Shown here piece by piece: positions 1 to 54,472 of a DNA stretch of 54,472 nt (positions are counted from its first letter, which is position 1; each line of letters opens with the position of its first letter). This DNA comes from an uncultured Prevotella sp. (GTDB lineage Bacteria > Bacteroidota > Bacteroidia > Bacteroidales > Bacteroidaceae): assembly GCA_900316015.1 (NCBI GenBank), contig ONBG01000003.1:1-54472 (forward strand), given 5' to 3'. The notes under the pieces are model-generated. The model saw only the letters and a program-made list of their open reading frames with translations. It was not told the DNA's origin and made no database searches. Made by a program: the position numbers and the translations under genes.

Positions 1-3
1 CTA

Positions 4-2316
4 TTATTCATATACCTCGTCTATCCCGAATTCATCTACCCCATTGTCTTCTTTTGCACATGGATTAAAATTAGCAGGGATCCCAAAAGAGGCTGTGCTA
101 TCATAACCTAAGTTAGGGTCAGCATAGACCTTCTTCATATAGAAAGCCCATATTGGTAAGGCCATGGTTGCACCCTGTCCCATACGCATGGAATCGAAAT
201 GGATATCACGATCTTCGCCTCCTACCCAACAGCCGCTGACCAGCTGAGGGGTAAAGCCCATGAACCAAGCATCAGAATTACGGTTAGTCGTTCCGGTCTT
301 GCCGCCGATTTCTCCTTCCATATTATATTTATAGCGTAACCGTCCCGCCGTGCCTTCATCCACGACAGCCATAAGCTCTACTAACATTTTATTGGCACTT
401 GCATCGCTGATCACCTCATTCATACGAGGCTGGAAGGTAGCGATTACATTCCCTTCATTGTCTTCAATACGGCTCACGAACAAGGGTGCACATCGGATAC
501 CGTGATTAGCGAACGTCGTATAAGCACTGACCATCTCTCCCACGGAGACCTCACAAGGTCCCAAGCAAAGAGACATTGAAGGATGGATATCGGGGTTATT
601 GATTCCAAAGTCATGCAAGATAGACACAAACTGTCGGGGGTTCAGCTTGCTCATCAGGTAAGCCGATATCCAGTTGTTAGACTGCGCCAGCCCCCACTTC
701 AAGGTCACCATGCTACCATATCTAGCATGACTGGCATTTCGTGGAGTCCATGGCCGTCCTGCCACCATATAGGTACGTTGCACATTAGGAGCCTTGTCGC
801 AAGGAGAAAAACCATTCTCCATCGCTAAAGAATAAAGGAAAGGCTTTATTGTCGAGCCCACTTGTCTTCGCCCTTCCATCACCATATCATATTGGAAATG
901 GGTAAAGTCGAGTCCCCCCACATACGCCTTGACGTAACCCGTCTTAGGGTCCATGCTCATAAATCCAGCGCGAAGGAAAGACTTGTCATATCGAATGCTA
1001 TCCAGAGGCGTCATCGTAGTATCGATATCTCCATGATAGGTAAACACCGACATTTCAACTGGCGTTCGGAAACTCTTGTTGATTTCCTCATCAGAAGCTC
1101 CATTCGCCTTGAGTGCACGGTAACGATCACTCTGGCGGATGGCACGGTTCATAATCTGTCGCACCTGTTCCCGTGTCAGCTCCTCCGTAAACGGAGCGTT
1201 CGGCTTCGTCTTGTTCTCCTTATCGAAAGCAGGCTGGAGGAATCCTGCCACATGCCGATAGACAGCCTCCTCAGCATATCGCTGCATCCGGCTGTCAATA
1301 GTTGTATACACCTTCAGCCCATCTGTATAAACATTATAAGGTTCTCCGTTCTTCTTAAAATTTTTATTGCACCATCCATAGAGAGGATCAGACGCCCAAG
1401 CGATAGAGTCAATCACATACTGCCTTCTATTCCATAAAGGATAATCATCCCGGGTAGGACGCTTTGCCATCATATATTGCCGTAGGAACTCACGGAAATA
1501 AGTTGCCGTTCCATCCTTATGGTCAGTGCGATGGAAGTTCAACGCCAACGGTTCAGCGCAAGCATCCCGATATTCGCCATTAGAGATATATCCATACTTC
1601 AACATCTGTGCGAGTACAACATTCCTACGGCTCTTGCTACGGTCTGGATAGCGTACAGGGTTGAATAAAGAAGGGTTCTTGCACAAGCCGATCAGCGTGG
1701 CTGACTCGACAAGGTTCAGGTTGCGAGGTTCCTTATTGAAGTAGGTATTGGCAGCCGTCTTGATCCCAACAGCATTATGTAAGAAATCGAAGTAGTTCAG
1801 ATATAAGGCGATGATTTCCTCCTTAGTATAGTTCCTTTCCAGCTTGATGGCAATCACCCATTCGATCGGCTTTTGCAAGAGCCGTTCCATCGTGGAATGG
1901 GCAGCGTCTGAATAAAGCTGTTTTGCCAACTGCTGTGTGATCGTACTGCCACCGCCCGCACTTGTCTGTCCCATCAGACCGCGTTTAACAATAGCACGCC
2001 CCAACGCAATGAAATCTATGCCAGAATGCTCATAGAACCGAGAGTCCTCTGTTGCCACCAAAGCCTTAACCAAATACGGTGAAAGGTTTGAGTATGAAAC
2101 ACATATACGGTTTTCTCTATTGAAATTCCAAGTCCCCATGATCTTACCATCAGCAGAATAGACCTGTGTGGCAAATCGATTAATGGGATTCTGCAAGTCT
2201 TCGATGGGAGGCATATAACCAATCCATCCGAACCAGATCGCAGTAAAGGCAACCACTGTAAGGACAACGACAGTTCCCAATGCTCCCCAAAGGAAATGTA
2301 TGAAAGCTTTTCTCAT
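4..2316 (-). CDS. Class A penicillin-binding protein (bifunctional transglycosylase/transpeptidase)
   Basis: Builds and cross-links peptidoglycan at the outer face of the inner membrane. After a short basic N-terminus there is one membrane anchor (about residues 8-32), then the GT51 glycosyltransferase domain with catalytic Glu in TEDSRFYEH (E90) and the GGSTITQQLAK motif, then the transpeptidase domain with STIK (S488, K491), SNN (from S546) and KTGT (from K673), numbered from the ATG at 2316. The frame is open up to an in-frame TTG four codons earlier (2328), but the ATG is the better start. All catalytic motifs are intact. It has its own promoter just upstream and is divergent from pyrB. 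A second class A PBP lies at 19980-22487. PBP1A/PBP1C-type subclass is not decided here. Confidence 0.93.
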   Translation of the reverse strand: MRKAFIHFLWGALGTVVVLTVVAFTAIWFGWIGYMPPIEDLQNPINRFATQVYSADGKIMGTWNFNRENRICVSYSNLSPYLVKALVATEDSRFYEHSGIDFIALGRAIVKRGLMGQTSAGGGSTITQQLAKQLYSDAAHSTMERLLQKPIEWVIAIKLERNYTKEEIIALYLNYFDFLHNAVGIKTAANTYFNKEPRNLNLVESATLIGLCKNPSLFNPVRYPDRSKSRRNVVLAQMLKYGYISNGEYRDACAEPLALNFHRTDHKDGTATYFREFLRQYMMAKRPTRDDYPLWNRRQYVIDSIAWASDPLYGWCNKNFKKNGEPYNVYTDGLKVYTTIDSRMQRYAEEAVYRHVAGFLQPAFDKENKTKPNAPFTEELTREQVRQIMNRAIRQSDRYRALKANGASDEEINKSFRTPVEMSVFTYHGDIDTTMTPLDSIRYDKSFLRAGFMSMDPKTGYVKAYVGGLDFTHFQYDMVMEGRRQVGSTIKPFLYSLAMENGFSPCDKAPNVQRTYMVAGRPWTPRNASHARYGSMVTLKWGLAQSNNWISAYLMSKLNPRQFVSILHDFGINNPDIHPSMSLCLGPCEVSVGEMVSAYTTFANHGIRCAPLFVSRIEDNEGNVIATFQPRMNEVISDASANKMLVELMAVVDEGTAGRLRYKYNMEGEIGGKTGTTNRNSDAWFMGFTPQLVSGCWVGGEDRDIHFDSMRMGQGATMALPIWAFYMKKVYADPNLGYDSTASFGIPANFNPCAKEDNGVDEFGIDEVYE

Positions 2317-2339
2317 CTTCAAATCCAAAGTATTCGGTG

Positions 2340-2370
2340 CAAAAATACTATTTTTTTCGAATTATCACAA
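2340..2370 (-). promoter_or_regulatory. Bacteroidetes-type promoter of the PBP gene
   Basis: On the minus strand the -7 box is TATTTTTG (2340-2347) and a TTG -33 box sits 20 bases upstream (2368-2370). This fits the TTTG-N19/20-TAnnTTTG consensus of the phylum. The expected start of transcription leaves a leader of about 20 bases. Confidence 0.65.
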
Positions 2371-2389
2371 ATAAATAAAAAATAATGTG

Positions 2390-2397
2390 TACCTTAG
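2390..2397 (+). promoter_or_regulatory. Possible -7 element of pyrBI
   Basis: TACCTTAG differs from TAnnTTTG by one base and lies 33 bases before the pyrB ATG, back to back with the PBP promoter. No good -33 box is visible, so this is tentative. Confidence 0.35.
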
Positions 2398-2429
2398 CCG
2401 TCGATTTAAGAATAAACAATCATACGTCA

Positions 2430-3380
2430 ATGGAAAAACATAACTTTGTAACGATTGCCAACCTTTCGAAAGAGCAGTTGCTCTATTTGATAGAAATGGC
2501 GCAGGAGTTCGAACAGCATCCCAACCGGGAGTTACTTAAAGGAAAGGTCGTTGCCACTCTTTTCTTTGAACCCTCCACCCGTACAAGACTTAGTTTTGAG
2601 ACAGCAGCCAACAGGTTGGGGGCCCGCGTCATCGGCTTTTCCGATGCGAAAGTGTCAAGTGTCACGAAGGGCGAGACCCTCAAGGATACGATCCTCATGG
2701 TTTCCAATTATGCCGATGTCATCGTCATGCGCCATTACATCGAAGGTGCAGCTCAATATGCAAGCGAGGTTGCCCCAGTGCCCATCATCAACGCAGGTGA
2801 CGGTGCTCACATGCATCCCTCACAATGCCTGCTTGACTTGTATTCCATCTATAAGACGCAAGGGACCTTGGAAAACCTGAACATTTATTTAGTGGGCGAC
2901 CTGAAATATGGGCGTACGGTTCATTCCTTGCTCATGGCGATGCGCTTTTTCAACCCAACCTTTCATTTCATCGCCCCCAAGGAGCTTGCCATGCCCCAGG
3001 AATACAAGTTGTATTGCAAGGAGCACAATATCAAATTCCAGGAGCATACCGCCTTTAACGAGAAGGTAATCGCCGATGCGGATATTCTTTACATGACCAG
3101 GGTTCAGAAAGAACGCTTCTCCGACCTGATGGAATACGAGCGGGTGAAGAACGTATATATCCTCAAGAACGAGATGTTAAGCAATGTAAAGCCCAACATG
3201 AAGATCCTTCATCCTTTGCCACGCGTCAACGAGATTGCATACGATGTGGACAACAACCCACACGCCTATTATATCCAACAAGCACGGAATGGACTGTACG
3301 CCCGGGAATCCATTTTCAGCTATTGCTTAGGACTGACGATTGATGACATCAAAAATGATAAAACTATTATTGAAGAATGA
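2430..3380 (+). CDS. pyrB: Aspartate carbamoyltransferase catalytic subunit
   Basis: Cytosolic enzyme joining carbamoyl phosphate and aspartate to N-carbamoyl-aspartate, the committed step of pyrimidine synthesis. The product is about 316 residues, the usual length. The carbamoyl-phosphate loop [12 protein letters not shown] is intact, as are the MRHYIEGAA segment and the HPLPRVNEI segment near the C-terminus. The reading frame is open from 2385, but the residues before the ATG at 2430 (MEKHNF) are unlike the family, so 2430 is taken as start. The stop overlaps the pyrI start (ATGA at 3377-3380), so the two subunits are translationally coupled. A second pyrimidine gene, pyrF, lies 10 kb downstream in another operon. 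Confidence 0.96.
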
Positions 3381-3838
3381 CTATGAGCAAGAAAGAACGC
3401 TTGGTTGCAGCAATCGAGAATGGGACTGTAATCGATCATATACCCGCTGAAAAAACCTATCAGGTAGCCATGCTGTTAGGCGTGTTCGACCTGACGACAC
3501 CCGTCACCATTGGTGTCAACTATGTATCCAAGAAAATAGGCAAGAAGGGGATTATCAAGGCATCGGACAAATACTTTACCGACGAAGAGATTTCCCGATT
3601 GTCCGTCGTTGCGCCTAAGGTAGTATTGAATATCATCCATGACTACGAGGTCGTGGAGAAAAAGACCGTGGAAACCCCCGATGAACTTCGCGGCATTGTA
3701 AAATGCAACAACCCCAAGTGCATAACCAACAATGAACCCATGGAAACAGTATTCAATATCGTTGATAAAGAACGCGGCATACTCAAATGCCGTTATTGTG
3801 ACAAAGAACAAGATATCAACAACGTCGAACTCTGCTGA
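3377..3838 (+). CDS. pyrI: Aspartate carbamoyltransferase regulatory subunit
   Basis: Allosteric nucleotide-binding subunit that assembles with PyrB. The 153-residue product has the N-terminal nucleotide-binding domain (starting around [19 protein letters not shown]) and the C-terminal zinc domain with the four cysteines arranged as CNNPKC and CRYC, so the catalytic-subunit contact site is intact. Start is the ATG overlapping the pyrB stop; a second ATG two codons later (3383) is equally possible. Its presence means ATCase here is the feedback-controlled holoenzyme type. Confidence 0.96.
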
Positions 3839-3857
3839 GAAGATTTTATGCTCTTTA

Positions 3858-3889
3858 TTTGGAGCATCAAAAAATAATTTCTAACTTTG
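3858..3889 (+). promoter_or_regulatory. Promoter of glyA
   Basis: TTTG at 3858-3861, 20-base spacer, TAACTTTG at 3882-3889. This is a full match to the Bacteroidetes consensus. The leader to the ATG at 3944 is about 48 bases. A short inverted repeat (TGCTC..GAGCA, 3849-3867) overlaps the -33 box and could be the 3' end of the pyrBI transcript or an operator. Confidence 0.75.
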
Positions 3890-3943
3890 CACATAGTTGC
3901 GACTAAAAAAATAATTTATGTACCTTTTTAAAACAAAGTAAAA

Positions 3944-5224
3944 ATGGAAAGAGATCAACAGATTTTCGACCTTATCGAAAAGGAGCATCAGCGTCAGCTG
4001 AAAGGAATGGAACTGATTGCATCAGAGAATTTTGTCAGTGACGAGGTCATGAACGCTATGGGTTCTTACCTCACGAACAAGTATGCCGAGGGACTGCCAG
4101 GCAAGCGCTATTATGGCGGATGCCAGGTCGTTGACCAGGTAGAGACTCTTGCTATCGAAAGAGTCAAGAAGCTCTTTGGTGCAGAATTTGCCAATGTCCA
4201 GCCCCATTCAGGCGCACAAGCCAATGCCGCTGTCCTCTTGGCATGCATGAATCCTGGCGATACCTTCATGGGTCTAAATCTTGCGCACGGCGGTCATTTG
4301 TCACATGGCAGCAATGTGAATACCTCCGGTATCCTGTATCATCCTATCGGCTATAACCTTGACAAGGAAACGGGTCGTGTTGACTATGATGAAATGGAAG
4401 AATTGGCATTGAAGCATAAGCCCAAGATGATTATCGGCGGTGGCTCTGCCTACAGTAGGGAATGGGATTATGAGCGGATGCGCAAGATAGCAGATGAGGT
4501 GGGTGCCATTTTTATGGTTGACATGGCACATCCTGCCGGACTGATTGCCGCAGGCCTGCTGAAGAACCCGGTCAAATACGCACACATTGTCACCTCCACG
4601 ACACACAAGACCCTTCGCGGCCCACGTGGCGGAATCATCCTGATGGGCAAAGACTTCCCTAACCCTTGGGGCAAGACGAACAAGAAGGGAGAGCTGAAGA
4701 TGATGAGCCAGCTCTTGAACTCAGCTGTGTTCCCAGGCATCCAGGGCGGTCCATTGGAGCATGTCATCGCTGCCAAGGCCGTTGGTTTCAATGAGAATCT
4801 ACAGCCTGCATGGAAAGAATACGCGCTCCAAGTGAAGAAGAATGCGGCTGTCCTTGCAGATGAGCTGATCAAGCGTGGCTTTGGCATCGTCAGCGGTGGA
4901 ACGGATAATCACTCCATGTTAGTTGATCTCCGCACAAAATACCCCGACCTTACAGGAAAAGTTGCAGAGAATGCACTTGTTGCCGCTGATATCACGGTCA
5001 ACAAGAACATGGTTCCATTCGACACTCGTAGTGCTTTCCAGACATCCGGAATCCGCTTAGGAACAGCTGCCATGACAACCCGTGGCGCAAAAGAAGAGAT
5101 GATGGTATTGATTGCTGACCTGATCGAAGAGGTTCTTAATGATCCTGAAAACGAGCAGGTCATCGCAAGGGTACGCGAGAAAGTAAATGACACGATGAAG
5201 GACTATCCTCTGTTTGCTTATTAA
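3944..5224 (+). CDS. glyA: Serine hydroxymethyltransferase
   Basis: PLP enzyme interconverting serine and glycine and charging tetrahydrofolate with a one-carbon unit. 426 residues, full length. The PLP lysine is K222 in [13 protein letters not shown]; the N-terminal LIASENF motif and the YYGGC and HSGAQAN motifs are present. It is a single-gene unit with its own promoter and a strong hairpin terminator just after the stop. One-carbon units from this enzyme feed the purine pathway represented here by purC and purM. Confidence 0.97.
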
Positions 5225-5244
5225 TTTACTTACGGAATCTGATA

Positions 5245-5287
5245 AAAATGGCGTGCCAATCCATCTTGACACGCCATTTTCTTTTTT
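5245..5287. terminator. Bidirectional terminator between glyA and the 5303-5878 gene
   Basis: Perfect 11-base arms (AAAATGGCGTG at 5245-5255, CACGCCATTTT at 5270-5280) are followed by CTTTTTT. A-run on the left and T-run on the right let it serve both converging transcripts. Confidence 0.85.
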
Positions 5288-5302
5288 CGATAGACAAGTT
5301 CC

Positions 5303-5878
5303 CTACCTCTTTCTTTTAACCTTATATTCCCCTTTGGCATAGATGATCTTTCCCTCGAAGTCAAGGAAATGATCCGTAGCCATCCATTGCTGCCGGCTTG
5401 GAGGAACCGAGGGATTGAGACATTTGATTCCCTTCTGGATCACAATGCTCCCCTTGCGCTTCTCAATATGAAAGCCAGAGCCAAGGAGAGCGACCGTCCC
5501 ATGCAGTGTGTCTATCTTCCATAGTTCCTGTCCATCGGTCATATATTCACCTGCTAAGTCGCCCTTGTCCACTACAATAAACAGATTCTGCGCCCGCGGA
5601 CTGGTAAAGAAAGCTACAATACGTTCATATCCCTCTGGAGCCAGTCTCACCTGGAGGTTCGTATTGGAAAAGACATCGATCTTATATAACCTTTCCTGAA
5701 AGGTATAATACAGGCAATGCCGCCTGTTATCCGTATAACGAGCCACTTCCCTCGCCCCTTGGGGAAGCGACGCTACCGCAGCAGCCACGCGATTAGCAAC
5801 GGGCGTCTGTGCCAACAGGCTCGAAGTCATTAGCAGCAAGACAACAATCCATACATATTTCTTTGATAATCCTGTCAT
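5303..5878 (-). CDS. Exported protein of unknown function
   Basis: 191 residues with an N-terminal signal peptide (about residues 1-24, ending near LLAQTPV). The rest looks like beta-strand-rich secreted protein with alternating hydrophobic residues and a basic C-terminus (KVKRKR). I do not recognise a family and see no catalytic motif. It follows the DUF5715-type gene with no gap (that gene's stop is at 5879-5881), so the two are one operon and probably act together in the periplasm. Function is unknown. Confidence 0.8.
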   Translation of the reverse strand: MTGLSKKYVWIVVLLLMTSSLLAQTPVANRVAAAVASLPQGAREVARYTDNRRHCLYYTFQERLYKIDVFSNTNLQVRLAPEGYERIVAFFTSPRAQNLFIVVDKGDLAGEYMTDGQELWKIDTLHGTVALLGSGFHIEKRKGSIVIQKGIKCLNPSVPPSRQQWMATDHFLDFEGKIIYAKGEYKVKRKR

Positions 5879-6739
5879 CTACTTTACCGTAATATGGAAA
5901 CATCCCTGATTCACTTCGTATTTGACATAACAGCGATTGCTCTTCCGCATGTCGTTTAATACCTCGCTCAGCACCCATTTCAAGGTGTCGTTCCTCACAG
6001 GGCGGCGTTTCTGACCATTCGGGTCCTCCACAGTCTTATACCGATTGTAACAGACATCGAAGGTCGTACCGTACAGATGGCAACTGTTCTGGGTGGCATT
6101 CCCATTATGCCCTCGGAGCTTCGCCACATCAGCCTTGCTCCTCATGACACTCGTTATGATAATCTTATGAAGAGGAATCCCCTTGATCTGCAGGCTATCA
6201 AAAAAGGTACGACCAATATCCTGAAGCAAGACGGAAGCCTTCGGGACTAAGTAGGGGATGCTGCTATGCAACCGGTCGACATAAAAATAAGGATTGCTCC
6301 CCACATAGACCAGTTCCGACTTCCTGTTCTCAGCTTCCAAGCGATCCTTGACAGGCTTGACTCCCCACTTCTCTGCTGCAGTCAACTGCACATCGTTCTG
6401 ATCGGGAAAAGCATCTGAAAAGCGCGGAACACTATAGATCCTGTTCTTGACCAACGAGCCATCCGCCTTGAAAAAGCGAGAGGCCATGAACATGGAATCT
6501 CTATGTACCGTGTCTTGCGATGCTCCAGGAGCAGCCATCGTCTGATTTTCCTGCCGCGCCTGCCCATCTCCTTCCGTAACCTTCGCCACAAGAGTGTCCT
6601 TCCGTGAGATAGACGTATCCGCATCCCCACCTCGCTCACTAACGGGTTTGGCGATGGAAGGAAATATGAGCCTGACGATTGCCAACAGGAACACCACTGC
6701 AGCAAAGCCCTGTAGAAATCTATTCTTAGTAATTCTCAT
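5879..6739 (-). CDS. Membrane-anchored M15 peptidase-like protein (DUF5715 type)
   Basis: About 286 residues: one N-terminal membrane segment (FAAVVFLLAIVRLIF), a Ser/Thr/Gln-rich linker, then a periplasmic domain. Near residues 220-229 the sequence NSCHLYGTTFD gives the S-x-H-x6-D pattern of M15 (VanY/DacB-like) zinc D,D-peptidases, and the C-terminus has E-x7-FH (GCFHITVK) in the place of the E-x-WH motif. So the three possible zinc ligands (H~221, D~228, H~283) are present. Known: M15 enzymes trim D-Ala from peptidoglycan. Inference: this protein acts on the cell wall. The ATG at 6739 is preferred over the TTG one codon upstream. First gene of a two-gene operon. Confidence 0.8.
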   Translation of the reverse strand: MRITKNRFLQGFAAVVFLLAIVRLIFPSIAKPVSERGGDADTSISRKDTLVAKVTEGDGQARQENQTMAAPGASQDTVHRDSMFMASRFFKADGSLVKNRIYSVPRFSDAFPDQNDVQLTAAEKWGVKPVKDRLEAENRKSELVYVGSNPYFYVDRLHSSIPYLVPKASVLLQDIGRTFFDSLQIKGIPLHKIIITSVMRSKADVAKLRGHNGNATQNSCHLYGTTFDVCYNRYKTVEDPNGQKRRPVRNDTLKWVLSEVLNDMRKSNRCYVKYEVNQGCFHITVK

Positions 6740-6765
6740 CAAAACAATTCTCCGTTTTCAACATG

Positions 6766-6796
6766 CAAAGATAAGATATATTGCACAAATATACAA
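6766..6796 (-). promoter_or_regulatory. Promoter of the 6739-5303 operon
   Basis: Minus-strand -7 TATCTTTG (6766-6773) with a TTG 20 bases upstream (6794-6796). The leader is about 20 bases. Confidence 0.65.
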
Positions 6797-7042
6797 TACC
6801 TATCATTTTATTTCGCACAAATTTACTCACTTCATATTAATCTAACAAATAATTGCCAAGATTTCTTCATGAGGACAATGCAACTTGTTCTCTTTTCAAT
6901 GATAATGACTCCGGGTAGGCTTCTCGTTGCAGGTTAGCACCTTCCTTAACATAGGATGGCATTCTCCCTAACTTGCGTACGACTTCGATCTCTTTCTCTT
7001 TTTCCTTGCCCGTCGTCCCCTATTCTTTTCTCTCTCTTACTC

Positions 7043-7070
7043 ACCTGCTGGCACAATACCTCCAGCAGGT
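7043..7070. other. Hairpin with perfect 9-base arms
   Basis: ACCTGCTGG (7043-7051) and CCAGCAGGT (7062-7070) enclose a 10-base loop. There is no T-run on either side, so it is not an ordinary terminator. It may be part of an unrecognised RNA or a protein-binding site. Confidence 0.5.
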
Positions 7071-7235
7071 CAACCCTTGTCCACTTCCGTGCATCGGGTC
7101 CCACGGAGAGACGGTAACAAGTCGCACAAGGGAATCGTCAGACATGAGTCCATTAACTTCAGACAAAGGGCGAAGATGGAATCCATTAAACCGTGCAAAT
7201 TCTTTACATTCCAAAGCAGAATGGATTGAATGTGA

Positions 7236-7323
7236 AATGAAAAGGAATGCATTTGCCAATGAATGAGGATTCGTCCATCAATGAATCTAAATTCAAGGCA
7301 AAATGAATCTAAACCCAATGCAA
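7236..7323. repeat. Tandem array, 22-base period, AATGAA units
   Basis: AATGAA occurs at 7236, 7258, 7280 and 7302, exactly 22 bases apart. The two right-hand units are well conserved (AATGAATCTAAA shared, then similar CAA..GCAA); the left two are more decayed. A period not divisible by three argues against a peptide repeat. Confidence 0.65.
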
Positions 7324-7396
7324 ATTCAATATTCGTGCGCGTACATTATATCCGCGCGCGTATAAATAGAGATAAATATAAAGATAAAGAAAAAAA

Positions 7397-7440
7397 GAGT
7401 CGACGCCGTCGACTCGAAAAAAAGTCCGACGACGTCGTCG
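7397..7440. other. Two GC-rich perfect palindromes between A-runs
   Basis: GAGTCGACG-C-CGTCGACTC (7397-7415) and CGACGACGTCGTCG (7427-7440) are separated and flanked by A-runs. Just upstream (7336-7367) lie GTGCGCGTAC and CCGCGCGCG blocks separated by AT. They could bind a regulatory or chromosome-organising protein; there is no direct evidence for either. Confidence 0.5.
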
Positions 7441-7583
7441 CCGATTTAGTTTTTAATTTTTGTTTTCTTTCTTTTTTACGACAAAGCAGTCGTGGCAGGG
7501 TCAGCTGTGGGAATGCGAGCAAGGACAACAAAAGATAATTGTGAGTAAGGAAGGACAGGGGCGCGAGTAGCCTGGCTGCTAAA

Positions 7584-7693
7584 GGTCATCTCCTGCCTTG
7601 CAAAAGATCATCAATCAGAAGGCAAAAGGTCATCGATCAGAAGGCGAAAGATCATCAATCAGAAGACAAAAGGTCACCTCCTGTCTCCCCACT
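7584..7693. repeat. Tandem array, 22-base period, GRTCATC units (copy A)
   Basis: GGTCATC 7584, GATCATC 7606, GGTCATC 7628, GATCATC 7650 and GGTCACC 7672 are each exactly 22 bases apart. The inner three units also share ATCAGAAG; the outer two share TCCTG instead. The same unit and period recur after gdhA at 39337-39424. It ends about 90 bases before the phoH promoter. Confidence 0.75.
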
Positions 7694-7783
7694 GGGCATA
7701 AGCCGTGAAGCAGCATCTTTGATAAGGCTAAAAGCCTCGCAAGGACAAATATTTCAAGAAGGAGCGGAAGAAAAGATAATTTA

Positions 7784-7815
7784 TTTGCGCGTTTCATGAT
7801 TTTATTGTAAATTTG
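7784..7815 (+). promoter_or_regulatory. Promoter of phoH
   Basis: TTTG 7784-7787, 20-base spacer, TAAATTTG 7808-7815: a full consensus match. A purine-rich AAGAGGT ending 10 bases before the TTG start looks like a Shine-Dalgarno site, unusual for this phylum. Confidence 0.75.
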
Positions 7816-7841
7816 CAACCAAAACAAGAGGTATTCATACA

Positions 7842-8822
7842 TTGATTGAGAAGCATATTGTTTTAGAAGACATTGACCCCGTAGTATTCTATGGCGTAAA
7901 TAACGGTCATCTTCAAATGATTAAATCTTTGTTTCCCAAACTGCGGATTGTGGCAAGAGACAATGTCATTCGTGTTTTGGGAGACGAAGAGGAAATGTGC
8001 AAGTTTGAAGAAAACATTGAGACCATGCGGAAGCACGTCCTGAAGTTCAACTCCATTTCGGAAGAAGACATCCTCGACATCATCAAGGGTAAGAAAACGA
8101 AGGAAGAAGGGACCAAGGGCGTGGTAGTGTACAGCATCTCAGGTCGTCCGATCAAGGGGCGTTCCGAAAACCAGCAGAAGTTGATTGATGCCTTCGAGAA
8201 AAGTGACATGATCTTTGCTGTGGGTCCAGCAGGGACAGGGAAGACCTACCTCAGCATAGCCCTTGCCGTAAAGGCGTTGAAAGAAAAGACCGCCAAGAAG
8301 ATCATACTGAGCCGTCCGGCCGTCGAGGCAGGTGAGAAATTAGGATTCCTCCCCGGGGACATGAAGGACAAGATCGACCCCTATTTGCAACCGCTCTACG
8401 ATGCCTTAGAGGACATGATACCAGCCACGAAGCTCCAGGACATGATGGAAAAGCACACGATTCAGATTGCCCCCCTTGCCTTTATGAGAGGAAGGACACT
8501 GAGCGATGCCGTCGTGATCCTCGACGAGGCGCAGAACACCACGACAGCACAGATCCGGATGTTCCTCACCCGCATGGGATGGAACACCAAGATGATCATC
8601 ACTGGAGACATGACACAGATCGACCTACCGCACGACCAGAAGAGTGGCCTACGCGAAGCCTTGGCTATCTTAGGCGATATCGAGGGCATCTCTGTCATCA
8701 AATTAGGGCAGAAGGACATCGTCCGGCACAAGCTTGTCACCCGCATTGTCAACGCTTACGATGCTTATGACAAGAAACGGAAGGACGAGTTGGAGAAGAA
8801 GAAAAAAGAACAGAAGGTTTAA
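7842..8822 (+). CDS. phoH: PhoH family ATPase
   Basis: 326 residues. A small N-terminal KH-like/PhoH-N region (about 1-110) precedes the ATPase domain with Walker A GPAGTGKT (128-135) and Walker B/DEAQN (228-232); the C-terminus is Lys/Glu-rich. The start is TTG at 7842: no ATG lies nearby and the sequence from this codon (MIEKHIVLEDIDPVVFYGVN) already has the look of the family N-terminus. Family members are linked to RNA metabolism and YbeY-type ribosome maturation, but the exact reaction of PhoH is not settled. It heads a long + strand run beginning with purC 20 bases downstream. Confidence 0.92.
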   Translation: MIEKHIVLEDIDPVVFYGVNNGHLQMIKSLFPKLRIVARDNVIRVLGDEEEMCKFEENIETMRKHVLKFNSISEEDILDIIKGKKTKEEGTKGVVVYSISGRPIKGRSENQQKLIDAFEKSDMIFAVGPAGTGKTYLSIALAVKALKEKTAKKIILSRPAVEAGEKLGFLPGDMKDKIDPYLQPLYDALEDMIPATKLQDMMEKHTIQIAPLAFMRGRTLSDAVVILDEAQNTTTAQIRMFLTRMGWNTKMIITGDMTQIDLPHDQKSGLREALAILGDIEGISVIKLGQKDIVRHKLVTRIVNAYDAYDKKRKDELEKKKKEQKV

Positions 8823-8842
8823 ATTTAAAGATTAAATAAACG

Positions 8843-9793
8843 ATGAAAGCTTTAACTCAGACAGATTTCCATTTTGATGGACAGAAAAGTGTTTATCATG
8901 GTAAAGTACGTGATGTATACAACATCAACGACGACCTGATGGTCATGGTCGCAACCGACAGAATCTCTGCCTTCGACGTGGTCCTCCCTAAAGGTATTCC
9001 TTACAAGGGACAGGTCTTGAACCAGATCGCCGCGAAGTTCTTAGATGCAACAAGCGACATTTGTCCGAATTGGAAGTTGGCTACCCCAGACCCCATGGTC
9101 ACTGTTGGTCTGAAATGTGAAGGTTTCCGCGTTGAGATGATCATCCGCTCCATCCTGACCGGTTCCGCATGGCGCGCTTACAAGGAAGGTGAGCGTGAGC
9201 TTTGCGGCGTGAAGTTGCCTGAAGGAATGCGCGAGAACCAGCGCTTCCCGGAGCCTATCATCACCCCGACAACAAAGGCCGACGAAGGGCATGACATGAA
9301 TATCTCCCGCGAGGAGATCATCAAGCAGGGTATCGTCAGTGCCGAAGACTATGCCCTCATGGAAGACTATACCAGGAAGCTTTTCAAGCGTGGACAGGAG
9401 ATCGCTGCCCAGCGGGGCCTGATCCTCGTAGACACGAAATACGAGTTTGGCAAGCGTGACGGCAAGGTATACCTGATCGACGAGATCCACACGCCAGACT
9501 CCAGCCGCTATTTCTATGCAGATGGCTATGAGGAAAAATTCGAGAAGGGAGAGCCGCAGAAGCAACTGTCCAAGGAATTTGTCCGCCAATGGCTCATCGA
9601 GCACGACTTCATGAACCGCCCGGGCGACGTGATGCCAGAGATCACCGACGAATACGCCGAGAGCGTCAGCAATCGGTACATCGAGCTCTACGAGCATATT
9701 ACAGGCGAGAAGTTTGACAAGACCGCAGAGGAAGGTGACATCGCTGCCCGAATCGAAAGGAATGTAAGCAACTACCTGGCTTCCAGGAAATAA
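8843..9793 (+). CDS. purC: Phosphoribosylaminoimidazole-succinocarboxamide synthase
   Basis: SAICAR synthase: couples CAIR with aspartate using ATP in de novo purine synthesis. 316 residues, the longer form found in Bacteroidetes and fungi. Visible family motifs are YHGKVRDVY near the N-terminus, [10 protein letters not shown], the [12 protein letters not shown] segment and [13 protein letters not shown]. Placed 20 bases after phoH and 32 before menG; purM lies two genes further on. Whether phoH and purC share one transcript cannot be read directly, but I see no terminator between them. Confidence 0.96.
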
Positions 9794-9825
9794 GAAACCA
9801 ACCGTTGATCCCATCGTAACCGATT

Positions 9826-10560
9826 ATGTATCAGCAGGAAAAGATCAAGCCTTACGACGGACAAGGCGACAAGGGGAAACTGGTAGAGGCGATGTTCGAC
9901 AACATCGCTCCTACCTATGACACTTTGAACCACCGCCTGTCGTGGGACATCGATAAAGGTTGGAGGAAGCGTGCCATCCGGCAGCTCCTACCCTTCCATC
10001 CCCAGACCCTATTGGATGTGGCAACGGGGACAGGTGACTTCGCGATCCTTTCCGCCCGACTGCTGCATCCCCAAAAGTTAGTGGGAGCAGACATCTCGGA
10101 AGGGATGATGGGAATCGGACGAGAGAAAGTCAGGAAAGAAGGATTGGAAGGCGTGATCTCCTTCCAGAAAGAAGACTGCATGAAGATGACCTTCGATGAC
10201 AACACTTTCGATGCGGTCACGGCAGCCTTCGGCATCCGTAATTTCCAGGACCTCGACCAAGGACTGAAGGAAATATGCCGCGTCCTGAAGAAAGGCGGGC
10301 ACCTGAGCATCGTGGAGCTGACAGAACCTGTACGCTTCCCCATGCGACAGTTGTTCCGCATCTACTCGCATACCGTCCTGCCCCTCTATGGCAGGATGAT
10401 CTCCAAGGACAGAAGCGCATACCAGTACCTGACCGCTACCATTGAGGCCTTCCCACAAGGGGAGAAGATGATGGAAATCCTTGAGAAAGCAGGCTTCTCC
10501 AAGATGAGTTTTAAGCGACTCACATTCGGGATCTGCACCATGTACATGGCTGAGAAATGA
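9826..10560 (+). CDS. ubiE: Demethylmenaquinone methyltransferase
   Basis: Class I SAM-dependent methyltransferase making menaquinone from demethylmenaquinone. 244 residues. Motif I is [12 protein letters not shown], followed by [15 protein letters not shown] and the [16 protein letters not shown] region typical of UbiE/MenG; the [12 protein letters not shown] segment is also characteristic. Bacteroidetes respire with menaquinone, so the menG role is the relevant one (inference). Lies between purC and aroE in a closely spaced + strand series. Confidence 0.94.
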
Positions 10561-10588
10561 GAATCAGGCAAATATAATATATTGAACT

Positions 10589-11341
10589 ATGGACAAATAT
10601 GGATTAATCGGATACCCTTTGGGGCATTCATTTTCAATCAGCTACTTCAACGAGAAGTTCGCCAATGAAGGGATTGACGCAAAGTACATCAACTTTGATA
10701 TTCCCGACATCAAAGACCTGACTGAGATTCTCGACTCAAATCCTGAGTTAAAGGGACTGAATGTCACCATCCCTTACAAGCAACAGGTATTGGGATACCT
10801 CGACTACATCAGTCCTGAAGCCCGCTCCATCGGTGCAGTGAACGTGATCCGGGTGGTGCACAAGGGGAAGAAAGTCTTTCTCCGCGGCTACAACAGTGAT
10901 GTCATCGGATTCACCAAGAGTATTGAACCTTTACTTGAACCGAGTCACAAGAAAGCACTGATCTTAGGGACTGGAGGGGCATCTAAAGCCATTAACTATG
11001 GACTGAAGTCGTTAGGCTTAGAGACTTTGTTTGTCAGTCGTTACGAGCGTCCCAACACCATCCAGTATCAATCGATCACTCCGGAGATGGTGCATGAATA
11101 CCAGGTGATCGTCAATTGCACCCCAGTAGGCATGTATCCCCATGCCGACGAGTGCCCCGAGCTACCCTATGATGCCATGGATAGCCATAACCTGCTCTAC
11201 GACCTGATCTACAACCCCGACGAGACCTTGTTCATGAAGAAGGGGATCGAGCACGGTGCCACGGTCAAGAATGGCTTAGAGATGTTGCTGCTACAAGCAT
11301 TCGCCAGTTGGGAGTTTTGGAATGGAAAGGAGCAATCCTAA
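10589..11341 (+). CDS. aroE: Shikimate dehydrogenase
   Basis: NADPH-dependent reduction of 3-dehydroshikimate to shikimate in aromatic amino acid synthesis. 250 residues. The N-terminal shikimate-binding GYPLGHSFS motif and the NVTIPYKQ motif with the catalytic Lys are intact, as is the dinucleotide loop GTGGASKAI. The sequence ends EFWNGKEQS; the gene is somewhat shorter than the E. coli enzyme but typical for this phylum. The gap to the purM ATG is 35 bases. Confidence 0.95.
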   Translation: MDKYGLIGYPLGHSFSISYFNEKFANEGIDAKYINFDIPDIKDLTEILDSNPELKGLNVTIPYKQQVLGYLDYISPEARSIGAVNVIRVVHKGKKVFLRGYNSDVIGFTKSIEPLLEPSHKKALILGTGGASKAINYGLKSLGLETLFVSRYERPNTIQYQSITPEMVHEYQVIVNCTPVGMYPHADECPELPYDAMDSHNLLYDLIYNPDETLFMKKGIEHGATVKNGLEMLLLQAFASWEFWNGKEQS

Positions 11342-11376
11342 TCCCTTTTTATGATTTGTATTTTCATTTACGGAAG

Positions 11377-12540
11377 ATGAATAATAGATATATGATGCGC
11401 GGTGTCTCAGCCGCCAAAGAAGACGTGCACAACGCCATTAAGAATATAGACAAAGGTATTTTCCCACAGGCTTTCTGCAAGATTATCCCGGATGTCCTCG
11501 GAGGGGATCCGGAATACTGTAACATCATGCACGCAGACGGTGCAGGGACCAAGTCGTCATTAGCCTACATGTACTGGAAGGAAACGGGCGACCTAAGCGT
11601 GTGGAAAGGCATCGCGCAAGATGCTATTGTCATGAACACCGACGACCTGCTCTGCGTGGGAGCCGTGGACAATATCCTTGTGTCCAGTACGATCGGGAGA
11701 AACAAGATGCTTGTCCCTGGGGAAGTGATCTCTGCTATCATCAATGGAACGGACGAGCTGCTCGCCGACCTAAGGAAGATGGGCATCGGCATTTGGCCAA
11801 CAGGTGGAGAGACCGCAGACGTGGGCGACCTGGTCCGCACGATCATTGTCGACTCCACGGTCACCTGCCGCATGAAGCGCAAGGATGTCATCGACAATGC
11901 CCATATCCAACCGGGAGACGTGATTGTCGGACTATCCTCTACGGGACAAGCTACCTACGAGAACCGGTATAACGGCGGCATGGGAAGCAACGGGCTGACC
12001 AGCGCACGGCATGACGTGTTTGCCAAGTACCTCAAGGAGAAATACCCAGAGAGCTACGACCATGCCGTGCCAGAGGAACTGGTCTATTCAGGGAAATACA
12101 AGCTGACTGATCCCATCGAGGGCGCTCCGGTCAACGCAGGACAATTAGTACTCTCCCCCACCCGCACCTATGCCCCAGTGATCAAGAAGCTCTTGGATGA
12201 GCTGCGGCCAGAGATCCACGGGATGGTACACTGCACAGGTGGCGCACAGACCAAGGTACTGCATTTCGTGGGAGACAACTGCAGAGTAGTGAAGGACAAC
12301 ATGTTCCCCGTACCGCCTTTGTTCCGCGCCATCCACGACTGTAGTGGGACCGACTGGAAGGAAATGTACCAAGTCTTCAACATGGGACACCGCATGGAGA
12401 TCTATGTACGTCCGGAAATCGCAGAACAAGTGATTGCCATCAGCAAGTCCTTCAACATTGACGCACAGGTGGTAGGGCATATCGAGGAAGGCAAGCGTTC
12501 GCTGACCATCAGATCAGAATTTGGAGAATTCAACTATTAA
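11377..12540 (+). CDS. purM: Phosphoribosylformylglycinamidine cyclo-ligase
   Basis: AIR synthase; ATP-dependent ring closure of FGAM in purine synthesis. About 387 residues from the ATG at 11377 (MNNRYMMRGVSAAKEDVH). The frame stays open to 11308 inside the end of aroE, but that part reads nothing like the family and is rejected. Motifs seen include HADGAGTKSSLAY near the N-terminus, DDLLCVGA, GGETADVGDL and FNMGHRMEIY. The divergent Bacteroidetes form is longer than the about 345-residue E. coli protein. Confidence 0.93.
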   Translation: MNNRYMMRGVSAAKEDVHNAIKNIDKGIFPQAFCKIIPDVLGGDPEYCNIMHADGAGTKSSLAYMYWKETGDLSVWKGIAQDAIVMNTDDLLCVGAVDNILVSSTIGRNKMLVPGEVISAIINGTDELLADLRKMGIGIWPTGGETADVGDLVRTIIVDSTVTCRMKRKDVIDNAHIQPGDVIVGLSSTGQATYENRYNGGMGSNGLTSARHDVFAKYLKEKYPESYDHAVPEELVYSGKYKLTDPIEGAPVNAGQLVLSPTRTYAPVIKKLLDELRPEIHGMVHCTGGAQTKVLHFVGDNCRVVKDNMFPVPPLFRAIHDCSGTDWKEMYQVFNMGHRMEIYVRPEIAEQVIAISKSFNIDAQVVGHIEEGKRSLTIRSEFGEFNY

Positions 12541-12542
12541 TT

Positions 12543-13652
12543 ATGGCTGAAAATAACATATTAGAGAAATTAGACGGCCTGGAGAGCAGGTATGAGGAAG
12601 TGTCAACGCTGATCACCGACCCGGAGGTCATCGCCGACCAAGCCCGGTATGTCAAGCTCACCAAGGAATATAAGGACTTAGGCGACATCATGGATGCCCG
12701 CAAGCGATACGTAGCTTGCTTAGAAGGGATCAAGGAGGCGAAGGATATCCTTGTCAATGAGAACGACCCCGACATGAAGGAAATGGCACGTGAGGAACTG
12801 GCTGAGAACGAGGAACTCCAGCCGAAGTTAGAGGAGGAGATCAAGATCCTGCTCGTGCCCAAGGACCCAGAGGATGCCAAGAACGTCCAAATGGAAATCC
12901 GTGCCGGTGCCGGAGGCGACGAGGCCGCCCTCTTTGCGGGAGACCTGTTCAATATGTACAAGAAATATTGTGAGTCGAAAGGATGGTCATTGTCCGTGAC
13001 CAGCGAGTCGGACGGAGCCGTTGGTGGATTCAAGGAAATCGACTTCGCGGTCAGTGGGACTGATGTCTATGGTACCCTGAAATACGAGTCTGGTGTCCAT
13101 CGCGTCCAGCGAGTCCCCGCCACAGAAACCCAAGGCCGCATGCACACTTCTGCCGCCACAGTGGCTGTGTTGCCAGAGGCAGACAAGTTTGAAGTGCACA
13201 TCAATGAGGGCGACATTAAATGGGACACCTTTCGAAGCTCAGGTGCCGGTGGACAGAACGTCAACAAGGTCAGTTCAGGCGTGCGTCTTCGCTATCCTTG
13301 GAAGAACCCTTACACAAATGAGGTAGAGGAAATCCTCATCGAATGTACGGAGACACGCGACCAGCCGAAGAACAAGGAACGTGCATTGAGCAGGCTGTAC
13401 ACCTTCATCTACGACAAGGAACATACCAAGTATGTCAATGACATCGCATCCCGCAGGAAGAGCTTGGTCTCCACGGGCGACCGTTCTGCCAAGATCCGAA
13501 CCTATAACTTCCCGCAGGGACGGGTCACCGACCACCGTATCGGCTATACCACACACGATCTTCAGGGCTTCCTCAACGGCAACATCCAAGACATGATCGA
13601 TGCCCTGACCGTCGCTGAGAATGCTGAAAAGATGAAGGAATCAGAACTTTAG
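12543..13652 (+). CDS. prfA: Peptide chain release factor 1
   Basis: Terminates translation at UAA and UAG. 369 residues, full length. The stop-codon-reading tripeptide PAT is at 192-194 and the peptidyl-tRNA hydrolysis motif GGQ at 236-238 (SSGAGGQNVNK); the GAGGDEAALF segment is intact. PAT, rather than SPF, identifies RF1 and not RF2. Starts two bases after the purM stop, so the two are probably coupled. Confidence 0.97.
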   Translation: MAENNILEKLDGLESRYEEVSTLITDPEVIADQARYVKLTKEYKDLGDIMDARKRYVACLEGIKEAKDILVNENDPDMKEMAREELAENEELQPKLEEEIKILLVPKDPEDAKNVQMEIRAGAGGDEAALFAGDLFNMYKKYCESKGWSLSVTSESDGAVGGFKEIDFAVSGTDVYGTLKYESGVHRVQRVPATETQGRMHTSAATVAVLPEADKFEVHINEGDIKWDTFRSSGAGGQNVNKVSSGVRLRYPWKNPYTNEVEEILIECTETRDQPKNKERALSRLYTFIYDKEHTKYVNDIASRRKSLVSTGDRSAKIRTYNFPQGRVTDHRIGYTTHDLQGFLNGNIQDMIDALTVAENAEKMKESEL

Positions 13653-13676
13653 GGATCACATTAAAACGAAATTGAC

Positions 13677-14498
13677 ATGACAAGAGAAGAATTGACAAGT
13701 CAGATCTTCGCCAAGAAGAGCTTTCTCTGCGTTGGTCTTGACACGGACATACAGAAGGTACCGGCATCTTTGCTCAAGGAAGAGGACCCGATCTTCACTT
13801 TCAATAAGGCCATTATCGACGCCACTGCACCCTACTGCGTTGCCTACAAGCCCAACTTGGCTTTCTATGAGGCATTCGGCATCAAGGGAATGGTGGCTTT
13901 CGAGAAGACCATTCACTACCTGAAGGAAAAGTATCCCCAACATTTCATCATAGCTGATGCCAAGCGTGGGGACATCGGGAACACATCAGCGATGTATGCC
14001 CGCACGTTCTTCGAGGAATACGACTTGGATGCCTTGACCGTTGCTCCCTACATGGGTGAGGACAGTGTCAAGCCCTTCCTGGAGTACCCAGGCAAATGGG
14101 TGATCCTACTTGCCCTGACCAGCAACAAGGGATCGCACGACTTCCAGTTGACTGAAGACGCACAGGGCGAGCGCTTGTTTGAGAAAGTACTGAAGAAATC
14201 GCAGGAATGGGGAAGCACGGACAACATGATGTACGTCGTGGGTGCCACCCAAGGCGAGATGTTCAAAAAGATCCGTAAGTGCGCCCCACATCATTTCCTG
14301 TTAGTACCCGGAGTGGGCGCACAAGGCGGAAGCCTGCAGGAAGTTTGCAAATACGGCATGATTGCCGACTGTGGGTTGATCGTCAACAGCAGTCGTGGCA
14401 TCATCTATGCCAGCCATGAAGATGACTTCGCACAAGCTGCCGCACAAAAGGCAGAGGAACTGCAACGCCAGATGGCTGTGGAACTGGAGCGTTTATAA
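13677..14498 (+). CDS. pyrF: Orotidine 5'-phosphate decarboxylase
   Basis: Last step of UMP synthesis. 273 residues, the longer type-2 form of the family. The N-terminal CVGLDTD motif, the substrate Lys in [11 protein letters not shown], and the catalytic [12 protein letters not shown] motif are all intact; VPGVGAQGG near residue 210 is the phosphate loop. Lies 24 bases after prfA and 42 before the HD-domain gene. Confidence 0.96.
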
Positions 14499-14540
14499 TC
14501 CCCCAGCATCCATTCTTGCCGGCAATAGACAAAAGGACAC

Positions 14541-15761
14541 ATGAAGGATTCGAAAATCATTAACGATCCGGTATTCGGGTTCATCAAGATACCGGAGGGA
14601 CTGTTGCTCAACATCGTGAAGCATCCTTTGATGCAACGGTTGGGGCGCATCAGGCAGTTGGGACTGGCCTCTGTCGTCTATCCAGGCGCACAGCACACGA
14701 GGTTCCAACATTCCCTCGGTGCCTTTCACCTCATGAGCGAGGCAATCCTTTCCTTGCAGCAGAAAGGCATCTTCATCTTTGACAGCGAGGCAGAAGCCAT
14801 GCAGGCAGCCATCCTGATGCACGACATCGGGCATGGTCCTTTTTCCCATGTCTTAGAGAACACCCTCATCCACGGGATTACCCACGAGGAGATATCCTTG
14901 CTGATGATGGAACAGATCAACCGGGAGATGAACGGATCACTGAACCTCGCCATGAAGATTTTCAAGGACGAATACCCCAAAAGGTTCCTTCACCAACTCA
15001 TCAGCAGCCAGTTGGACATGGACCGTCTCGACTACCTAAGAAGAGACAGCTTTTTCACAGGTGTCACGGAAGGGAATATCGGGTCAGCACGCATCATCAA
15101 GATGCTGAATGTCGTGGATGACAACCTCGTCGTGGAATCCAAGGGCATCTATTCCATAGAGAACTACTTGACCTCCCGTCGTCTGATGTACTGGCAGGTA
15201 TACCTCCACAAGACAACGGTAGCCTACGAGAAAGTACTGGTCAACGTGCTCAACCGTGCCAAGATGTTAGCAAGACAAGGAAAGGAAATCTTTGCCACCC
15301 CACCCTTGCATTATTTCCTCTATCATGACACGGATGCATTTTCCTTCCATGAGAATCCGGAAGCCCTCCAAAACTATGAGCTGTTAGACGATAATGACAT
15401 ATGGAGCAGTGTCAAGGTGTGGATGGGGAATGAAGACAAGATCCTTTCTACTTTGGCCAGAGACCTGGTCGAGAGAAATATTTTCAAGGTAGAAGTCAGG
15501 GAAGAACCCATCAGAACGGAAGAGGTAGAAGAGATCCTTCAACGGCTTGCACGGCAATATCAGGTATCAACTGAAGACGCACGCTATCTGATGAGCGTGA
15601 ACACCATCCAAAAAGACATGTATGACGTTCATGATGACCATATCTCTATTCTTTACAAAGATGGGACCATCAAAGACATCGCAGAAGCCTCTGAACTCCT
15701 GAATGTATCCTTATTATCCAAAAAAATTCGCAAATATTACATCTGTTATCAACGTAAATGA
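14541..15761 (+). CDS. HD-domain phosphohydrolase, dNTPase/YwfO-like
   Basis: 406 residues. The metal-binding H..HD..D set is present: H52/H57 in QHTRFQHSLG, H94-D95 in MHDIGHGPFSH, and the later Asp in SQLDMDRLDYLRRDS. This arrangement, with the PGAQHTRFQHS sequence, is that of SAMHD1/dGTPase-like proteins. Known members hydrolyse dNTPs or related nucleotides; which substrate this one uses cannot be read from sequence. It precedes the lpx operon, with a new promoter between. Confidence 0.88.
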   Translation: MKDSKIINDPVFGFIKIPEGLLLNIVKHPLMQRLGRIRQLGLASVVYPGAQHTRFQHSLGAFHLMSEAILSLQQKGIFIFDSEAEAMQAAILMHDIGHGPFSHVLENTLIHGITHEEISLLMMEQINREMNGSLNLAMKIFKDEYPKRFLHQLISSQLDMDRLDYLRRDSFFTGVTEGNIGSARIIKMLNVVDDNLVVESKGIYSIENYLTSRRLMYWQVYLHKTTVAYEKVLVNVLNRAKMLARQGKEIFATPPLHYFLYHDTDAFSFHENPEALQNYELLDDNDIWSSVKVWMGNEDKILSTLARDLVERNIFKVEVREEPIRTEEVEEILQRLARQYQVSTEDARYLMSVNTIQKDMYDVHDDHISILYKDGTIKDIAEASELLNVSLLSKKIRKYYICYQRK

Positions 15762-15772
15762 ATATAATTTGC

Positions 15773-15780
15773 TATATTTG
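15773..15780 (+). promoter_or_regulatory. Likely -7 box of the lpx operon promoter
   Basis: TATATTTG fits TAnnTTTG and lies 30 bases before the lpxD ATG, in an AT-rich gap after the HD gene. The -33 region is not convincing. Confidence 0.5.
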
Positions 15781-15809
15781 CAAAATTAAATCAATCAGAT
15801 TGGTATAAA

Positions 15810-16844
15810 ATGGAGTTTACCGCGAAACAAATTGCCCAGTTCATTCAGGGCAGAGTAGAAGGTGACGAGAACGCCACCGTCCACACATTTGCTAAAATAG
15901 AAGAAGGGGTTCCGGGAGCCATCTCTTTCCTCTCGAACCCGAAATATACCCATTATATTTACAATACGGAGTCGAGTATTGTCCTCGTGGATGAGCGCGT
16001 GGAATTGGAGCATCCAGTCAAGGCAACATTGATCCGGGTAAAGGATGCCTATGAGAGCGTTGCCAAGTTGCTGCAACTCTATGAGTCGTCCAAGCCAAAG
16101 AAAACGGGTATTGATCCCTTAGCTTTCATCTCACCGTCTGCCCAGATCGGAAAGGACTGCTATATCGGTGCCTTTGCCTATATCGGTGACCATGTAGTGA
16201 TTGGGGAGGGCACTCAAGTCTATCCCCATACGACCATCTATGACGGAGCAAAGATTGGGAACGGCTGCCTGATCTACCCCAACGTCTCCATCTACCACGA
16301 TTGTCACATTGGCAACTATGTCACGATCCATTCCGGGGCTATCATCGGCGCTGACGGCTTCGGGTTTGCACCATCCCCAGAAGGCTATGACAAGATTCCG
16401 CAGATCGGCATCGTCACCATCGAGGATCACGTAGAGATTGGTGCCAATACTTGCATCGACCGTTCCACGATGGGCAGTACCTATATCCGCAAAGGAGTGA
16501 AATTAGATAATCTTATCCAGGTGGCCCACAATGTTGAGATCGGCGAGAATACCGTCATGGCAGCCCAAGGCGGCATCGCCGGGAGCACCAAGATCGGCTC
16601 ATGGTGCATGTTTGGCGGACAGGTAGGAACGGCTGGGCATATCAAGGTGGCTGATAAGACGCACGTGGGTGCACAAGCAGGCATCGCAGGAGCAGTCAGG
16701 AAGCCGGGTACCACCATCATTGGATCCCCCGCATGGGATGCCAAGGGATTCATGAAGTCGGCGGCGGTCTTCCGGCATTTAGACGAAATGTACAAAACCG
16801 TCAGCGAATTGAAAAAGGAAATAGAAATTCTTAAGCAGAAATAA
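15810..16844 (+). CDS. lpxD: UDP-3-O-(3-hydroxyacyl)glucosamine N-acyltransferase
   Basis: Third step of lipid A synthesis. 344 residues: an N-terminal uridine-binding domain (about 1-100, with [17 protein letters not shown]) and then a left-handed beta-helix of hexapeptide repeats (about 105-300; e.g. [14 protein letters not shown]). The catalytic His is expected in the QVAHNVEIG segment. A C-terminal helix ends the protein. It is the first gene of lpxD-lpxC/fabZ-lpxA, six bases before the next start. Confidence 0.95.
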
Positions 16845-16850
16845 GCATAT

Positions 16851-18233
16851 ATGTCGAAGCAAAAGACTTTAAAAGGCAGTTTCTCTCTCTTTGGGAAGGG
16901 ATTGCATACAGGATTGAGCCTTACGGTTACGTTCAATCCGGCTCCAGAGAATACAGGATTAAGGATACAGCGCATCGATTTAGAAGACCAACCCATCATC
17001 ACTGCCATCGCCGAACATGTCGTCGAGACCCAGCGCGGTACGGTATTGGCAGAGAATGACGTCAGGGTATCAACTGTAGAACATGGAATGGCTGCGCTCT
17101 ATGCAATGGGGGTAGACAACTGCCTGATACAGGTGAATGGCCCGGAGTTCCCGATCTTGGACGGCTCCGCAGAAATGTACGTGCAGAAAATACAAGAGGT
17201 GGGACTCGTTGAGCAAAATGCCCAGAAAGACTATTATATCATCCGGCATAAGATTGAAGTGAAGGATGACACCGGTTCGTGCATCACCATCCTTCCTGAC
17301 GATGAATTCAGCCTGACCGCGATGTGCTCCTTCGACTCTAAATTCATCAACAGTCAGTTTGCCTCTTTGGACAAGATGGAAGACTTCCCCACTGAGATCG
17401 CTCCTGCTCGCACCTTTGTCTTTGTCCGCGATATCGAGCCTCTGTTACAAGCCAACCTGATCAAAGGTGGTGACTTGGACAATGCCATCGTCATTTATGA
17501 ACGGGAGACCTCACAGGAATTGCTGGACCAGTTGGCCGACCAGCTGAAAGTCCCACACATGGATGCCAAGAAATTAGGATATATCCAACATAAGCCATTG
17601 GTTTGGGAGAATGAATGCACCCGCCATAAGCTATTAGATATCATTGGGGATATGGCATTGATCGGCAAACCGATCAAGGGTCGTATCATTGCAACCCGAC
17701 CTGGGCACACCATTAACAATAAGTTCGCGCGCCTGATGCGAAGGGAGATCCGCAAGCATGCCGTACAGGCACCTGTCTATAATCCTAATGAGGAACCCAT
17801 CATGGACAATAACCGTATCCGTGAACTGCTTCCTCACCGCTATCCCATGCAATTAGTAGACAAAGTCATAGCCTTGGGCCCAACCAGTATCGTGGGAGTG
17901 AAAAACGTCACTGCCAATGAACCCTTTTTCCAAGGACACTTCCCACAAGAGCCCGTGATGCCAGGAGTACTCCAAATCGAGGCGATGTCACAATGTGGCG
18001 GATTGCTCGTCCTCAACCAATTGGAAGAACCGGAACGCTGGTCAACCTATTTCCTTGCTATCGATGGAGTGAAATTCAAGAGAAAGGTCGTCCCCGGTGA
18101 CACCCTACTCTTCCGAGTAGAACTGCTCCATCCCGTCCGCCATGGAATCAGTTCCATGAAAGGCTATATCTTCGTAGGTGATCAGGTAGTCTCTGAAGCC
18201 ACCTTCACAGCACAAATCGTAAAGAATAAGTAA
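16851..18233 (+). CDS. lpxC/fabZ: Fused UDP-3-O-acyl-GlcNAc deacetylase / 3-hydroxyacyl-ACP dehydratase
   Basis: One 460-residue frame carries two enzymes. Residues about 1-310 are LpxC, the zinc deacetylase that commits to lipid A; zinc and catalytic residues are in VEHGMAAL and ECTRHKLLDIIGDMALIG. Residues about 318-460 are FabZ, with LLPHRYPMQLVDKV and the active-site His and Glu in QGHFPQEPVMPGVLQIEAM. The fusion is characteristic of Bacteroidetes and links lipid A and fatty acid synthesis, two pathways that compete for 3-hydroxyacyl-ACP. No frameshift or stop at the join. Overlaps neither neighbour; lpxA starts four bases after the stop. Confidence 0.97.
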   Translation: MSKQKTLKGSFSLFGKGLHTGLSLTVTFNPAPENTGLRIQRIDLEDQPIITAIAEHVVETQRGTVLAENDVRVSTVEHGMAALYAMGVDNCLIQVNGPEFPILDGSAEMYVQKIQEVGLVEQNAQKDYYIIRHKIEVKDDTGSCITILPDDEFSLTAMCSFDSKFINSQFASLDKMEDFPTEIAPARTFVFVRDIEPLLQANLIKGGDLDNAIVIYERETSQELLDQLADQLKVPHMDAKKLGYIQHKPLVWENECTRHKLLDIIGDMALIGKPIKGRIIATRPGHTINNKFARLMRREIRKHAVQAPVYNPNEEPIMDNNRIRELLPHRYPMQLVDKVIALGPTSIVGVKNVTANEPFFQGHFPQEPVMPGVLQIEAMSQCGGLLVLNQLEEPERWSTYFLAIDGVKFKRKVVPGDTLLFRVELLHPVRHGISSMKGYIFVGDQVVSEATFTAQIVKNK

Positions 18234-18237
18234 GCGT

Positions 18238-19008
18238 ATGAATCAGATAAGTCCAATGGCTTTTGTCCATCCTGAGGCAAAGCTCGGAGATCATAACATC
18301 ATCGGTCCATTTTGCTATATCGACCGCAATACAGTCATGGGCGACAACAATGTCCTCCAGAACAGTGTTACCATTAATTACGGAGCACGCATTGGCAGCC
18401 ATAATGAATTCTTTCCGGGTGCCAGCATCGCGACAAAACCCCAGGACCTAAAATTCAAAGGGGAAGATACCATCTGTGAGATCGGGGATTACAATAGCAT
18501 CCGCGAGAATGTCACAATCAGCCGGGGCACGGCTTCCAAGGGGACAACCCAAGTGGGAAGCTACAATTTGCTGATGGAAAACATGCACATCGCGCACGAC
18601 TGCTTCTTTGGAAGCCACATGATCATCGGGAACTCCACCAAATTTGCAGGAGAGGTAACCGTTGATGACTACGCGATTATCAGTGCTACTGTTCTCTGCC
18701 ACCAATTCTGTCACGTGGGGGGCTATGTGATGATCCAGGGAGGAAGTCGCTTTAGCCAGGATATCCCACCCTATATCATTGCGGGAAAGGAACCGATCCG
18801 GTACGCTGGTGTCAACATCGTAGGTCTCCGGCGCCATGGGTTCAGCAATGAACTGATAGAATTGATCCATAACGCTTACCGACTGCTCTACTCAAAAGGA
18901 GTACTTGCAGAAGGCATTCAAGAGATCAAGAATAACTTACAGATTACCAAAGAGATACAATATATCATCGACTTTGTATCTTCGTCTAAGAGGGGCATCA
19001 TCAGATAA
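18238..19008 (+). CDS. lpxA: UDP-N-acetylglucosamine acyltransferase
   Basis: First step of lipid A synthesis. 256 residues: N-terminal left-handed beta-helix (hexapeptide repeats from about residue 5 to 190, e.g. LGDHNIIGPFCYID) and a C-terminal helical domain. The catalytic His is expected in MENMHIAHDCFFG; the GLRRHGFS segment is typical. Ends the lpx operon, its stop codon lying in the loop of a hairpin. Confidence 0.96.
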   Translation: MNQISPMAFVHPEAKLGDHNIIGPFCYIDRNTVMGDNNVLQNSVTINYGARIGSHNEFFPGASIATKPQDLKFKGEDTICEIGDYNSIRENVTISRGTASKGTTQVGSYNLLMENMHIAHDCFFGSHMIIGNSTKFAGEVTVDDYAIISATVLCHQFCHVGGYVMIQGGSRFSQDIPPYIIAGKEPIRYAGVNIVGLRRHGFSNELIELIHNAYRLLYSKGVLAEGIQEIKNNLQITKEIQYIIDFVSSSKRGIIR

Positions 19009-19016
19009 GATGCCCC
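18992..19016 (+). terminator. Hairpin at the lpxA end, weak terminator or attenuator
   Basis: GGGGCATC (18992-18999) and GATGCCCC (19009-19016) pair around a loop containing the lpxA stop codon. No T-run follows, so read-through into miaA is likely. Confidence 0.5.
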
Positions 19017-19038
19017 CTATCCTATTATACAAGATAAG

Positions 19039-19935
19039 TTGAATACTTTACTCGTTGTCATCGGTCCGACGGGTGTCGGCAAGACAGAACTTTGCCTGAC
19101 CCTTGCCCAGCATTTCCTCATCCCCATTATCAATGCCGATTCCCGACAAATCTTTAAGGAATTGCCCATTGGAACTGCGGCACCTACCGCCGAACAACAA
19201 CAGCGAGTCAAGCATTTCTTTGTAGGAAACCATCCTATTCAGGACTATTATAGTGCCTCCATGTACGAGGAAGACGTGCTCACCCTTCTTGACCGTCTTT
19301 TTCAGGAACACCCTATAGCCCTCCTTTCCGGAGGCAGCATGATGTATATTGATGCCGTCTGCAAGGGCATCGATGATATTCCTACCGTTGACGAGAGAAC
19401 ACGAGCCAAGATGAAGGAACGCTTGGCACAAGAAGGGTTACCCGCACTCGTGCAAGAGCTCCAACGACTGGATCCAGAATATTGGGAAATCGTCGACAAG
19501 AACAATCCAAGACGTGTCGTTCATGCCCTGGAAATATGCCATATGACCGGCAAGACCTACACATCTTTCCGCACGAACAGCACTAAGAAGCGTCCCTTCC
19601 GAATCATTAAGATCGGACTGAACCGCCCCAGGGAGGAACTCTACGAAAGAATCAATGCCAGGGTATTGAAGATGATGAGTTGCGGGATGGAAGAAGAAGC
19701 CAGGAAAGTATATCCATACAAGGGGCTGAACGCCTTGAACACAGTCGGTTATAAAGAACTGTTCGACTACTTTGATGGAAAAATAACACGAGAGGAAGCC
19801 ATCTATAAAATACAATCCAATACGAGGAGATATTGCAGGAAACAACTCACCTGGTTCAAGAAAGACAATCAAGTAAGATGGTTCCACCCTGACAATATTG
19901 AAGAAATCATAAATTACATCGCGGATTCGATTTAG
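19039..19935 (+). CDS. miaA: tRNA dimethylallyltransferase
   Basis: Adds a dimethylallyl group to A37 of tRNAs that read U-starting codons. 298 residues. The P-loop GPTGVGKT is at residues 9-16 and the DSRQIFKELPIGTAAP segment follows; NNPRRVVHALEI and NTRRYCRKQLTWFK are typical of the family. The start is TTG at 19039: it places the P-loop at the expected distance from the N-terminus and there is no closer ATG. Lies 30 bases after lpxA. Confidence 0.94.
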   Translation: MNTLLVVIGPTGVGKTELCLTLAQHFLIPIINADSRQIFKELPIGTAAPTAEQQQRVKHFFVGNHPIQDYYSASMYEEDVLTLLDRLFQEHPIALLSGGSMMYIDAVCKGIDDIPTVDERTRAKMKERLAQEGLPALVQELQRLDPEYWEIVDKNNPRRVVHALEICHMTGKTYTSFRTNSTKKRPFRIIKIGLNRPREELYERINARVLKMMSCGMEEEARKVYPYKGLNALNTVGYKELFDYFDGKITREEAIYKIQSNTRRYCRKQLTWFKKDNQVRWFHPDNIEEIINYIADSI

Positions 19936-19951
19936 ATAGGGTCAAAATTAT

Positions 19952-19959
19952 TATCTTTG
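19952..19959 (+). promoter_or_regulatory. -7 box before the second PBP gene
   Basis: TATCTTTG in the 44-base gap between miaA and the PBP gene. A matching -33 box is weak. Confidence 0.5.
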
Positions 19960-19979
19960 CAACATAATTTGTTCTAACT

Positions 19980-22487
19980 ATGATTAAAAGATTTTTCAGT
20001 TGGTGCTGGCTAAAGACCAAGGCTTTTTGGCCATGGTATAAGAGTCTGTACAAAGGAAAAGCATGGTATACGAAGACACTGGTTGCCATCGTCTCATGCA
20101 TCGTTGCGTTTTTCCTCTATTTAGGAGCCGTTGACATCAACTTCCTGTGGCTTTTCGGGAAAAGTCCAGGATATTTCTCTGGCATCATGGATCCACAGAC
20201 AAGTGAGGCATCAGAAATCTATAGTGCCGACGGGGTGCTGATTGGCAAATACTTCAATGAGAACAGGACTCCTGTCAAATACGAAGAAGTTGCGCCAGCA
20301 TTCTGGAAAGCCCTCGTGGACACGGAAGATGAGCGATATTACAAACGTCCACGTGGCTTTGTCGTCGACCCGATCGGTCTTTTCGCAGCAGCCAAGGATG
20401 CACTTCTCCACCATGATGCACGAGGGGCATCGACCATTACCCAGCAATTGGCAAAGAACATGTTCCGCGTCCGTACGCAGTATTCCACTGGCTTGTTAGG
20501 CAAGATCCCCGGACTGCGCATCATCATCATGAAGAGCAAGGAATGGATCATTGGTACAAAACTGGAGACTGTCTTCGACAAGAAGGAGATTATTACGATG
20601 TATGCGAATACCGTTGACTTTGGTTCTAATGCCTATGGCGTCAAGACAGCGGCAAAGACTTATTTCAATACAGAGCCTAAGAATCTGACTACCGATCAAG
20701 CTGCTGTCTTGGTGGGCATGCTCAAGGCTACTACCATGTACAATCCCCGTACCAATCCTCAAAACAGTATGCGACGCCGGAACGTCGTCCTGAGCAATAT
20801 GGTTACGCATGGAGACTTGACGGAAGAAGATTATAAGAACTACAGTCAGTTACCCATCAAACTGAGCTATAACGTAGAGACCAACTACGACGGCCAGGCT
20901 AAATATTTCCGTGAAGCCGTGGCAGACTACCTAAAAGACTGGTGCCATGACAATGGATACGACCTCTATAGCAGTGGACTGAAGATCTATACAACGATCG
21001 ACACCCGCATGCAGAAATATGCTGAGCAAGCGGCTATCAAGCAAATGAAGGTGGTACAACGCAATTTCAAGAACCATTGGGGAAACAATGACCCCTGGAT
21101 CGACGAAAATGGTCAGGTGATCCCCAACTTCATTGAAGGCATTGCCCAACGCCAGCCTTTCTACAAGGCCTTGCTTGCCAAATACCCCAACGATCCGGAT
21201 TCCATCAATTATTATTTGAACCTGCCCCACAAGGTGAAACTTTTCGACTATGAGAAGGGAACCATTGAGAAGGAAATGTCGTCGATGGACTCTATCCGGT
21301 ACATGGTTCACTTCATGCACTGCGCCATGATTGCCATGGAACCCCAAACGGGTTATGTCAAGGCTTGGGTGGGAGACATTGACTTCAATACATGGAAATA
21401 TGACAAGGTGACTGCAGAACGCCAGCCGGGCTCTACCTTCAAGCTCTTTGTCTATACGGAAGCGATGAACCAAGGACTCACCCCATGTGACAAACGGCGT
21501 GATGAGTTTATTTCCATGCAGGTGTATGACAAAAAAAAGAAGGAGATGGTTACTTGGCAGCCCTCCAATGCCAATGGTTCCTTCTCAGGAGACTCCATGG
21601 CACTAAAGACAGCCTTCGCACGAAGTATCAACTCCGTTGCAGTAAGACTTGGTCAAGAAATGGGAATCAAGCGAATCATAGAGACCGCTCAGAAAATGGG
21701 AATCAAGAGTCCATTGGATGACGAGCCGTCCTTAGCCTTAGGGTCGAGCGATGTCAATCTTCTTGAACTGGCTAATGCCTATTGTGTTATAGCTGACAAC
21801 GGAAAACATCATGACCCCGTCCTCGTCACCAAGATCTTGGACAAAGACGGGAATGAGGTCTATACCGGTCCGTCTAATGACGAACAAGTCATTCCTTACA
21901 AGAGTGCTTTCCTCATGCAGCAATTGCTCCAAGGCGGTATGCGAGAACCCGGAGGCACTTCACAAAGCCTTTGGGGATATGTCGGCAACTTCCGGGATAC
22001 AGAGTTCGGTGGTAAGACTGGAACCTCTAATAACCACTCTGATGCATGGTTCATGGGCGTAAGCCCGAAATTAGTAGTTGGTGCCTGGGTAGGTGGTGAA
22101 TACCGTTGCATCCACTTCCGAACCGGAGCCTTAGGACAAGGAAGCCGAACGGCATTGCCTATCGTGGGATATTTCCTACAGTCTGTATTCAATGACCCCG
22201 CGTTCAAGCAATATCACGCTAAGTTCGATAAACCCCATGATGATGGTATCACCAGGGACATGTACACTTGCGCAAGCTATATGCCTAAGGTTCACCGTGA
22301 TACTATTGCCACTCGCGACAGTACCCAGAACACAGAGAATGAGGGCATTGAGTTCGATGAGAACGGAGTACCCATTGTCAAACGCTCTGATTTGGAAGTA
22401 AAGGACAAGAACGACCCGAACGCCCCCAAGACAGAGAAAAAACATGCACGACCACAAGAACAGCAAGTCAACTTGGACGACCTGTAA
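19980..22487 (+). CDS. Class A penicillin-binding protein, PBP1A type
   Basis: 835 residues. A basic, Trp-rich cytoplasmic N-terminus (1-30) is followed by one membrane segment (about 32-50), the GT51 glycosyltransferase domain with catalytic E116 and GASTITQQLAKN (149-160), and the transpeptidase domain with STFK (S485, K488), SIN (549-551) and KTGTS (from K679); the C-terminal about 75 residues are charged and probably disordered. Odd point: the usual ED-x-x-F-x-x-H-x-G motif after the catalytic Glu reads EDERYYKRPRGF, lacking the His and with altered spacing. Paralogue of the gene at 4-2316. Seven bases separate it from the helicase gene. Confidence 0.93.
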   Translation: MIKRFFSWCWLKTKAFWPWYKSLYKGKAWYTKTLVAIVSCIVAFFLYLGAVDINFLWLFGKSPGYFSGIMDPQTSEASEIYSADGVLIGKYFNENRTPVKYEEVAPAFWKALVDTEDERYYKRPRGFVVDPIGLFAAAKDALLHHDARGASTITQQLAKNMFRVRTQYSTGLLGKIPGLRIIIMKSKEWIIGTKLETVFDKKEIITMYANTVDFGSNAYGVKTAAKTYFNTEPKNLTTDQAAVLVGMLKATTMYNPRTNPQNSMRRRNVVLSNMVTHGDLTEEDYKNYSQLPIKLSYNVETNYDGQAKYFREAVADYLKDWCHDNGYDLYSSGLKIYTTIDTRMQKYAEQAAIKQMKVVQRNFKNHWGNNDPWIDENGQVIPNFIEGIAQRQPFYKALLAKYPNDPDSINYYLNLPHKVKLFDYEKGTIEKEMSSMDSIRYMVHFMHCAMIAMEPQTGYVKAWVGDIDFNTWKYDKVTAERQPGSTFKLFVYTEAMNQGLTPCDKRRDEFISMQVYDKKKKEMVTWQPSNANGSFSGDSMALKTAFARSINSVAVRLGQEMGIKRIIETAQKMGIKSPLDDEPSLALGSSDVNLLELANAYCVIADNGKHHDPVLVTKILDKDGNEVYTGPSNDEQVIPYKSAFLMQQLLQGGMREPGGTSQSLWGYVGNFRDTEFGGKTGTSNNHSDAWFMGVSPKLVVGAWVGGEYRCIHFRTGALGQGSRTALPIVGYFLQSVFNDPAFKQYHAKFDKPHDDGITRDMYTCASYMPKVHRDTIATRDSTQNTENEGIEFDENGVPIVKRSDLEVKDKNDPNAPKTEKKHARPQEQQVNLDDL

Positions 22488-22493
22488 TAAAAC

Positions 22494-24245
22494 ATGGAAG
22501 AAAGAAAAAGTGATCAGATAGACTTAGACAATCCAGAATTGCAGAATGCAATCCAGATTATCCAATTTACCCGCCGCTCGCTTTTCCTCACAGGAAAAGC
22601 AGGGACGGGTAAATCGACTTTTCTCCGCTATATTGCGTCGCACACGAGGAAAAAGAACATCATCCTCGCTCCCACCGGTATCGCAGCCATCAATGCGGGA
22701 GGGTCTACCCTGCATAGCTTTTTCAAACTCCCCTTCCATCCACTTCTGCCGAACGATAGTAGGTACAGCCCTAAAAATATCCGTGGTACCCTGAGATATA
22801 ATGGGGAAAAATGCAAATTGCTACGGGAAGTGGAATTGATTATCATCGATGAGATCAGTATGGTGCGAGCTGATATCATCGACTTCATTGATAAGGTCCT
22901 ACGGATATACAACCGTAACATGCGAGAGCCCTTCGGTGGAAAACAGCTTCTGTTGGTAGGAGATATCTACCAGCTCGAGCCTGTTTTGAAAGAAGAAGAC
23001 CGTCAGTTACTGCGACCGTTTTATCCATCCGGCTTCTTTTTCGATGCCAGAGTGTTCAGGGAGATGCAGTTGGTTTCCATCGAATTGAAGAAAGTGTACC
23101 GCCAGAATGACCCAGTCTTTATCCATATCTTAGACCATATCCGTACTACTCAGTTGAATCCTAACGACCTGACATTACTCAACCAGCGCGTGCATGCCGA
23201 TATCTCCGATGATGAGTCGCAACTCGCGATCACCTTGTCTACGAGAAGGGATACTGTCGACTATATCAATGAACAACATTTGAAAGAATTGCCAGGAGAA
23301 CCCACTGTATTTCAAGGAACTATCCAAGGAGAGTTTCCAGAGAGCAGTCTCCCTACTCCCATGGAATTAGAGGTGAAGACAGGCGCGCAAGTACTTTTCA
23401 TCAAGAACGACAAAGATCACCGTTGGGTAAATGGAACCTTAGGAACGATCATCGGCATCTCAGATGACAGCAGTGCGGAAACCATCTATGTGAGGACCGA
23501 AGATGGGATGGACTATGATGTACAACGCGAGATTTGGAGCAACACCAAGTACACCTTCAATGAGAAAGAACAGAAAATAGAAGAAGAGGAAATCGGGACT
23601 TACCAACAGTTCCCCTTACGGTTAGCATGGGCCATCACTGTCCATAAGAGTCAAGGACTGACTTTCAGGCATGTGAAGATCGATTTTACAGGAGGAGTGT
23701 TTGCCGGTGGTCAAACGTATGTGGCTCTATCACGTTGCACCTCACTTCAAGGGATCAGCTTGAATGCCCCAATCCGCATGGATGAGGTCTTCGTCCGTCC
23801 TGAAGTCACTCATTTCGCACAGGGCTACAACAATATTGATCTCATCAGCAAGGCCTTACAACAAGGGAAGGCAGACAAACAATATTTTGATACGGTAAAA
23901 GCTTTCGAGCGTGGCGACATGCAAGCCGCCCTTGACAATTTCTTCCTCGCCATACACAGTCGCTATGACATTGAGAAGCCAGCCGTGAAGCGCCTGATCC
24001 GGAAAAAGCTAAACATCATCAATGAACTCAAGGAAAAGAACCGTCAGTTGCAGGAGGAAATGAAGGAGAAGGAAAAATTCCTCAAGAAACTGGCGGTTGA
24101 ATATACAGTGATGGGGCGCGACTGCGAGAAAGAAGGGATGCCATCGGCTGCCATACGCAACTATGAGAAGGCAATAGAACTATGTCCTGACATCCCCGAG
24201 GCAAAGCGCCGCCTGAAAAAACTCAAGAAGAAAGGATCGAACTAA
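22494..24245 (+). CDS. Pif1-like superfamily 1 helicase with C-terminal TPR-like tail
   Basis: 583 residues. Walker A GKAGTGKS (34-41) and the following APTGIAAINAGGSTLHSFF segment are hallmarks of Pif1/RecD-like helicases; IIIDEISMVRADIIDFI is motif II and AITVHKSQGLTF with YVALSRCTSL are motifs V/VI near residues 378-410. The last about 120 residues form a coiled coil and one TPR-like unit (AIRNYEKAIELCPD). Probably a 5'-3' DNA helicase acting in replication or repair (inference). Its stop overlaps the convergent cupin stop by four bases (CTAA). Confidence 0.9.
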   Translation: MEERKSDQIDLDNPELQNAIQIIQFTRRSLFLTGKAGTGKSTFLRYIASHTRKKNIILAPTGIAAINAGGSTLHSFFKLPFHPLLPNDSRYSPKNIRGTLRYNGEKCKLLREVELIIIDEISMVRADIIDFIDKVLRIYNRNMREPFGGKQLLLVGDIYQLEPVLKEEDRQLLRPFYPSGFFFDARVFREMQLVSIELKKVYRQNDPVFIHILDHIRTTQLNPNDLTLLNQRVHADISDDESQLAITLSTRRDTVDYINEQHLKELPGEPTVFQGTIQGEFPESSLPTPMELEVKTGAQVLFIKNDKDHRWVNGTLGTIIGISDDSSAETIYVRTEDGMDYDVQREIWSNTKYTFNEKEQKIEEEEIGTYQQFPLRLAWAITVHKSQGLTFRHVKIDFTGGVFAGGQTYVALSRCTSLQGISLNAPIRMDEVFVRPEVTHFAQGYNNIDLISKALQQGKADKQYFDTVKAFERGDMQAALDNFFLAIHSRYDIEKPAVKRLIRKKLNIINELKEKNRQLQEEMKEKEKFLKKLAVEYTVMGRDCEKEGMPSAAIRNYEKAIELCPDIPEAKRRLKKLKKKGSN

Positions 24246-24574
24246 TGGTGCTCTGGCACAATCGCGAGATAGACTAAATCATCCGAGCTTTTATTTTCCA
24301 TGTAATGGCTATGGTTCATCGGACAATAATGCACCTGTCCTGCCGAACAAGTCTCAATCGTATCATCATAATGAAAAGTAGCCGTACCGCTGATCACATA
24401 TACGATCTCACAATTCCCTTGATGGGTATGGAGCCCGCTCGATGCCCCAGGCTTGAGTACGCTCTTCATGATCTTACACTTGTCGTCGACATAATTACGG
24501 GTGTCCAGTTCACCCTTTCCACCTTTAAATCCCTGGATTTTCTGTTCTTCAATCTTATCAAAATCAATGATCAT
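24242..24574 (-). CDS. Small cupin-domain protein
   Basis: 110 residues, one cupin barrel. Motif 1 is GLHTHQGNCEIVYVISG (H-x-H-x4-E-x6-G) and motif 2 is GQVHYCPMNHSHY, so the metal-binding His/Glu set is complete. Such proteins can be isomerases, epimerases or small-molecule sensors; the substrate is unknown. It has a consensus promoter lying in the first copy of the 77-base repeat, and is divergent from the MATE transporter, which suggests (weakly) a shared role such as stress or metabolite export. Confidence 0.87.
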   Translation of the reverse strand: MIIDFDKIEEQKIQGFKGGKGELDTRNYVDDKCKIMKSVLKPGASSGLHTHQGNCEIVYVISGTATFHYDDTIETCSAGQVHYCPMNHSHYMENKSSDDLVYLAIVPEHH

Positions 24575-24605
24575 AATGCTTGTTTGTTATTGTTTAGACT
24601 GTTTG

Positions 24606-24637
24606 CAAAGATACTGCAAACCGAGAGAAATACAAAA
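24606..24637 (-). promoter_or_regulatory. Promoter of the cupin gene, inside the 77-base repeat
   Basis: Minus-strand TATCTTTG (24606-24613), 19-base spacer, TTTTG (24633-24637). The leader is about 25 bases. The same sequence, but with TATCTTTT, occurs in repeat copies 2 and 3. Confidence 0.75.
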
Positions 24638-24818
24638 TAAAACTTGTTTTATTTTTATTTCCGAGGTGAAGCGTAGCTTATAAAAAGATACTGCAAACCG
24701 AGAGAAATACAAAATAAAACTTGTTTTATTTTTATTTCCGAGGTGAAGCGTAGCTTATGAAAAGATACTGCAAACCGAGAGAAATACAAAATAAAACTTG
24801 TTTTATTTTTATTTCCGA
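24607..24818. repeat. 77-base tandem repeat, 2.75 copies
   Basis: Copies begin at 24607, 24684 and 24761; the third stops after 58 bases. They are almost identical. Each holds AAAATAAAAC-TT-GTTTTATTTT, a perfect 10-base inverted repeat, then CCGAGGTGAAGCG. Copy 1 carries the cupin promoter; copy 3 ends ten bases before the MATE -7 box. A diverged relative lies upstream of recR (42506-42590). Confidence 0.9.
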
Positions 24819-24827
24819 TCTTTTCCT

Positions 24828-24835
24828 TACCTTTG
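24828..24835 (+). promoter_or_regulatory. -7 box of the MATE gene
   Basis: TACCTTTG, 29 bases before the ATG, directly after the last repeat copy. The -33 position falls in T-rich repeat sequence with no clear TTTG. Confidence 0.6.
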
Positions 24836-24864
24836 CATTCAAACAGACAAAATACACATTATAA

Positions 24865-26217
24865 ATGAGAAGACACCGTGATAATTATATTTTCCTAACA
24901 ACAGCACCGATCGGAAAAGTCATTCGAACCATGGCGATTCCGACCATTATCAGCATGCTCGTTACCAGTATCTATAATATTGTGGACACTTGGTATGTGG
25001 GGATGCTGAATACTCAGGCAACAGCCGCTGTCGGAATTGTATTCCCGTTCATGTCTGTCATTCAAGCTATAGGCTTCCTTTTCGGTCAAGGATCAGGCAC
25101 TTATATCTCTCGGAAATTAGGAGCCAAGGACACCAAAAACGCCAGCAGAATGGCTGCCACAGGCTTTTTTAGTGCGCTCGTCCCAGGACTACTTATTGCT
25201 ATCCTTGGTTTATCCTTCCTTCATCCCTTGAGTATCGTCATGGGTTCCACTCCCACCATCCTCCCTTATACGGAGAAGTACTTAGGAATGGTTCTGCTTG
25301 GCACCCCATTTATGGCAGGATCGATGGTGCTTAACAACCAAATGAGATTCCAGGGCAATGCTGCCAATGCCATGTATGGCATGATGACCGGTGCCCTCAT
25401 GAATGTACTGCTCGTTCCTCTTTTCATGTTCGTCTTTGATTTAGGTATCCTTGGATGCGGTATTGGCACCGTAGTCAGCCAAATTTCCGCTTTCTTTGTC
25501 CTTTTGTGGATGTCATATCAGGATGACAATATTCATCTGCACGCCCAGGACATCACCTTGAAATGGACTTACTTCAAAGAGATCATCCGTGGTGGAACCC
25601 CTTCATTGACCCGCCAAGGACTTGCCAGCATTGCAACCTTAATGCTGAACGTAGCAGCTGGTGCTTATGGGGATGCGGCTATCGCAGGAATGTCTATCGT
25701 CACGAGGATTTCCTTTGTCGTCTTTGCCAGCATTATCGGCATCGGGCAAGGCTTTCAACCCTTATGTGGATTTTGCTTTGGGGCCCGGTTATTCCATCGT
25801 GTGCGTGAAGGATTTTTCTACTGCATCAAACTGGGCGTCTGCTTTCTGATTCCCATTGGCATACTTTGTTTCATCTTCGCAGAGGACCTCATTGACATAC
25901 TCCGGCATGATCCGGAAGTAGTCAGCGTAGGCGCAGCTGCCATCAGATGGCAAGTGATAACCTACCCCTTAGCTGCAGTCATTACCATCGGCAACCAAAT
26001 GTTGCAAACCAGTGGGCAAAGTTTGTGGGCCAACATAGTGGCATCAGCAAGAAATGGTCTCTTTTTCATCCCACTTATATTGATCCTTCCCTATATCTGG
26101 GGACTTGAGGGCGTGGAAATGTGCCAAGCTGTAGCGGATGTCTTTTCCTTTATCCTGACAGTCTATGTGCTTACGCGCTATTTCCGAAAGCTCAAACGAC
26201 TGGAACGGAAGGAATGA
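24865..26217 (+). CDS. MATE family efflux transporter
   Basis: 450 residues with about twelve hydrophobic segments in two similar halves, the layout of the multidrug and toxin extrusion family. The N-terminal half includes the TIISMLVTSIYNIVDTWYVG segment and the QGSGTYISRKLGA loop, and the second half GIGQGFQPLCGFCFGAR. It would export cationic drugs or metabolites by Na+ or H+ antiport; substrate unknown. Divergent from the cupin gene; ends before a bidirectional hairpin shared with the small basic-protein gene. Confidence 0.92.
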   Translation: MRRHRDNYIFLTTAPIGKVIRTMAIPTIISMLVTSIYNIVDTWYVGMLNTQATAAVGIVFPFMSVIQAIGFLFGQGSGTYISRKLGAKDTKNASRMAATGFFSALVPGLLIAILGLSFLHPLSIVMGSTPTILPYTEKYLGMVLLGTPFMAGSMVLNNQMRFQGNAANAMYGMMTGALMNVLLVPLFMFVFDLGILGCGIGTVVSQISAFFVLLWMSYQDDNIHLHAQDITLKWTYFKEIIRGGTPSLTRQGLASIATLMLNVAAGAYGDAAIAGMSIVTRISFVVFASIIGIGQGFQPLCGFCFGARLFHRVREGFFYCIKLGVCFLIPIGILCFIFAEDLIDILRHDPEVVSVGAAAIRWQVITYPLAAVITIGNQMLQTSGQSLWANIVASARNGLFFIPLILILPYIWGLEGVEMCQAVADVFSFILTVYVLTRYFRKLKRLERKE

Positions 26218-26273
26218 AACCCTATCTCTTGCCAAGAAGGATCCACGCAAGCCAATGCAGTACGATAGGACGA

Positions 26274-26307
26274 AAAAAGAGACTCCAAATTAATGAAGTC
26301 TCTTTTT
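26274..26307. terminator. Bidirectional terminator between MATE and the small basic protein gene
   Basis: AAAAAGAGACT (26274-26284) pairs with AGTCTCTTTTT (26297-26307), 11 perfect base pairs. The stop codon of the small gene (26290-26292) is in the loop. Confidence 0.85.
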
Positions 26308-26412
26308 CTGACCTTTCGTAGGTCCTGCTGACATAGCCTCCTCCGTCTCGTACTTCGGAGTATGCTTGCCTGTCTTAGCCTTCTTCGGCTTTTTGTTTCC
26401 TGCTGCTCCCAT
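26290..26412 (-). CDS. Small basic protein, 40 residues, unknown function
   Basis: ATG at 26412 to TAA at 26290. The product starts MGAAGNKKPKKAKTGKHTP, continues with a short acidic patch (YETEEAMSAG), and ends TKGQKKRLH. The gene is bounded by a full-consensus promoter (26495-26525) on one side and a strong hairpin on the other, so it is a complete transcription unit of about 210 bases. The Lys/Gly/Pro-rich composition recalls small ribosomal or nucleic-acid-binding proteins such as THX-like ones, but I cannot assign it. Its last codons form one arm of the terminator. Confidence 0.72.
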   Translation of the reverse strand: MGAAGNKKPKKAKTGKHTPKYETEEAMSAGPTKGQKKRLH

Positions 26413-26494
26413 AATAATTCATTTTTGGAAACGTTGTGCGCAAGTGATTGGCTCAACGTAGAGCGCTTCAGTCTAACAATTTTAATTCGAGTTG

Positions 26495-26525
26495 CAAAAA
26501 TAAGCATTTCTATTGGATTAACAAA
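26495..26525 (-). promoter_or_regulatory. Promoter of the small basic protein gene
   Basis: Minus-strand TATTTTTG (26495-26502), 19-base spacer, TTTG (26522-26525). The leader to the ATG is about 75 bases, long for this window. Confidence 0.72.
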
Positions 26526-26641
26526 GGACTCGCCCATTATTTTTTCTTTGAAATAAGATCGATTTCAATACATAGAAATCATACAGCAAGTAATGAATGT
26601 CAAGACCCTAAAAACTTTTTTAGCAAATAATAGAGCAAATA

Positions 26642-26673
26642 TTTGCATATTACAAAAAATTGGCTTACCTTTG
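26642..26673 (+). promoter_or_regulatory. Promoter of tRNA-Pro
   Basis: TTTG 26642-26645, 20-base spacer, TACCTTTG 26666-26673, followed by CACTCGC. The 16 bases TTACCTTTGCACTCGC also occur in the tRNA-Asp promoter. The -33 box overlaps a perfect palindrome GCAAATATTTGC (26635-26646). Confidence 0.8.
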
Positions 26674-26744
26674 CACTCGCTAATCGGGAATGAGGCAATT
26701 GATCACGACTTCATCTGAGAAAGAGCTTCTATCCATTCAGCATT

Positions 26745-26818
26745 CGGGGTGTAGCGCAGCCCGGTAGCGCTCCTGGTTTGGGACCAGGCGGTCGCAGGTT
26801 CGAATCCTGTCGCCCCGA
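26745..26818 (+). tRNA. tRNA-Pro (anticodon TGG)
   Basis: 74 bases fold as a cloverleaf: acceptor CGGGGTG/CGCCCCG, anticodon stem CCTGG-TTTGGGA-CCAGG with anticodon TGG, T-arm GCAGG-TTCGAAT-CCTGT, discriminator A. CCA is not encoded (ACT follows). It reads CCN codons, mainly CCA and CCG. Own promoter and terminator. Confidence 0.97.
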
Positions 26819-26839
26819 CTATTTTCACAAAGGAATATG

Positions 26840-26871
26840 AACTCACTGCTTGCAGTGGGTTCTATTTTTTT
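26840..26871 (+). terminator. Terminator of tRNA-Pro
   Basis: AACTCACTG-CTTG-CAGTGGGTT (9 pairs with one G-T) followed by CTATTTTTTT. Confidence 0.85.
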
Positions 26872-26930
26872 ATAGAGCTTATCTTTGGCGACATAATTTG
26901 CTCCCTCTCCCTAAAAGAAAGTAAATAAGT

Positions 26931-27428
26931 ATGATAAAGATGAAAAGGATCATCAGCCTCATTGAACTGGCTATAACGATCATATATATAGCACTCTGTA
27001 CGAAGATGAGTGGAAGCCTGCCCCATAGCATGTCTTGCACCTCCTACCTGATTCCCCATGAGATCGATTTCTCCATATACATTCTCACCGTGATTGCATT
27101 CGTTGCGTCAACCCTCTTCCAAGGCAGTGACAAGAAAAACCGAATCATGGTATGGCTGATGATCATTGGACTCCTTGATGTAGCACTCTCACCACATTAT
27201 CACACCTCTAATACCTTTCTCCATTACTTTGGTGGAATACTCTGTTGTGTCGCTTCCATTGTTTATGTATCCCACAAGGCACCCAAAATCCTCTTCATTT
27301 GGATACCGTGCTTTATCGCATGCTTCATTGATCCCCCCTGCCATTTAATATACCAAGAGTTCACTTGCCTATTAGAAATGGTGTTGCTCAACTTTATAAA
27401 CGGGTCGAAAATAAGTCCTTGTCCATAA
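26931..27428 (+). CDS. Small polytopic membrane protein of unknown function
   Basis: 165 residues with about five hydrophobic segments (for example LIELAITIIYIALC, IYILTVIAFVASTLF, IMVWLMIIGLLDVAL, YFGGILCCVASIVYV, ILFIWIPCFIACFI). No family recognised. A HYHTS segment and several Cys residues lie between helices, but no known active site is evident. Located between tRNA-Pro and another unknown membrane protein gene; composition resembles its neighbours, so no sign of recent transfer. The start could also be the Met three residues later. Confidence 0.65.
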   Translation: MIKMKRIISLIELAITIIYIALCTKMSGSLPHSMSCTSYLIPHEIDFSIYILTVIAFVASTLFQGSDKKNRIMVWLMIIGLLDVALSPHYHTSNTFLHYFGGILCCVASIVYVSHKAPKILFIWIPCFIACFIDPPCHLIYQEFTCLLEMVLLNFINGSKISPCP

Positions 27429-27521
27429 TCTCAGTCTTTTCCCTATGCTAAAACCCGACAGCCCTTCGCATCCCTATCAAACAGAGTCCTCTACCACAAA
27501 ATCAATATAAGCAATCAGAAT

Positions 27522-27947
27522 ATGTCACTATTGATCATCTCTCCCCGTAAGAAGCAACTCATCAGCTATCCGCATGCTTTGCTGATCAACGGACAGTTAC
27601 TTGGAATCATGAAGGGTACTGCGAAAATCAACATTCCTCCAGGTCGGTTTCATGTCACCTTAAGAAGTATGTTCAAATTCATTGAGACCTCAGTGGATGT
27701 TGAGATCCCCGAGAGAGAGACCGTAGAGATTGTATATGGGGACAGGGAACGGCTTTGGAATATGTTATTCAATCTCGACCTTGCATTATGGCTTCTGAAA
27801 CGAATCACCCACTTCGGAGAGCCATGGGATACCTTGTACGAGATCATTAGCAACGGCTTCTTTGCCTTATGGCTTCTGAGAATCTGGATCATCAGGAAGC
27901 GATACTTCCAGATGGAAGTTAAGGTCAACAAAAAAAGTCCCCAATAA
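27522..27947 (+). CDS. Protein with PEGA-like N-terminus and C-terminal membrane helices, unknown function
   Basis: 141 residues. The first about 75 look like a small beta-sandwich, with LLINGQLLGIMKGTAKINIP then PGRFHVTL reminiscent of PEGA-like surface domains; the rest has two hydrophobic stretches (around LFNLDLALWLLKRI and ISNGFFALWLLRIWII), then a basic end. No catalytic motif seen, and the likeness to PEGA is by eye only. The stop codon sits in a terminator loop. Confidence 0.65.
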   Translation: MSLLIISPRKKQLISYPHALLINGQLLGIMKGTAKINIPPGRFHVTLRSMFKFIETSVDVEIPERETVEIVYGDRERLWNMLFNLDLALWLLKRITHFGEPWDTLYEIISNGFFALWLLRIWIIRKRYFQMEVKVNKKSPQ

Positions 27948-27967
27948 AGATTGAGGACTTGTTTCTT
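27935..27967. terminator. Bidirectional terminator between the 27522 gene and spt
   Basis: AAGTCCCCAAT and ATTGAGGACTT pair with one mismatch around AAAG, with an A-run on the left and GTTTCTT on the right. It lies between two convergent genes; the stop codon of the left gene is in the hairpin. Confidence 0.75.
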
Positions 27968-28017
27968 ATCTATCTGTATCGGAAAGCTCCCTCTTCAAGA
28001 GAGAGGCACCAATCCAC

Positions 28018-29211
28018 TTACTTCTTAATGATACCTTGCTCCACGAAAATCTTCGTCAAAGCCTGAACGCCACGTTCTACCTGCTCTTCCGTATGCGTAG
28101 CCATTAAGGCAAAGCGCACTAACGTATCTGTAGGCGCACATGCTGGAGGAATTACCGGATTGATGAAGACACCCGCATCATAAGCAAGCTTTGTCACAAG
28201 GAACGTCTTGTCAATATCATGTACATAGAGAGGGATAATCGGACTCTCTGTGTCACCGATCTCAAAACCTTCCTCACGGAAACGGCGCAAGGCATAATTG
28301 GTAACATCCCAAAGATGCTTGATACGCTCAGGCTCCTCTTGAATGATATGAAGAGCTTCCATTGCTGCTGCTGTGGCTGCAGGAGTATTCGATGCGCTGA
28401 AGATATAAGTACGGCATGTATGGCGTAGGTAGTTGATCGTATCCTTGTCAGAAGCGATGAAACCGCCGATAGATGCAAGGCTCTTGGAGAATGTTCCCAT
28501 GATCAAGTCCACCTCATCTGTCAGGTGGAAGTGGTCGCATACGCCACGTCCCTGTTCGCCAAAGACGCCGAGCCCATGAGCCTCATCTACCATAATAGAG
28601 CAATTATATTTATGCTTGAGTTCTACGATTTCTGGCAATTTAGCCAAATCACCTTCCATGGAGAAGACCCCATCAACAACAATCAACTTGATAGCATCAT
28701 AAGGAAGCTTCTGAAGGACTCTCTCCAAGTCTTCCATATCATTATGCTTATAATGAAGCTGCGTTGCGAAAGAAAGACGGCGCCCGTCTACGATAGAAGC
28801 ATGATCACGGTCATCACAAATAATATAATCATTACGCCCGACCACAACTGCCAAGACCCCCGCATTCACAGAGAATCCCGTAGAAAAACACAGAGCATCA
28901 TCCTTGTTCTCGAATTTGGCCAATTCCTTCTCCAACTGTACGTGGAGATCAAGGGTTCCATTCAAGAAGCGACTTCCTGCACAACCCGAGCCATATTTGT
29001 CTAACGCCTCGTGTGCTGCCTTGATGACGCGCGGGTCATTTGTTAAGCCCGTATAGGCATTAGAACCGAACATGAGAACATTATGCCCATTGATATCGGT
29101 AACTTCTGTACCTTGTTTACTTGTGATCTCACGAAAATATGGATAAACACCCTCAGCCATATATTTCTGTGGCTCACGATAATTCTTGTATCTTTCCTGT
29201 AACTGTCCCAT
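28018..29211 (-). CDS. spt: Serine palmitoyltransferase-type PLP enzyme
   Basis: 397 residues, alpha-oxoamine synthase family. PLP lysine is K243 in TFSKSLASIGG; H137 (DDRDHASIVDG) and DEAHGLGVFG (209 onward) complete the cofactor site. The sequence closely matches what I know of Bacteroidetes SPTs rather than glycine C-acetyltransferase or 8-amino-7-oxononanoate synthase, notably GSGCAGSRFLNGT and the C-terminal NPVIPPACAP. It would condense serine with a fatty acyl-CoA or acyl-ACP to make 3-ketosphinganine, the entry to sphingolipids. Divergent from a lipid kinase gene. Confidence 0.9.
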   Translation of the reverse strand: MGQLQERYKNYREPQKYMAEGVYPYFREITSKQGTEVTDINGHNVLMFGSNAYTGLTNDPRVIKAAHEALDKYGSGCAGSRFLNGTLDLHVQLEKELAKFENKDDALCFSTGFSVNAGVLAVVVGRNDYIICDDRDHASIVDGRRLSFATQLHYKHNDMEDLERVLQKLPYDAIKLIVVDGVFSMEGDLAKLPEIVELKHKYNCSIMVDEAHGLGVFGEQGRGVCDHFHLTDEVDLIMGTFSKSLASIGGFIASDKDTINYLRHTCRTYIFSASNTPAATAAAMEALHIIQEEPERIKHLWDVTNYALRRFREEGFEIGDTESPIIPLYVHDIDKTFLVTKLAYDAGVFINPVIPPACAPTDTLVRFALMATHTEEQVERGVQALTKIFVEQGIIKK

Positions 29212-29254
29212 TATAAATATGGTGTAGAAATCTCTTATATTTTAAATCAGGCTG

Positions 29255-29284
29255 CAAAGTTACAAATTTTGTCTGATAATTCAA
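29255..29284 (-). promoter_or_regulatory. Promoter of spt
   Basis: Minus-strand TAACTTTG (29255-29262), 19-base spacer, TTG (29282-29284). Leader about 38 bases. Confidence 0.7.
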
Positions 29285-29355
29285 CTATTTTTCTCGGAAA
29301 TTCTTCTTTTCATGAAAATTTATGATTTAAAAATACGAATATCATCTAAATTTAC

Positions 29356-29363
29356 TACTTTTG
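29356..29363 (+). promoter_or_regulatory. -7 box of the lipid kinase operon
   Basis: TACTTTTG, 42 bases before the ATG at 29405. The -33 region is poor. Confidence 0.5.
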
Positions 29364-29404
29364 CAAACATATAGTAATATCCTTCTATTGATTCAACACA
29401 AGGT

Positions 29405-30436
29405 ATGGGGAAGAAAAAAGTCGTCTTTATCATGAACCCCATCTCTGGAACAGCCAACAAAGCCGGAATTCCGGAGATGATTGATTCATATATTGACAAA
29501 GAAAAGTTTGACTATGCAGTCAGAGCTACGGAATATGCCGGACATGCATCTGTGATCGCCACGGAGGCAAAGGATGCAGGTTTCGATGTCGCGGTTGCCA
29601 TCGGTGGCGACGGAACCGTGAATGAAGTGGCTCGTGCCATTGTCCATTCCCAAACCGCCCTTGGTATCATGCCTTGCGGTTCAGGCAATGGGCTTGCCAG
29701 GCATTTGATGATTCCGATGAATCTCCGGAAAGCTCTTGATATCATTAACAGATGTGAGATTCACGACCTCGACTACGGCATCATCAACGAATATCCATTT
29801 TTCTGCACATGTGGCATGGGATTTGACGCTGAGATCAGCCAAAGATTTGCCGAAGCTGGCAAAAGAGGTCCCATTACCTATATGGAGAACGTGCTGAAAG
29901 AGGGATTGAAATATCAGCCAGAAACCTATGAATTAGAGGATGAGACGGGAACACACCATCTCAAGGCATTCCTGATCTCATGCGCGAATGCTTCACAATA
30001 TGGGAACAATGCCTTCATTGCCCCACAGGCCTCTATGAGCGATGGGCTGATGGATGTGGTCATCATGGAACCCTTTGATTTGATCGAGGCACCTCAGGTG
30101 AGTATCGATCTGTTCAATAAAACCCTTGACAAGAATTCGAAGATCAAGACGTTCAAATGCAAGCAGTTGCATATCCACCGCTCCAAACCAGGAGTTATTC
30201 ACTATGATGGAGACCCGGTAATGACCGGGGCTGACATCCAGGTCTCCCTGCAGGAGAAAGGAATCCGGATGATTGTCAATCCAGATGCAGACAAAAGCCT
30301 AAGGAAACCCAATGCCATTCAAAATGCTGCGGCCGACTTGTTCAACGAAATCAATATTGTCAGGGACGACCTTGAGAAACGGGGAAAGCATCTGCAGGCC
30401 CTCAGCAAAGTATTACAAAAGAAGCTAAATATATAG
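29405..30436 (+). CDS. Diacylglycerol kinase-family lipid kinase (YegS/BmrU type)
   Basis: 343 residues. The DAGK catalytic domain shows NPISGTANK near the N-terminus, the nucleotide motif GGDGTVNEVA (67-76) and PCGSGNGLARH (90-100); the C-terminal half is the beta-sandwich lid with the HYDGDP segment. Family enzymes phosphorylate diacylglycerol, sphingosine, ceramide or similar lipids. Placement head to head with spt suggests a sphingoid or ceramide substrate (inference). trmN6 starts four bases after its stop. Confidence 0.9.
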   Translation: MGKKKVVFIMNPISGTANKAGIPEMIDSYIDKEKFDYAVRATEYAGHASVIATEAKDAGFDVAVAIGGDGTVNEVARAIVHSQTALGIMPCGSGNGLARHLMIPMNLRKALDIINRCEIHDLDYGIINEYPFFCTCGMGFDAEISQRFAEAGKRGPITYMENVLKEGLKYQPETYELEDETGTHHLKAFLISCANASQYGNNAFIAPQASMSDGLMDVVIMEPFDLIEAPQVSIDLFNKTLDKNSKIKTFKCKQLHIHRSKPGVIHYDGDPVMTGADIQVSLQEKGIRMIVNPDADKSLRKPNAIQNAAADLFNEINIVRDDLEKRGKHLQALSKVLQKKLNI

Positions 30437-30439
30437 TTC

Positions 30440-31129
30440 GTGTTCTCTTTCAAGCAATTCACCATCCACCAAGACCTTTGCGGCATGAAAGTGGGAACCG
30501 ACGGTGTCCTGCTCGGCGCATGGGCATCCGGTAAGGGATTGCGTATCCTTGACATCGGGACAGGGACAGGATTGATCGCGCTCATGATGGCACAACGCTT
30601 CCCACAATCGCAAGTAACAGCCATAGACATAGACACAAATGCTTGCCAACAAGCAAGAGAAAACGTCCAAGCCAGCCCATTCTTCGAAAGGATTCGCGTG
30701 ATTGAATCCAAAATACAGGATTTCAAGGAAGGAAGCTTCGACACCATTGTCAGTAACCCGCCATTTTTTATGGACAGTTTAAAGAACCCTGATGCGGCGC
30801 GTTTGACAGCCAGGCATACCGATGAACTGCCTTATCGAGACCTCTTTCTTTCCGTAAAAAGACTCTTGACAGAGACAGGAGAATTCTCTGCTATCATTCC
30901 TTCAGATTATCTTGAGCGGTTTATCACAGAGTCTTGTATATCAGGCTTCTTCGTATCAAGGCGATACGGAATTCGAACCGTTCCTAAGAAAGCCATCAAA
31001 CGGTATCTCCTGACCTTCACGAAAAGGCAGGCAGAAAAGACCGACTATCAGGAGGTGACACTGATGGACAAGGAGGGAAAAAGAAGTCAATGGTATCAGA
31101 AATTAACAGACAATTTCTATATCCGATAA
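30440..31129 (+). CDS. trmN6: tRNA1(Val) (adenine-37 N6)-methyltransferase
   Basis: 229 residues, class I SAM methyltransferase of the YfiC/TrmN6 type. Motif I is LDIGTGTGLIALMMAQR and the amino-methylase motif is NPPF (IVSNPPFF); the N-terminal FKQFTIHQD and KVGTDGVLLGAW segments are typical. The start is GTG at 30440, which is the only sensible start because the motifs begin within 15 residues. Coupled to the lipid kinase gene by position only; the two functions look unrelated. Confidence 0.88.
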   Translation: MFSFKQFTIHQDLCGMKVGTDGVLLGAWASGKGLRILDIGTGTGLIALMMAQRFPQSQVTAIDIDTNACQQARENVQASPFFERIRVIESKIQDFKEGSFDTIVSNPPFFMDSLKNPDAARLTARHTDELPYRDLFLSVKRLLTETGEFSAIIPSDYLERFITESCISGFFVSRRYGIRTVPKKAIKRYLLTFTKRQAEKTDYQEVTLMDKEGKRSQWYQKLTDNFYIR

Positions 31130-31227
31130 ACAGCTCCTTCCCTTTTCTTGAAAACTTAAAGAAGAGACGACGCCTTCCTTTTAAGTCATTTTATGAAAGC
31201 TACATCGTTTATCTCATAAAAAATATG

Positions 31228-31235
31228 TAACTTTG
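31228..31235 (+). promoter_or_regulatory. -7 box of lon
   Basis: TAACTTTG, 53 bases before the lon ATG. The upstream box is only a TTT at a slightly short spacing. I see no heat-shock operator in the leader. Confidence 0.55.
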
Positions 31236-31287
31236 CATCCTAAAAAGCGGTTCTAAACATGACGACCGCCAAATTTCAAGTTTAAAA

Positions 31288-33756
31288 ATGAGTAATAAAC
31301 CTAAAACTGCTATTCAGATGATTGCCGATTACGAAGGCGACATCTCATCACTCTTTAATGTTGAAGTGAACGGGGACGTACCGGTTTTAGCCACACGCAA
31401 CCTGGTTCTCTTCCCAGGTGTGATTACCCCTGTCATCGTGGGGCGTAAGGCAAGTCTCAATTTAATAGAAAAGATAAAGAAAAACGAAGATGCGACCTTT
31501 GCCGTCTTCTGTCAAAAGAATGCTGATGTAGAAGAACCCACCCAGAAAGATCTCTACCCTATTGGCACTTATGCCCGTCTTATCAGAACATTGGAGATGC
31601 CGGGACAAGGGATGAACGTCACGATCATTATCCAAGGACTGGGAAGATGCCATTTAGACAGCATCACTAAGCAGAAGCCTTTCTTGGTAGGAAAGACTTC
31701 CGCCGCTCCGGAAATCATGCCAGATAAGGACGACAAGCAGTTCAATGCTGCCGTGGATGACTTGCGAAAGATGGCTGGAAGGTATATCCAAGAGAATGAT
31801 GAAATCCCCGACGAATCACAGTTCGCACTTGCAAACATTGGAAATCCGATCGTGCTCATCGACTTTGTGGGGTGTAACCTGCCCCTGTCCGTCATGGACA
31901 AGATCAAGCTGCTGTCCTATGATTCTTATGTAGACCGCGCTTTTGGATGCCTAAAGATCTTGAACCGGGAACTGCAGTTAATGGATCTACAGCATGACAT
32001 CCGCAACAAGACGCATCAAGACATTGACGAGCAACAACGCGAATACTTCCTGCAACAGCAGATCAAGAATATCAAGGCAGAATTAGGCAATGGCGAGGGA
32101 TCGCCCGAGCGAAAGGAATTGTCTGAGAAAGCCCGTAAAAAGAAATGGCCAGAAGAGGTTGCCAAGGTGTTCCAAAAAGAATTAGACAAACTGGAACTGC
32201 TCAACCCTCAGAGCCCGGAGTACAGCATACAGCTCAACTATCTGGAGCAATTGGTTGGTCTTCCGTGGGGAGAATACACCAAAGACGACCTGAACCTCAA
32301 GCGCGCCCAGAAAATACTCGACCATGACCACTACGGCATGGAGAAGGTGAAAGAGCGCATTTTGGAATATATCGCCGTGTTGCAGTTGCGGGGTGACCTG
32401 AAGTCACCAATCCTCTGCCTCTATGGTCCTCCTGGAGTAGGAAAGACATCGTTAGGAAAAAGCATTGCTGCAGCCATGCGGCGCAAGTATGTCAGGATCT
32501 CTTTAGGTGGCTTGCATGATGAAGCGGAAATCCGGGGGCATAGGCGCACTTACGTCGGAGCCATGCCGGGACGTATCATTAAGAGCATCCAGAAGGCGGG
32601 ATCATCCAATCCGGTTTTCATCTTAGACGAGATCGACAAGGTTACACAGAATACCATCAACGGCGATCCAGCATCAGCCTTGTTGGAAGTGCTCGACCCT
32701 GAGCAGAACAATGCTTTCCACGACAACTACTTGGATGTGGACTATGACCTGTCGCATGTCCTCTTTATTGCAACCGCCAATGACCTGAACACCATCCCTC
32801 GTCCACTTCTTGACCGCATGGAGATCATTGAACTAAGCGGATACATTACCGAAGAGAAGATAGAAATTGCTCGGCGGCATCTCGTTCCCCGAGAACTACA
32901 GAACACGGGACTGGATAGCAATGTGCCCCCTATCAAGTTCAGCAAGCCCGCCCTTGAGAAGATCATCGAGCAATATACCCGTGAGAGTGGCGTCAGGCAA
33001 TTGGAGAAGCAAATCAACAAGGCCTTGCGCAAGATGGCATTTGTCAAAGCACGTGACGGAGTACTGCCAGAGACGGACATCAAGCCGGGCGACATTGAAA
33101 ACTTATTAGGTAAGCAACCGTATTACCGGGACATCTATCAAGGCAACGACTATGCTGGCGTAGTCACGGGACTGGCTTGGACCAGTGTCGGAGGAGAGAT
33201 CTTGTTCATTGAGACTTCCCTGAACCGTGGGAAAGGAAAGTTAACCCTGACGGGCAATTTAGGTGACGTGATGAAGGAAAGTGCAGTCATCGCACTGCAA
33301 TACTGCAAGGCTCATGCCGATATTTTAGGCATTGACTACCGTATTTTCGACCAATGGGATGTCCATATCCATGTCCCCGAAGGAGCCGTTCCCAAGGATG
33401 GTCCTTCAGCCGGCATCACGATTGCCACCTCTATTGCGTCTGCGCTCACCCAACGGAAAGTGAGGAAGAACACGGCCATGACCGGAGAGATCACACTTCG
33501 GGGAAAAGTCCTTCCTGTTGGGGGCATCAAGGAAAAAATCTTGGCAGCCAAGCGCGCTGGCATCACGGATATTGTGATGTGCAAGGACAACAAGAAGGAC
33601 ATTGACGACATCCCCGCTATCTACCTAAAAGGGGTAGCCTTCCATTATGTGGAGAATGTACAAGATGTCTGGGATTTCGCCTTGACGGATGAAATCGTAG
33701 AGCATCCGGTCAAGATCTCTGTAGAAGAAGACCACCAGAAGGAAGCAAAGGATTAA
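31288..33756 (+). CDS. lon: ATP-dependent protease Lon
   Basis: 822 residues. N-terminal substrate domain (about 30-240), helical linker, AAA+ domain with Walker A GPPGVGKT (380-387) and Walker B FILDEIDK, then the protease domain with catalytic S707 in PKDGPSAG and K750 in GGIKEK; the 43-residue Ser-Lys spacing equals that of E. coli Lon. Degrades damaged and short-lived regulatory proteins in the cytosol. Own promoter; tgt follows after 24 bases. Confidence 0.97.
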   Translation: MSNKPKTAIQMIADYEGDISSLFNVEVNGDVPVLATRNLVLFPGVITPVIVGRKASLNLIEKIKKNEDATFAVFCQKNADVEEPTQKDLYPIGTYARLIRTLEMPGQGMNVTIIIQGLGRCHLDSITKQKPFLVGKTSAAPEIMPDKDDKQFNAAVDDLRKMAGRYIQENDEIPDESQFALANIGNPIVLIDFVGCNLPLSVMDKIKLLSYDSYVDRAFGCLKILNRELQLMDLQHDIRNKTHQDIDEQQREYFLQQQIKNIKAELGNGEGSPERKELSEKARKKKWPEEVAKVFQKELDKLELLNPQSPEYSIQLNYLEQLVGLPWGEYTKDDLNLKRAQKILDHDHYGMEKVKERILEYIAVLQLRGDLKSPILCLYGPPGVGKTSLGKSIAAAMRRKYVRISLGGLHDEAEIRGHRRTYVGAMPGRIIKSIQKAGSSNPVFILDEIDKVTQNTINGDPASALLEVLDPEQNNAFHDNYLDVDYDLSHVLFIATANDLNTIPRPLLDRMEIIELSGYITEEKIEIARRHLVPRELQNTGLDSNVPPIKFSKPALEKIIEQYTRESGVRQLEKQINKALRKMAFVKARDGVLPETDIKPGDIENLLGKQPYYRDIYQGNDYAGVVTGLAWTSVGGEILFIETSLNRGKGKLTLTGNLGDVMKESAVIALQYCKAHADILGIDYRIFDQWDVHIHVPEGAVPKDGPSAGITIATSIASALTQRKVRKNTAMTGEITLRGKVLPVGGIKEKILAAKRAGITDIVMCKDNKKDIDDIPAIYLKGVAFHYVENVQDVWDFALTDEIVEHPVKISVEEDHQKEAKD

Positions 33757-33780
33757 CGCCCATAGGCATTCACAGGATTT

Positions 33781-34908
33781 ATGACATTCGAATTACAACA
33801 TACTGACAATGCATCCGATGCACGCACAGGTCTGATCACGACCGACCATGGATGCATAAAGACCCCAATCTTCATGCCGGTGGGTACATGCGGAAGCGTA
33901 AAAGCTGTCCACTTCCAAGAACTCCGGGAGCAGGTCAAGGCACAGATTATCTTAGGAAATACCTATCACCTGTATCTCAGGCCAGGACTGGAGGTCCTGC
34001 AGGCAGCAGGAGGACTCCATGGGTTCAATGGATGGGAGCGCCCGATCCTCACGGATTCCGGTGGTTTCCAGGTGTTCTCATTGACTGGAATCAGAAAGCT
34101 GAAGGAAGAGGGATGCGAGTTCCGCTCACATATCGACGGCTCCAAGCATTTCTTCACTCCTGAGAACGTAATGGACACGGAACGCATCATTGGGGCGGAC
34201 ATCATGATGGCTTTCGACGAATGTCCTCCTGGCAAGAGTGACTATGCCTATGCCAAGAAAAGCCTGGGGCTCACCCAACGGTGGCTTGACCGTTGCATCA
34301 AGCATTTCAACGAAACAGAACCGCTCTATGGTTACCGCCAAAGCCTCTTCCCGATTGTACAGGGATGCACCTTTAAGGACCTCAGGCAAGAAGCCGCCAA
34401 ATACGTAGCCGACAAGGGAGCAGATGGCAATGCGATCGGAGGACTGGCTGTAGGGGAACCGACGGAAGTGATGTACGAGATGATTGAAGTCGTGAACGAG
34501 ATCCTGCCCAAAGACAAGCCCCGCTATCTCATGGGCGTAGGAACACCCCAGAACATTCTTGAAGCCATCGAGCGGGGTGTTGACATGTTCGACTGCGTCA
34601 TGCCTACCCGCAACGGGCGCAATGCACAGCTGTTCACATACGAGGGAACCATGAACATGCGAAATAAGAAATGGGAGATGGACTTCTCACCAATCGACCC
34701 TAACGGATGTGAGACCGATCGCGTATACAGCAAGGCATACCTGCACCATCTGTTCAAGGCACAAGAGCTCTTGGCCATGCAAATTGCCAGCATCCATAAC
34801 TTAGCATTCTACTTACGCTTAGTGACGGATGCCAGGCAGCACATCGAGCAAGGGGATTTCGTAACCTGGAAGGCCTCCATCATCGATCAGTTAGGTAAGA
34901 GGATTTAA
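33781..34908 (+). CDS. tgt: Queuine tRNA-ribosyltransferase, zinc site apparently lost
   Basis: Exchanges guanine-34 for preQ1 in GUN-anticodon tRNAs (Asp, Asn, His, Tyr). 375 residues. The catalytic Asp regions TDSGGFQVFSL and FDCVMPTRNGRNAQLF are intact, as is GVGTPQNILEAIERG. The canonical zinc cluster C-x-C-x2-C before YxRAYLxHL is replaced by DPNGCETDRVYSKAYLHHL, with a one-residue shortening and only one Cys; the His of SIHNLAFY remains. Two tRNA-Asp (GTC) genes, natural substrates, lie 5 kb downstream. Forty bases precede the lptF/G-type gene. Confidence 0.95.
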   Translation: MTFELQHTDNASDARTGLITTDHGCIKTPIFMPVGTCGSVKAVHFQELREQVKAQIILGNTYHLYLRPGLEVLQAAGGLHGFNGWERPILTDSGGFQVFSLTGIRKLKEEGCEFRSHIDGSKHFFTPENVMDTERIIGADIMMAFDECPPGKSDYAYAKKSLGLTQRWLDRCIKHFNETEPLYGYRQSLFPIVQGCTFKDLRQEAAKYVADKGADGNAIGGLAVGEPTEVMYEMIEVVNEILPKDKPRYLMGVGTPQNILEAIERGVDMFDCVMPTRNGRNAQLFTYEGTMNMRNKKWEMDFSPIDPNGCETDRVYSKAYLHHLFKAQELLAMQIASIHNLAFYLRLVTDARQHIEQGDFVTWKASIIDQLGKRI

Positions 34909-34948
34909 CCGGAACGACGGCAATGGACACTGATAATTAGAATTTGGA

Positions 34949-36262
34949 ATGGAATACAGTAAGATTAGGAAACATCATAAGCGACTGAAAGTAGCACGGT
35001 GGATCAGTCAACATCCCAAGTGGCTGCATCGCTTTTTCCAGTGGATACACAAGCACACCGCATGGCTGCGACGCTGCTTCCATTGGATATATCGGCATAC
35101 GGGTTGGCTGCGGAAGACCTTAAGATGGTGCGGCCATCAGCTGAGATGGATAAAATACCTGAACCCATTCAGATATTTCCATAAGCTCGACTGGTATATC
35201 ATCAAGAAGTTCATCGGAACCTACCTCTTCTCCATCGTCCTCATCATGTCCATCTCCATTGTCTTTGACGTCAATGAGAACCTCTCGAAGTTCGCGCAAT
35301 ACCACGCCCCCCTTAAGGCAATTGTCTTCGATTACTACATGAACTTCATCCCCTATCTGGCCAACCTGTTCAGTGCATTGTTCGTTTTCATTGCCGTCAT
35401 CTTCTTCACGTCGAAGTTGGCAGGCAATTCGGAGATCATTGCCATGCTGTCCTCTGGCGTATCGTTCAAACGGCTCCTACGGCCCTACATGTTTTCTTGC
35501 GTGCTCATCGCCATGCTCTCCTATTACCTGAGTGCCTACGTGATACCACACGGAACGGTCATCCGGCAAAACTTCGAGACGATCTACAAGAACAAGAAGA
35601 AGAATACGGCAGCCGACAATGTCCAGTTGCAAGTAGATAAAGGTGTCATCGCCTATATCCAACATTATGACAACAACTCGAAAAGAGGATATGGCTTCTG
35701 CCTCGACAAGTTCCAAAACAAGAAACTCATTGACCACATGACGGCAAATGAAATCCAATACGACACCATTTCCGACTCGAAATATCATTGGAAAGCCCGC
35801 AACTGGAAAATCCGGCACTTAGAAGGATTGAGAGAGCATATCACCAGTGGCGTGGAAAAAGACACGGTTATACAGATGGAACCGACCGACCTTGTGTACT
35901 CAAAAGGCCAGCAAGAGACCTTTACCAGCCCACAGCTCAAGGACTATATTTCCAAACAGATCAACCGCGGAAGCGGGAATGTCGTGCAATATCAGGTGGA
36001 ATATCACAAACGCATTGCCTCATCGTTTGCCTCTTTCATCCTGACCATTATCGGGGCTTCCCTGTCCTCGCGGAAACGGAAGGGCGGAATGGGACTCTAC
36101 TTAGGTATCGGACTGGCACTGAGCTTTACCTATATCATGCTCCAGACGATCTCTGCCACCTTCGCCATCAATGCCAGCTTCCCACCCATGTTGGCTGCGT
36201 GGATGCCCAACATCCTCTTTGCCATCATCGCCTATTTCTGCTACCGACAAGCACCCAATTAA
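34949..36262 (+). CDS. LptF/LptG-family (YjgP/YjgQ) permease with Trp-heptad N-terminal extension
   Basis: 437 residues. From about residue 79 (KLDWYIIKKFIGTYLFS) it is a standard LptF/G permease: three membrane segments, a periplasmic beta-jellyroll (about 195-335) and three C-terminal membrane segments. It would form the inner-membrane part of the LPS export bridge with LptB and LptC (lptC is at the window end). Unusual: the first about 75 residues are a strongly basic extension in which Trp occurs at 18, 25, 32, 39, 46, 53, 60 and 67, exactly every seventh residue, encoded partly by a 42-base repeat. Family members normally begin at about residue 78. The long frame is continuous from the ATG; a shorter start would need an internal codon. 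Confidence 0.9.
   Translation: MEYSKIRKHHKRLKVARWISQHPKWLHRFFQWIHKHTAWLRRCFHWIYRHTGWLRKTLRWCGHQLRWIKYLNPFRYFHKLDWYIIKKFIGTYLFSIVLIMSISIVFDVNENLSKFAQYHAPLKAIVFDYYMNFIPYLANLFSALFVFIAVIFFTSKLAGNSEIIAMLSSGVSFKRLLRPYMFSCVLIAMLSYYLSAYVIPHGTVIRQNFETIYKNKKKNTAADNVQLQVDKGVIAYIQHYDNNSKRGYGFCLDKFQNKKLIDHMTANEIQYDTISDSKYHWKARNWKIRHLEGLREHITSGVEKDTVIQMEPTDLVYSKGQQETFTSPQLKDYISKQINRGSGNVVQYQVEYHKRIASSFASFILTIIGASLSSRKRKGGMGLYLGIGLALSFTYIMLQTISATFAINASFPPMLAAWMPNILFAIIAYFCYRQAPN
35021..35146 (+). repeat. Three in-frame 42-base repeats in the lptF/G-type gene
   Basis: TGGCTGC begins units at 35021, 35063 and 35105. Each encodes 14 residues (W-L-x-R/K-x-F/L-x-W-I/C...) with two Trp. The third unit is more diverged; a fourth, weaker unit precedes the first (residues 11-24). 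Confidence 0.85.
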
Positions 36263-36309
36263 GCATTATACGTCCCACTGGGACTTCACTAATAAAGGTA
36301 AAAGATTGA

Positions 36310-37680
36310 ATGTATTTTGATGAGTTAAATTTAAACGATAACGTGCTGGACGCTCTCTATGACATGCACTTTGATGAGTGCACGCCCGTCCAGGAGAAAT
36401 GTATCCCGGAGATATTGAACAGGCGCGACCTTTTGGGTATCGCCCAGACAGGTACGGGAAAGACCGCGGCTTACCTCCTACCGATCCTGTCCATGCTCGA
36501 TGACGGAGGGTTCCCAGACGATGCGATCAACTGTATTATCATGTCACCTACACGGGAACTGGCCCAGCAGATTGACCAGGCCATGCAGGGATTCGGGTAT
36601 TACCTGAATGGAGTAAGCAGCGTGGCGGTGTACGGAGGCAACGACGGGAATCGCTATGACCAAGAGATCAACGCTCTGAAACTTGGGGCTGACGTGGTCA
36701 TTGCCACACCGGGCAGGTTCATCTCGCACCTGAGCTTAGGAAACGTAGATATGAGTAAGGTATCCTTCTTCGTATTAGATGAAGCCGACCGCATGCTTGA
36801 CATGGGCTTCTCGGAGGACATCCTCACCATTGCCAAGAAACTTCCGGACACATGCCAGACGATTATGTTCTCGGCTACAATGCCCAAGAAGATAGAAGAA
36901 TTAGCCAAAACACTGCTGAAAGACCCTGTTGAGATCAAGCTTGCCGTCAGCAAACCTGCTGAAAGAATCCAACAAAGTGCCTATGTCTGCTATGAACCCC
37001 AGAAATTAGGCATCATCAAGGACATGTTCAAGAATAACGACTTGCACCGAGTGATCATCTTCTCTGGGAAGAAGCAGAAAGTGAAAGACATCAACCGGGC
37101 TCTGCTGCGCATGCACATTAAAAGTGGTGAGATGCACTCCGACCTGACCCAAGCAGAACGAGATGACGTGATGTTTAAGTTCAAGGGCGGGATGTTAGAT
37201 GTCCTGGTCGCAACCGATATTCTCTCACGAGGTATCGATATTGACGATATTGCCGTTGTCATCAACTACGATGTGCCACACGATGCTGAAGACTACGTCC
37301 ACAGAATTGGACGTACCGCGAGGGCTGACAAAGATGGCGTAGCCATTACCTTTGTCAACGAGGAAGACATCTACCGCTTCCAACAGATCGAGAGATTCCT
37401 CGACAAGACGATCACCAAGAATCCCTTGCCTCAAGGCTTAGGCGAAGGTCCGGAATACAAGTCCGTCAAGAAGGGCAAGAAAGGGGGAAAACGGGGCAAC
37501 AGGCACCAACATGGGCACAGTCAGAAAAAAGGTAATAAGACTACTAATAACTCGCCGAAGAACAACAAGACGGGGAAAGAAGGCACGCCTCAAACGCAAC
37601 AAGAAACGTCAGGGAAAAAGCCTTCCCATAAGCCTCGGCGCAAAAAGAATACTCATCAAGGAAAGATGGATGGACTATAA
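36310..37680 (+). CDS. DEAD-box RNA helicase
   Basis: 456 residues. Q motif ECTPVQEKCIP, motif I AQTGTGKT (45-52), PTRELA, motif II DEAD (157-160), SAT in MFSATMP, and motif VI HRIGRTARADKDG are all present. The last about 75 residues are Lys/Gly/Asn/His-rich and likely disordered, an RNA-binding tail. RhlE/CshA-like role in ribosome assembly or RNA decay is likely; the exact paralogue is not decided. Ends at a terminator that contains its stop codon. Confidence 0.94.
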   Translation: MYFDELNLNDNVLDALYDMHFDECTPVQEKCIPEILNRRDLLGIAQTGTGKTAAYLLPILSMLDDGGFPDDAINCIIMSPTRELAQQIDQAMQGFGYYLNGVSSVAVYGGNDGNRYDQEINALKLGADVVIATPGRFISHLSLGNVDMSKVSFFVLDEADRMLDMGFSEDILTIAKKLPDTCQTIMFSATMPKKIEELAKTLLKDPVEIKLAVSKPAERIQQSAYVCYEPQKLGIIKDMFKNNDLHRVIIFSGKKQKVKDINRALLRMHIKSGEMHSDLTQAERDDVMFKFKGGMLDVLVATDILSRGIDIDDIAVVINYDVPHDAEDYVHRIGRTARADKDGVAITFVNEEDIYRFQQIERFLDKTITKNPLPQGLGEGPEYKSVKKGKKGGKRGNRHQHGHSQKKGNKTTNNSPKNNKTGKEGTPQTQQETSGKKPSHKPRRKKNTHQGKMDGL

Positions 37681-37695
37681 CCTCCATCTTTTTTT
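37662..37695 (+). terminator. Terminator of the DEAD-box helicase gene
   Basis: AAAGATGGA (37662-37670) pairs with TCCATCTTT (37683-37691) and is followed by more Ts. The stop codon TAA is in the loop. Confidence 0.85.
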
Positions 37696-37769
37696 ATGCG
37701 TAATAATCCTGTATATTCTTTCATAAAGTTTCTTTTTTCAACTTTTTAAGCAAAAACACTATCATTTTG

Positions 37770-37800
37770 TTTGGTATTTAAAAGTATTTCTTTACCTTTG
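37770..37800 (+). promoter_or_regulatory. Promoter of gdhA
   Basis: TTTG 37770-37773, 19-base spacer, TACCTTTG 37793-37800. The leader is about 115 bases, the longest for a protein gene here, with a hairpin in it. Confidence 0.75.
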
Positions 37801-37851
37801 TAACCGCAAACAAGAAATAAGCCAATAAATGATACCTAAACACGATCTTAT

Positions 37852-37871
37852 CTTCCCGTTGCGACGGGAGG
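37852..37871 (+). promoter_or_regulatory. Hairpin in the gdhA leader
   Basis: CTTCCCGT-TGCG-ACGGGAGG: 8-pair stem with one G-T pair and a four-base loop, followed by a purine-rich stretch. It may stabilise or regulate the message; no terminator T-run follows. Confidence 0.5.
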
Positions 37872-37920
37872 AAAAGAAGGATGGGTATTGATGTAAACAA
37901 ACAATAAAAGGAAAAAGATT

Positions 37921-39255
37921 ATGAGAGCAAATGAAATTGTAGAGAGACTCCAACAGAAATTCCCCCATGAGCCGGAATACATCCAGGCTGTTGGTCAGGT
38001 CTTAGGAACCATTGAGGAAGAGTACAACAAGCATCCTGAATTTGAGAGGTTCAACCTGATCGAGCGTCTTTGCATTCCTGACCGAATCGTCAAATTCCGC
38101 GTCAACTGGTTTGATGACAAGGGGAATGTGCAGACGAATATGGGGTACCGTGTCCAGCACAACAACGCGATTGGTCCCTATAAGGGTGGCATTCGTTTCC
38201 ATGCCTCTGTCAACGAGTCGATCCTGAAATTCCTTGCTTTCGAGCAAACTTTCAAGAATTCCCTGACCACATTGCCTATGGGCGGTGCCAAGGGTGGCTC
38301 CGACTTTTCTCCTCGCGGGAAGAGCAACCAAGAAGTAATGCGCTTCTGCCAGGCTTTCATGATGGAGCTCTATCGCCACATCGGCCCTGACGAAGACGTA
38401 CCGGCTGGCGACATCGGCGTTGGCGGACGTGAAGTCGGATACATGTTCGGCATGTACAAGAAGCTGACTCACCAATTCCAGGGCATCCTGACTGGAAAGG
38501 GACAGGAGTTCGGAGGATCCCTGATCCGCCCAGAGGCAACAGGCTATGGCAATGTCTACTTCCTGGAGAACATGCTAAAGACTCGTAATATTGACATCAA
38601 GGGGAAGACGGTATTGGTGTCCGGTGCAGGGAACGTGGCACAATACACCATTGAAAAGCTGATCCAATTAGGAGCCAAGCCGGTCACCTGCTCGGATTCC
38701 GACGGATATATCTACGACCCAGACGGCATTGACGAGGAAAAGCTCGCCTACATCATGGAACTCAAGAATGTTGAGCGGGGCCGCATCAAGGAGTATGCCG
38801 AGAAATACGGCGTGAAGTATGTGGCTGGTGCCAAGCCTTGGTTTGAGAAAGCAGACATCGCCTCCCCTTGCGCCACACAGAACGAGATCGACTCCGAGGC
38901 TGCCGCCACACTGGTTAAGAACGGCGTGATTGCGGTGAGCGAGGGGGCTAACATGCCATCAACGCCTGAAGCCGTGCAGATCTTCCAGGAGGCAAAGATC
39001 CTGTATTGCCCTGGAAAGGCATCCAATGCAGGGGGCGTTGCAGTGTCGGGACTTGAGATGACGCAGAACTCTGAGCGTCTGAAATGGAGCCGGGAGGAAG
39101 TGGATGAGAAACTTCATGCCATCATGAACAACATCCATGAGAACTGCGTCAAGTATGGAACGCAGCCAGATGGCTACATCAACTATGTCAAGGGAGCCAA
39201 TGTTGCCGGTTTCCTGAAAGTGGCGAAAGCCATGATGGCACAGGGCATTGTCTAA
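37921..39255 (+). CDS. gdhA: NADP-type glutamate dehydrogenase
   Basis: 444 residues, the hexameric small GDH family. Substrate motif GGAKGGSDFSPRGKS, the dinucleotide loop VSGAGNVAQYT and the NAGGVAVSGLEMTQN segment are intact. It assimilates ammonia into glutamate; in Bacteroidetes this enzyme is a main nitrogen entry. The long leader with a hairpin suggests post-transcriptional control (inference). Terminator and a 22-base-period array follow. Confidence 0.96.
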   Translation: MRANEIVERLQQKFPHEPEYIQAVGQVLGTIEEEYNKHPEFERFNLIERLCIPDRIVKFRVNWFDDKGNVQTNMGYRVQHNNAIGPYKGGIRFHASVNESILKFLAFEQTFKNSLTTLPMGGAKGGSDFSPRGKSNQEVMRFCQAFMMELYRHIGPDEDVPAGDIGVGGREVGYMFGMYKKLTHQFQGILTGKGQEFGGSLIRPEATGYGNVYFLENMLKTRNIDIKGKTVLVSGAGNVAQYTIEKLIQLGAKPVTCSDSDGYIYDPDGIDEEKLAYIMELKNVERGRIKEYAEKYGVKYVAGAKPWFEKADIASPCATQNEIDSEAAATLVKNGVIAVSEGANMPSTPEAVQIFQEAKILYCPGKASNAGGVAVSGLEMTQNSERLKWSREEVDEKLHAIMNNIHENCVKYGTQPDGYINYVKGANVAGFLKVAKAMMAQGIV

Positions 39256-39284
39256 GCGGAAACATTGAATCATCATAACTAGGA

Positions 39285-39331
39285 ATTCCGGAGATAGGTC
39301 GCTCATTATCAGTGGCTTATCTCCGGATTTT
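39285..39331 (+). terminator. Terminator of gdhA
   Basis: CCGGAGATA (39288-39296) pairs with TATCTCCGG (39318-39326), followed by ATTTT. The right arm overlaps what may be a decayed unit of the 22-base array. Confidence 0.7.
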
Positions 39332-39336
39332 CAATA

Positions 39337-39424
39337 GGTCATCTCCAAGGCCGCATTAGGTCATCTTTTGCAAGCCAATAGATCATCTCCTAGGACACGA
39401 AAGGTCATCTCTTACACCCAGGTT
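39337..39424. repeat. Tandem array, 22-base period, GRTCATC units (copy B)
   Basis: GGTCATC 39337, GGTCATC 39359, GATCATC 39381 and GGTCATC 39403 are exactly 22 bases apart; a degenerate unit (GCTTATCTCC) lies in phase at 39315. Most units continue TCC or TCT. The same core and period occur at 7584-7693, 31.7 kb away. Confidence 0.75.
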
Positions 39425-39468
39425 CATGCGAACCATCCAAATGTATGGATATTTCTGAAAGGGGAAAT

Positions 39469-39496
39469 AAAAAAGCCCTTCGTGAATGAAGGGCTT
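39469..39496 (-). terminator. Terminator of the tRNA-Asp pair
   Basis: Minus strand: AAGCCCTTC, short loop, GAAGGGCTT, then a run of Ts. It begins four bases after the second tRNA. Confidence 0.88.
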
Positions 39497-39499
39497 CTG

Positions 39500-39573
39500 C
39501 GGTGCGTACGAGATTCGGACTCGTGACCTCCTGCGTGACAGGCAGGCATTCTAACCAACTGAACTAACGCACC
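39500..39573 (-). tRNA. tRNA-Asp (anticodon GTC), copy 2
   Basis: Cloverleaf with acceptor GGTGCGT/ACGCACC, anticodon stem CCTGC-CTGTCAC-GCAGG, anticodon GTC, discriminator G; CCA not encoded. It is identical to the copy at 39600-39673 and is downstream of it in the same transcript. Its G34 is a substrate for Tgt, encoded at 33781-34908. Confidence 0.97.
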
Positions 39574-39599
39574 AGTGGCAATCTGTCTGATGTAGTTGG

Positions 39600-39673
39600 C
39601 GGTGCGTACGAGATTCGGACTCGTGACCTCCTGCGTGACAGGCAGGCATTCTAACCAACTGAACTAACGCACC
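39600..39673 (-). tRNA. tRNA-Asp (anticodon GTC), copy 1
   Basis: Same 74 bases as the other copy, exactly 100 bases upstream on the minus strand. Promoter-proximal gene of the pair, with 26 bases between the two. Confidence 0.97.
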
Positions 39674-39702
39674 TTGAAAAGCATCTTTCAGAATTGCGAG
39701 TG

Positions 39703-39734
39703 CAAAGGTAATGATATTTTTTGTTCCCACCAAA
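39703..39734 (-). promoter_or_regulatory. Promoter of the tRNA-Asp pair
   Basis: Minus-strand TACCTTTG (39703-39710), 20-base spacer, TTTG (39731-39734). It shares TTACCTTTGCACTCGC with the tRNA-Pro promoter. Confidence 0.8.
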
Positions 39735-39750
39735 TGATTACGGTACTTTT

Positions 39751-40260
39751 TTACAAAAAAAATTGCATGATCACCGCTTCATGATAAATCTCCCCATCAT
39801 ACAACCAGTCTTTCAGGATGGCACCCTTCGCAAATCCCATGTTCTCGAAGAGGCGGACGGAATGGGCATTATCCGTAGCGATAAAGGCATAGAGCTGGTG
39901 GAGATGCAGTGTCAGGTGGGCATAAGCGATGATCTTTTCCATGGCTGCCTGACCATAGCCTTTGCCCCGATGAGCTTGTTGGATAACGATCCCTACTTCC
40001 GCACGGAGATGCTGGGGATCGAAATTCACGATGTCTATGATGCCAATAACCGACTTTTCCTCATCTTCTATCATCAACCTTACCTGTCGGTCGACGTAGA
40101 TATCAGAGGAAGAATTGGCAATGTAGTTATGAAGTGCATACCGGGAATACGGGACATTGGTTGTTCCCACATTCCAAAGTTCCCTGTTATTCTCTATCGT
40201 ATAAAGAAGATCCAGGTCTTCGGGCTCCATGGCCCTTAGGTTTACAAGAGGGAGATTCAT
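39751..40260 (-). CDS. GNAT family N-acetyltransferase
   Basis: 169 residues. The acetyl-CoA motif is QQAHRGKGYGQAAME near residues 95-110; the NLRAMEPEDLDLLYTIENN start resembles RimJ/SpeG-type enzymes acting on protein N-termini or polyamines. Acceptor not known. Last gene of the recR operon; its start overlaps the glycosyltransferase stop by four bases. Confidence 0.9.
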   Translation of the reverse strand: MNLPLVNLRAMEPEDLDLLYTIENNRELWNVGTTNVPYSRYALHNYIANSSSDIYVDRQVRLMIEDEEKSVIGIIDIVNFDPQHLRAEVGIVIQQAHRGKGYGQAAMEKIIAYAHLTLHLHQLYAFIATDNAHSVRLFENMGFAKGAILKDWLYDGEIYHEAVIMQFFL

Positions 40261-41444
40261 CTTAAAATATCTTCAGCAGTGATGATTGTATTTTGATCAG
40301 GATAGAACAAGCCGATATTCACATGGGGCATCGGTTTCCGTGAGAAGAAGGAGAGGATTCGGTCATAGGTGAAAGATGAGATGTCATACACGACATATTG
40401 GTTGACAATGGGGGACACCCGACCGATATGCCCTTCGCTGAGCGTATCGTTGTTTCCGATAATGAACGTAGCCTTCAACCCTTTGTTCCTTGCCAACAGG
40501 CGGCATTGCCCAATGGACTTTGCTGAACCGATGAACACATATTCCGGTTCTGCCTCTCGATGGACCCGGAAGAACCCAAGTCCATGGCGCACCTTCGTGC
40601 AGAGCATGGAAACCAATGCCACCCCTGCCTTCAGGTAGATGGCCATCTTAATCGGCACGCTCAAGAGAAAGAACATGTGAGAATAGTGCTTCCTGAAGAA
40701 GACAAACATGGCTTCGTAAAAGACATGGACATAGCGGAAAGAAGATTTCTGTGTGCTCTCCCCCTTATAATGCAGGATTTTCAAGGGAAGATACCAGTTC
40801 TCGTACCCTCCTCTCAACAGTCGATAGGACAAGTCGATATCCTCACCATACATAAAGAAATCCTCATCCAAAAGTCCCACCTGATCCAACGCGCTATGTC
40901 GGAGCAGGCAAAAAGCACCACTTACGACATCAATCCTTGCCGGTTGATCCCATGGCAGGTAGCTCATGTAATATTTTGCGAACCGTCTGCTTTGGGGGAA
41001 CCGCTCACACAATCCAGACATCTTATAAAAGGCTGTCATGGGGGAAGGAAGTCCTCTCCTGCTCTCTTTTGCCTTGGAGCCATCAGCCTTGAGCATCTGT
41101 ACGCCCACTGCACTGCAACGGTCATGGCTGTCCATAAAGGACAAGGCACGAGAGATAACGCTCTCCCCTACCACTGTGTCTGGGTTCAACAAGAGTAGGT
41201 ACTCGCTATCGCTCTGTCGGATCGCGATGTTATTGGCATGCGCAAAGCCATAGTTATGGCTGCAACTGACTAAATGCACGTTGGGAAAATGCGTCGTGAC
41301 AAAGTGAACCGAGTCATCCTTGGAGTGGTTGTCCACGACATAGACATCCGCCTCAATATCGCGCAAGGCTCTTTGTAAGGCCACCAAGCATTGCGCCAGA
41401 TAGTCTTTCACGTTATAGCTTACTATGATCACCGACAACTTCAT
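40257..41444 (-). CDS. Family 2 glycosyltransferase
   Basis: 395 residues. N-terminal GT2 domain with SVIIVSYNVKDYL, VVDNHSKDDS and NPDT metal/nucleotide-sugar motif; EDIDLSYRLLRGG is the acceptor-side ED motif. After about residue 240 there is a hydrophobic stretch (MFFLLSVPIKMAIYL) and a C-terminal domain (YVFIGSAKSIGQCRLLARN) of unknown role. Probably makes a surface polysaccharide at the membrane; sugar unknown. Overlaps both neighbours by four bases (ATGA), strong evidence of one operon. Confidence 0.9.
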   Translation of the reverse strand: MKLSVIIVSYNVKDYLAQCLVALQRALRDIEADVYVVDNHSKDDSVHFVTTHFPNVHLVSCSHNYGFAHANNIAIRQSDSEYLLLLNPDTVVGESVISRALSFMDSHDRCSAVGVQMLKADGSKAKESRRGLPSPMTAFYKMSGLCERFPQSRRFAKYYMSYLPWDQPARIDVVSGAFCLLRHSALDQVGLLDEDFFMYGEDIDLSYRLLRGGYENWYLPLKILHYKGESTQKSSFRYVHVFYEAMFVFFRKHYSHMFFLLSVPIKMAIYLKAGVALVSMLCTKVRHGLGFFRVHREAEPEYVFIGSAKSIGQCRLLARNKGLKATFIIGNNDTLSEGHIGRVSPIVNQYVVYDISSFTYDRILSFFSRKPMPHVNIGLFYPDQNTIITAEDILR

Positions 41445-41872
41445 CGTGAAGCCGTCTCGTCATTGCACCGCCGGAGGGATGGATATACGAAGAACAGGCA
41501 CAGCGCGAGGATGATTCCCATATACCCAAACGCGACATTCATGAACATGTAATAGAATAAGGTGTTGAGGAATAAGGGAAGGCAGAGCAAGCCCAAACGA
41601 TAGGAACCCCATTTCAGGAGGTTTTTCTCCCGGTTCTCCGGGTCATCCGTCAGCTCACGGTGCACCCTTTGAAACTTGAAAAGACGCAAGGCAAGGGGAA
41701 TGGCACAAATGGTAATAAGCTCCATGGCCACCGCAATGAAGAACTCCTTGCTTCCATAAGCTGATTCCCATCCTACGGGTAGGATGTCCGACTCGAAGAG
41801 GATGACCAACAGAAGGGATACCGCTAAAGGAACCCAAAACTCCGACATTAATATGAGACGCACTTTTTTCAT
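41441..41872 (-). CDS. Small four-helix membrane protein, unknown function
   Basis: 143 residues with about four hydrophobic segments (around WVPLAVSLLLVILF, FFIAVAMELITICAIPLAL, LGLLCLPLFLNTLFYYMF, YMGIILALCLFFVYP). No known family recognised and no active-site motif. Sits between recR and a glycosyltransferase with an eight-base gap and a four-base overlap, so it is co-expressed with both. Confidence 0.78.
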   Translation of the reverse strand: MKKVRLILMSEFWVPLAVSLLLVILFESDILPVGWESAYGSKEFFIAVAMELITICAIPLALRLFKFQRVHRELTDDPENREKNLLKWGSYRLGLLCLPLFLNTLFYYMFMNVAFGYMGIILALCLFFVYPSLRRCNDETASR

Positions 41873-41880
41873 TCGTTATG

Positions 41881-42498
41881 CTATTGGTTTGTATTCATCT
41901 CCGTACGGTTCAAGATAGCCCTTCCCAAGGTTACTTCATCCGTGTATTCCAGTTCATCCCCGACAGAGATACCGCGAGCGATCACACTCATCCTGACCTG
42001 GAAAGGGGCTAATTTCCTGGAAATATAGAAGTTAGTCGTATCACCCTCCATGGTAGAGCTCAACGCCAGGATTACCTCGTTGACGCCCCCAGCCTTCACT
42101 CTTTCCACCAAGGAGCCGATTTCAATATCATTCGGTCCAATCCCGTCCATGGGAGAGATGATTCCCCCTAAGACATGGTACAGCCCATGATATTGCTGAG
42201 TGTTCTCGACGGCCATGACATCCTGGATGTTTTCCACCACGCAGATCGTAGAGGAATCGCGGCGCGTGTCCGAACAGATCGGACAGATATCCGTATCACT
42301 GATGTTATGGCATACTTTACAGTATTTCACCTCTTTTTTCATCTTCAGGATCGCGGATGAGAACTCCTCGACTTCCCCAACATCCTGCCGGAGCAAATAG
42401 AGTACCAGGCGCAAGGCCGTCTTACGTCCGATGCCCGGTAATTTGGCAAACTGTGAGATTGCCCTTTCAAGCAACTGGGATGGATATTGTTGTTCCAT
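41881..42498 (-). CDS. recR: Recombination protein RecR
   Basis: About 205 residues from the ATG at 42498 ([24 protein letters not shown]). It has the helix-hairpin-helix N-terminus ([18 protein letters not shown]), the C4 zinc finger [16 protein letters not shown] and a Toprim domain with [12 protein letters not shown]. It acts with RecF and RecO to load RecA on gapped DNA. The frame is open to 42549 but those residues lie beyond the promoter and are rejected. First gene of a four-gene operon with recR, a membrane protein, GT2 and GNAT. Confidence 0.95.
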
Positions 42499-42506
42499 AT
42501 TCTTTG

Positions 42507-42538
42507 CAAAGATACAGCAAACCTTGTTGAATACAAAA
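42507..42538 (-). promoter_or_regulatory. Promoter of the recR operon
   Basis: Minus-strand TATCTTTG (42507-42514), 19-base spacer, TTTTG (42534-42538). Only eight bases separate the -7 box from the ATG, so the message is nearly leaderless. The surrounding sequence resembles the 77-base repeat at 24.6 kb. Confidence 0.75.
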
Positions 42539-42630
42539 TAAATGCCCAAGATTTTATTTTAATTCCCGAAACGCAGTACCCTGAGCTAAATACGGAATCC
42601 CCACAAGCCATGGAATGCCAGGAAACTTTC

Positions 42631-42667
42631 AAAAAAATCCCCGCCTTGAAAGCACAAGACGGGGATT
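42631..42667 (-). terminator. Terminator after the beta-barrel gene
   Basis: AATCCCCGTCTTG-type arms (42636-42648 and 42655-42667) with one mismatch, and a T-run on the minus strand (the As at 42631-42637). Confidence 0.82.
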
Positions 42668-42691
42668 CCCATGTTCGATCTACAAGACTCC

Positions 42692-43180
42692 TTACAAGTA
42701 AATGCCAAAGCCTACCTTCAAGCCAATGGTTGAATAATCACTGTGGTTCTTGAAGCTTTGGTCGTAATAGATAGAAGGCTCAATGGTCACAGTATGGCTG
42801 ATGAAAAAAGAATAGCCCAGTTCAATGCCCGGCATGATATCATTATAGTTGTGATTGGCATGCAAGAGCTTGCATCCAGCACCTAAGTACAGACCATTTT
42901 GAACTATATAATACCGGCACTGTGCCCCAATGGTAGCATAATCGGGGACATCATCATTGCCACTATGCACAAAGGATCCCTCACCAAGCAGCATCCAATT
43001 GTCCATGAATAAGTAGCCGACCTTGCCTTCTACCCCGAAATTAAACTTGTCATTGCCATTATAACTCAGGTTGAGTCCGGATAAAGAAGCATTCGCATAT
43101 ACCTTCCCTTCCTCAAACTGTGCGCTTGCCGTGATCGTCATCAGCAACGCCGCAATCAATAAAACTAATTTTCTTCTCAT
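42692..43180 (-). CDS. Small outer-membrane beta-barrel-like protein
   Basis: 162 residues with a signal peptide cleaved near TASAQFEEG. The rest alternates polar and apolar residues in about eight strand-length stretches with turn residues (NGNDKF, HSGNDD), and ends GLKVGFGIYL, the look of a small outer-membrane barrel (OmpW/OmpX-like). No ligand is predicted. It starts 19 bases after cstA, so it is likely co-transcribed with that gene. Confidence 0.78.
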   Translation of the reverse strand: MRRKLVLLIAALLMTITASAQFEEGKVYANASLSGLNLSYNGNDKFNFGVEGKVGYLFMDNWMLLGEGSFVHSGNDDVPDYATIGAQCRYYIVQNGLYLGAGCKLLHANHNYNDIMPGIELGYSFFISHTVTIEPSIYYDQSFKNHSDYSTIGLKVGFGIYL

Positions 43181-43199
43181 ATCATGATTGTTAAAGTGA

Positions 43200-44717
43200 T
43201 TACCTAACTGTTTTTATATACTTACGGTACCATCCAAAGAACCAAACCAATGCTATCACCAAAATGATGACACTGCCGGTATAGGAGATGGACTGGCTCA
43301 GCTCAAAGGCCTGGGGTGATACCAGCAAAAAGGTGGAACATACCACCGTCATGAACAGGGCTGGTATCAACGACACCCAGAACGGCTTCTTCGACTGCAC
43401 CAGGTAAACCGTTATTGTCCATAAGGTAAATACCGCCATCGTCTGGTTCGACCATCCGAACCATTGCCAGATCGCATTGAATCCGTCCGGATTAGCCATC
43501 TGCCAAACTAATAATCCCACTGCTGCTGCAAACATAGGGATGGCTATATAGAGACGCTTGCGCATAGCTTTCTGATCAAGTCCCAAAAATTCAGCGATGA
43601 TCAAACGGGCACTACGGAAGGCAGTATCCCCGCTGGTAATAGGTGCCGCCACGACACCCAAGATCGCAAGGATTCCACCCAAGACACCCAGCCATCCTTC
43701 ACATACCGCCTTGACAACCGTTGGGGCATCAAAGAACTGAACTAAGGTCTTGCCTCCATCGAACTGTCCCATGAACTGGTTGACAACTTCAGGCGCAACG
43801 ACTTCTTTCCAACCACCATAATAGAAGAAATACATAGACACCGTAGCCCAAATCAAGGCAACGATGCCTTCCGTGATCATAGCTCCATAGAAGATGGGGC
43901 GCCCTAATTTCTCTTTCTTCAGACAACGTGCCATCAACGGGCTCTGGGTGGCGTGGAAGCCACTGATCGCACCACAGGCAATTGTAATGAACAAGCAAGG
44001 GAAGAGCGGGCTCTTTGACATAAAGCTCTCTGCGCCCAACCAGGCAGGATTATCATTCAGATTACTCTGTCCAAGATCACTCCACCATTCAGGGATATCT
44101 GGCATCTTCACGTACAATCCCACTAACAAGGCAAGTGCCATGAACAAAAGGCAGAAGGCAAAAAGTGGATAGACCTTGCCGATAATCTTATCAATAGGAA
44201 GAAGGGTCGCAATGATGTAATAGAAGAAGATGACCAAAATCCACAGGAGCTTTGAGCCGCCAAAGCCCGCTAAAATAATCGCAGGACTATAGACAAAGAC
44301 GACTCCTACCATCATTAGCAATAAGATGGAGAAGACTAACATCACTTTCTTCGTACGGTTTCCCAGATAGTCACCCACCAGTTCCGGGAGACCAGCCCCA
44401 TCGTGCCGGACACTGAGCATACCACTCATATAATCATGCATGGCACCAGCAAAGATACAACCGAATATAATCCAGTAATAAGATACCGGACCATACCATG
44501 CACCCATGATCGCGCCAAAGATAGGACCCGTACCCGCAATATTCAGGAATTGAATCATAAACACCTTCCAACCAGGAAGTACAACGTAATCAACGCCATC
44601 CGCCTTGGCAACTGCAGGCGTTGGACGGTCATCAGGACCAAACACATGTTCAACAAATCGACCATAGATCAAATAGCCTAAGATCAAAGCCAACAATGCG
44701 ATAGTAAAAGATATCAT
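43200..44717 (-). CDS. cstA: Carbon starvation protein CstA-type transporter
   Basis: 505 residues with more than a dozen membrane segments. FLNIAGTGPIFGAIMGAWYGP, GAMHDYMSGMLSVRHDGA and GAISGFHATQSPLMARC are family signatures. CstA proteins import peptides or pyruvate under carbon limitation; which one here is unknown. First gene of a likely two-gene unit with the barrel protein. Confidence 0.94.
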   Translation of the reverse strand: MISFTIALLALILGYLIYGRFVEHVFGPDDRPTPAVAKADGVDYVVLPGWKVFMIQFLNIAGTGPIFGAIMGAWYGPVSYYWIIFGCIFAGAMHDYMSGMLSVRHDGAGLPELVGDYLGNRTKKVMLVFSILLLMMVGVVFVYSPAIILAGFGGSKLLWILVIFFYYIIATLLPIDKIIGKVYPLFAFCLLFMALALLVGLYVKMPDIPEWWSDLGQSNLNDNPAWLGAESFMSKSPLFPCLFITIACGAISGFHATQSPLMARCLKKEKLGRPIFYGAMITEGIVALIWATVSMYFFYYGGWKEVVAPEVVNQFMGQFDGGKTLVQFFDAPTVVKAVCEGWLGVLGGILAILGVVAAPITSGDTAFRSARLIIAEFLGLDQKAMRKRLYIAIPMFAAAVGLLVWQMANPDGFNAIWQWFGWSNQTMAVFTLWTITVYLVQSKKPFWVSLIPALFMTVVCSTFLLVSPQAFELSQSISYTGSVIILVIALVWFFGWYRKYIKTVR

Positions 44718-44745
44718 CTTATTGATTTAATTAAATTCCTACTTG

Positions 44746-44753
44746 CAAAAGTA
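44746..44753 (-). promoter_or_regulatory. -7 box of cstA
   Basis: Minus-strand TACTTTTG, 29 bases before the ATG; a TTTG lies 17 bases upstream of it, shorter than usual. It lies back to back with the promoter of the glycoside hydrolase gene. Confidence 0.55.
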
Positions 44754-44762
44754 CACAAAAGA

Positions 44763-44793
44763 TTTGAAAACAAAAAAAATATCTGTAACTTTG
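44763..44793 (+). promoter_or_regulatory. Promoter of the GHL10 gene
   Basis: TTTG 44763-44766, 19-base spacer, TAACTTTG 44786-44793. Leader about 50 bases. Confidence 0.75.
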
Positions 44794-44851
44794 CACGCAA
44801 TTTATAAACAAAACATTTCAATGCGTTAAATATCGTAACTTTCAACGAAAA

Positions 44852-46498
44852 ATGAGACAATTTCATATATTGCTGACAATCATTTTCCTTGCCTTTTCGC
44901 TCTCCTTCCATGCGCAGGAGACACCCCCAAAGCGTGAAGTCAGGGCTGTATGGTTAACTACCATTGGGGGGATCGACTGGCCTCATAGCTATGCACAAAG
45001 CGACCGTTCTGCCGAGAAGCAACAACAGGAACTTTGTCAGATCCTTGACAAGCTTCAAAAAGCTGGGGTCAATACTATACTTCTCCAAACCAGGATCCGT
45101 GGAACCATGATCTATCCCTCACAATATGAGCCTTGGGATGGATGCCTATCTGGATTTCCCGGAAAGTCGCCAGGCTATGATGCCCTGAAATTCGCTATTG
45201 AGGAATGCCATAAACGCGGGATGGAATTGCATGCATGGGTCGTCACGATTCCTGTTGGAAAATGGAACGCCTTGGGTTGCAAGTCATTAAGAAGGAAATT
45301 CCCCAAGCTGATCCGCAAGATCGACCAAGATGGATACATGAACCCGGAAGATCCACAGACCGCCAAGTACCTTGCAGACATCTGTGCTGAGATCACGAAG
45401 AACTACGACATCGACGGCATTCATTTAGATTACATACGGTATCCGGAAACCTGGAAGATCCGAGTGTCAAATGACCAAGGTAGGAAATATATCACTCATA
45501 TTGTTGAAGCCATCCACGATAAGGTCAAGACTCTCAAGCCTTGGGTAAAGATGAGCTGCTCTCCGATCGGCAAGTTCGATGACCTAAGCCGTTACTGGAG
45601 CCATGGTTGGAATGCATATACCAAAGTGTGCCAGGATGCACAAGGGTGGTTGCGCTCCGGCCTCATGGACGAGTTGTTCCCAATGATGTACTTCAAGAAC
45701 AACCAATTCTTTCCTTTTGCCATCGACTGGGCAGAAAACAGTCATGGCAAGATCATCGCGCCGGGATTAGGAGTCTACTTCCTGGATCGTTCCCAAGCAG
45801 ACTGGCCTTTGGAGACAGTGACACGCGAAATGGAGATCTTACGACAGTTCCAATTAGGGCATGCCTATTTCAGGAGTAAGTTTTTTACGGATGACACCAA
45901 AGGTATCTATGATTTCGCCTACAACGACTTCGACGCTTTCCCTGCCCTCATCCCTGCCATGACATGGATCCACGACGTTGCGCCATCCGCCCCGACTAAA
46001 ATGCAGGTCACCAACGACTACATATCTTGGGAGGGAGCAAAAGACCACAGCGATGCCCCCTACCTATTATATAATGTATATAGCAGTAGGGAATATCCTG
46101 TCGACATCCACGACCCACGAAACCTCATCTCCCCACGCCTTCAGCAGACCCGCTTAAATATCACCACATCCGGACGATATTTTGCGGTAACGGCAATGGA
46201 CAGATATGGAAATGAAAGCACAGCCCTGCAAAGCGCCTCTACCCCACTGCTAAGAAAAGGTCAAAAGAGGTTATCTTGCAATGGAGAAAGATTGATCCTG
46301 CCTGCCAAGCCAAGCACACTCGATGCAGAAATGGTCAGTATTGAAACCCTGCAAGGAACAATCATAGCCTCCAAACGATATGAAGGAAAATCCGTAGACG
46401 TAAGTTCGATTCCCAACGGGGTCTATCTTCTACGCTCACTGAACAGAAAAGGAATTTCCCATCGGTTAGGATTCTTTGAAGTGAGGAGAGAGCCCTAA
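44852..46498 (+). CDS. Secreted glycosyl hydrolase-like protein (GHL10/DUF187 family)
   Basis: 548 residues. Signal peptide ends near FHAQETP. The (beta/alpha)8 GHL10 domain begins with REVRAVWLTTIGGIDWPHSYA; DIDGIHLDYIRYPE around residue 190 holds the probable catalytic Asp. A fibronectin-type domain follows (about 390-460), then about 80 residues ending with IPNGVYLLRSL, which resembles a type A T9SS sorting tail but lacks its usual basic end. Likely digests peptidoglycan or polysaccharide outside the cell (inference). Its stop overlaps the convergent TRIC gene by four bases (CTAA). Confidence 0.87.
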   Translation: MRQFHILLTIIFLAFSLSFHAQETPPKREVRAVWLTTIGGIDWPHSYAQSDRSAEKQQQELCQILDKLQKAGVNTILLQTRIRGTMIYPSQYEPWDGCLSGFPGKSPGYDALKFAIEECHKRGMELHAWVVTIPVGKWNALGCKSLRRKFPKLIRKIDQDGYMNPEDPQTAKYLADICAEITKNYDIDGIHLDYIRYPETWKIRVSNDQGRKYITHIVEAIHDKVKTLKPWVKMSCSPIGKFDDLSRYWSHGWNAYTKVCQDAQGWLRSGLMDELFPMMYFKNNQFFPFAIDWAENSHGKIIAPGLGVYFLDRSQADWPLETVTREMEILRQFQLGHAYFRSKFFTDDTKGIYDFAYNDFDAFPALIPAMTWIHDVAPSAPTKMQVTNDYISWEGAKDHSDAPYLLYNVYSSREYPVDIHDPRNLISPRLQQTRLNITTSGRYFAVTAMDRYGNESTALQSASTPLLRKGQKRLSCNGERLILPAKPSTLDAEMVSIETLQGTIIASKRYEGKSVDVSSIPNGVYLLRSLNRKGISHRLGFFEVRREP

Positions 46499-47139
46499 GG
46501 ATTCTGCTCCTCACTATGCAGGATAGGCAAGGAAATATGGTATTTGACAGCAAGGAAACGAATCAAGCAGATCAACAGGAAAGTCGCTATCGCAGTAATA
46601 CCAACATTGACATTCAACCAAATCATCACCCAGTACAAGATGCCCCCGGCTATACTTGCCATGGCATAAATTTCCTTGTGAAAGATAACGGGTACCTTAT
46701 TTAAAAGGATGTCGCGGATAACGCCCCCGGCAGCTCCAGTGATACAACCCATGATGATCGCCACCCAAAATGGATGACCGCAAGCCAATGTTTTCTGCAA
46801 TCCTGCGATGGTAAACAAGGCCAATCCCAGTGTATCAAATGCAAACCAGGCATTGTCCAGCTTCTTCAAATACTTTGCGAACACAATGACAAAGACTTGG
46901 GCTAAGGCCGTGCATATCATGTACATCGGGGATGTCATCCAAAACGGTCTCACGCCAAGCATCACATCCCTGATCGTACCGCCTCCAATTGCCACTGCCA
47001 CTCCACAGACAAACCCACCAAACCAGTCGAAATGCCTGGAAGCAGCATGCCGGATCCCAGAGATAGCAAACGCAAAAGTACCCAAGAACTCGATGATCTC
47101 TTGTACGGTCTTGACAAAATCAGGATCTTGATAGAACAT
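46495..47139 (-). CDS. TRIC-family membrane channel protein (UPF0126/YicG type)
   Basis: 214 residues with about seven membrane helices in two repeats, each with the glycine motif: GGGTIRDVMLG and GGVIRDILLNK. Bacterial TRIC members conduct K+; YicG relatives have been linked to glycine transport, so the cargo is open. It starts one base after the dehydrogenase stop, as part of a rarA-dehydrogenase-TRIC operon. Confidence 0.9.
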   Translation of the reverse strand: MFYQDPDFVKTVQEIIEFLGTFAFAISGIRHAASRHFDWFGGFVCGVAVAIGGGTIRDVMLGVRPFWMTSPMYMICTALAQVFVIVFAKYLKKLDNAWFAFDTLGLALFTIAGLQKTLACGHPFWVAIIMGCITGAAGGVIRDILLNKVPVIFHKEIYAMASIAGGILYWVMIWLNVNVGITAIATFLLICLIRFLAVKYHISLPILHSEEQNP

Positions 47140-47140
47140 C

Positions 47141-48097
47141 TTATGGATTTACGACATGAACAGGATTTCCTTCAAGGAAAGCCTTAACATTATGAACGGC
47201 AATCTCCATCAGGCGTTCACGAGCCTCAACGGTTGCCCAAGCAATATGAGGAGTAATGAACGCATTCGGCTGCTTGAACAGAGGATGATTCTCTGTAGGA
47301 GGCTCTTGACACATCACATCAGCTCCATAGGCACCTAAATGACCACTTGCAAGAGCATCAGCTACATCCTGCTCGTTGACCAAGGGTCCACGACCGGTAT
47401 TGATTAAGATTGCCCCCTCTTTCATCTTAGCCAATGTCTCTTTATTGATCAGGTCTCGTGTCGTTGGTGTCAAGGGACAATGCAAGGTCAGGATGTCGCT
47501 AATCGCGAACAATCCGTCCATCGTCGTTTTCTGAATACCTTCCGGAAGATCCGCAGCATTCTTACTCGTATAGGCGAAGACATCCATACCAAAGTCACGA
47601 GCAATACAAGCCACCTTTTTCCCAATATGCCCAAGACCTACAATGCCGATGGTTTTGCCGGCAAGTTCCCTCAAAGGCGTGTCCCAATAACAGAAATCCT
47701 GGTTCCGGCTCCACCGTCCATTCCGATTTTCTATGGCATAATGATCCACCCTGTTCATGATGTTCAGGATATGGGCAAAGGTCATTTGTGCTACGCTATC
47801 TGTACTATAAGACGGGATATTCGTAACAACAATGCCCAGTCGTTTGGCAGCTTGGATATCAACGACGTTATAACCCGTCGCTAAGACCCCCACATATTTC
47901 AAGAGCTTCAGCTCCTGCAAGACCTGAGCATCCAACACCACTTTGTTCGTCAAGACAATCTCGGCATCCTTTGCCCTGCCTATCAGTTCATTCGGGGCTG
48001 TTCTTGGATAAACGACCAGTTCACCCAACTGTCTGAAGGGTTCCCAAGAAAGGTCGCCCGGATTGGCTCCATAGCCATCTAAAACTACAATTTTCAT
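47141..48097 (-). CDS. D-2-hydroxyacid dehydrogenase (hydroxypyruvate/glycerate type)
   Basis: About 318 residues from the ATG at 48097; a TTG two codons upstream is less likely. NAD-binding GLGHIGKKVA, catalytic Arg in INTGRGPLVNE, Glu in the DVMCQEPPTENHPL loop and His in ITPHIAWATVEAR are all present. It is close to glycerate dehydrogenase (HprA) by sequence look, so a reduction of hydroxypyruvate is likely; lactate is an alternative. Nine bases after rarA. Confidence 0.92.
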   Translation of the reverse strand: MKIVVLDGYGANPGDLSWEPFRQLGELVVYPRTAPNELIGRAKDAEIVLTNKVVLDAQVLQELKLLKYVGVLATGYNVVDIQAAKRLGIVVTNIPSYSTDSVAQMTFAHILNIMNRVDHYAIENRNGRWSRNQDFCYWDTPLRELAGKTIGIVGLGHIGKKVACIARDFGMDVFAYTSKNAADLPEGIQKTTMDGLFAISDILTLHCPLTPTTRDLINKETLAKMKEGAILINTGRGPLVNEQDVADALASGHLGAYGADVMCQEPPTENHPLFKQPNAFITPHIAWATVEARERLMEIAVHNVKAFLEGNPVHVVNP

Positions 48098-48106
48098 AAT
48101 CAAATT

Positions 48107-49381
48107 CTATTCTTTAAACCGGTCACCCCAACACTGAACCATCCACTTATACAATTTCTCTTCCGAAGGTGAATGTTGGGCGTGCCAAATTCGTACATTT
48201 TTTAATTGATCTGGGAGATACTGCTGCTCCACGAAATGACCGGGATAGTCATGCGAATATTTATAGCCATCATGATATCCCAATTCCTCCATGAGGGCTG
48301 TTGGCGCATTCCTCAAATGCAAGGGCACAGGTTGGTTTCCTGTTTTCTTAACGGTTTCCAATGCCTGGGCAATGCCTAAATAAGCAGAATTGCTCTTGGG
48401 ACTCGTCGCCAGATAAACCGCGCATTCAGCAAGAGGTATCCGTCCTTCCGGCCATCCAATTTTCATCACAGCATCGAACGTGGCATTCGCTAAGAGCAGG
48501 GCATTAGGATTTGCCAGTCCTATATCCTCTGCAGCGCTGATCACTAATCGTCTTGCAATAAATTGAGGGTCTTCTCCTCCTTCGATCATACGTGCCATCC
48601 AATAGAGAGCTGCATCCGGATCACTGCCCCGGATGCTTTTGATAAAGGCAGAGATAATATCATAATGCATCTCCCCACTCTTATCATAAGCGAGAGGGTT
48701 CTCTTGCAACCTGCTTACGACTAACTGGTCCGTAATATCTATCTCATCACTGTTTGACGATTCCACAACAAGCTCTAAGATATTCAACAGCTTCCGAGCA
48801 TCTCCACCACTATATCTCAAAAGAGCGCCAGTCTCCGTCAGGGTGATATGCTTCTTTTTTAATTCCACATCCTGGGTAATCGCCCGATGGAGGAGTTCTA
48901 TTAGATCCTCCTTTCCTAATGGCTTGAGGACATACAGCTGGCATCTGGACAACAAAGGACGTATTACCTCAAAGGAAGGATTCTCCGTCGTGGCACCAAT
49001 TAAGGTTACGATCCCACGCTCCACAGCACCTAACAACGAATCCTGCTGTGATTTACTAAACCGATGGATCTCATCTATAAACAAGATCGGTGATGCAGAA
49101 TTGAAAAACCTACCGTTTTTTGCCTTCTCTATCACATCTCTTACATCTTTGACCCCACTGGTTACGGCACTTAAGGTATAGAAAGGAGTCTGCAACTTAT
49201 TGGCAATAATCTGGGCTAAAGTCGTCTTTCCCACCCCCGGAGGTCCCCAGAGGATAAAAGAAGAGATATGCCCTGCATCGATCATCTTACGCAGCACAGC
49301 TCCCTCACCTACCAAATGCTTCTGTCCGACATATTCGTCCAGAGTGCGAGGTCTCATTCTTTCAGCTAATGGTTGACTCAT
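48107..49381 (-). CDS. rarA: Replication-associated recombination protein RarA/MgsA
   Basis: About 424 residues from the ATG at 49381 (MSQPLAERMRPRTLDEYVGQ). Walker A GPPGVGKT (46-53), Walker B ILFIDEIHR, sensor region GATTENPSFEV and a C-terminal tetramerisation domain (APTALMEELGYHDGYKYSHD). It is an AAA+ clamp-loader-like protein acting at stalled forks. The frame is open to 49480 but the extra residues cross the promoter and are rejected. Leads the operon with the dehydrogenase and TRIC gene. Confidence 0.95.
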   Translation of the reverse strand: MSQPLAERMRPRTLDEYVGQKHLVGEGAVLRKMIDAGHISSFILWGPPGVGKTTLAQIIANKLQTPFYTLSAVTSGVKDVRDVIEKAKNGRFFNSASPILFIDEIHRFSKSQQDSLLGAVERGIVTLIGATTENPSFEVIRPLLSRCQLYVLKPLGKEDLIELLHRAITQDVELKKKHITLTETGALLRYSGGDARKLLNILELVVESSNSDEIDITDQLVVSRLQENPLAYDKSGEMHYDIISAFIKSIRGSDPDAALYWMARMIEGGEDPQFIARRLVISAAEDIGLANPNALLLANATFDAVMKIGWPEGRIPLAECAVYLATSPKSNSAYLGIAQALETVKKTGNQPVPLHLRNAPTALMEELGYHDGYKYSHDYPGHFVEQQYLPDQLKNVRIWHAQHSPSEEKLYKWMVQCWGDRFKE

Positions 49382-49392
49382 CTTTGTTGCTA

Positions 49393-49424
49393 CAAAATTA
49401 AAAAATATATAGCACATATCCAAA
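49393..49424 (-). promoter_or_regulatory. Promoter of the rarA operon
   Basis: Minus-strand TAATTTTG (49393-49400), 20-base spacer, TTTG (49421-49424). Eleven bases lie between the -7 box and the ATG, so the message starts close to the start codon. Confidence 0.72.
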
Positions 49425-49440
49425 ATTTCCTTTTGAAAAA

Positions 49441-49472
49441 CTTGTGAATTCAGAGTAAAGTATTTACTTTTG
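49441..49472 (+). promoter_or_regulatory. Promoter of the acidic-tail protein gene
   Basis: CTTG (49441-49444), 20-base spacer, TACTTTTG (49465-49472). The leader is about 50 bases. It is back to back with the rarA promoter. Confidence 0.7.
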
Positions 49473-49529
49473 CAACACAAGAAGAAATAAATCTGATGTG
49501 GTTATATTTGATTAATTATTTATCAACGT

Positions 49530-50354
49530 ATGAAACAAGAGAAAAAAGCTTTGACGCTCAAAACATTAACCAAGAGTAATGTATGGGATATTCAGGAAAA
49601 TGATATCTTTCGGATGTGGGAGGCTGCAGAGAAGGACGCAGAATTAAAAGACAACATGCGCCATTATACAGACATCATACACAGCGCATTTGAAATGGAA
49701 GAGATAAAAATCGACAAACCTGAGGTCATCAAGAAATACGAGCTTCGTGGATTCAAGATAGGCAGCGTTAGAATTGATGACAATACAAAAATCAAATTGG
49801 CAATCAAGAAACGCCCTATTTTAAGGGTTACAGACCTGACGTATGAAAACATACGCCATATTTCCGCAGCTAAGTTAATGGAGGTCTTAGAGCGTAATTT
49901 CGGAGGAGGCTGGGATTCTCTCTCCCAAAGCATTCAGGATATCATCGAGAGTGGATTTGACATTAGTACCACGACACTTCCCAAAGACCGTCTCCACAAG
50001 CCAGGAGGCATGTATGAGAAGAAAGTCAATGATGGCTTTGAAGTCCTCGAGATTCCTAAGGGAACATGGGTGGAAGCCATCTTCGCAAAGGAAAAGCCTA
50101 TTGTGGAGAAGCCTCGGATGAAATTCAATGATTTGGATGAACTGGACAAACAAGACGAAAAAACTGATGAGGAGCAAGACAAAGAGGATTTGCCCGATGA
50201 CGATAACTACGAGGACGCGGAAGACGAGGATGATGATGCTTTCGATGAAGATAAGTTAACGGAAGAAAGTTATCGTACCACGTTCGAAACGGATCCTGAG
50301 GATCTCAACCTTGAGGCAGAGGATGTAGAAGATGATGGTGGCGTAGATTATTAA
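49530..50354 (+). CDS. Protein with extreme acidic tail, unknown function
   Basis: 274 residues, no signal peptide and no membrane segment, so cytosolic. The first about 200 residues look folded (basic and helical start MKQEKKALTLKTLTKSN, then KKYELRGFKIGSVRIDD and a PKDRLHKPGGMYEKKVNDGF segment); the last about 75 residues are mostly Asp and Glu (DDDNYEDAEDEDDD). I do not recognise the family. Acidic tails of this kind often belong to nucleic-acid or ribosome-associated proteins and chaperones, but there is no direct support. Own promoter and strong terminator, so it is a one-gene unit. Confidence 0.75.
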   Translation: MKQEKKALTLKTLTKSNVWDIQENDIFRMWEAAEKDAELKDNMRHYTDIIHSAFEMEEIKIDKPEVIKKYELRGFKIGSVRIDDNTKIKLAIKKRPILRVTDLTYENIRHISAAKLMEVLERNFGGGWDSLSQSIQDIIESGFDISTTTLPKDRLHKPGGMYEKKVNDGFEVLEIPKGTWVEAIFAKEKPIVEKPRMKFNDLDELDKQDEKTDEEQDKEDLPDDDNYEDAEDEDDDAFDEDKLTEESYRTTFETDPEDLNLEAEDVEDDGGVDY

Positions 50355-50401
50355 AATAGATTAAACCAGAGAAAGTTACCACATTCCATTCATACTTACA
50401 T

Positions 50402-50451
50402 ATCAAATAAAAAGCCCGATGACATCTCAATCATCGGGCTTTTTATTTGAT
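50402..50451. terminator. Bidirectional terminator with perfect 21-base arms
   Basis: The arms at 50402-50422 and 50431-50451 are perfectly complementary (core AAAAAGCCCGATGA), with an eight-base loop. It serves the acidic-tail gene and the convergent isomerase gene. Confidence 0.93.
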
Positions 50452-50466
50452 CATAATGATCTTCCT

Positions 50467-52608
50467 TTAGAAGAACAAATATCTGTTATCAACAATCTTT
50501 GCCTTGAGGTAGAGTTCGTTCATGAAATTGCTTGCATACTGCATCGCTTTCTGCTTGAGCTTCTGCTCCTCTGTCTTATCATTGAATTTACCTGGGCGCA
50601 TGGTCTTGTTGGACACCATGAACAGATAAACACCCGCATTACCCTTGACTGGGTTTTTGCAGAACTTACCCTTAGGAGTTGCTGCTACTGCACCGCTTAA
50701 AGCGGGCTCACTGGCACCAGTTGCAGGAAGGAATGTCGGAGAAGAGAAGGTAATCTGGTTAACATTTGAAATAATGCCACCCTTTGCCTTTGCTACATTT
50801 AAATTATGTACTCCACTAACCTTTGCCATGATCTGCTCTGCTTTCTTATCTTTCAAGACTTCAGCCTTTACCATGTCCTTTACCTGTGGATCATCCAAAG
50901 AACGATAGCCGATTGGATGGATCTTATTCAAGACAACAACTAACAAATGGTCGTTGTCACCACACTCATACATAGGAGACACCTCACCTTCCTTCGCAGC
51001 AAACAACCACTTCAAGGCATCACGTGTACTATGGATACCTGCCAGATAATGTTGTGCTGTCGTTACGTCATTGGCTTCCTTAACCGTATAACCACTCTTG
51101 GCTGCGTTCTTGATGATAGCATCACCTGTCTGATTCGCACTCACAAAAGTTGAGAACTTGTTATATGCTGCAGAATAAGTGTCCTTAGAGAATTCGATAT
51201 TCTTCTTAATCACTGCGGCAGTATACTTGCTGGTTACGCCCTTGCGATCCTGGATCTGGACGATCATATTCCCCTGCGTGAATGTAAGGTTCTGAATGCT
51301 GTTCACAGCAGCCGTATTCAAAGTGTTAATCAAATTCTTCGTATCCTTGTCCATAGAAGGACTATTCTCATACATACGAGTAGTCAACCACTGGCTCTCA
51401 CCTGTCTGTCCATACTTCTTGGCAATTGCCTCGAAATCTGCACCACCCTTCAAAGCCGTATAAATAGAGTCAGCAGTCTTGTGGGCAGCATCGAGGGATG
51501 CGCCGCCTACCTGGATAGCACGATACTGTACTGAATCGGGTAACTGTTCCTTTGCCATTAATTTCACAATGTTCAGGGAGTTATCTGCCTTGTCTTCAAA
51601 AGGACCATATACAGAGCCCACTGCCATAGAATCTAAATGCTGTGCAATATCTGCCGGGAAAGCATTCTTGCTGACAGGAATACCAAGATAGTTAACTAAA
51701 GAAGTGCTCTTACGCACGACCTCTGAGGGGTCAGCTGCAGTAGCTAAGTCCTTTGAATAGCCTGCAAACTGCTTCTGCAAAGAAGAACGATCGCTGGCTG
51801 AAGGTGTAACCTGAACATCAACATACTTGATGTCACGACTTTCCACATATTGCCTGAAACGTGGCTTCAACTCATCATATTTAGACTTCAAGTCAGACTC
51901 CGAAATTTGGACCTTATTGTCTGCAATGCTGGAATAAGGGAAGGAAGCCAACTGAATAGAACTCTCTTCATTTTCATCCTTAAATGCCATTTTTGCCTCG
52001 ACAGGATTGGAAAGGAAGCAATGTGCGAGCAAGTTCTGGTATTTCTGTGCCAAAGTCTGCTGACGTAACGTCTTCTCGATGAATGTCCAATATTTGTATA
52101 TTTTTCCATATTGGTCTGCAAGCTGTGGGTTGTTGGCAGATTGTGTCTTATAGTCAGCTAAGAACTTCTGCAAAGCGTTTGCGTCAAAACGACCCGTCTG
52201 CTGATTCACGAAAGGAGTCTGGAGAAGCATGGGATTCGTACCTTCCTTCAGGATATTCTGCATTTCCCCATCCGTAACTTTCAAACCTAACTTTTCCGCT
52301 TCGTTACTAATCAACTTACTCTGGACATAAGTATTCCATACCATATCCTTCACTTGATTCAACTGTTCGTCAGTCAGGCTCTCAGAGCCCTGTTGCATCT
52401 TGATAACCTCGGTGTACTCATCAATTAGCTTCTGATAATCATTCACATTGATTTTCTCACCTAATACTTCGCCTACTTGCTGTCTCTTGTCGTTTTGTGT
52501 AGATTCACAAGAGCGGAACAGTTCTTCGGCAATGAACGCAAAGAGGCCAAATCCGATAATACAGATCAAAATGATACCTCTGCTTCTAATTTTTCCTAAT
52601 GCTGCCAT
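50467..52608 (-). CDS. SurA/PpiD-like periplasmic peptidyl-prolyl isomerase
   Basis: 713 residues. One N-terminal membrane anchor (IILICIIGFGLFAFIAE, about 12-29), a SurA-type N-terminal chaperone domain (about 45-290), a parvulin-like PPIase region near 340-450 (YRAIQVGGASLDAAHKTADS) and a long C-terminal chaperone part. It helps fold outer-membrane and secreted proteins. Longer than E. coli PpiD (623), as usual in Bacteroidetes. Follows the CNNM-type gene in the same direction after a 158-base gap with its own promoter-like box. Confidence 0.9.
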   Translation of the reverse strand: MAALGKIRSRGIILICIIGFGLFAFIAEELFRSCESTQNDKRQQVGEVLGEKINVNDYQKLIDEYTEVIKMQQGSESLTDEQLNQVKDMVWNTYVQSKLISNEAEKLGLKVTDGEMQNILKEGTNPMLLQTPFVNQQTGRFDANALQKFLADYKTQSANNPQLADQYGKIYKYWTFIEKTLRQQTLAQKYQNLLAHCFLSNPVEAKMAFKDENEESSIQLASFPYSSIADNKVQISESDLKSKYDELKPRFRQYVESRDIKYVDVQVTPSASDRSSLQKQFAGYSKDLATAADPSEVVRKSTSLVNYLGIPVSKNAFPADIAQHLDSMAVGSVYGPFEDKADNSLNIVKLMAKEQLPDSVQYRAIQVGGASLDAAHKTADSIYTALKGGADFEAIAKKYGQTGESQWLTTRMYENSPSMDKDTKNLINTLNTAAVNSIQNLTFTQGNMIVQIQDRKGVTSKYTAAVIKKNIEFSKDTYSAAYNKFSTFVSANQTGDAIIKNAAKSGYTVKEANDVTTAQHYLAGIHSTRDALKWLFAAKEGEVSPMYECGDNDHLLVVVLNKIHPIGYRSLDDPQVKDMVKAEVLKDKKAEQIMAKVSGVHNLNVAKAKGGIISNVNQITFSSPTFLPATGASEPALSGAVAATPKGKFCKNPVKGNAGVYLFMVSNKTMRPGKFNDKTEEQKLKQKAMQYASNFMNELYLKAKIVDNRYLFF

Positions 52609-52713
52609 TTTTAATTATTTCATTTATGTTTTATTATATTCGTTTAGCCATATACCAATAGACATCACCCAGATACGAAATACCTGTGAAGCCTATACCT
52701 TATAAAATGCGTA

Positions 52714-52721
52714 CAAAAATA
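52714..52721 (-). promoter_or_regulatory. Possible -7 box for the isomerase gene
   Basis: Minus-strand TATTTTTG, 106 bases before the ATG. A TTTG lies only 16 bases upstream of it, so it is tentative. Confidence 0.4.
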
Positions 52722-52765
52722 CTAAAAAGATATCAAACAAAGGCATTTTTCTCCTAAAATTTACG

Positions 52766-54040
52766 TCAATCCATGACTTTTAGTTTGACAAGTTCAATCT
52801 TGGTCATCGTATTCTTGATAATTTTAAACTCATACCGACCAATTCTCACCACTTCATTCAGCTTCGGGAAACTTTGGTATTCATGCAGGATGAGACCTCC
52901 AATTGTCATATATTCATCACTCTCTGGAAGATCAAGATCAAACATTTCGTTCACCTTGTCAATTTCGAGGCGGGCGGAGAGAAGATATTCATTCTTATCT
53001 GTCTTCTTGGCTATATATTTCGAATTATCATGTTCATCTTCTATATCGCCAAAGATCTCTTCTACGATATCTTCCAAAGAGACGATTCCGCTGGTTCCCC
53101 CAAACTCATCGATCACAACGCTAAGACTTTTCTTTTCTTGCAATAAAATCTTCATCAATTTCTGCGCAGCCATGGTCTCGGGTACAAAAGGCATTGTACG
53201 GATATGCGCACGCCAGTCCTTGGGGGCTCGGAACATTTCCAAGGAATGAATATACCCCACGATATGATCTATGTCCTCTTTATAAACAATGATCTTGGAA
53301 TTACCACTTTCTATGAATTTTTGCTGCAATTGCTCGAGCGTACAATCATCCATGTCAACCGCATTAATTTCCGTTCGAGGCACCATACAATCCCTCACTT
53401 TCGTATCTGGGAAATCAAGGGCATTTTGAAATATTTTAACCTCATCTTCTATATCATCCTCATTCTTGGCATTATCTATACTTGATTGCACTAAATAATT
53501 CAAATCAACCTTCGTAAATTCGCCTTCAGGGTCTTCCTTCCCAATCTTCACGCCAAAAGACCGTAAGATCAAGCGCGACAGCCATGTCGAGAATCGGCTG
53601 ATCGGCCAGAGAACAATATAAGAAACATAAGCGGGCAAAGAAAAAATCGTTAGCAATCGGTTGGGATTACTTTTAAATAACGTCTTCGGCAAAAACTCTC
53701 CTGTAAATAGGATAATCATCGTAGAGAGAATTGTATCAGCGGGAACCGTGAACGCCGCATCATACCCAGAAAAGATCGTATTGTCAAACAACCTTGCAAA
53801 AAGAATACCATAAACGACAAGCACAATATTGTTACCCACAAGCATTGTACTCACAAAGTTGTTCGGATGCTTGAAGAAGACAGCAATGATCTTCTGAGCC
53901 AGTCCATTCTTTTCTTTATCCATCTCTGCCAACATTCTGTTGCTAGAGACAAAAGCGATCTCCATACCAGAGAAAAATGCCGAGAAAGCCATCGTAATGA
54001 TGATTTCCAAGATAAGGTGTATGTCTATAGGATCTTCCAT
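52766..54040 (-). CDS. CNNM/CorC-type membrane protein (DUF21-CBS-CorC)
   Basis: 424 residues. Domains in order: DUF21 membrane domain with about three to four helices (10-190), a CBS pair (about 205-330, with CMVPRTEINAVDMDD and SVVIDEFGGTSGIVS), and a C-terminal CorC_HlyC domain (about 340-420). Family members export Mg2+ or other divalent ions, and one Bacteroidetes relative (GldE) is tied to gliding/secretion. Starts at the stop of lptC (TAATG overlap), so it is in an lptC-CNNM unit. Confidence 0.92.
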   Translation of the reverse strand: MEDPIDIHLILEIIITMAFSAFFSGMEIAFVSSNRMLAEMDKEKNGLAQKIIAVFFKHPNNFVSTMLVGNNIVLVVYGILFARLFDNTIFSGYDAAFTVPADTILSTMIILFTGEFLPKTLFKSNPNRLLTIFSLPAYVSYIVLWPISRFSTWLSRLILRSFGVKIGKEDPEGEFTKVDLNYLVQSSIDNAKNEDDIEDEVKIFQNALDFPDTKVRDCMVPRTEINAVDMDDCTLEQLQQKFIESGNSKIIVYKEDIDHIVGYIHSLEMFRAPKDWRAHIRTMPFVPETMAAQKLMKILLQEKKSLSVVIDEFGGTSGIVSLEDIVEEIFGDIEDEHDNSKYIAKKTDKNEYLLSARLEIDKVNEMFDLDLPESDEYMTIGGLILHEYQSFPKLNEVVRIGRYEFKIIKNTMTKIELVKLKVMD

Positions 54041-54472
54041 TAGTGCATAATCGGTATTGATGTACTCTTCCGTTGCGGCAATGCCTGTTGACGGAAATTT
54101 GTCTTTGCTGAATCCGGTGCTGTACGCAAGGTATCACTACCATTATTATCAAGATCTCCTTTTGTAAATGACCCTTTGGTATTGGAAACAAAATAGCGGG
54201 TCATCTTCTCATCACTCCGGAAATAGCTTCCTTGCAGTCTGCGGTCAGGCGTAACCAAGCGAGAGAACACATGGGAATAAAGCTCATGCTTATTCTCATC
54301 CCAGAATAATTGTTCACTTGAGAAGCGAATACCATCTTTAGTAAGGATACGTACCCTGCCTCTCAGTTCCCAAAGTTTCATTTGATCATAATAATATGCT
54401 GTATCACATTGAATATAGGACTGGACATGGAACTTCTCATCAAATTGTTCCAAGAACACACCCTTTTCAAAA
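54040..54472 (-). CDS. lptC: LPS export protein LptC, 3' part only
   Basis: At least 144 codons; the frame stays open to the window edge, so the 5' end with its membrane anchor is missing. A GTG at 54459 could mimic a start, but upstream codons (FEKGVFLEQFDEKF...) continue the family pattern. YDQMKLWELRGRVRI, GIRFSSEQLFWDENKHELYSH and VTPDRRLQGSYFRSDEKM are typical of LptC, the periplasmic bridge that takes LPS from LptFG to LptA. The last about 40 residues are Ser/Asn-rich. Next gene begins at its stop codon. Confidence 0.88.
   Translation of the reverse strand, partial: FEKGVFLEQFDEKFHVQSYIQCDTAYYYDQMKLWELRGRVRILTKDGIRFSSEQLFWDENKHELYSHVFSRLVTPDRRLQGSYFRSDEKMTRYFVSNTKGSFTKGDLDNNGSDTLRTAPDSAKTNFRQQALPQRKSTSIPIMH

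Follow-up and report, generated by a model that had tools for sequence, protein, structure and literature searches.

A basic N-terminal tail with tryptophans in heptad register on the LptG-like permease of an uncultured Prevotella and of many members of its genus

The gene at positions 34949 to 36262 of a 54,472-nt stretch of DNA from an uncultured Prevotella sp. (the whole stretch is referred to here as the window) encodes a permease whose first 80 residues form a basic tail ahead of the membrane-entry segment DWYIIKKF. Eight tryptophans stand in the tail, at residues 18, 25, 32, 39, 46, 53, 60 and 67, in the exact seven-residue register that had been claimed from the sequence of the window. 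The tail is not special to the window protein: judged by sequence matches, both the extension and the Trp register are common to many members of a single GTDB genus (Prevotella, Segatella, Hoylesella, Hallella and others). Its residues follow an amphipathic pattern in heptad phase, with one face basic and very few residues acidic. The best explanation as a whole, to which we give about as much credence as doubt, would be that a cationic helix bearing the Trp rests on the surface of the inner membrane and is joined by a hinge to LptG TM1, at the gate by which LPS enters.

The permease and its tail

The features of the region are as follows.

33781..34908, + strand: ORF directly upstream, which from its sequence we take to be tgt, queuine tRNA-ribosyltransferase
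34949..36262, + strand: LptF/LptG-family permease, LptG-like, with N-terminal tail (ORF, 437 aa)
34949..34999, + strand: N-terminal basic motif, residues 1-17 (MEYSKIRKHHKRLKVAR); a similar motif occurs in many genus members
35000..35149, + strand: Trp ladder, residues 18-67, a heptad-phased amphipathic stretch whose eight Trp keep the register without exception
35021..35062, + strand: 14-residue unit A (WLHRFFQWIHKHTA), starting at residue 25
35063..35104, + strand: 14-residue unit B (WLRRCFHWIYRHTG), starting at residue 39, close to the aligner's position for the 14 additional residues of the window
35105..35146, + strand: 14-residue unit C (WLRKTLRWCGHQLR), starting at residue 53
35162..35167, + strand: Asn72-Pro73, presumed hinge between the tail and the membrane-entry segment
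35192..36244, + strand: LptF_LptG permease domain, residues 82-432 (Pfam PF03739, E 4.6e-67)

Membership of the permease family is clear from the Pfam score (227 bits against a curated cut-off of 27.9, with positions 1-351 of the 353-position profile covered). Scores against the NCBIfam equivalogs fall below the curated cut-offs, at 176.6 bits for LptG (TIGR04408, cut-off 240) and 120.1 bits for LptF (TIGR04407, cut-off 230). The six best PDB matches of the protein are LptG chains. The same genome holds the second permease that a two-permease exporter calls for (L112, G000:C51:46548-47882, 204.6 bits, in a 655-aa frame), which we provisionally call LptF-like. Because LptG outscores LptF, the six best PDB matches are LptG chains and a second permease lies elsewhere in the genome, we call the ORF LptG-like on sequence grounds and do not file it as a TIGR04408 equivalog. 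L112 lacks a long N-terminal tail; its C-terminal region is long and, read by eye, contains acidic stretches. LptF-like matches in frames of more than 600 aa are also present in other families. A search for phage relatives of the whole protein gave no match.

The likeness to LptG and LptF of the LptB2FG exporter (PDB 6mit, 6mhu, 5l75, 6s8g and others) lies in the permease domain. The phmmer match to the best solved LptG chain, 6mit_G, runs along residues 77-430 of the window protein, and residue 4 of 6mit_G aligns with residue 77. Thus, only three residues precede the aligned part in the solved chain, and the window protein begins with about 73 residues more, which upholds the prediction of an N-terminal extension on an LptF/G-type permease. 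As also predicted, the stretch is rich in Lys, Arg and His: its 80 residues include 9 K, 11 R and 10 H, with 1 E and no D.

The LptG-like ORF begins 40 nt after the presumed tgt and is followed by what we take, from its motifs, to be a DEAD-box helicase-like gene. A tgt-like C-terminal end, scored by a loose pattern of our own, stands upstream in all 129 genus loci, no more than 60 nt from the assigned start in 118 of them.

Searches with the tail pointed to no known domain. Five tails compared with Pfam matched nothing at E below 0.13, and neither the window tail nor a tail profile matched any PDB chain at E below 0.99. Searched for as a repeat domain elsewhere in its own genome, the tail profile matched only this gene (E up to 10). 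A four-Trp heptad DNA pattern occurs at eight places in that genome, five in this tail and three elsewhere, the latter three of which may be due to chance; a control pattern occurs at two. In the open-licence literature we found no description of this tail, or of an LptG N-terminal extension in Bacteroidetes.

Other repeats and RNA genes were seen in the window. A 77-bp unit is present in 2.8 copies at 99% identity between 24607 and 24818, flanked by leftward and rightward ORFs that we presume to be cupin-like (24242-24574) and MATE-like (24865-26217), respectively; it may be a regulatory region that has been repeated. At 7280-7324 (2 copies) and 7600-7676 (3.5 copies) lie short arrays with a 22-bp period. 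Two tRNA genes with equal scores lie 100 bases apart on the - strand (39500-39573 and 39600-39673), and a third is at 26745-26818.

Spread, register and length in the genus

Permease matches at E up to 0.001 were obtained in 57 of 60 genomes, including the window's own, a few of them weak (for example G001, G023 and G045). The permease core was matched at E up to 1e-60 in 192 of 201 family genomes, and the whole protein at E up to 1e-150 in 357 of 398 genus genomes. The tail profile, built on a 32-row alignment (A2), matched 63 of 200 genus genomes; in an order sample of 247 genomes it matched the window's own genome and G630 only. The four matches in G630 lie in frames of 54-92 aa. In the samples taken, the tail is restricted to one genus. 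The genus is here the genome group g1. We infer from sequence, including identical proteins such as those of L051 and L002, that loci named Prevotella, Segatella, Hoylesella, Hallella, Leyella, Xylanibacter and Marseilla probably belong to it.

Loci were taken from the best matches of the permease and whole-protein searches, 40 of the further ones coming from the upper part of the genus listing. The sample leans to the window's relatives: for the named loci, the best 80 of 334 were kept and one of six seed peptides lies inside the tail. Tails were read from the first ATG after the tgt stop, a rule that shortens L012 and L079, which probably use GTG. Of 181 genus loci (L001-L110, L149-L219), two (L068, L183) were missed by the pattern and three (L016, L087, L091) had no ATG after tgt. 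Merging duplicates left 129 distinct tails, 126 of which had enough core for a tree. Kinship among tails was reduced, not removed, by identity clustering and the use of disjoint pairs, and kin with tails are represented too heavily. A further 36 loci came from other genera of the family; four were unread by the pattern and four had no usable ATG, leaving 28 tails from 20 genera.

Were eight Trp placed at random in 80 residues, the chance of all falling in one mod-7 class would be 7.4e-8. Since duplication could inflate this figure, the register across the genus is the stronger test. Three or more Trp are present in 92 of the 129 tails, and in these 92 a multiple of seven separates 567 of 724 Trp pairs, against 93.4 expected from shuffles (sd 8.7). 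Among representatives sharing less than 60% identity, 56 of 76 have three or more Trp, and in these the count is 325 of 458 against 58.4 expected; no period between 3 and 12 other than seven was enriched. The window, with eight, has the most in-phase Trp of all 129 tails; nine tails have six, and at least three are found in only 74 of the 120 tails of at least 38 residues. Acidic residues account for 143 of 7215 positions over the 129 tails (2%), and the median net charge in tails of at least 38 residues is +15. The N-terminal motif pattern matches 89 of the 129 tails, and its R7 and R17 are nearly invariant in A2. In 108 of the 129 the last Pro lies eight residues before the core Asp.

None of the 28 sister-genus tails (8-73 aa) carries a Trp ladder, nor, judged by eye, two Trp seven apart; these tails are different, mostly shorter, and basic. 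One Trp pair seven apart is found in L133, a locus of another genus with no usable ATG. Within the genus, L025, L030, L017, L100 and L218 are nearly tailless, with tails of 6, 12, 14, 17 and 26 residues among them. In the core tree L017, L025 and L030 fall within one group of 11 rows, and L100 and L218 stand apart. Since some genus members nearly lack a tail, its role is probably to modulate export rather than to enable it.

Tail length varies from 6 to 87 residues, with peaks at 52 (17 tails), 66 (13), 67 (23) and 70 (8). The commonest form, of 66-67 residues, accounts for 36 of 129, and the window tail exceeds it by one 14-residue unit. When 32 tails are aligned, 14 window residues stand opposite a gap in the other 31 rows, their exact placement being the aligner's choice; some rows lack a further 7 residues (L199 and L213, for example) or 14 (L070, L073, L076). 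The prediction had read the window tail as partly encoded by three 42-base in-frame repeats. The identity between units is 29/42 nt for A and B, 17/42 for A and C and 19/42 for B and C, and unit A matches the equivalent unit of other species at up to 30/42 nt, so that the match between A and B is no better. Neither Tandem Repeats Finder nor a second repeat search listed a 42-nt array at the tail. With such low unit identity and no array, a recent three-copy tandem repeat is unsupported; one old extra 14-residue unit is plausible. The longest tail, of 87 residues, belongs to L069 (L069:1501-1761) and has three 14-residue repeats of its own, alike at 32, 25 and 26 of 42 nt, each with a Pro three residues after the Trp. 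No second strain of the window's own species turned up in which units could be counted.

Measured from the motif Arg to the membrane-entry Asp, 52 of 89 tails share a single mod-7 class of length (chance 1/7), and 85 of the 89 fall in three classes, the main one and those at minus 3 and plus 3 (chance 3/7). Among 48 representatives, 28 are in the main class and 44 in the three. The motif that anchors this ladder was picked after the sequences were seen and matches 89 of 129 tails, and the test is not independent of shared ancestry. Main-class lengths from motif to membrane are 46, 53, 60, 67, 74 and 81 residues. Raw comparisons gave a different picture: among 30 path-disjoint pairs that differ in length, six differ by exact multiples of seven (about four expected) and 15 by 1-3 residues. 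Exact multiples of seven for every length change are thus rejected. Because raw differences are rarely exact multiples, the seven-residue ladder applies to the tract, not to every tail end. Growth by duplication, as suggested for the window, is in keeping with the 7- and 14-residue changes seen in some lineages, in the 32-tail alignment and in the six pairs just mentioned.

Constraint on the tail was estimated from 25 sequence-disjoint pairs of equal tail length and at least 50% tail identity. Pooled over these pairs, pN/pS was 0.271 for tails as against 0.052 for the permease domain; without the identity filter the values were 0.294 and 0.055 (26 pairs), with pN below pS in 25 of the 26 tail pairs. 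Nonsynonymous change is therefore about five times faster in tails than in the core. Trp was identical in 190 of 195 comparisons, as opposed to 76% for other tail residues (184 of 194 and 75% in the unfiltered pairs). These ratios of 0.271-0.294, and the retention of Trp above other residues, indicate that the tails are coding and constrained, far less so than the permease, with Trp as the most constrained residue. In the window no in-frame ATG, GTG or TTG besides codon 1 is found between the preceding stop and the membrane helix. A later start is excluded in this way only in the window and nine others (10 of 129 tails); the remaining 119 have such a codon between the assigned start and the core. 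With no alternative start in the window and purifying selection on tails, the window tail is very probably translated from codon 1.

Amphipathic pattern and possible roles

Averaged over 54 representatives, the hydrophobicity spectrum has its maximum at 104 degrees per residue (z 21), and masking Trp leaves the maximum at that angle (z 27). Counting from each Trp, the face consists of W+0 (Trp by construction), W+1 (93% hydrophobic), W+5 (68%) and W+4 (47% hydrophobic, 47% H/K/R), which are neighbours on a helical wheel in the order W+0, +4, +1, +5. Positions W+2, W+3 and W+6 are 34-50% basic and 2-4% acidic. Of 42 prolines within the tracts, 26 stand at W+5. In the window tract 18-71 the hydrophobic moment is 0.556 at 102.86 degrees, the highest long-range value among four angles tried, and 0.374 at 100 degrees; shuffles of the tract average about 0.142 and none of 1000 reaches 0.556. 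The 18-residue moment exceeds that of a sequence's own shuffles in 67 of 69 representatives. The difference between the moments at 102.86 and 100 degrees points to a heptad long-range phase, which would suit a helix paired with a partner or one that bends or kinks as it follows the membrane.

The tail shares traits with two known classes of helix. Like cationic amphipathic surface helices, it has a hydrophobic face and a basic one, with a high moment and positive charge; segments of it score 1.2-2.5 on a HELIQUEST-type lipid-binding scale. Such helices are phased at 3.6 residues or at 11, whereas the tail is phased in heptads, with Trp at nearly every heptad in the window, lengths that mostly change in steps of seven and a position inside an ABC-exporter subunit. 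Like heptad coiled coils, among them the Trp-zipper, a designed coiled-coil type, it has a seven-residue register with one hydrophobic stripe and a spectral peak at 103-104 degrees. In contrast to them, its face is broad, taking in W+0, +1, +4 and +5, acidic residues are almost absent and it has no known partner.

What stands of the predicted amphipathic cationic helix or coiled coil at the membrane face is a coding, cationic, heptad-phased amphipathic stretch beside the membrane. For the rest, we infer, as to helix and membrane contact from the periodicity of the sequence, that the tail would form an alpha-helix lying on the inner leaflet, hinged by Pro73 and acting on LptG TM1. Under this explanation the first 80 residues would be a lineage-specific cytosolic tail of the LptG-like permease. 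The tail would follow the inner leaflet of the inner membrane as a helix that may be kinked at HP/HT positions. Side chains of Trp and Leu/Ile/Phe would dip into the interface, Lys/Arg/His would meet phospholipid head groups, and the conserved Pro would turn the helix out of the line of TM1, so that the tail might act as an outrigger holding the cytosolic end of that helix.

The published LptB2FG(C) structures are, we presume, from enterobacteria. According to one paper, LptG TM1 and LptF TM5 together make up a lateral gate, which is the site of the LptC helix and the proposed entry route of LPS (PMC6744409); another describes this gate as conformationally dynamic (PMC11458178). The gate model stems from other bacteria and may not hold in the Prevotella genus. 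Since LptG TM1 forms the proposed entry gate with LptF TM5, the tail would tune gate movement or the placement of the exporter in the membrane. Direct binding of LPS, one of the ligands first put forward, is the less likely, as LptF/G permeases have their N-terminus in the cytosol and LPS enters from the periplasmic leaflet. Anionic phospholipid would be a more natural ligand.

Protein packing is the main rival to the surface helix. The tail would then be a strand of a coiled coil or helix bundle on the C-terminal part of LptF, on LptB or on the tail of a neighbouring exporter, with the Trp ladder setting the register; we consider this possible, if rather unlikely. The spectral peak and the angle of highest moment speak for it, a heptad phase kept over 54 residues being no worse a fit to a supercoiled packed helix than to a straight helix on the surface, and changes in tail length keep the register. 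The long C-terminal region of the 655-aa LptF-like frame, with its acidic stretches, also speaks for it. Against pairing of tails with one another stand the net charge and the scarcity of acidic residues, and LptF-like frames of more than 600 aa also occur in other families (G037, G054 and G056), where the LptG frame has only 366-368 aa, so that long LptF-like frames and tails show no specific co-occurrence.

It seems improbable that the tail is a loosely constrained basic leader, whose charge beside TM1 aids insertion or topology and whose Trp periodicity is a by-product of unit duplication. Fast evolution, the basic but different tails of sister genera and the near-absence of a tail in some genus members would all fit. 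However, Trp is the most conserved residue, the periodicity persists with Trp masked and in representatives below 60% identity, and duplication alone would not maintain it. Binding of nucleic acid or ribosomes near the membrane, rather than lipid, is suggested by the basic and aromatic character of the tail and its net charge, and is very improbable given that a broad face of W and L/I would be unusual for such binding and that the Pfam and PDB searches gave no match better than the E values stated above. Hardly credible is a stretch left untranslated, with the protein starting near the membrane helix, as homologues outside the genus often do and as later start codons in most genus tails would allow, in view of the absence of any such codon in the window and the selection on tails. 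Homologues lacking the extension, which by the original prediction would have marked it as an untranslated leader, do exist outside the genus and among a few of its members; they point to lineage specificity and dispensability instead.

Export of LPS is central to the envelope and is a target for drugs; its regulation is known mainly from enterobacteria. At the same time, the window's genus is common in gut, rumen and mouth. The exporter of this genus carries a Trp-rich tail for which five examples found no Pfam family and no solved structure was matched. A bolder version of the surface-helix explanation, which we offer tentatively and think unlikely as it stands, is that the Trp ladder is a length-quantised helix on the cytosolic membrane face, a lineage-specific regulatory domain that, by way of LptG TM1, would mechanically set how far the LPS entry gate opens, its length tuned between species in steps of 7 or 14 residues. 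The natural ladder of tail lengths provides a ready-made series in which the length and register of a helix beside the gate helix are varied.
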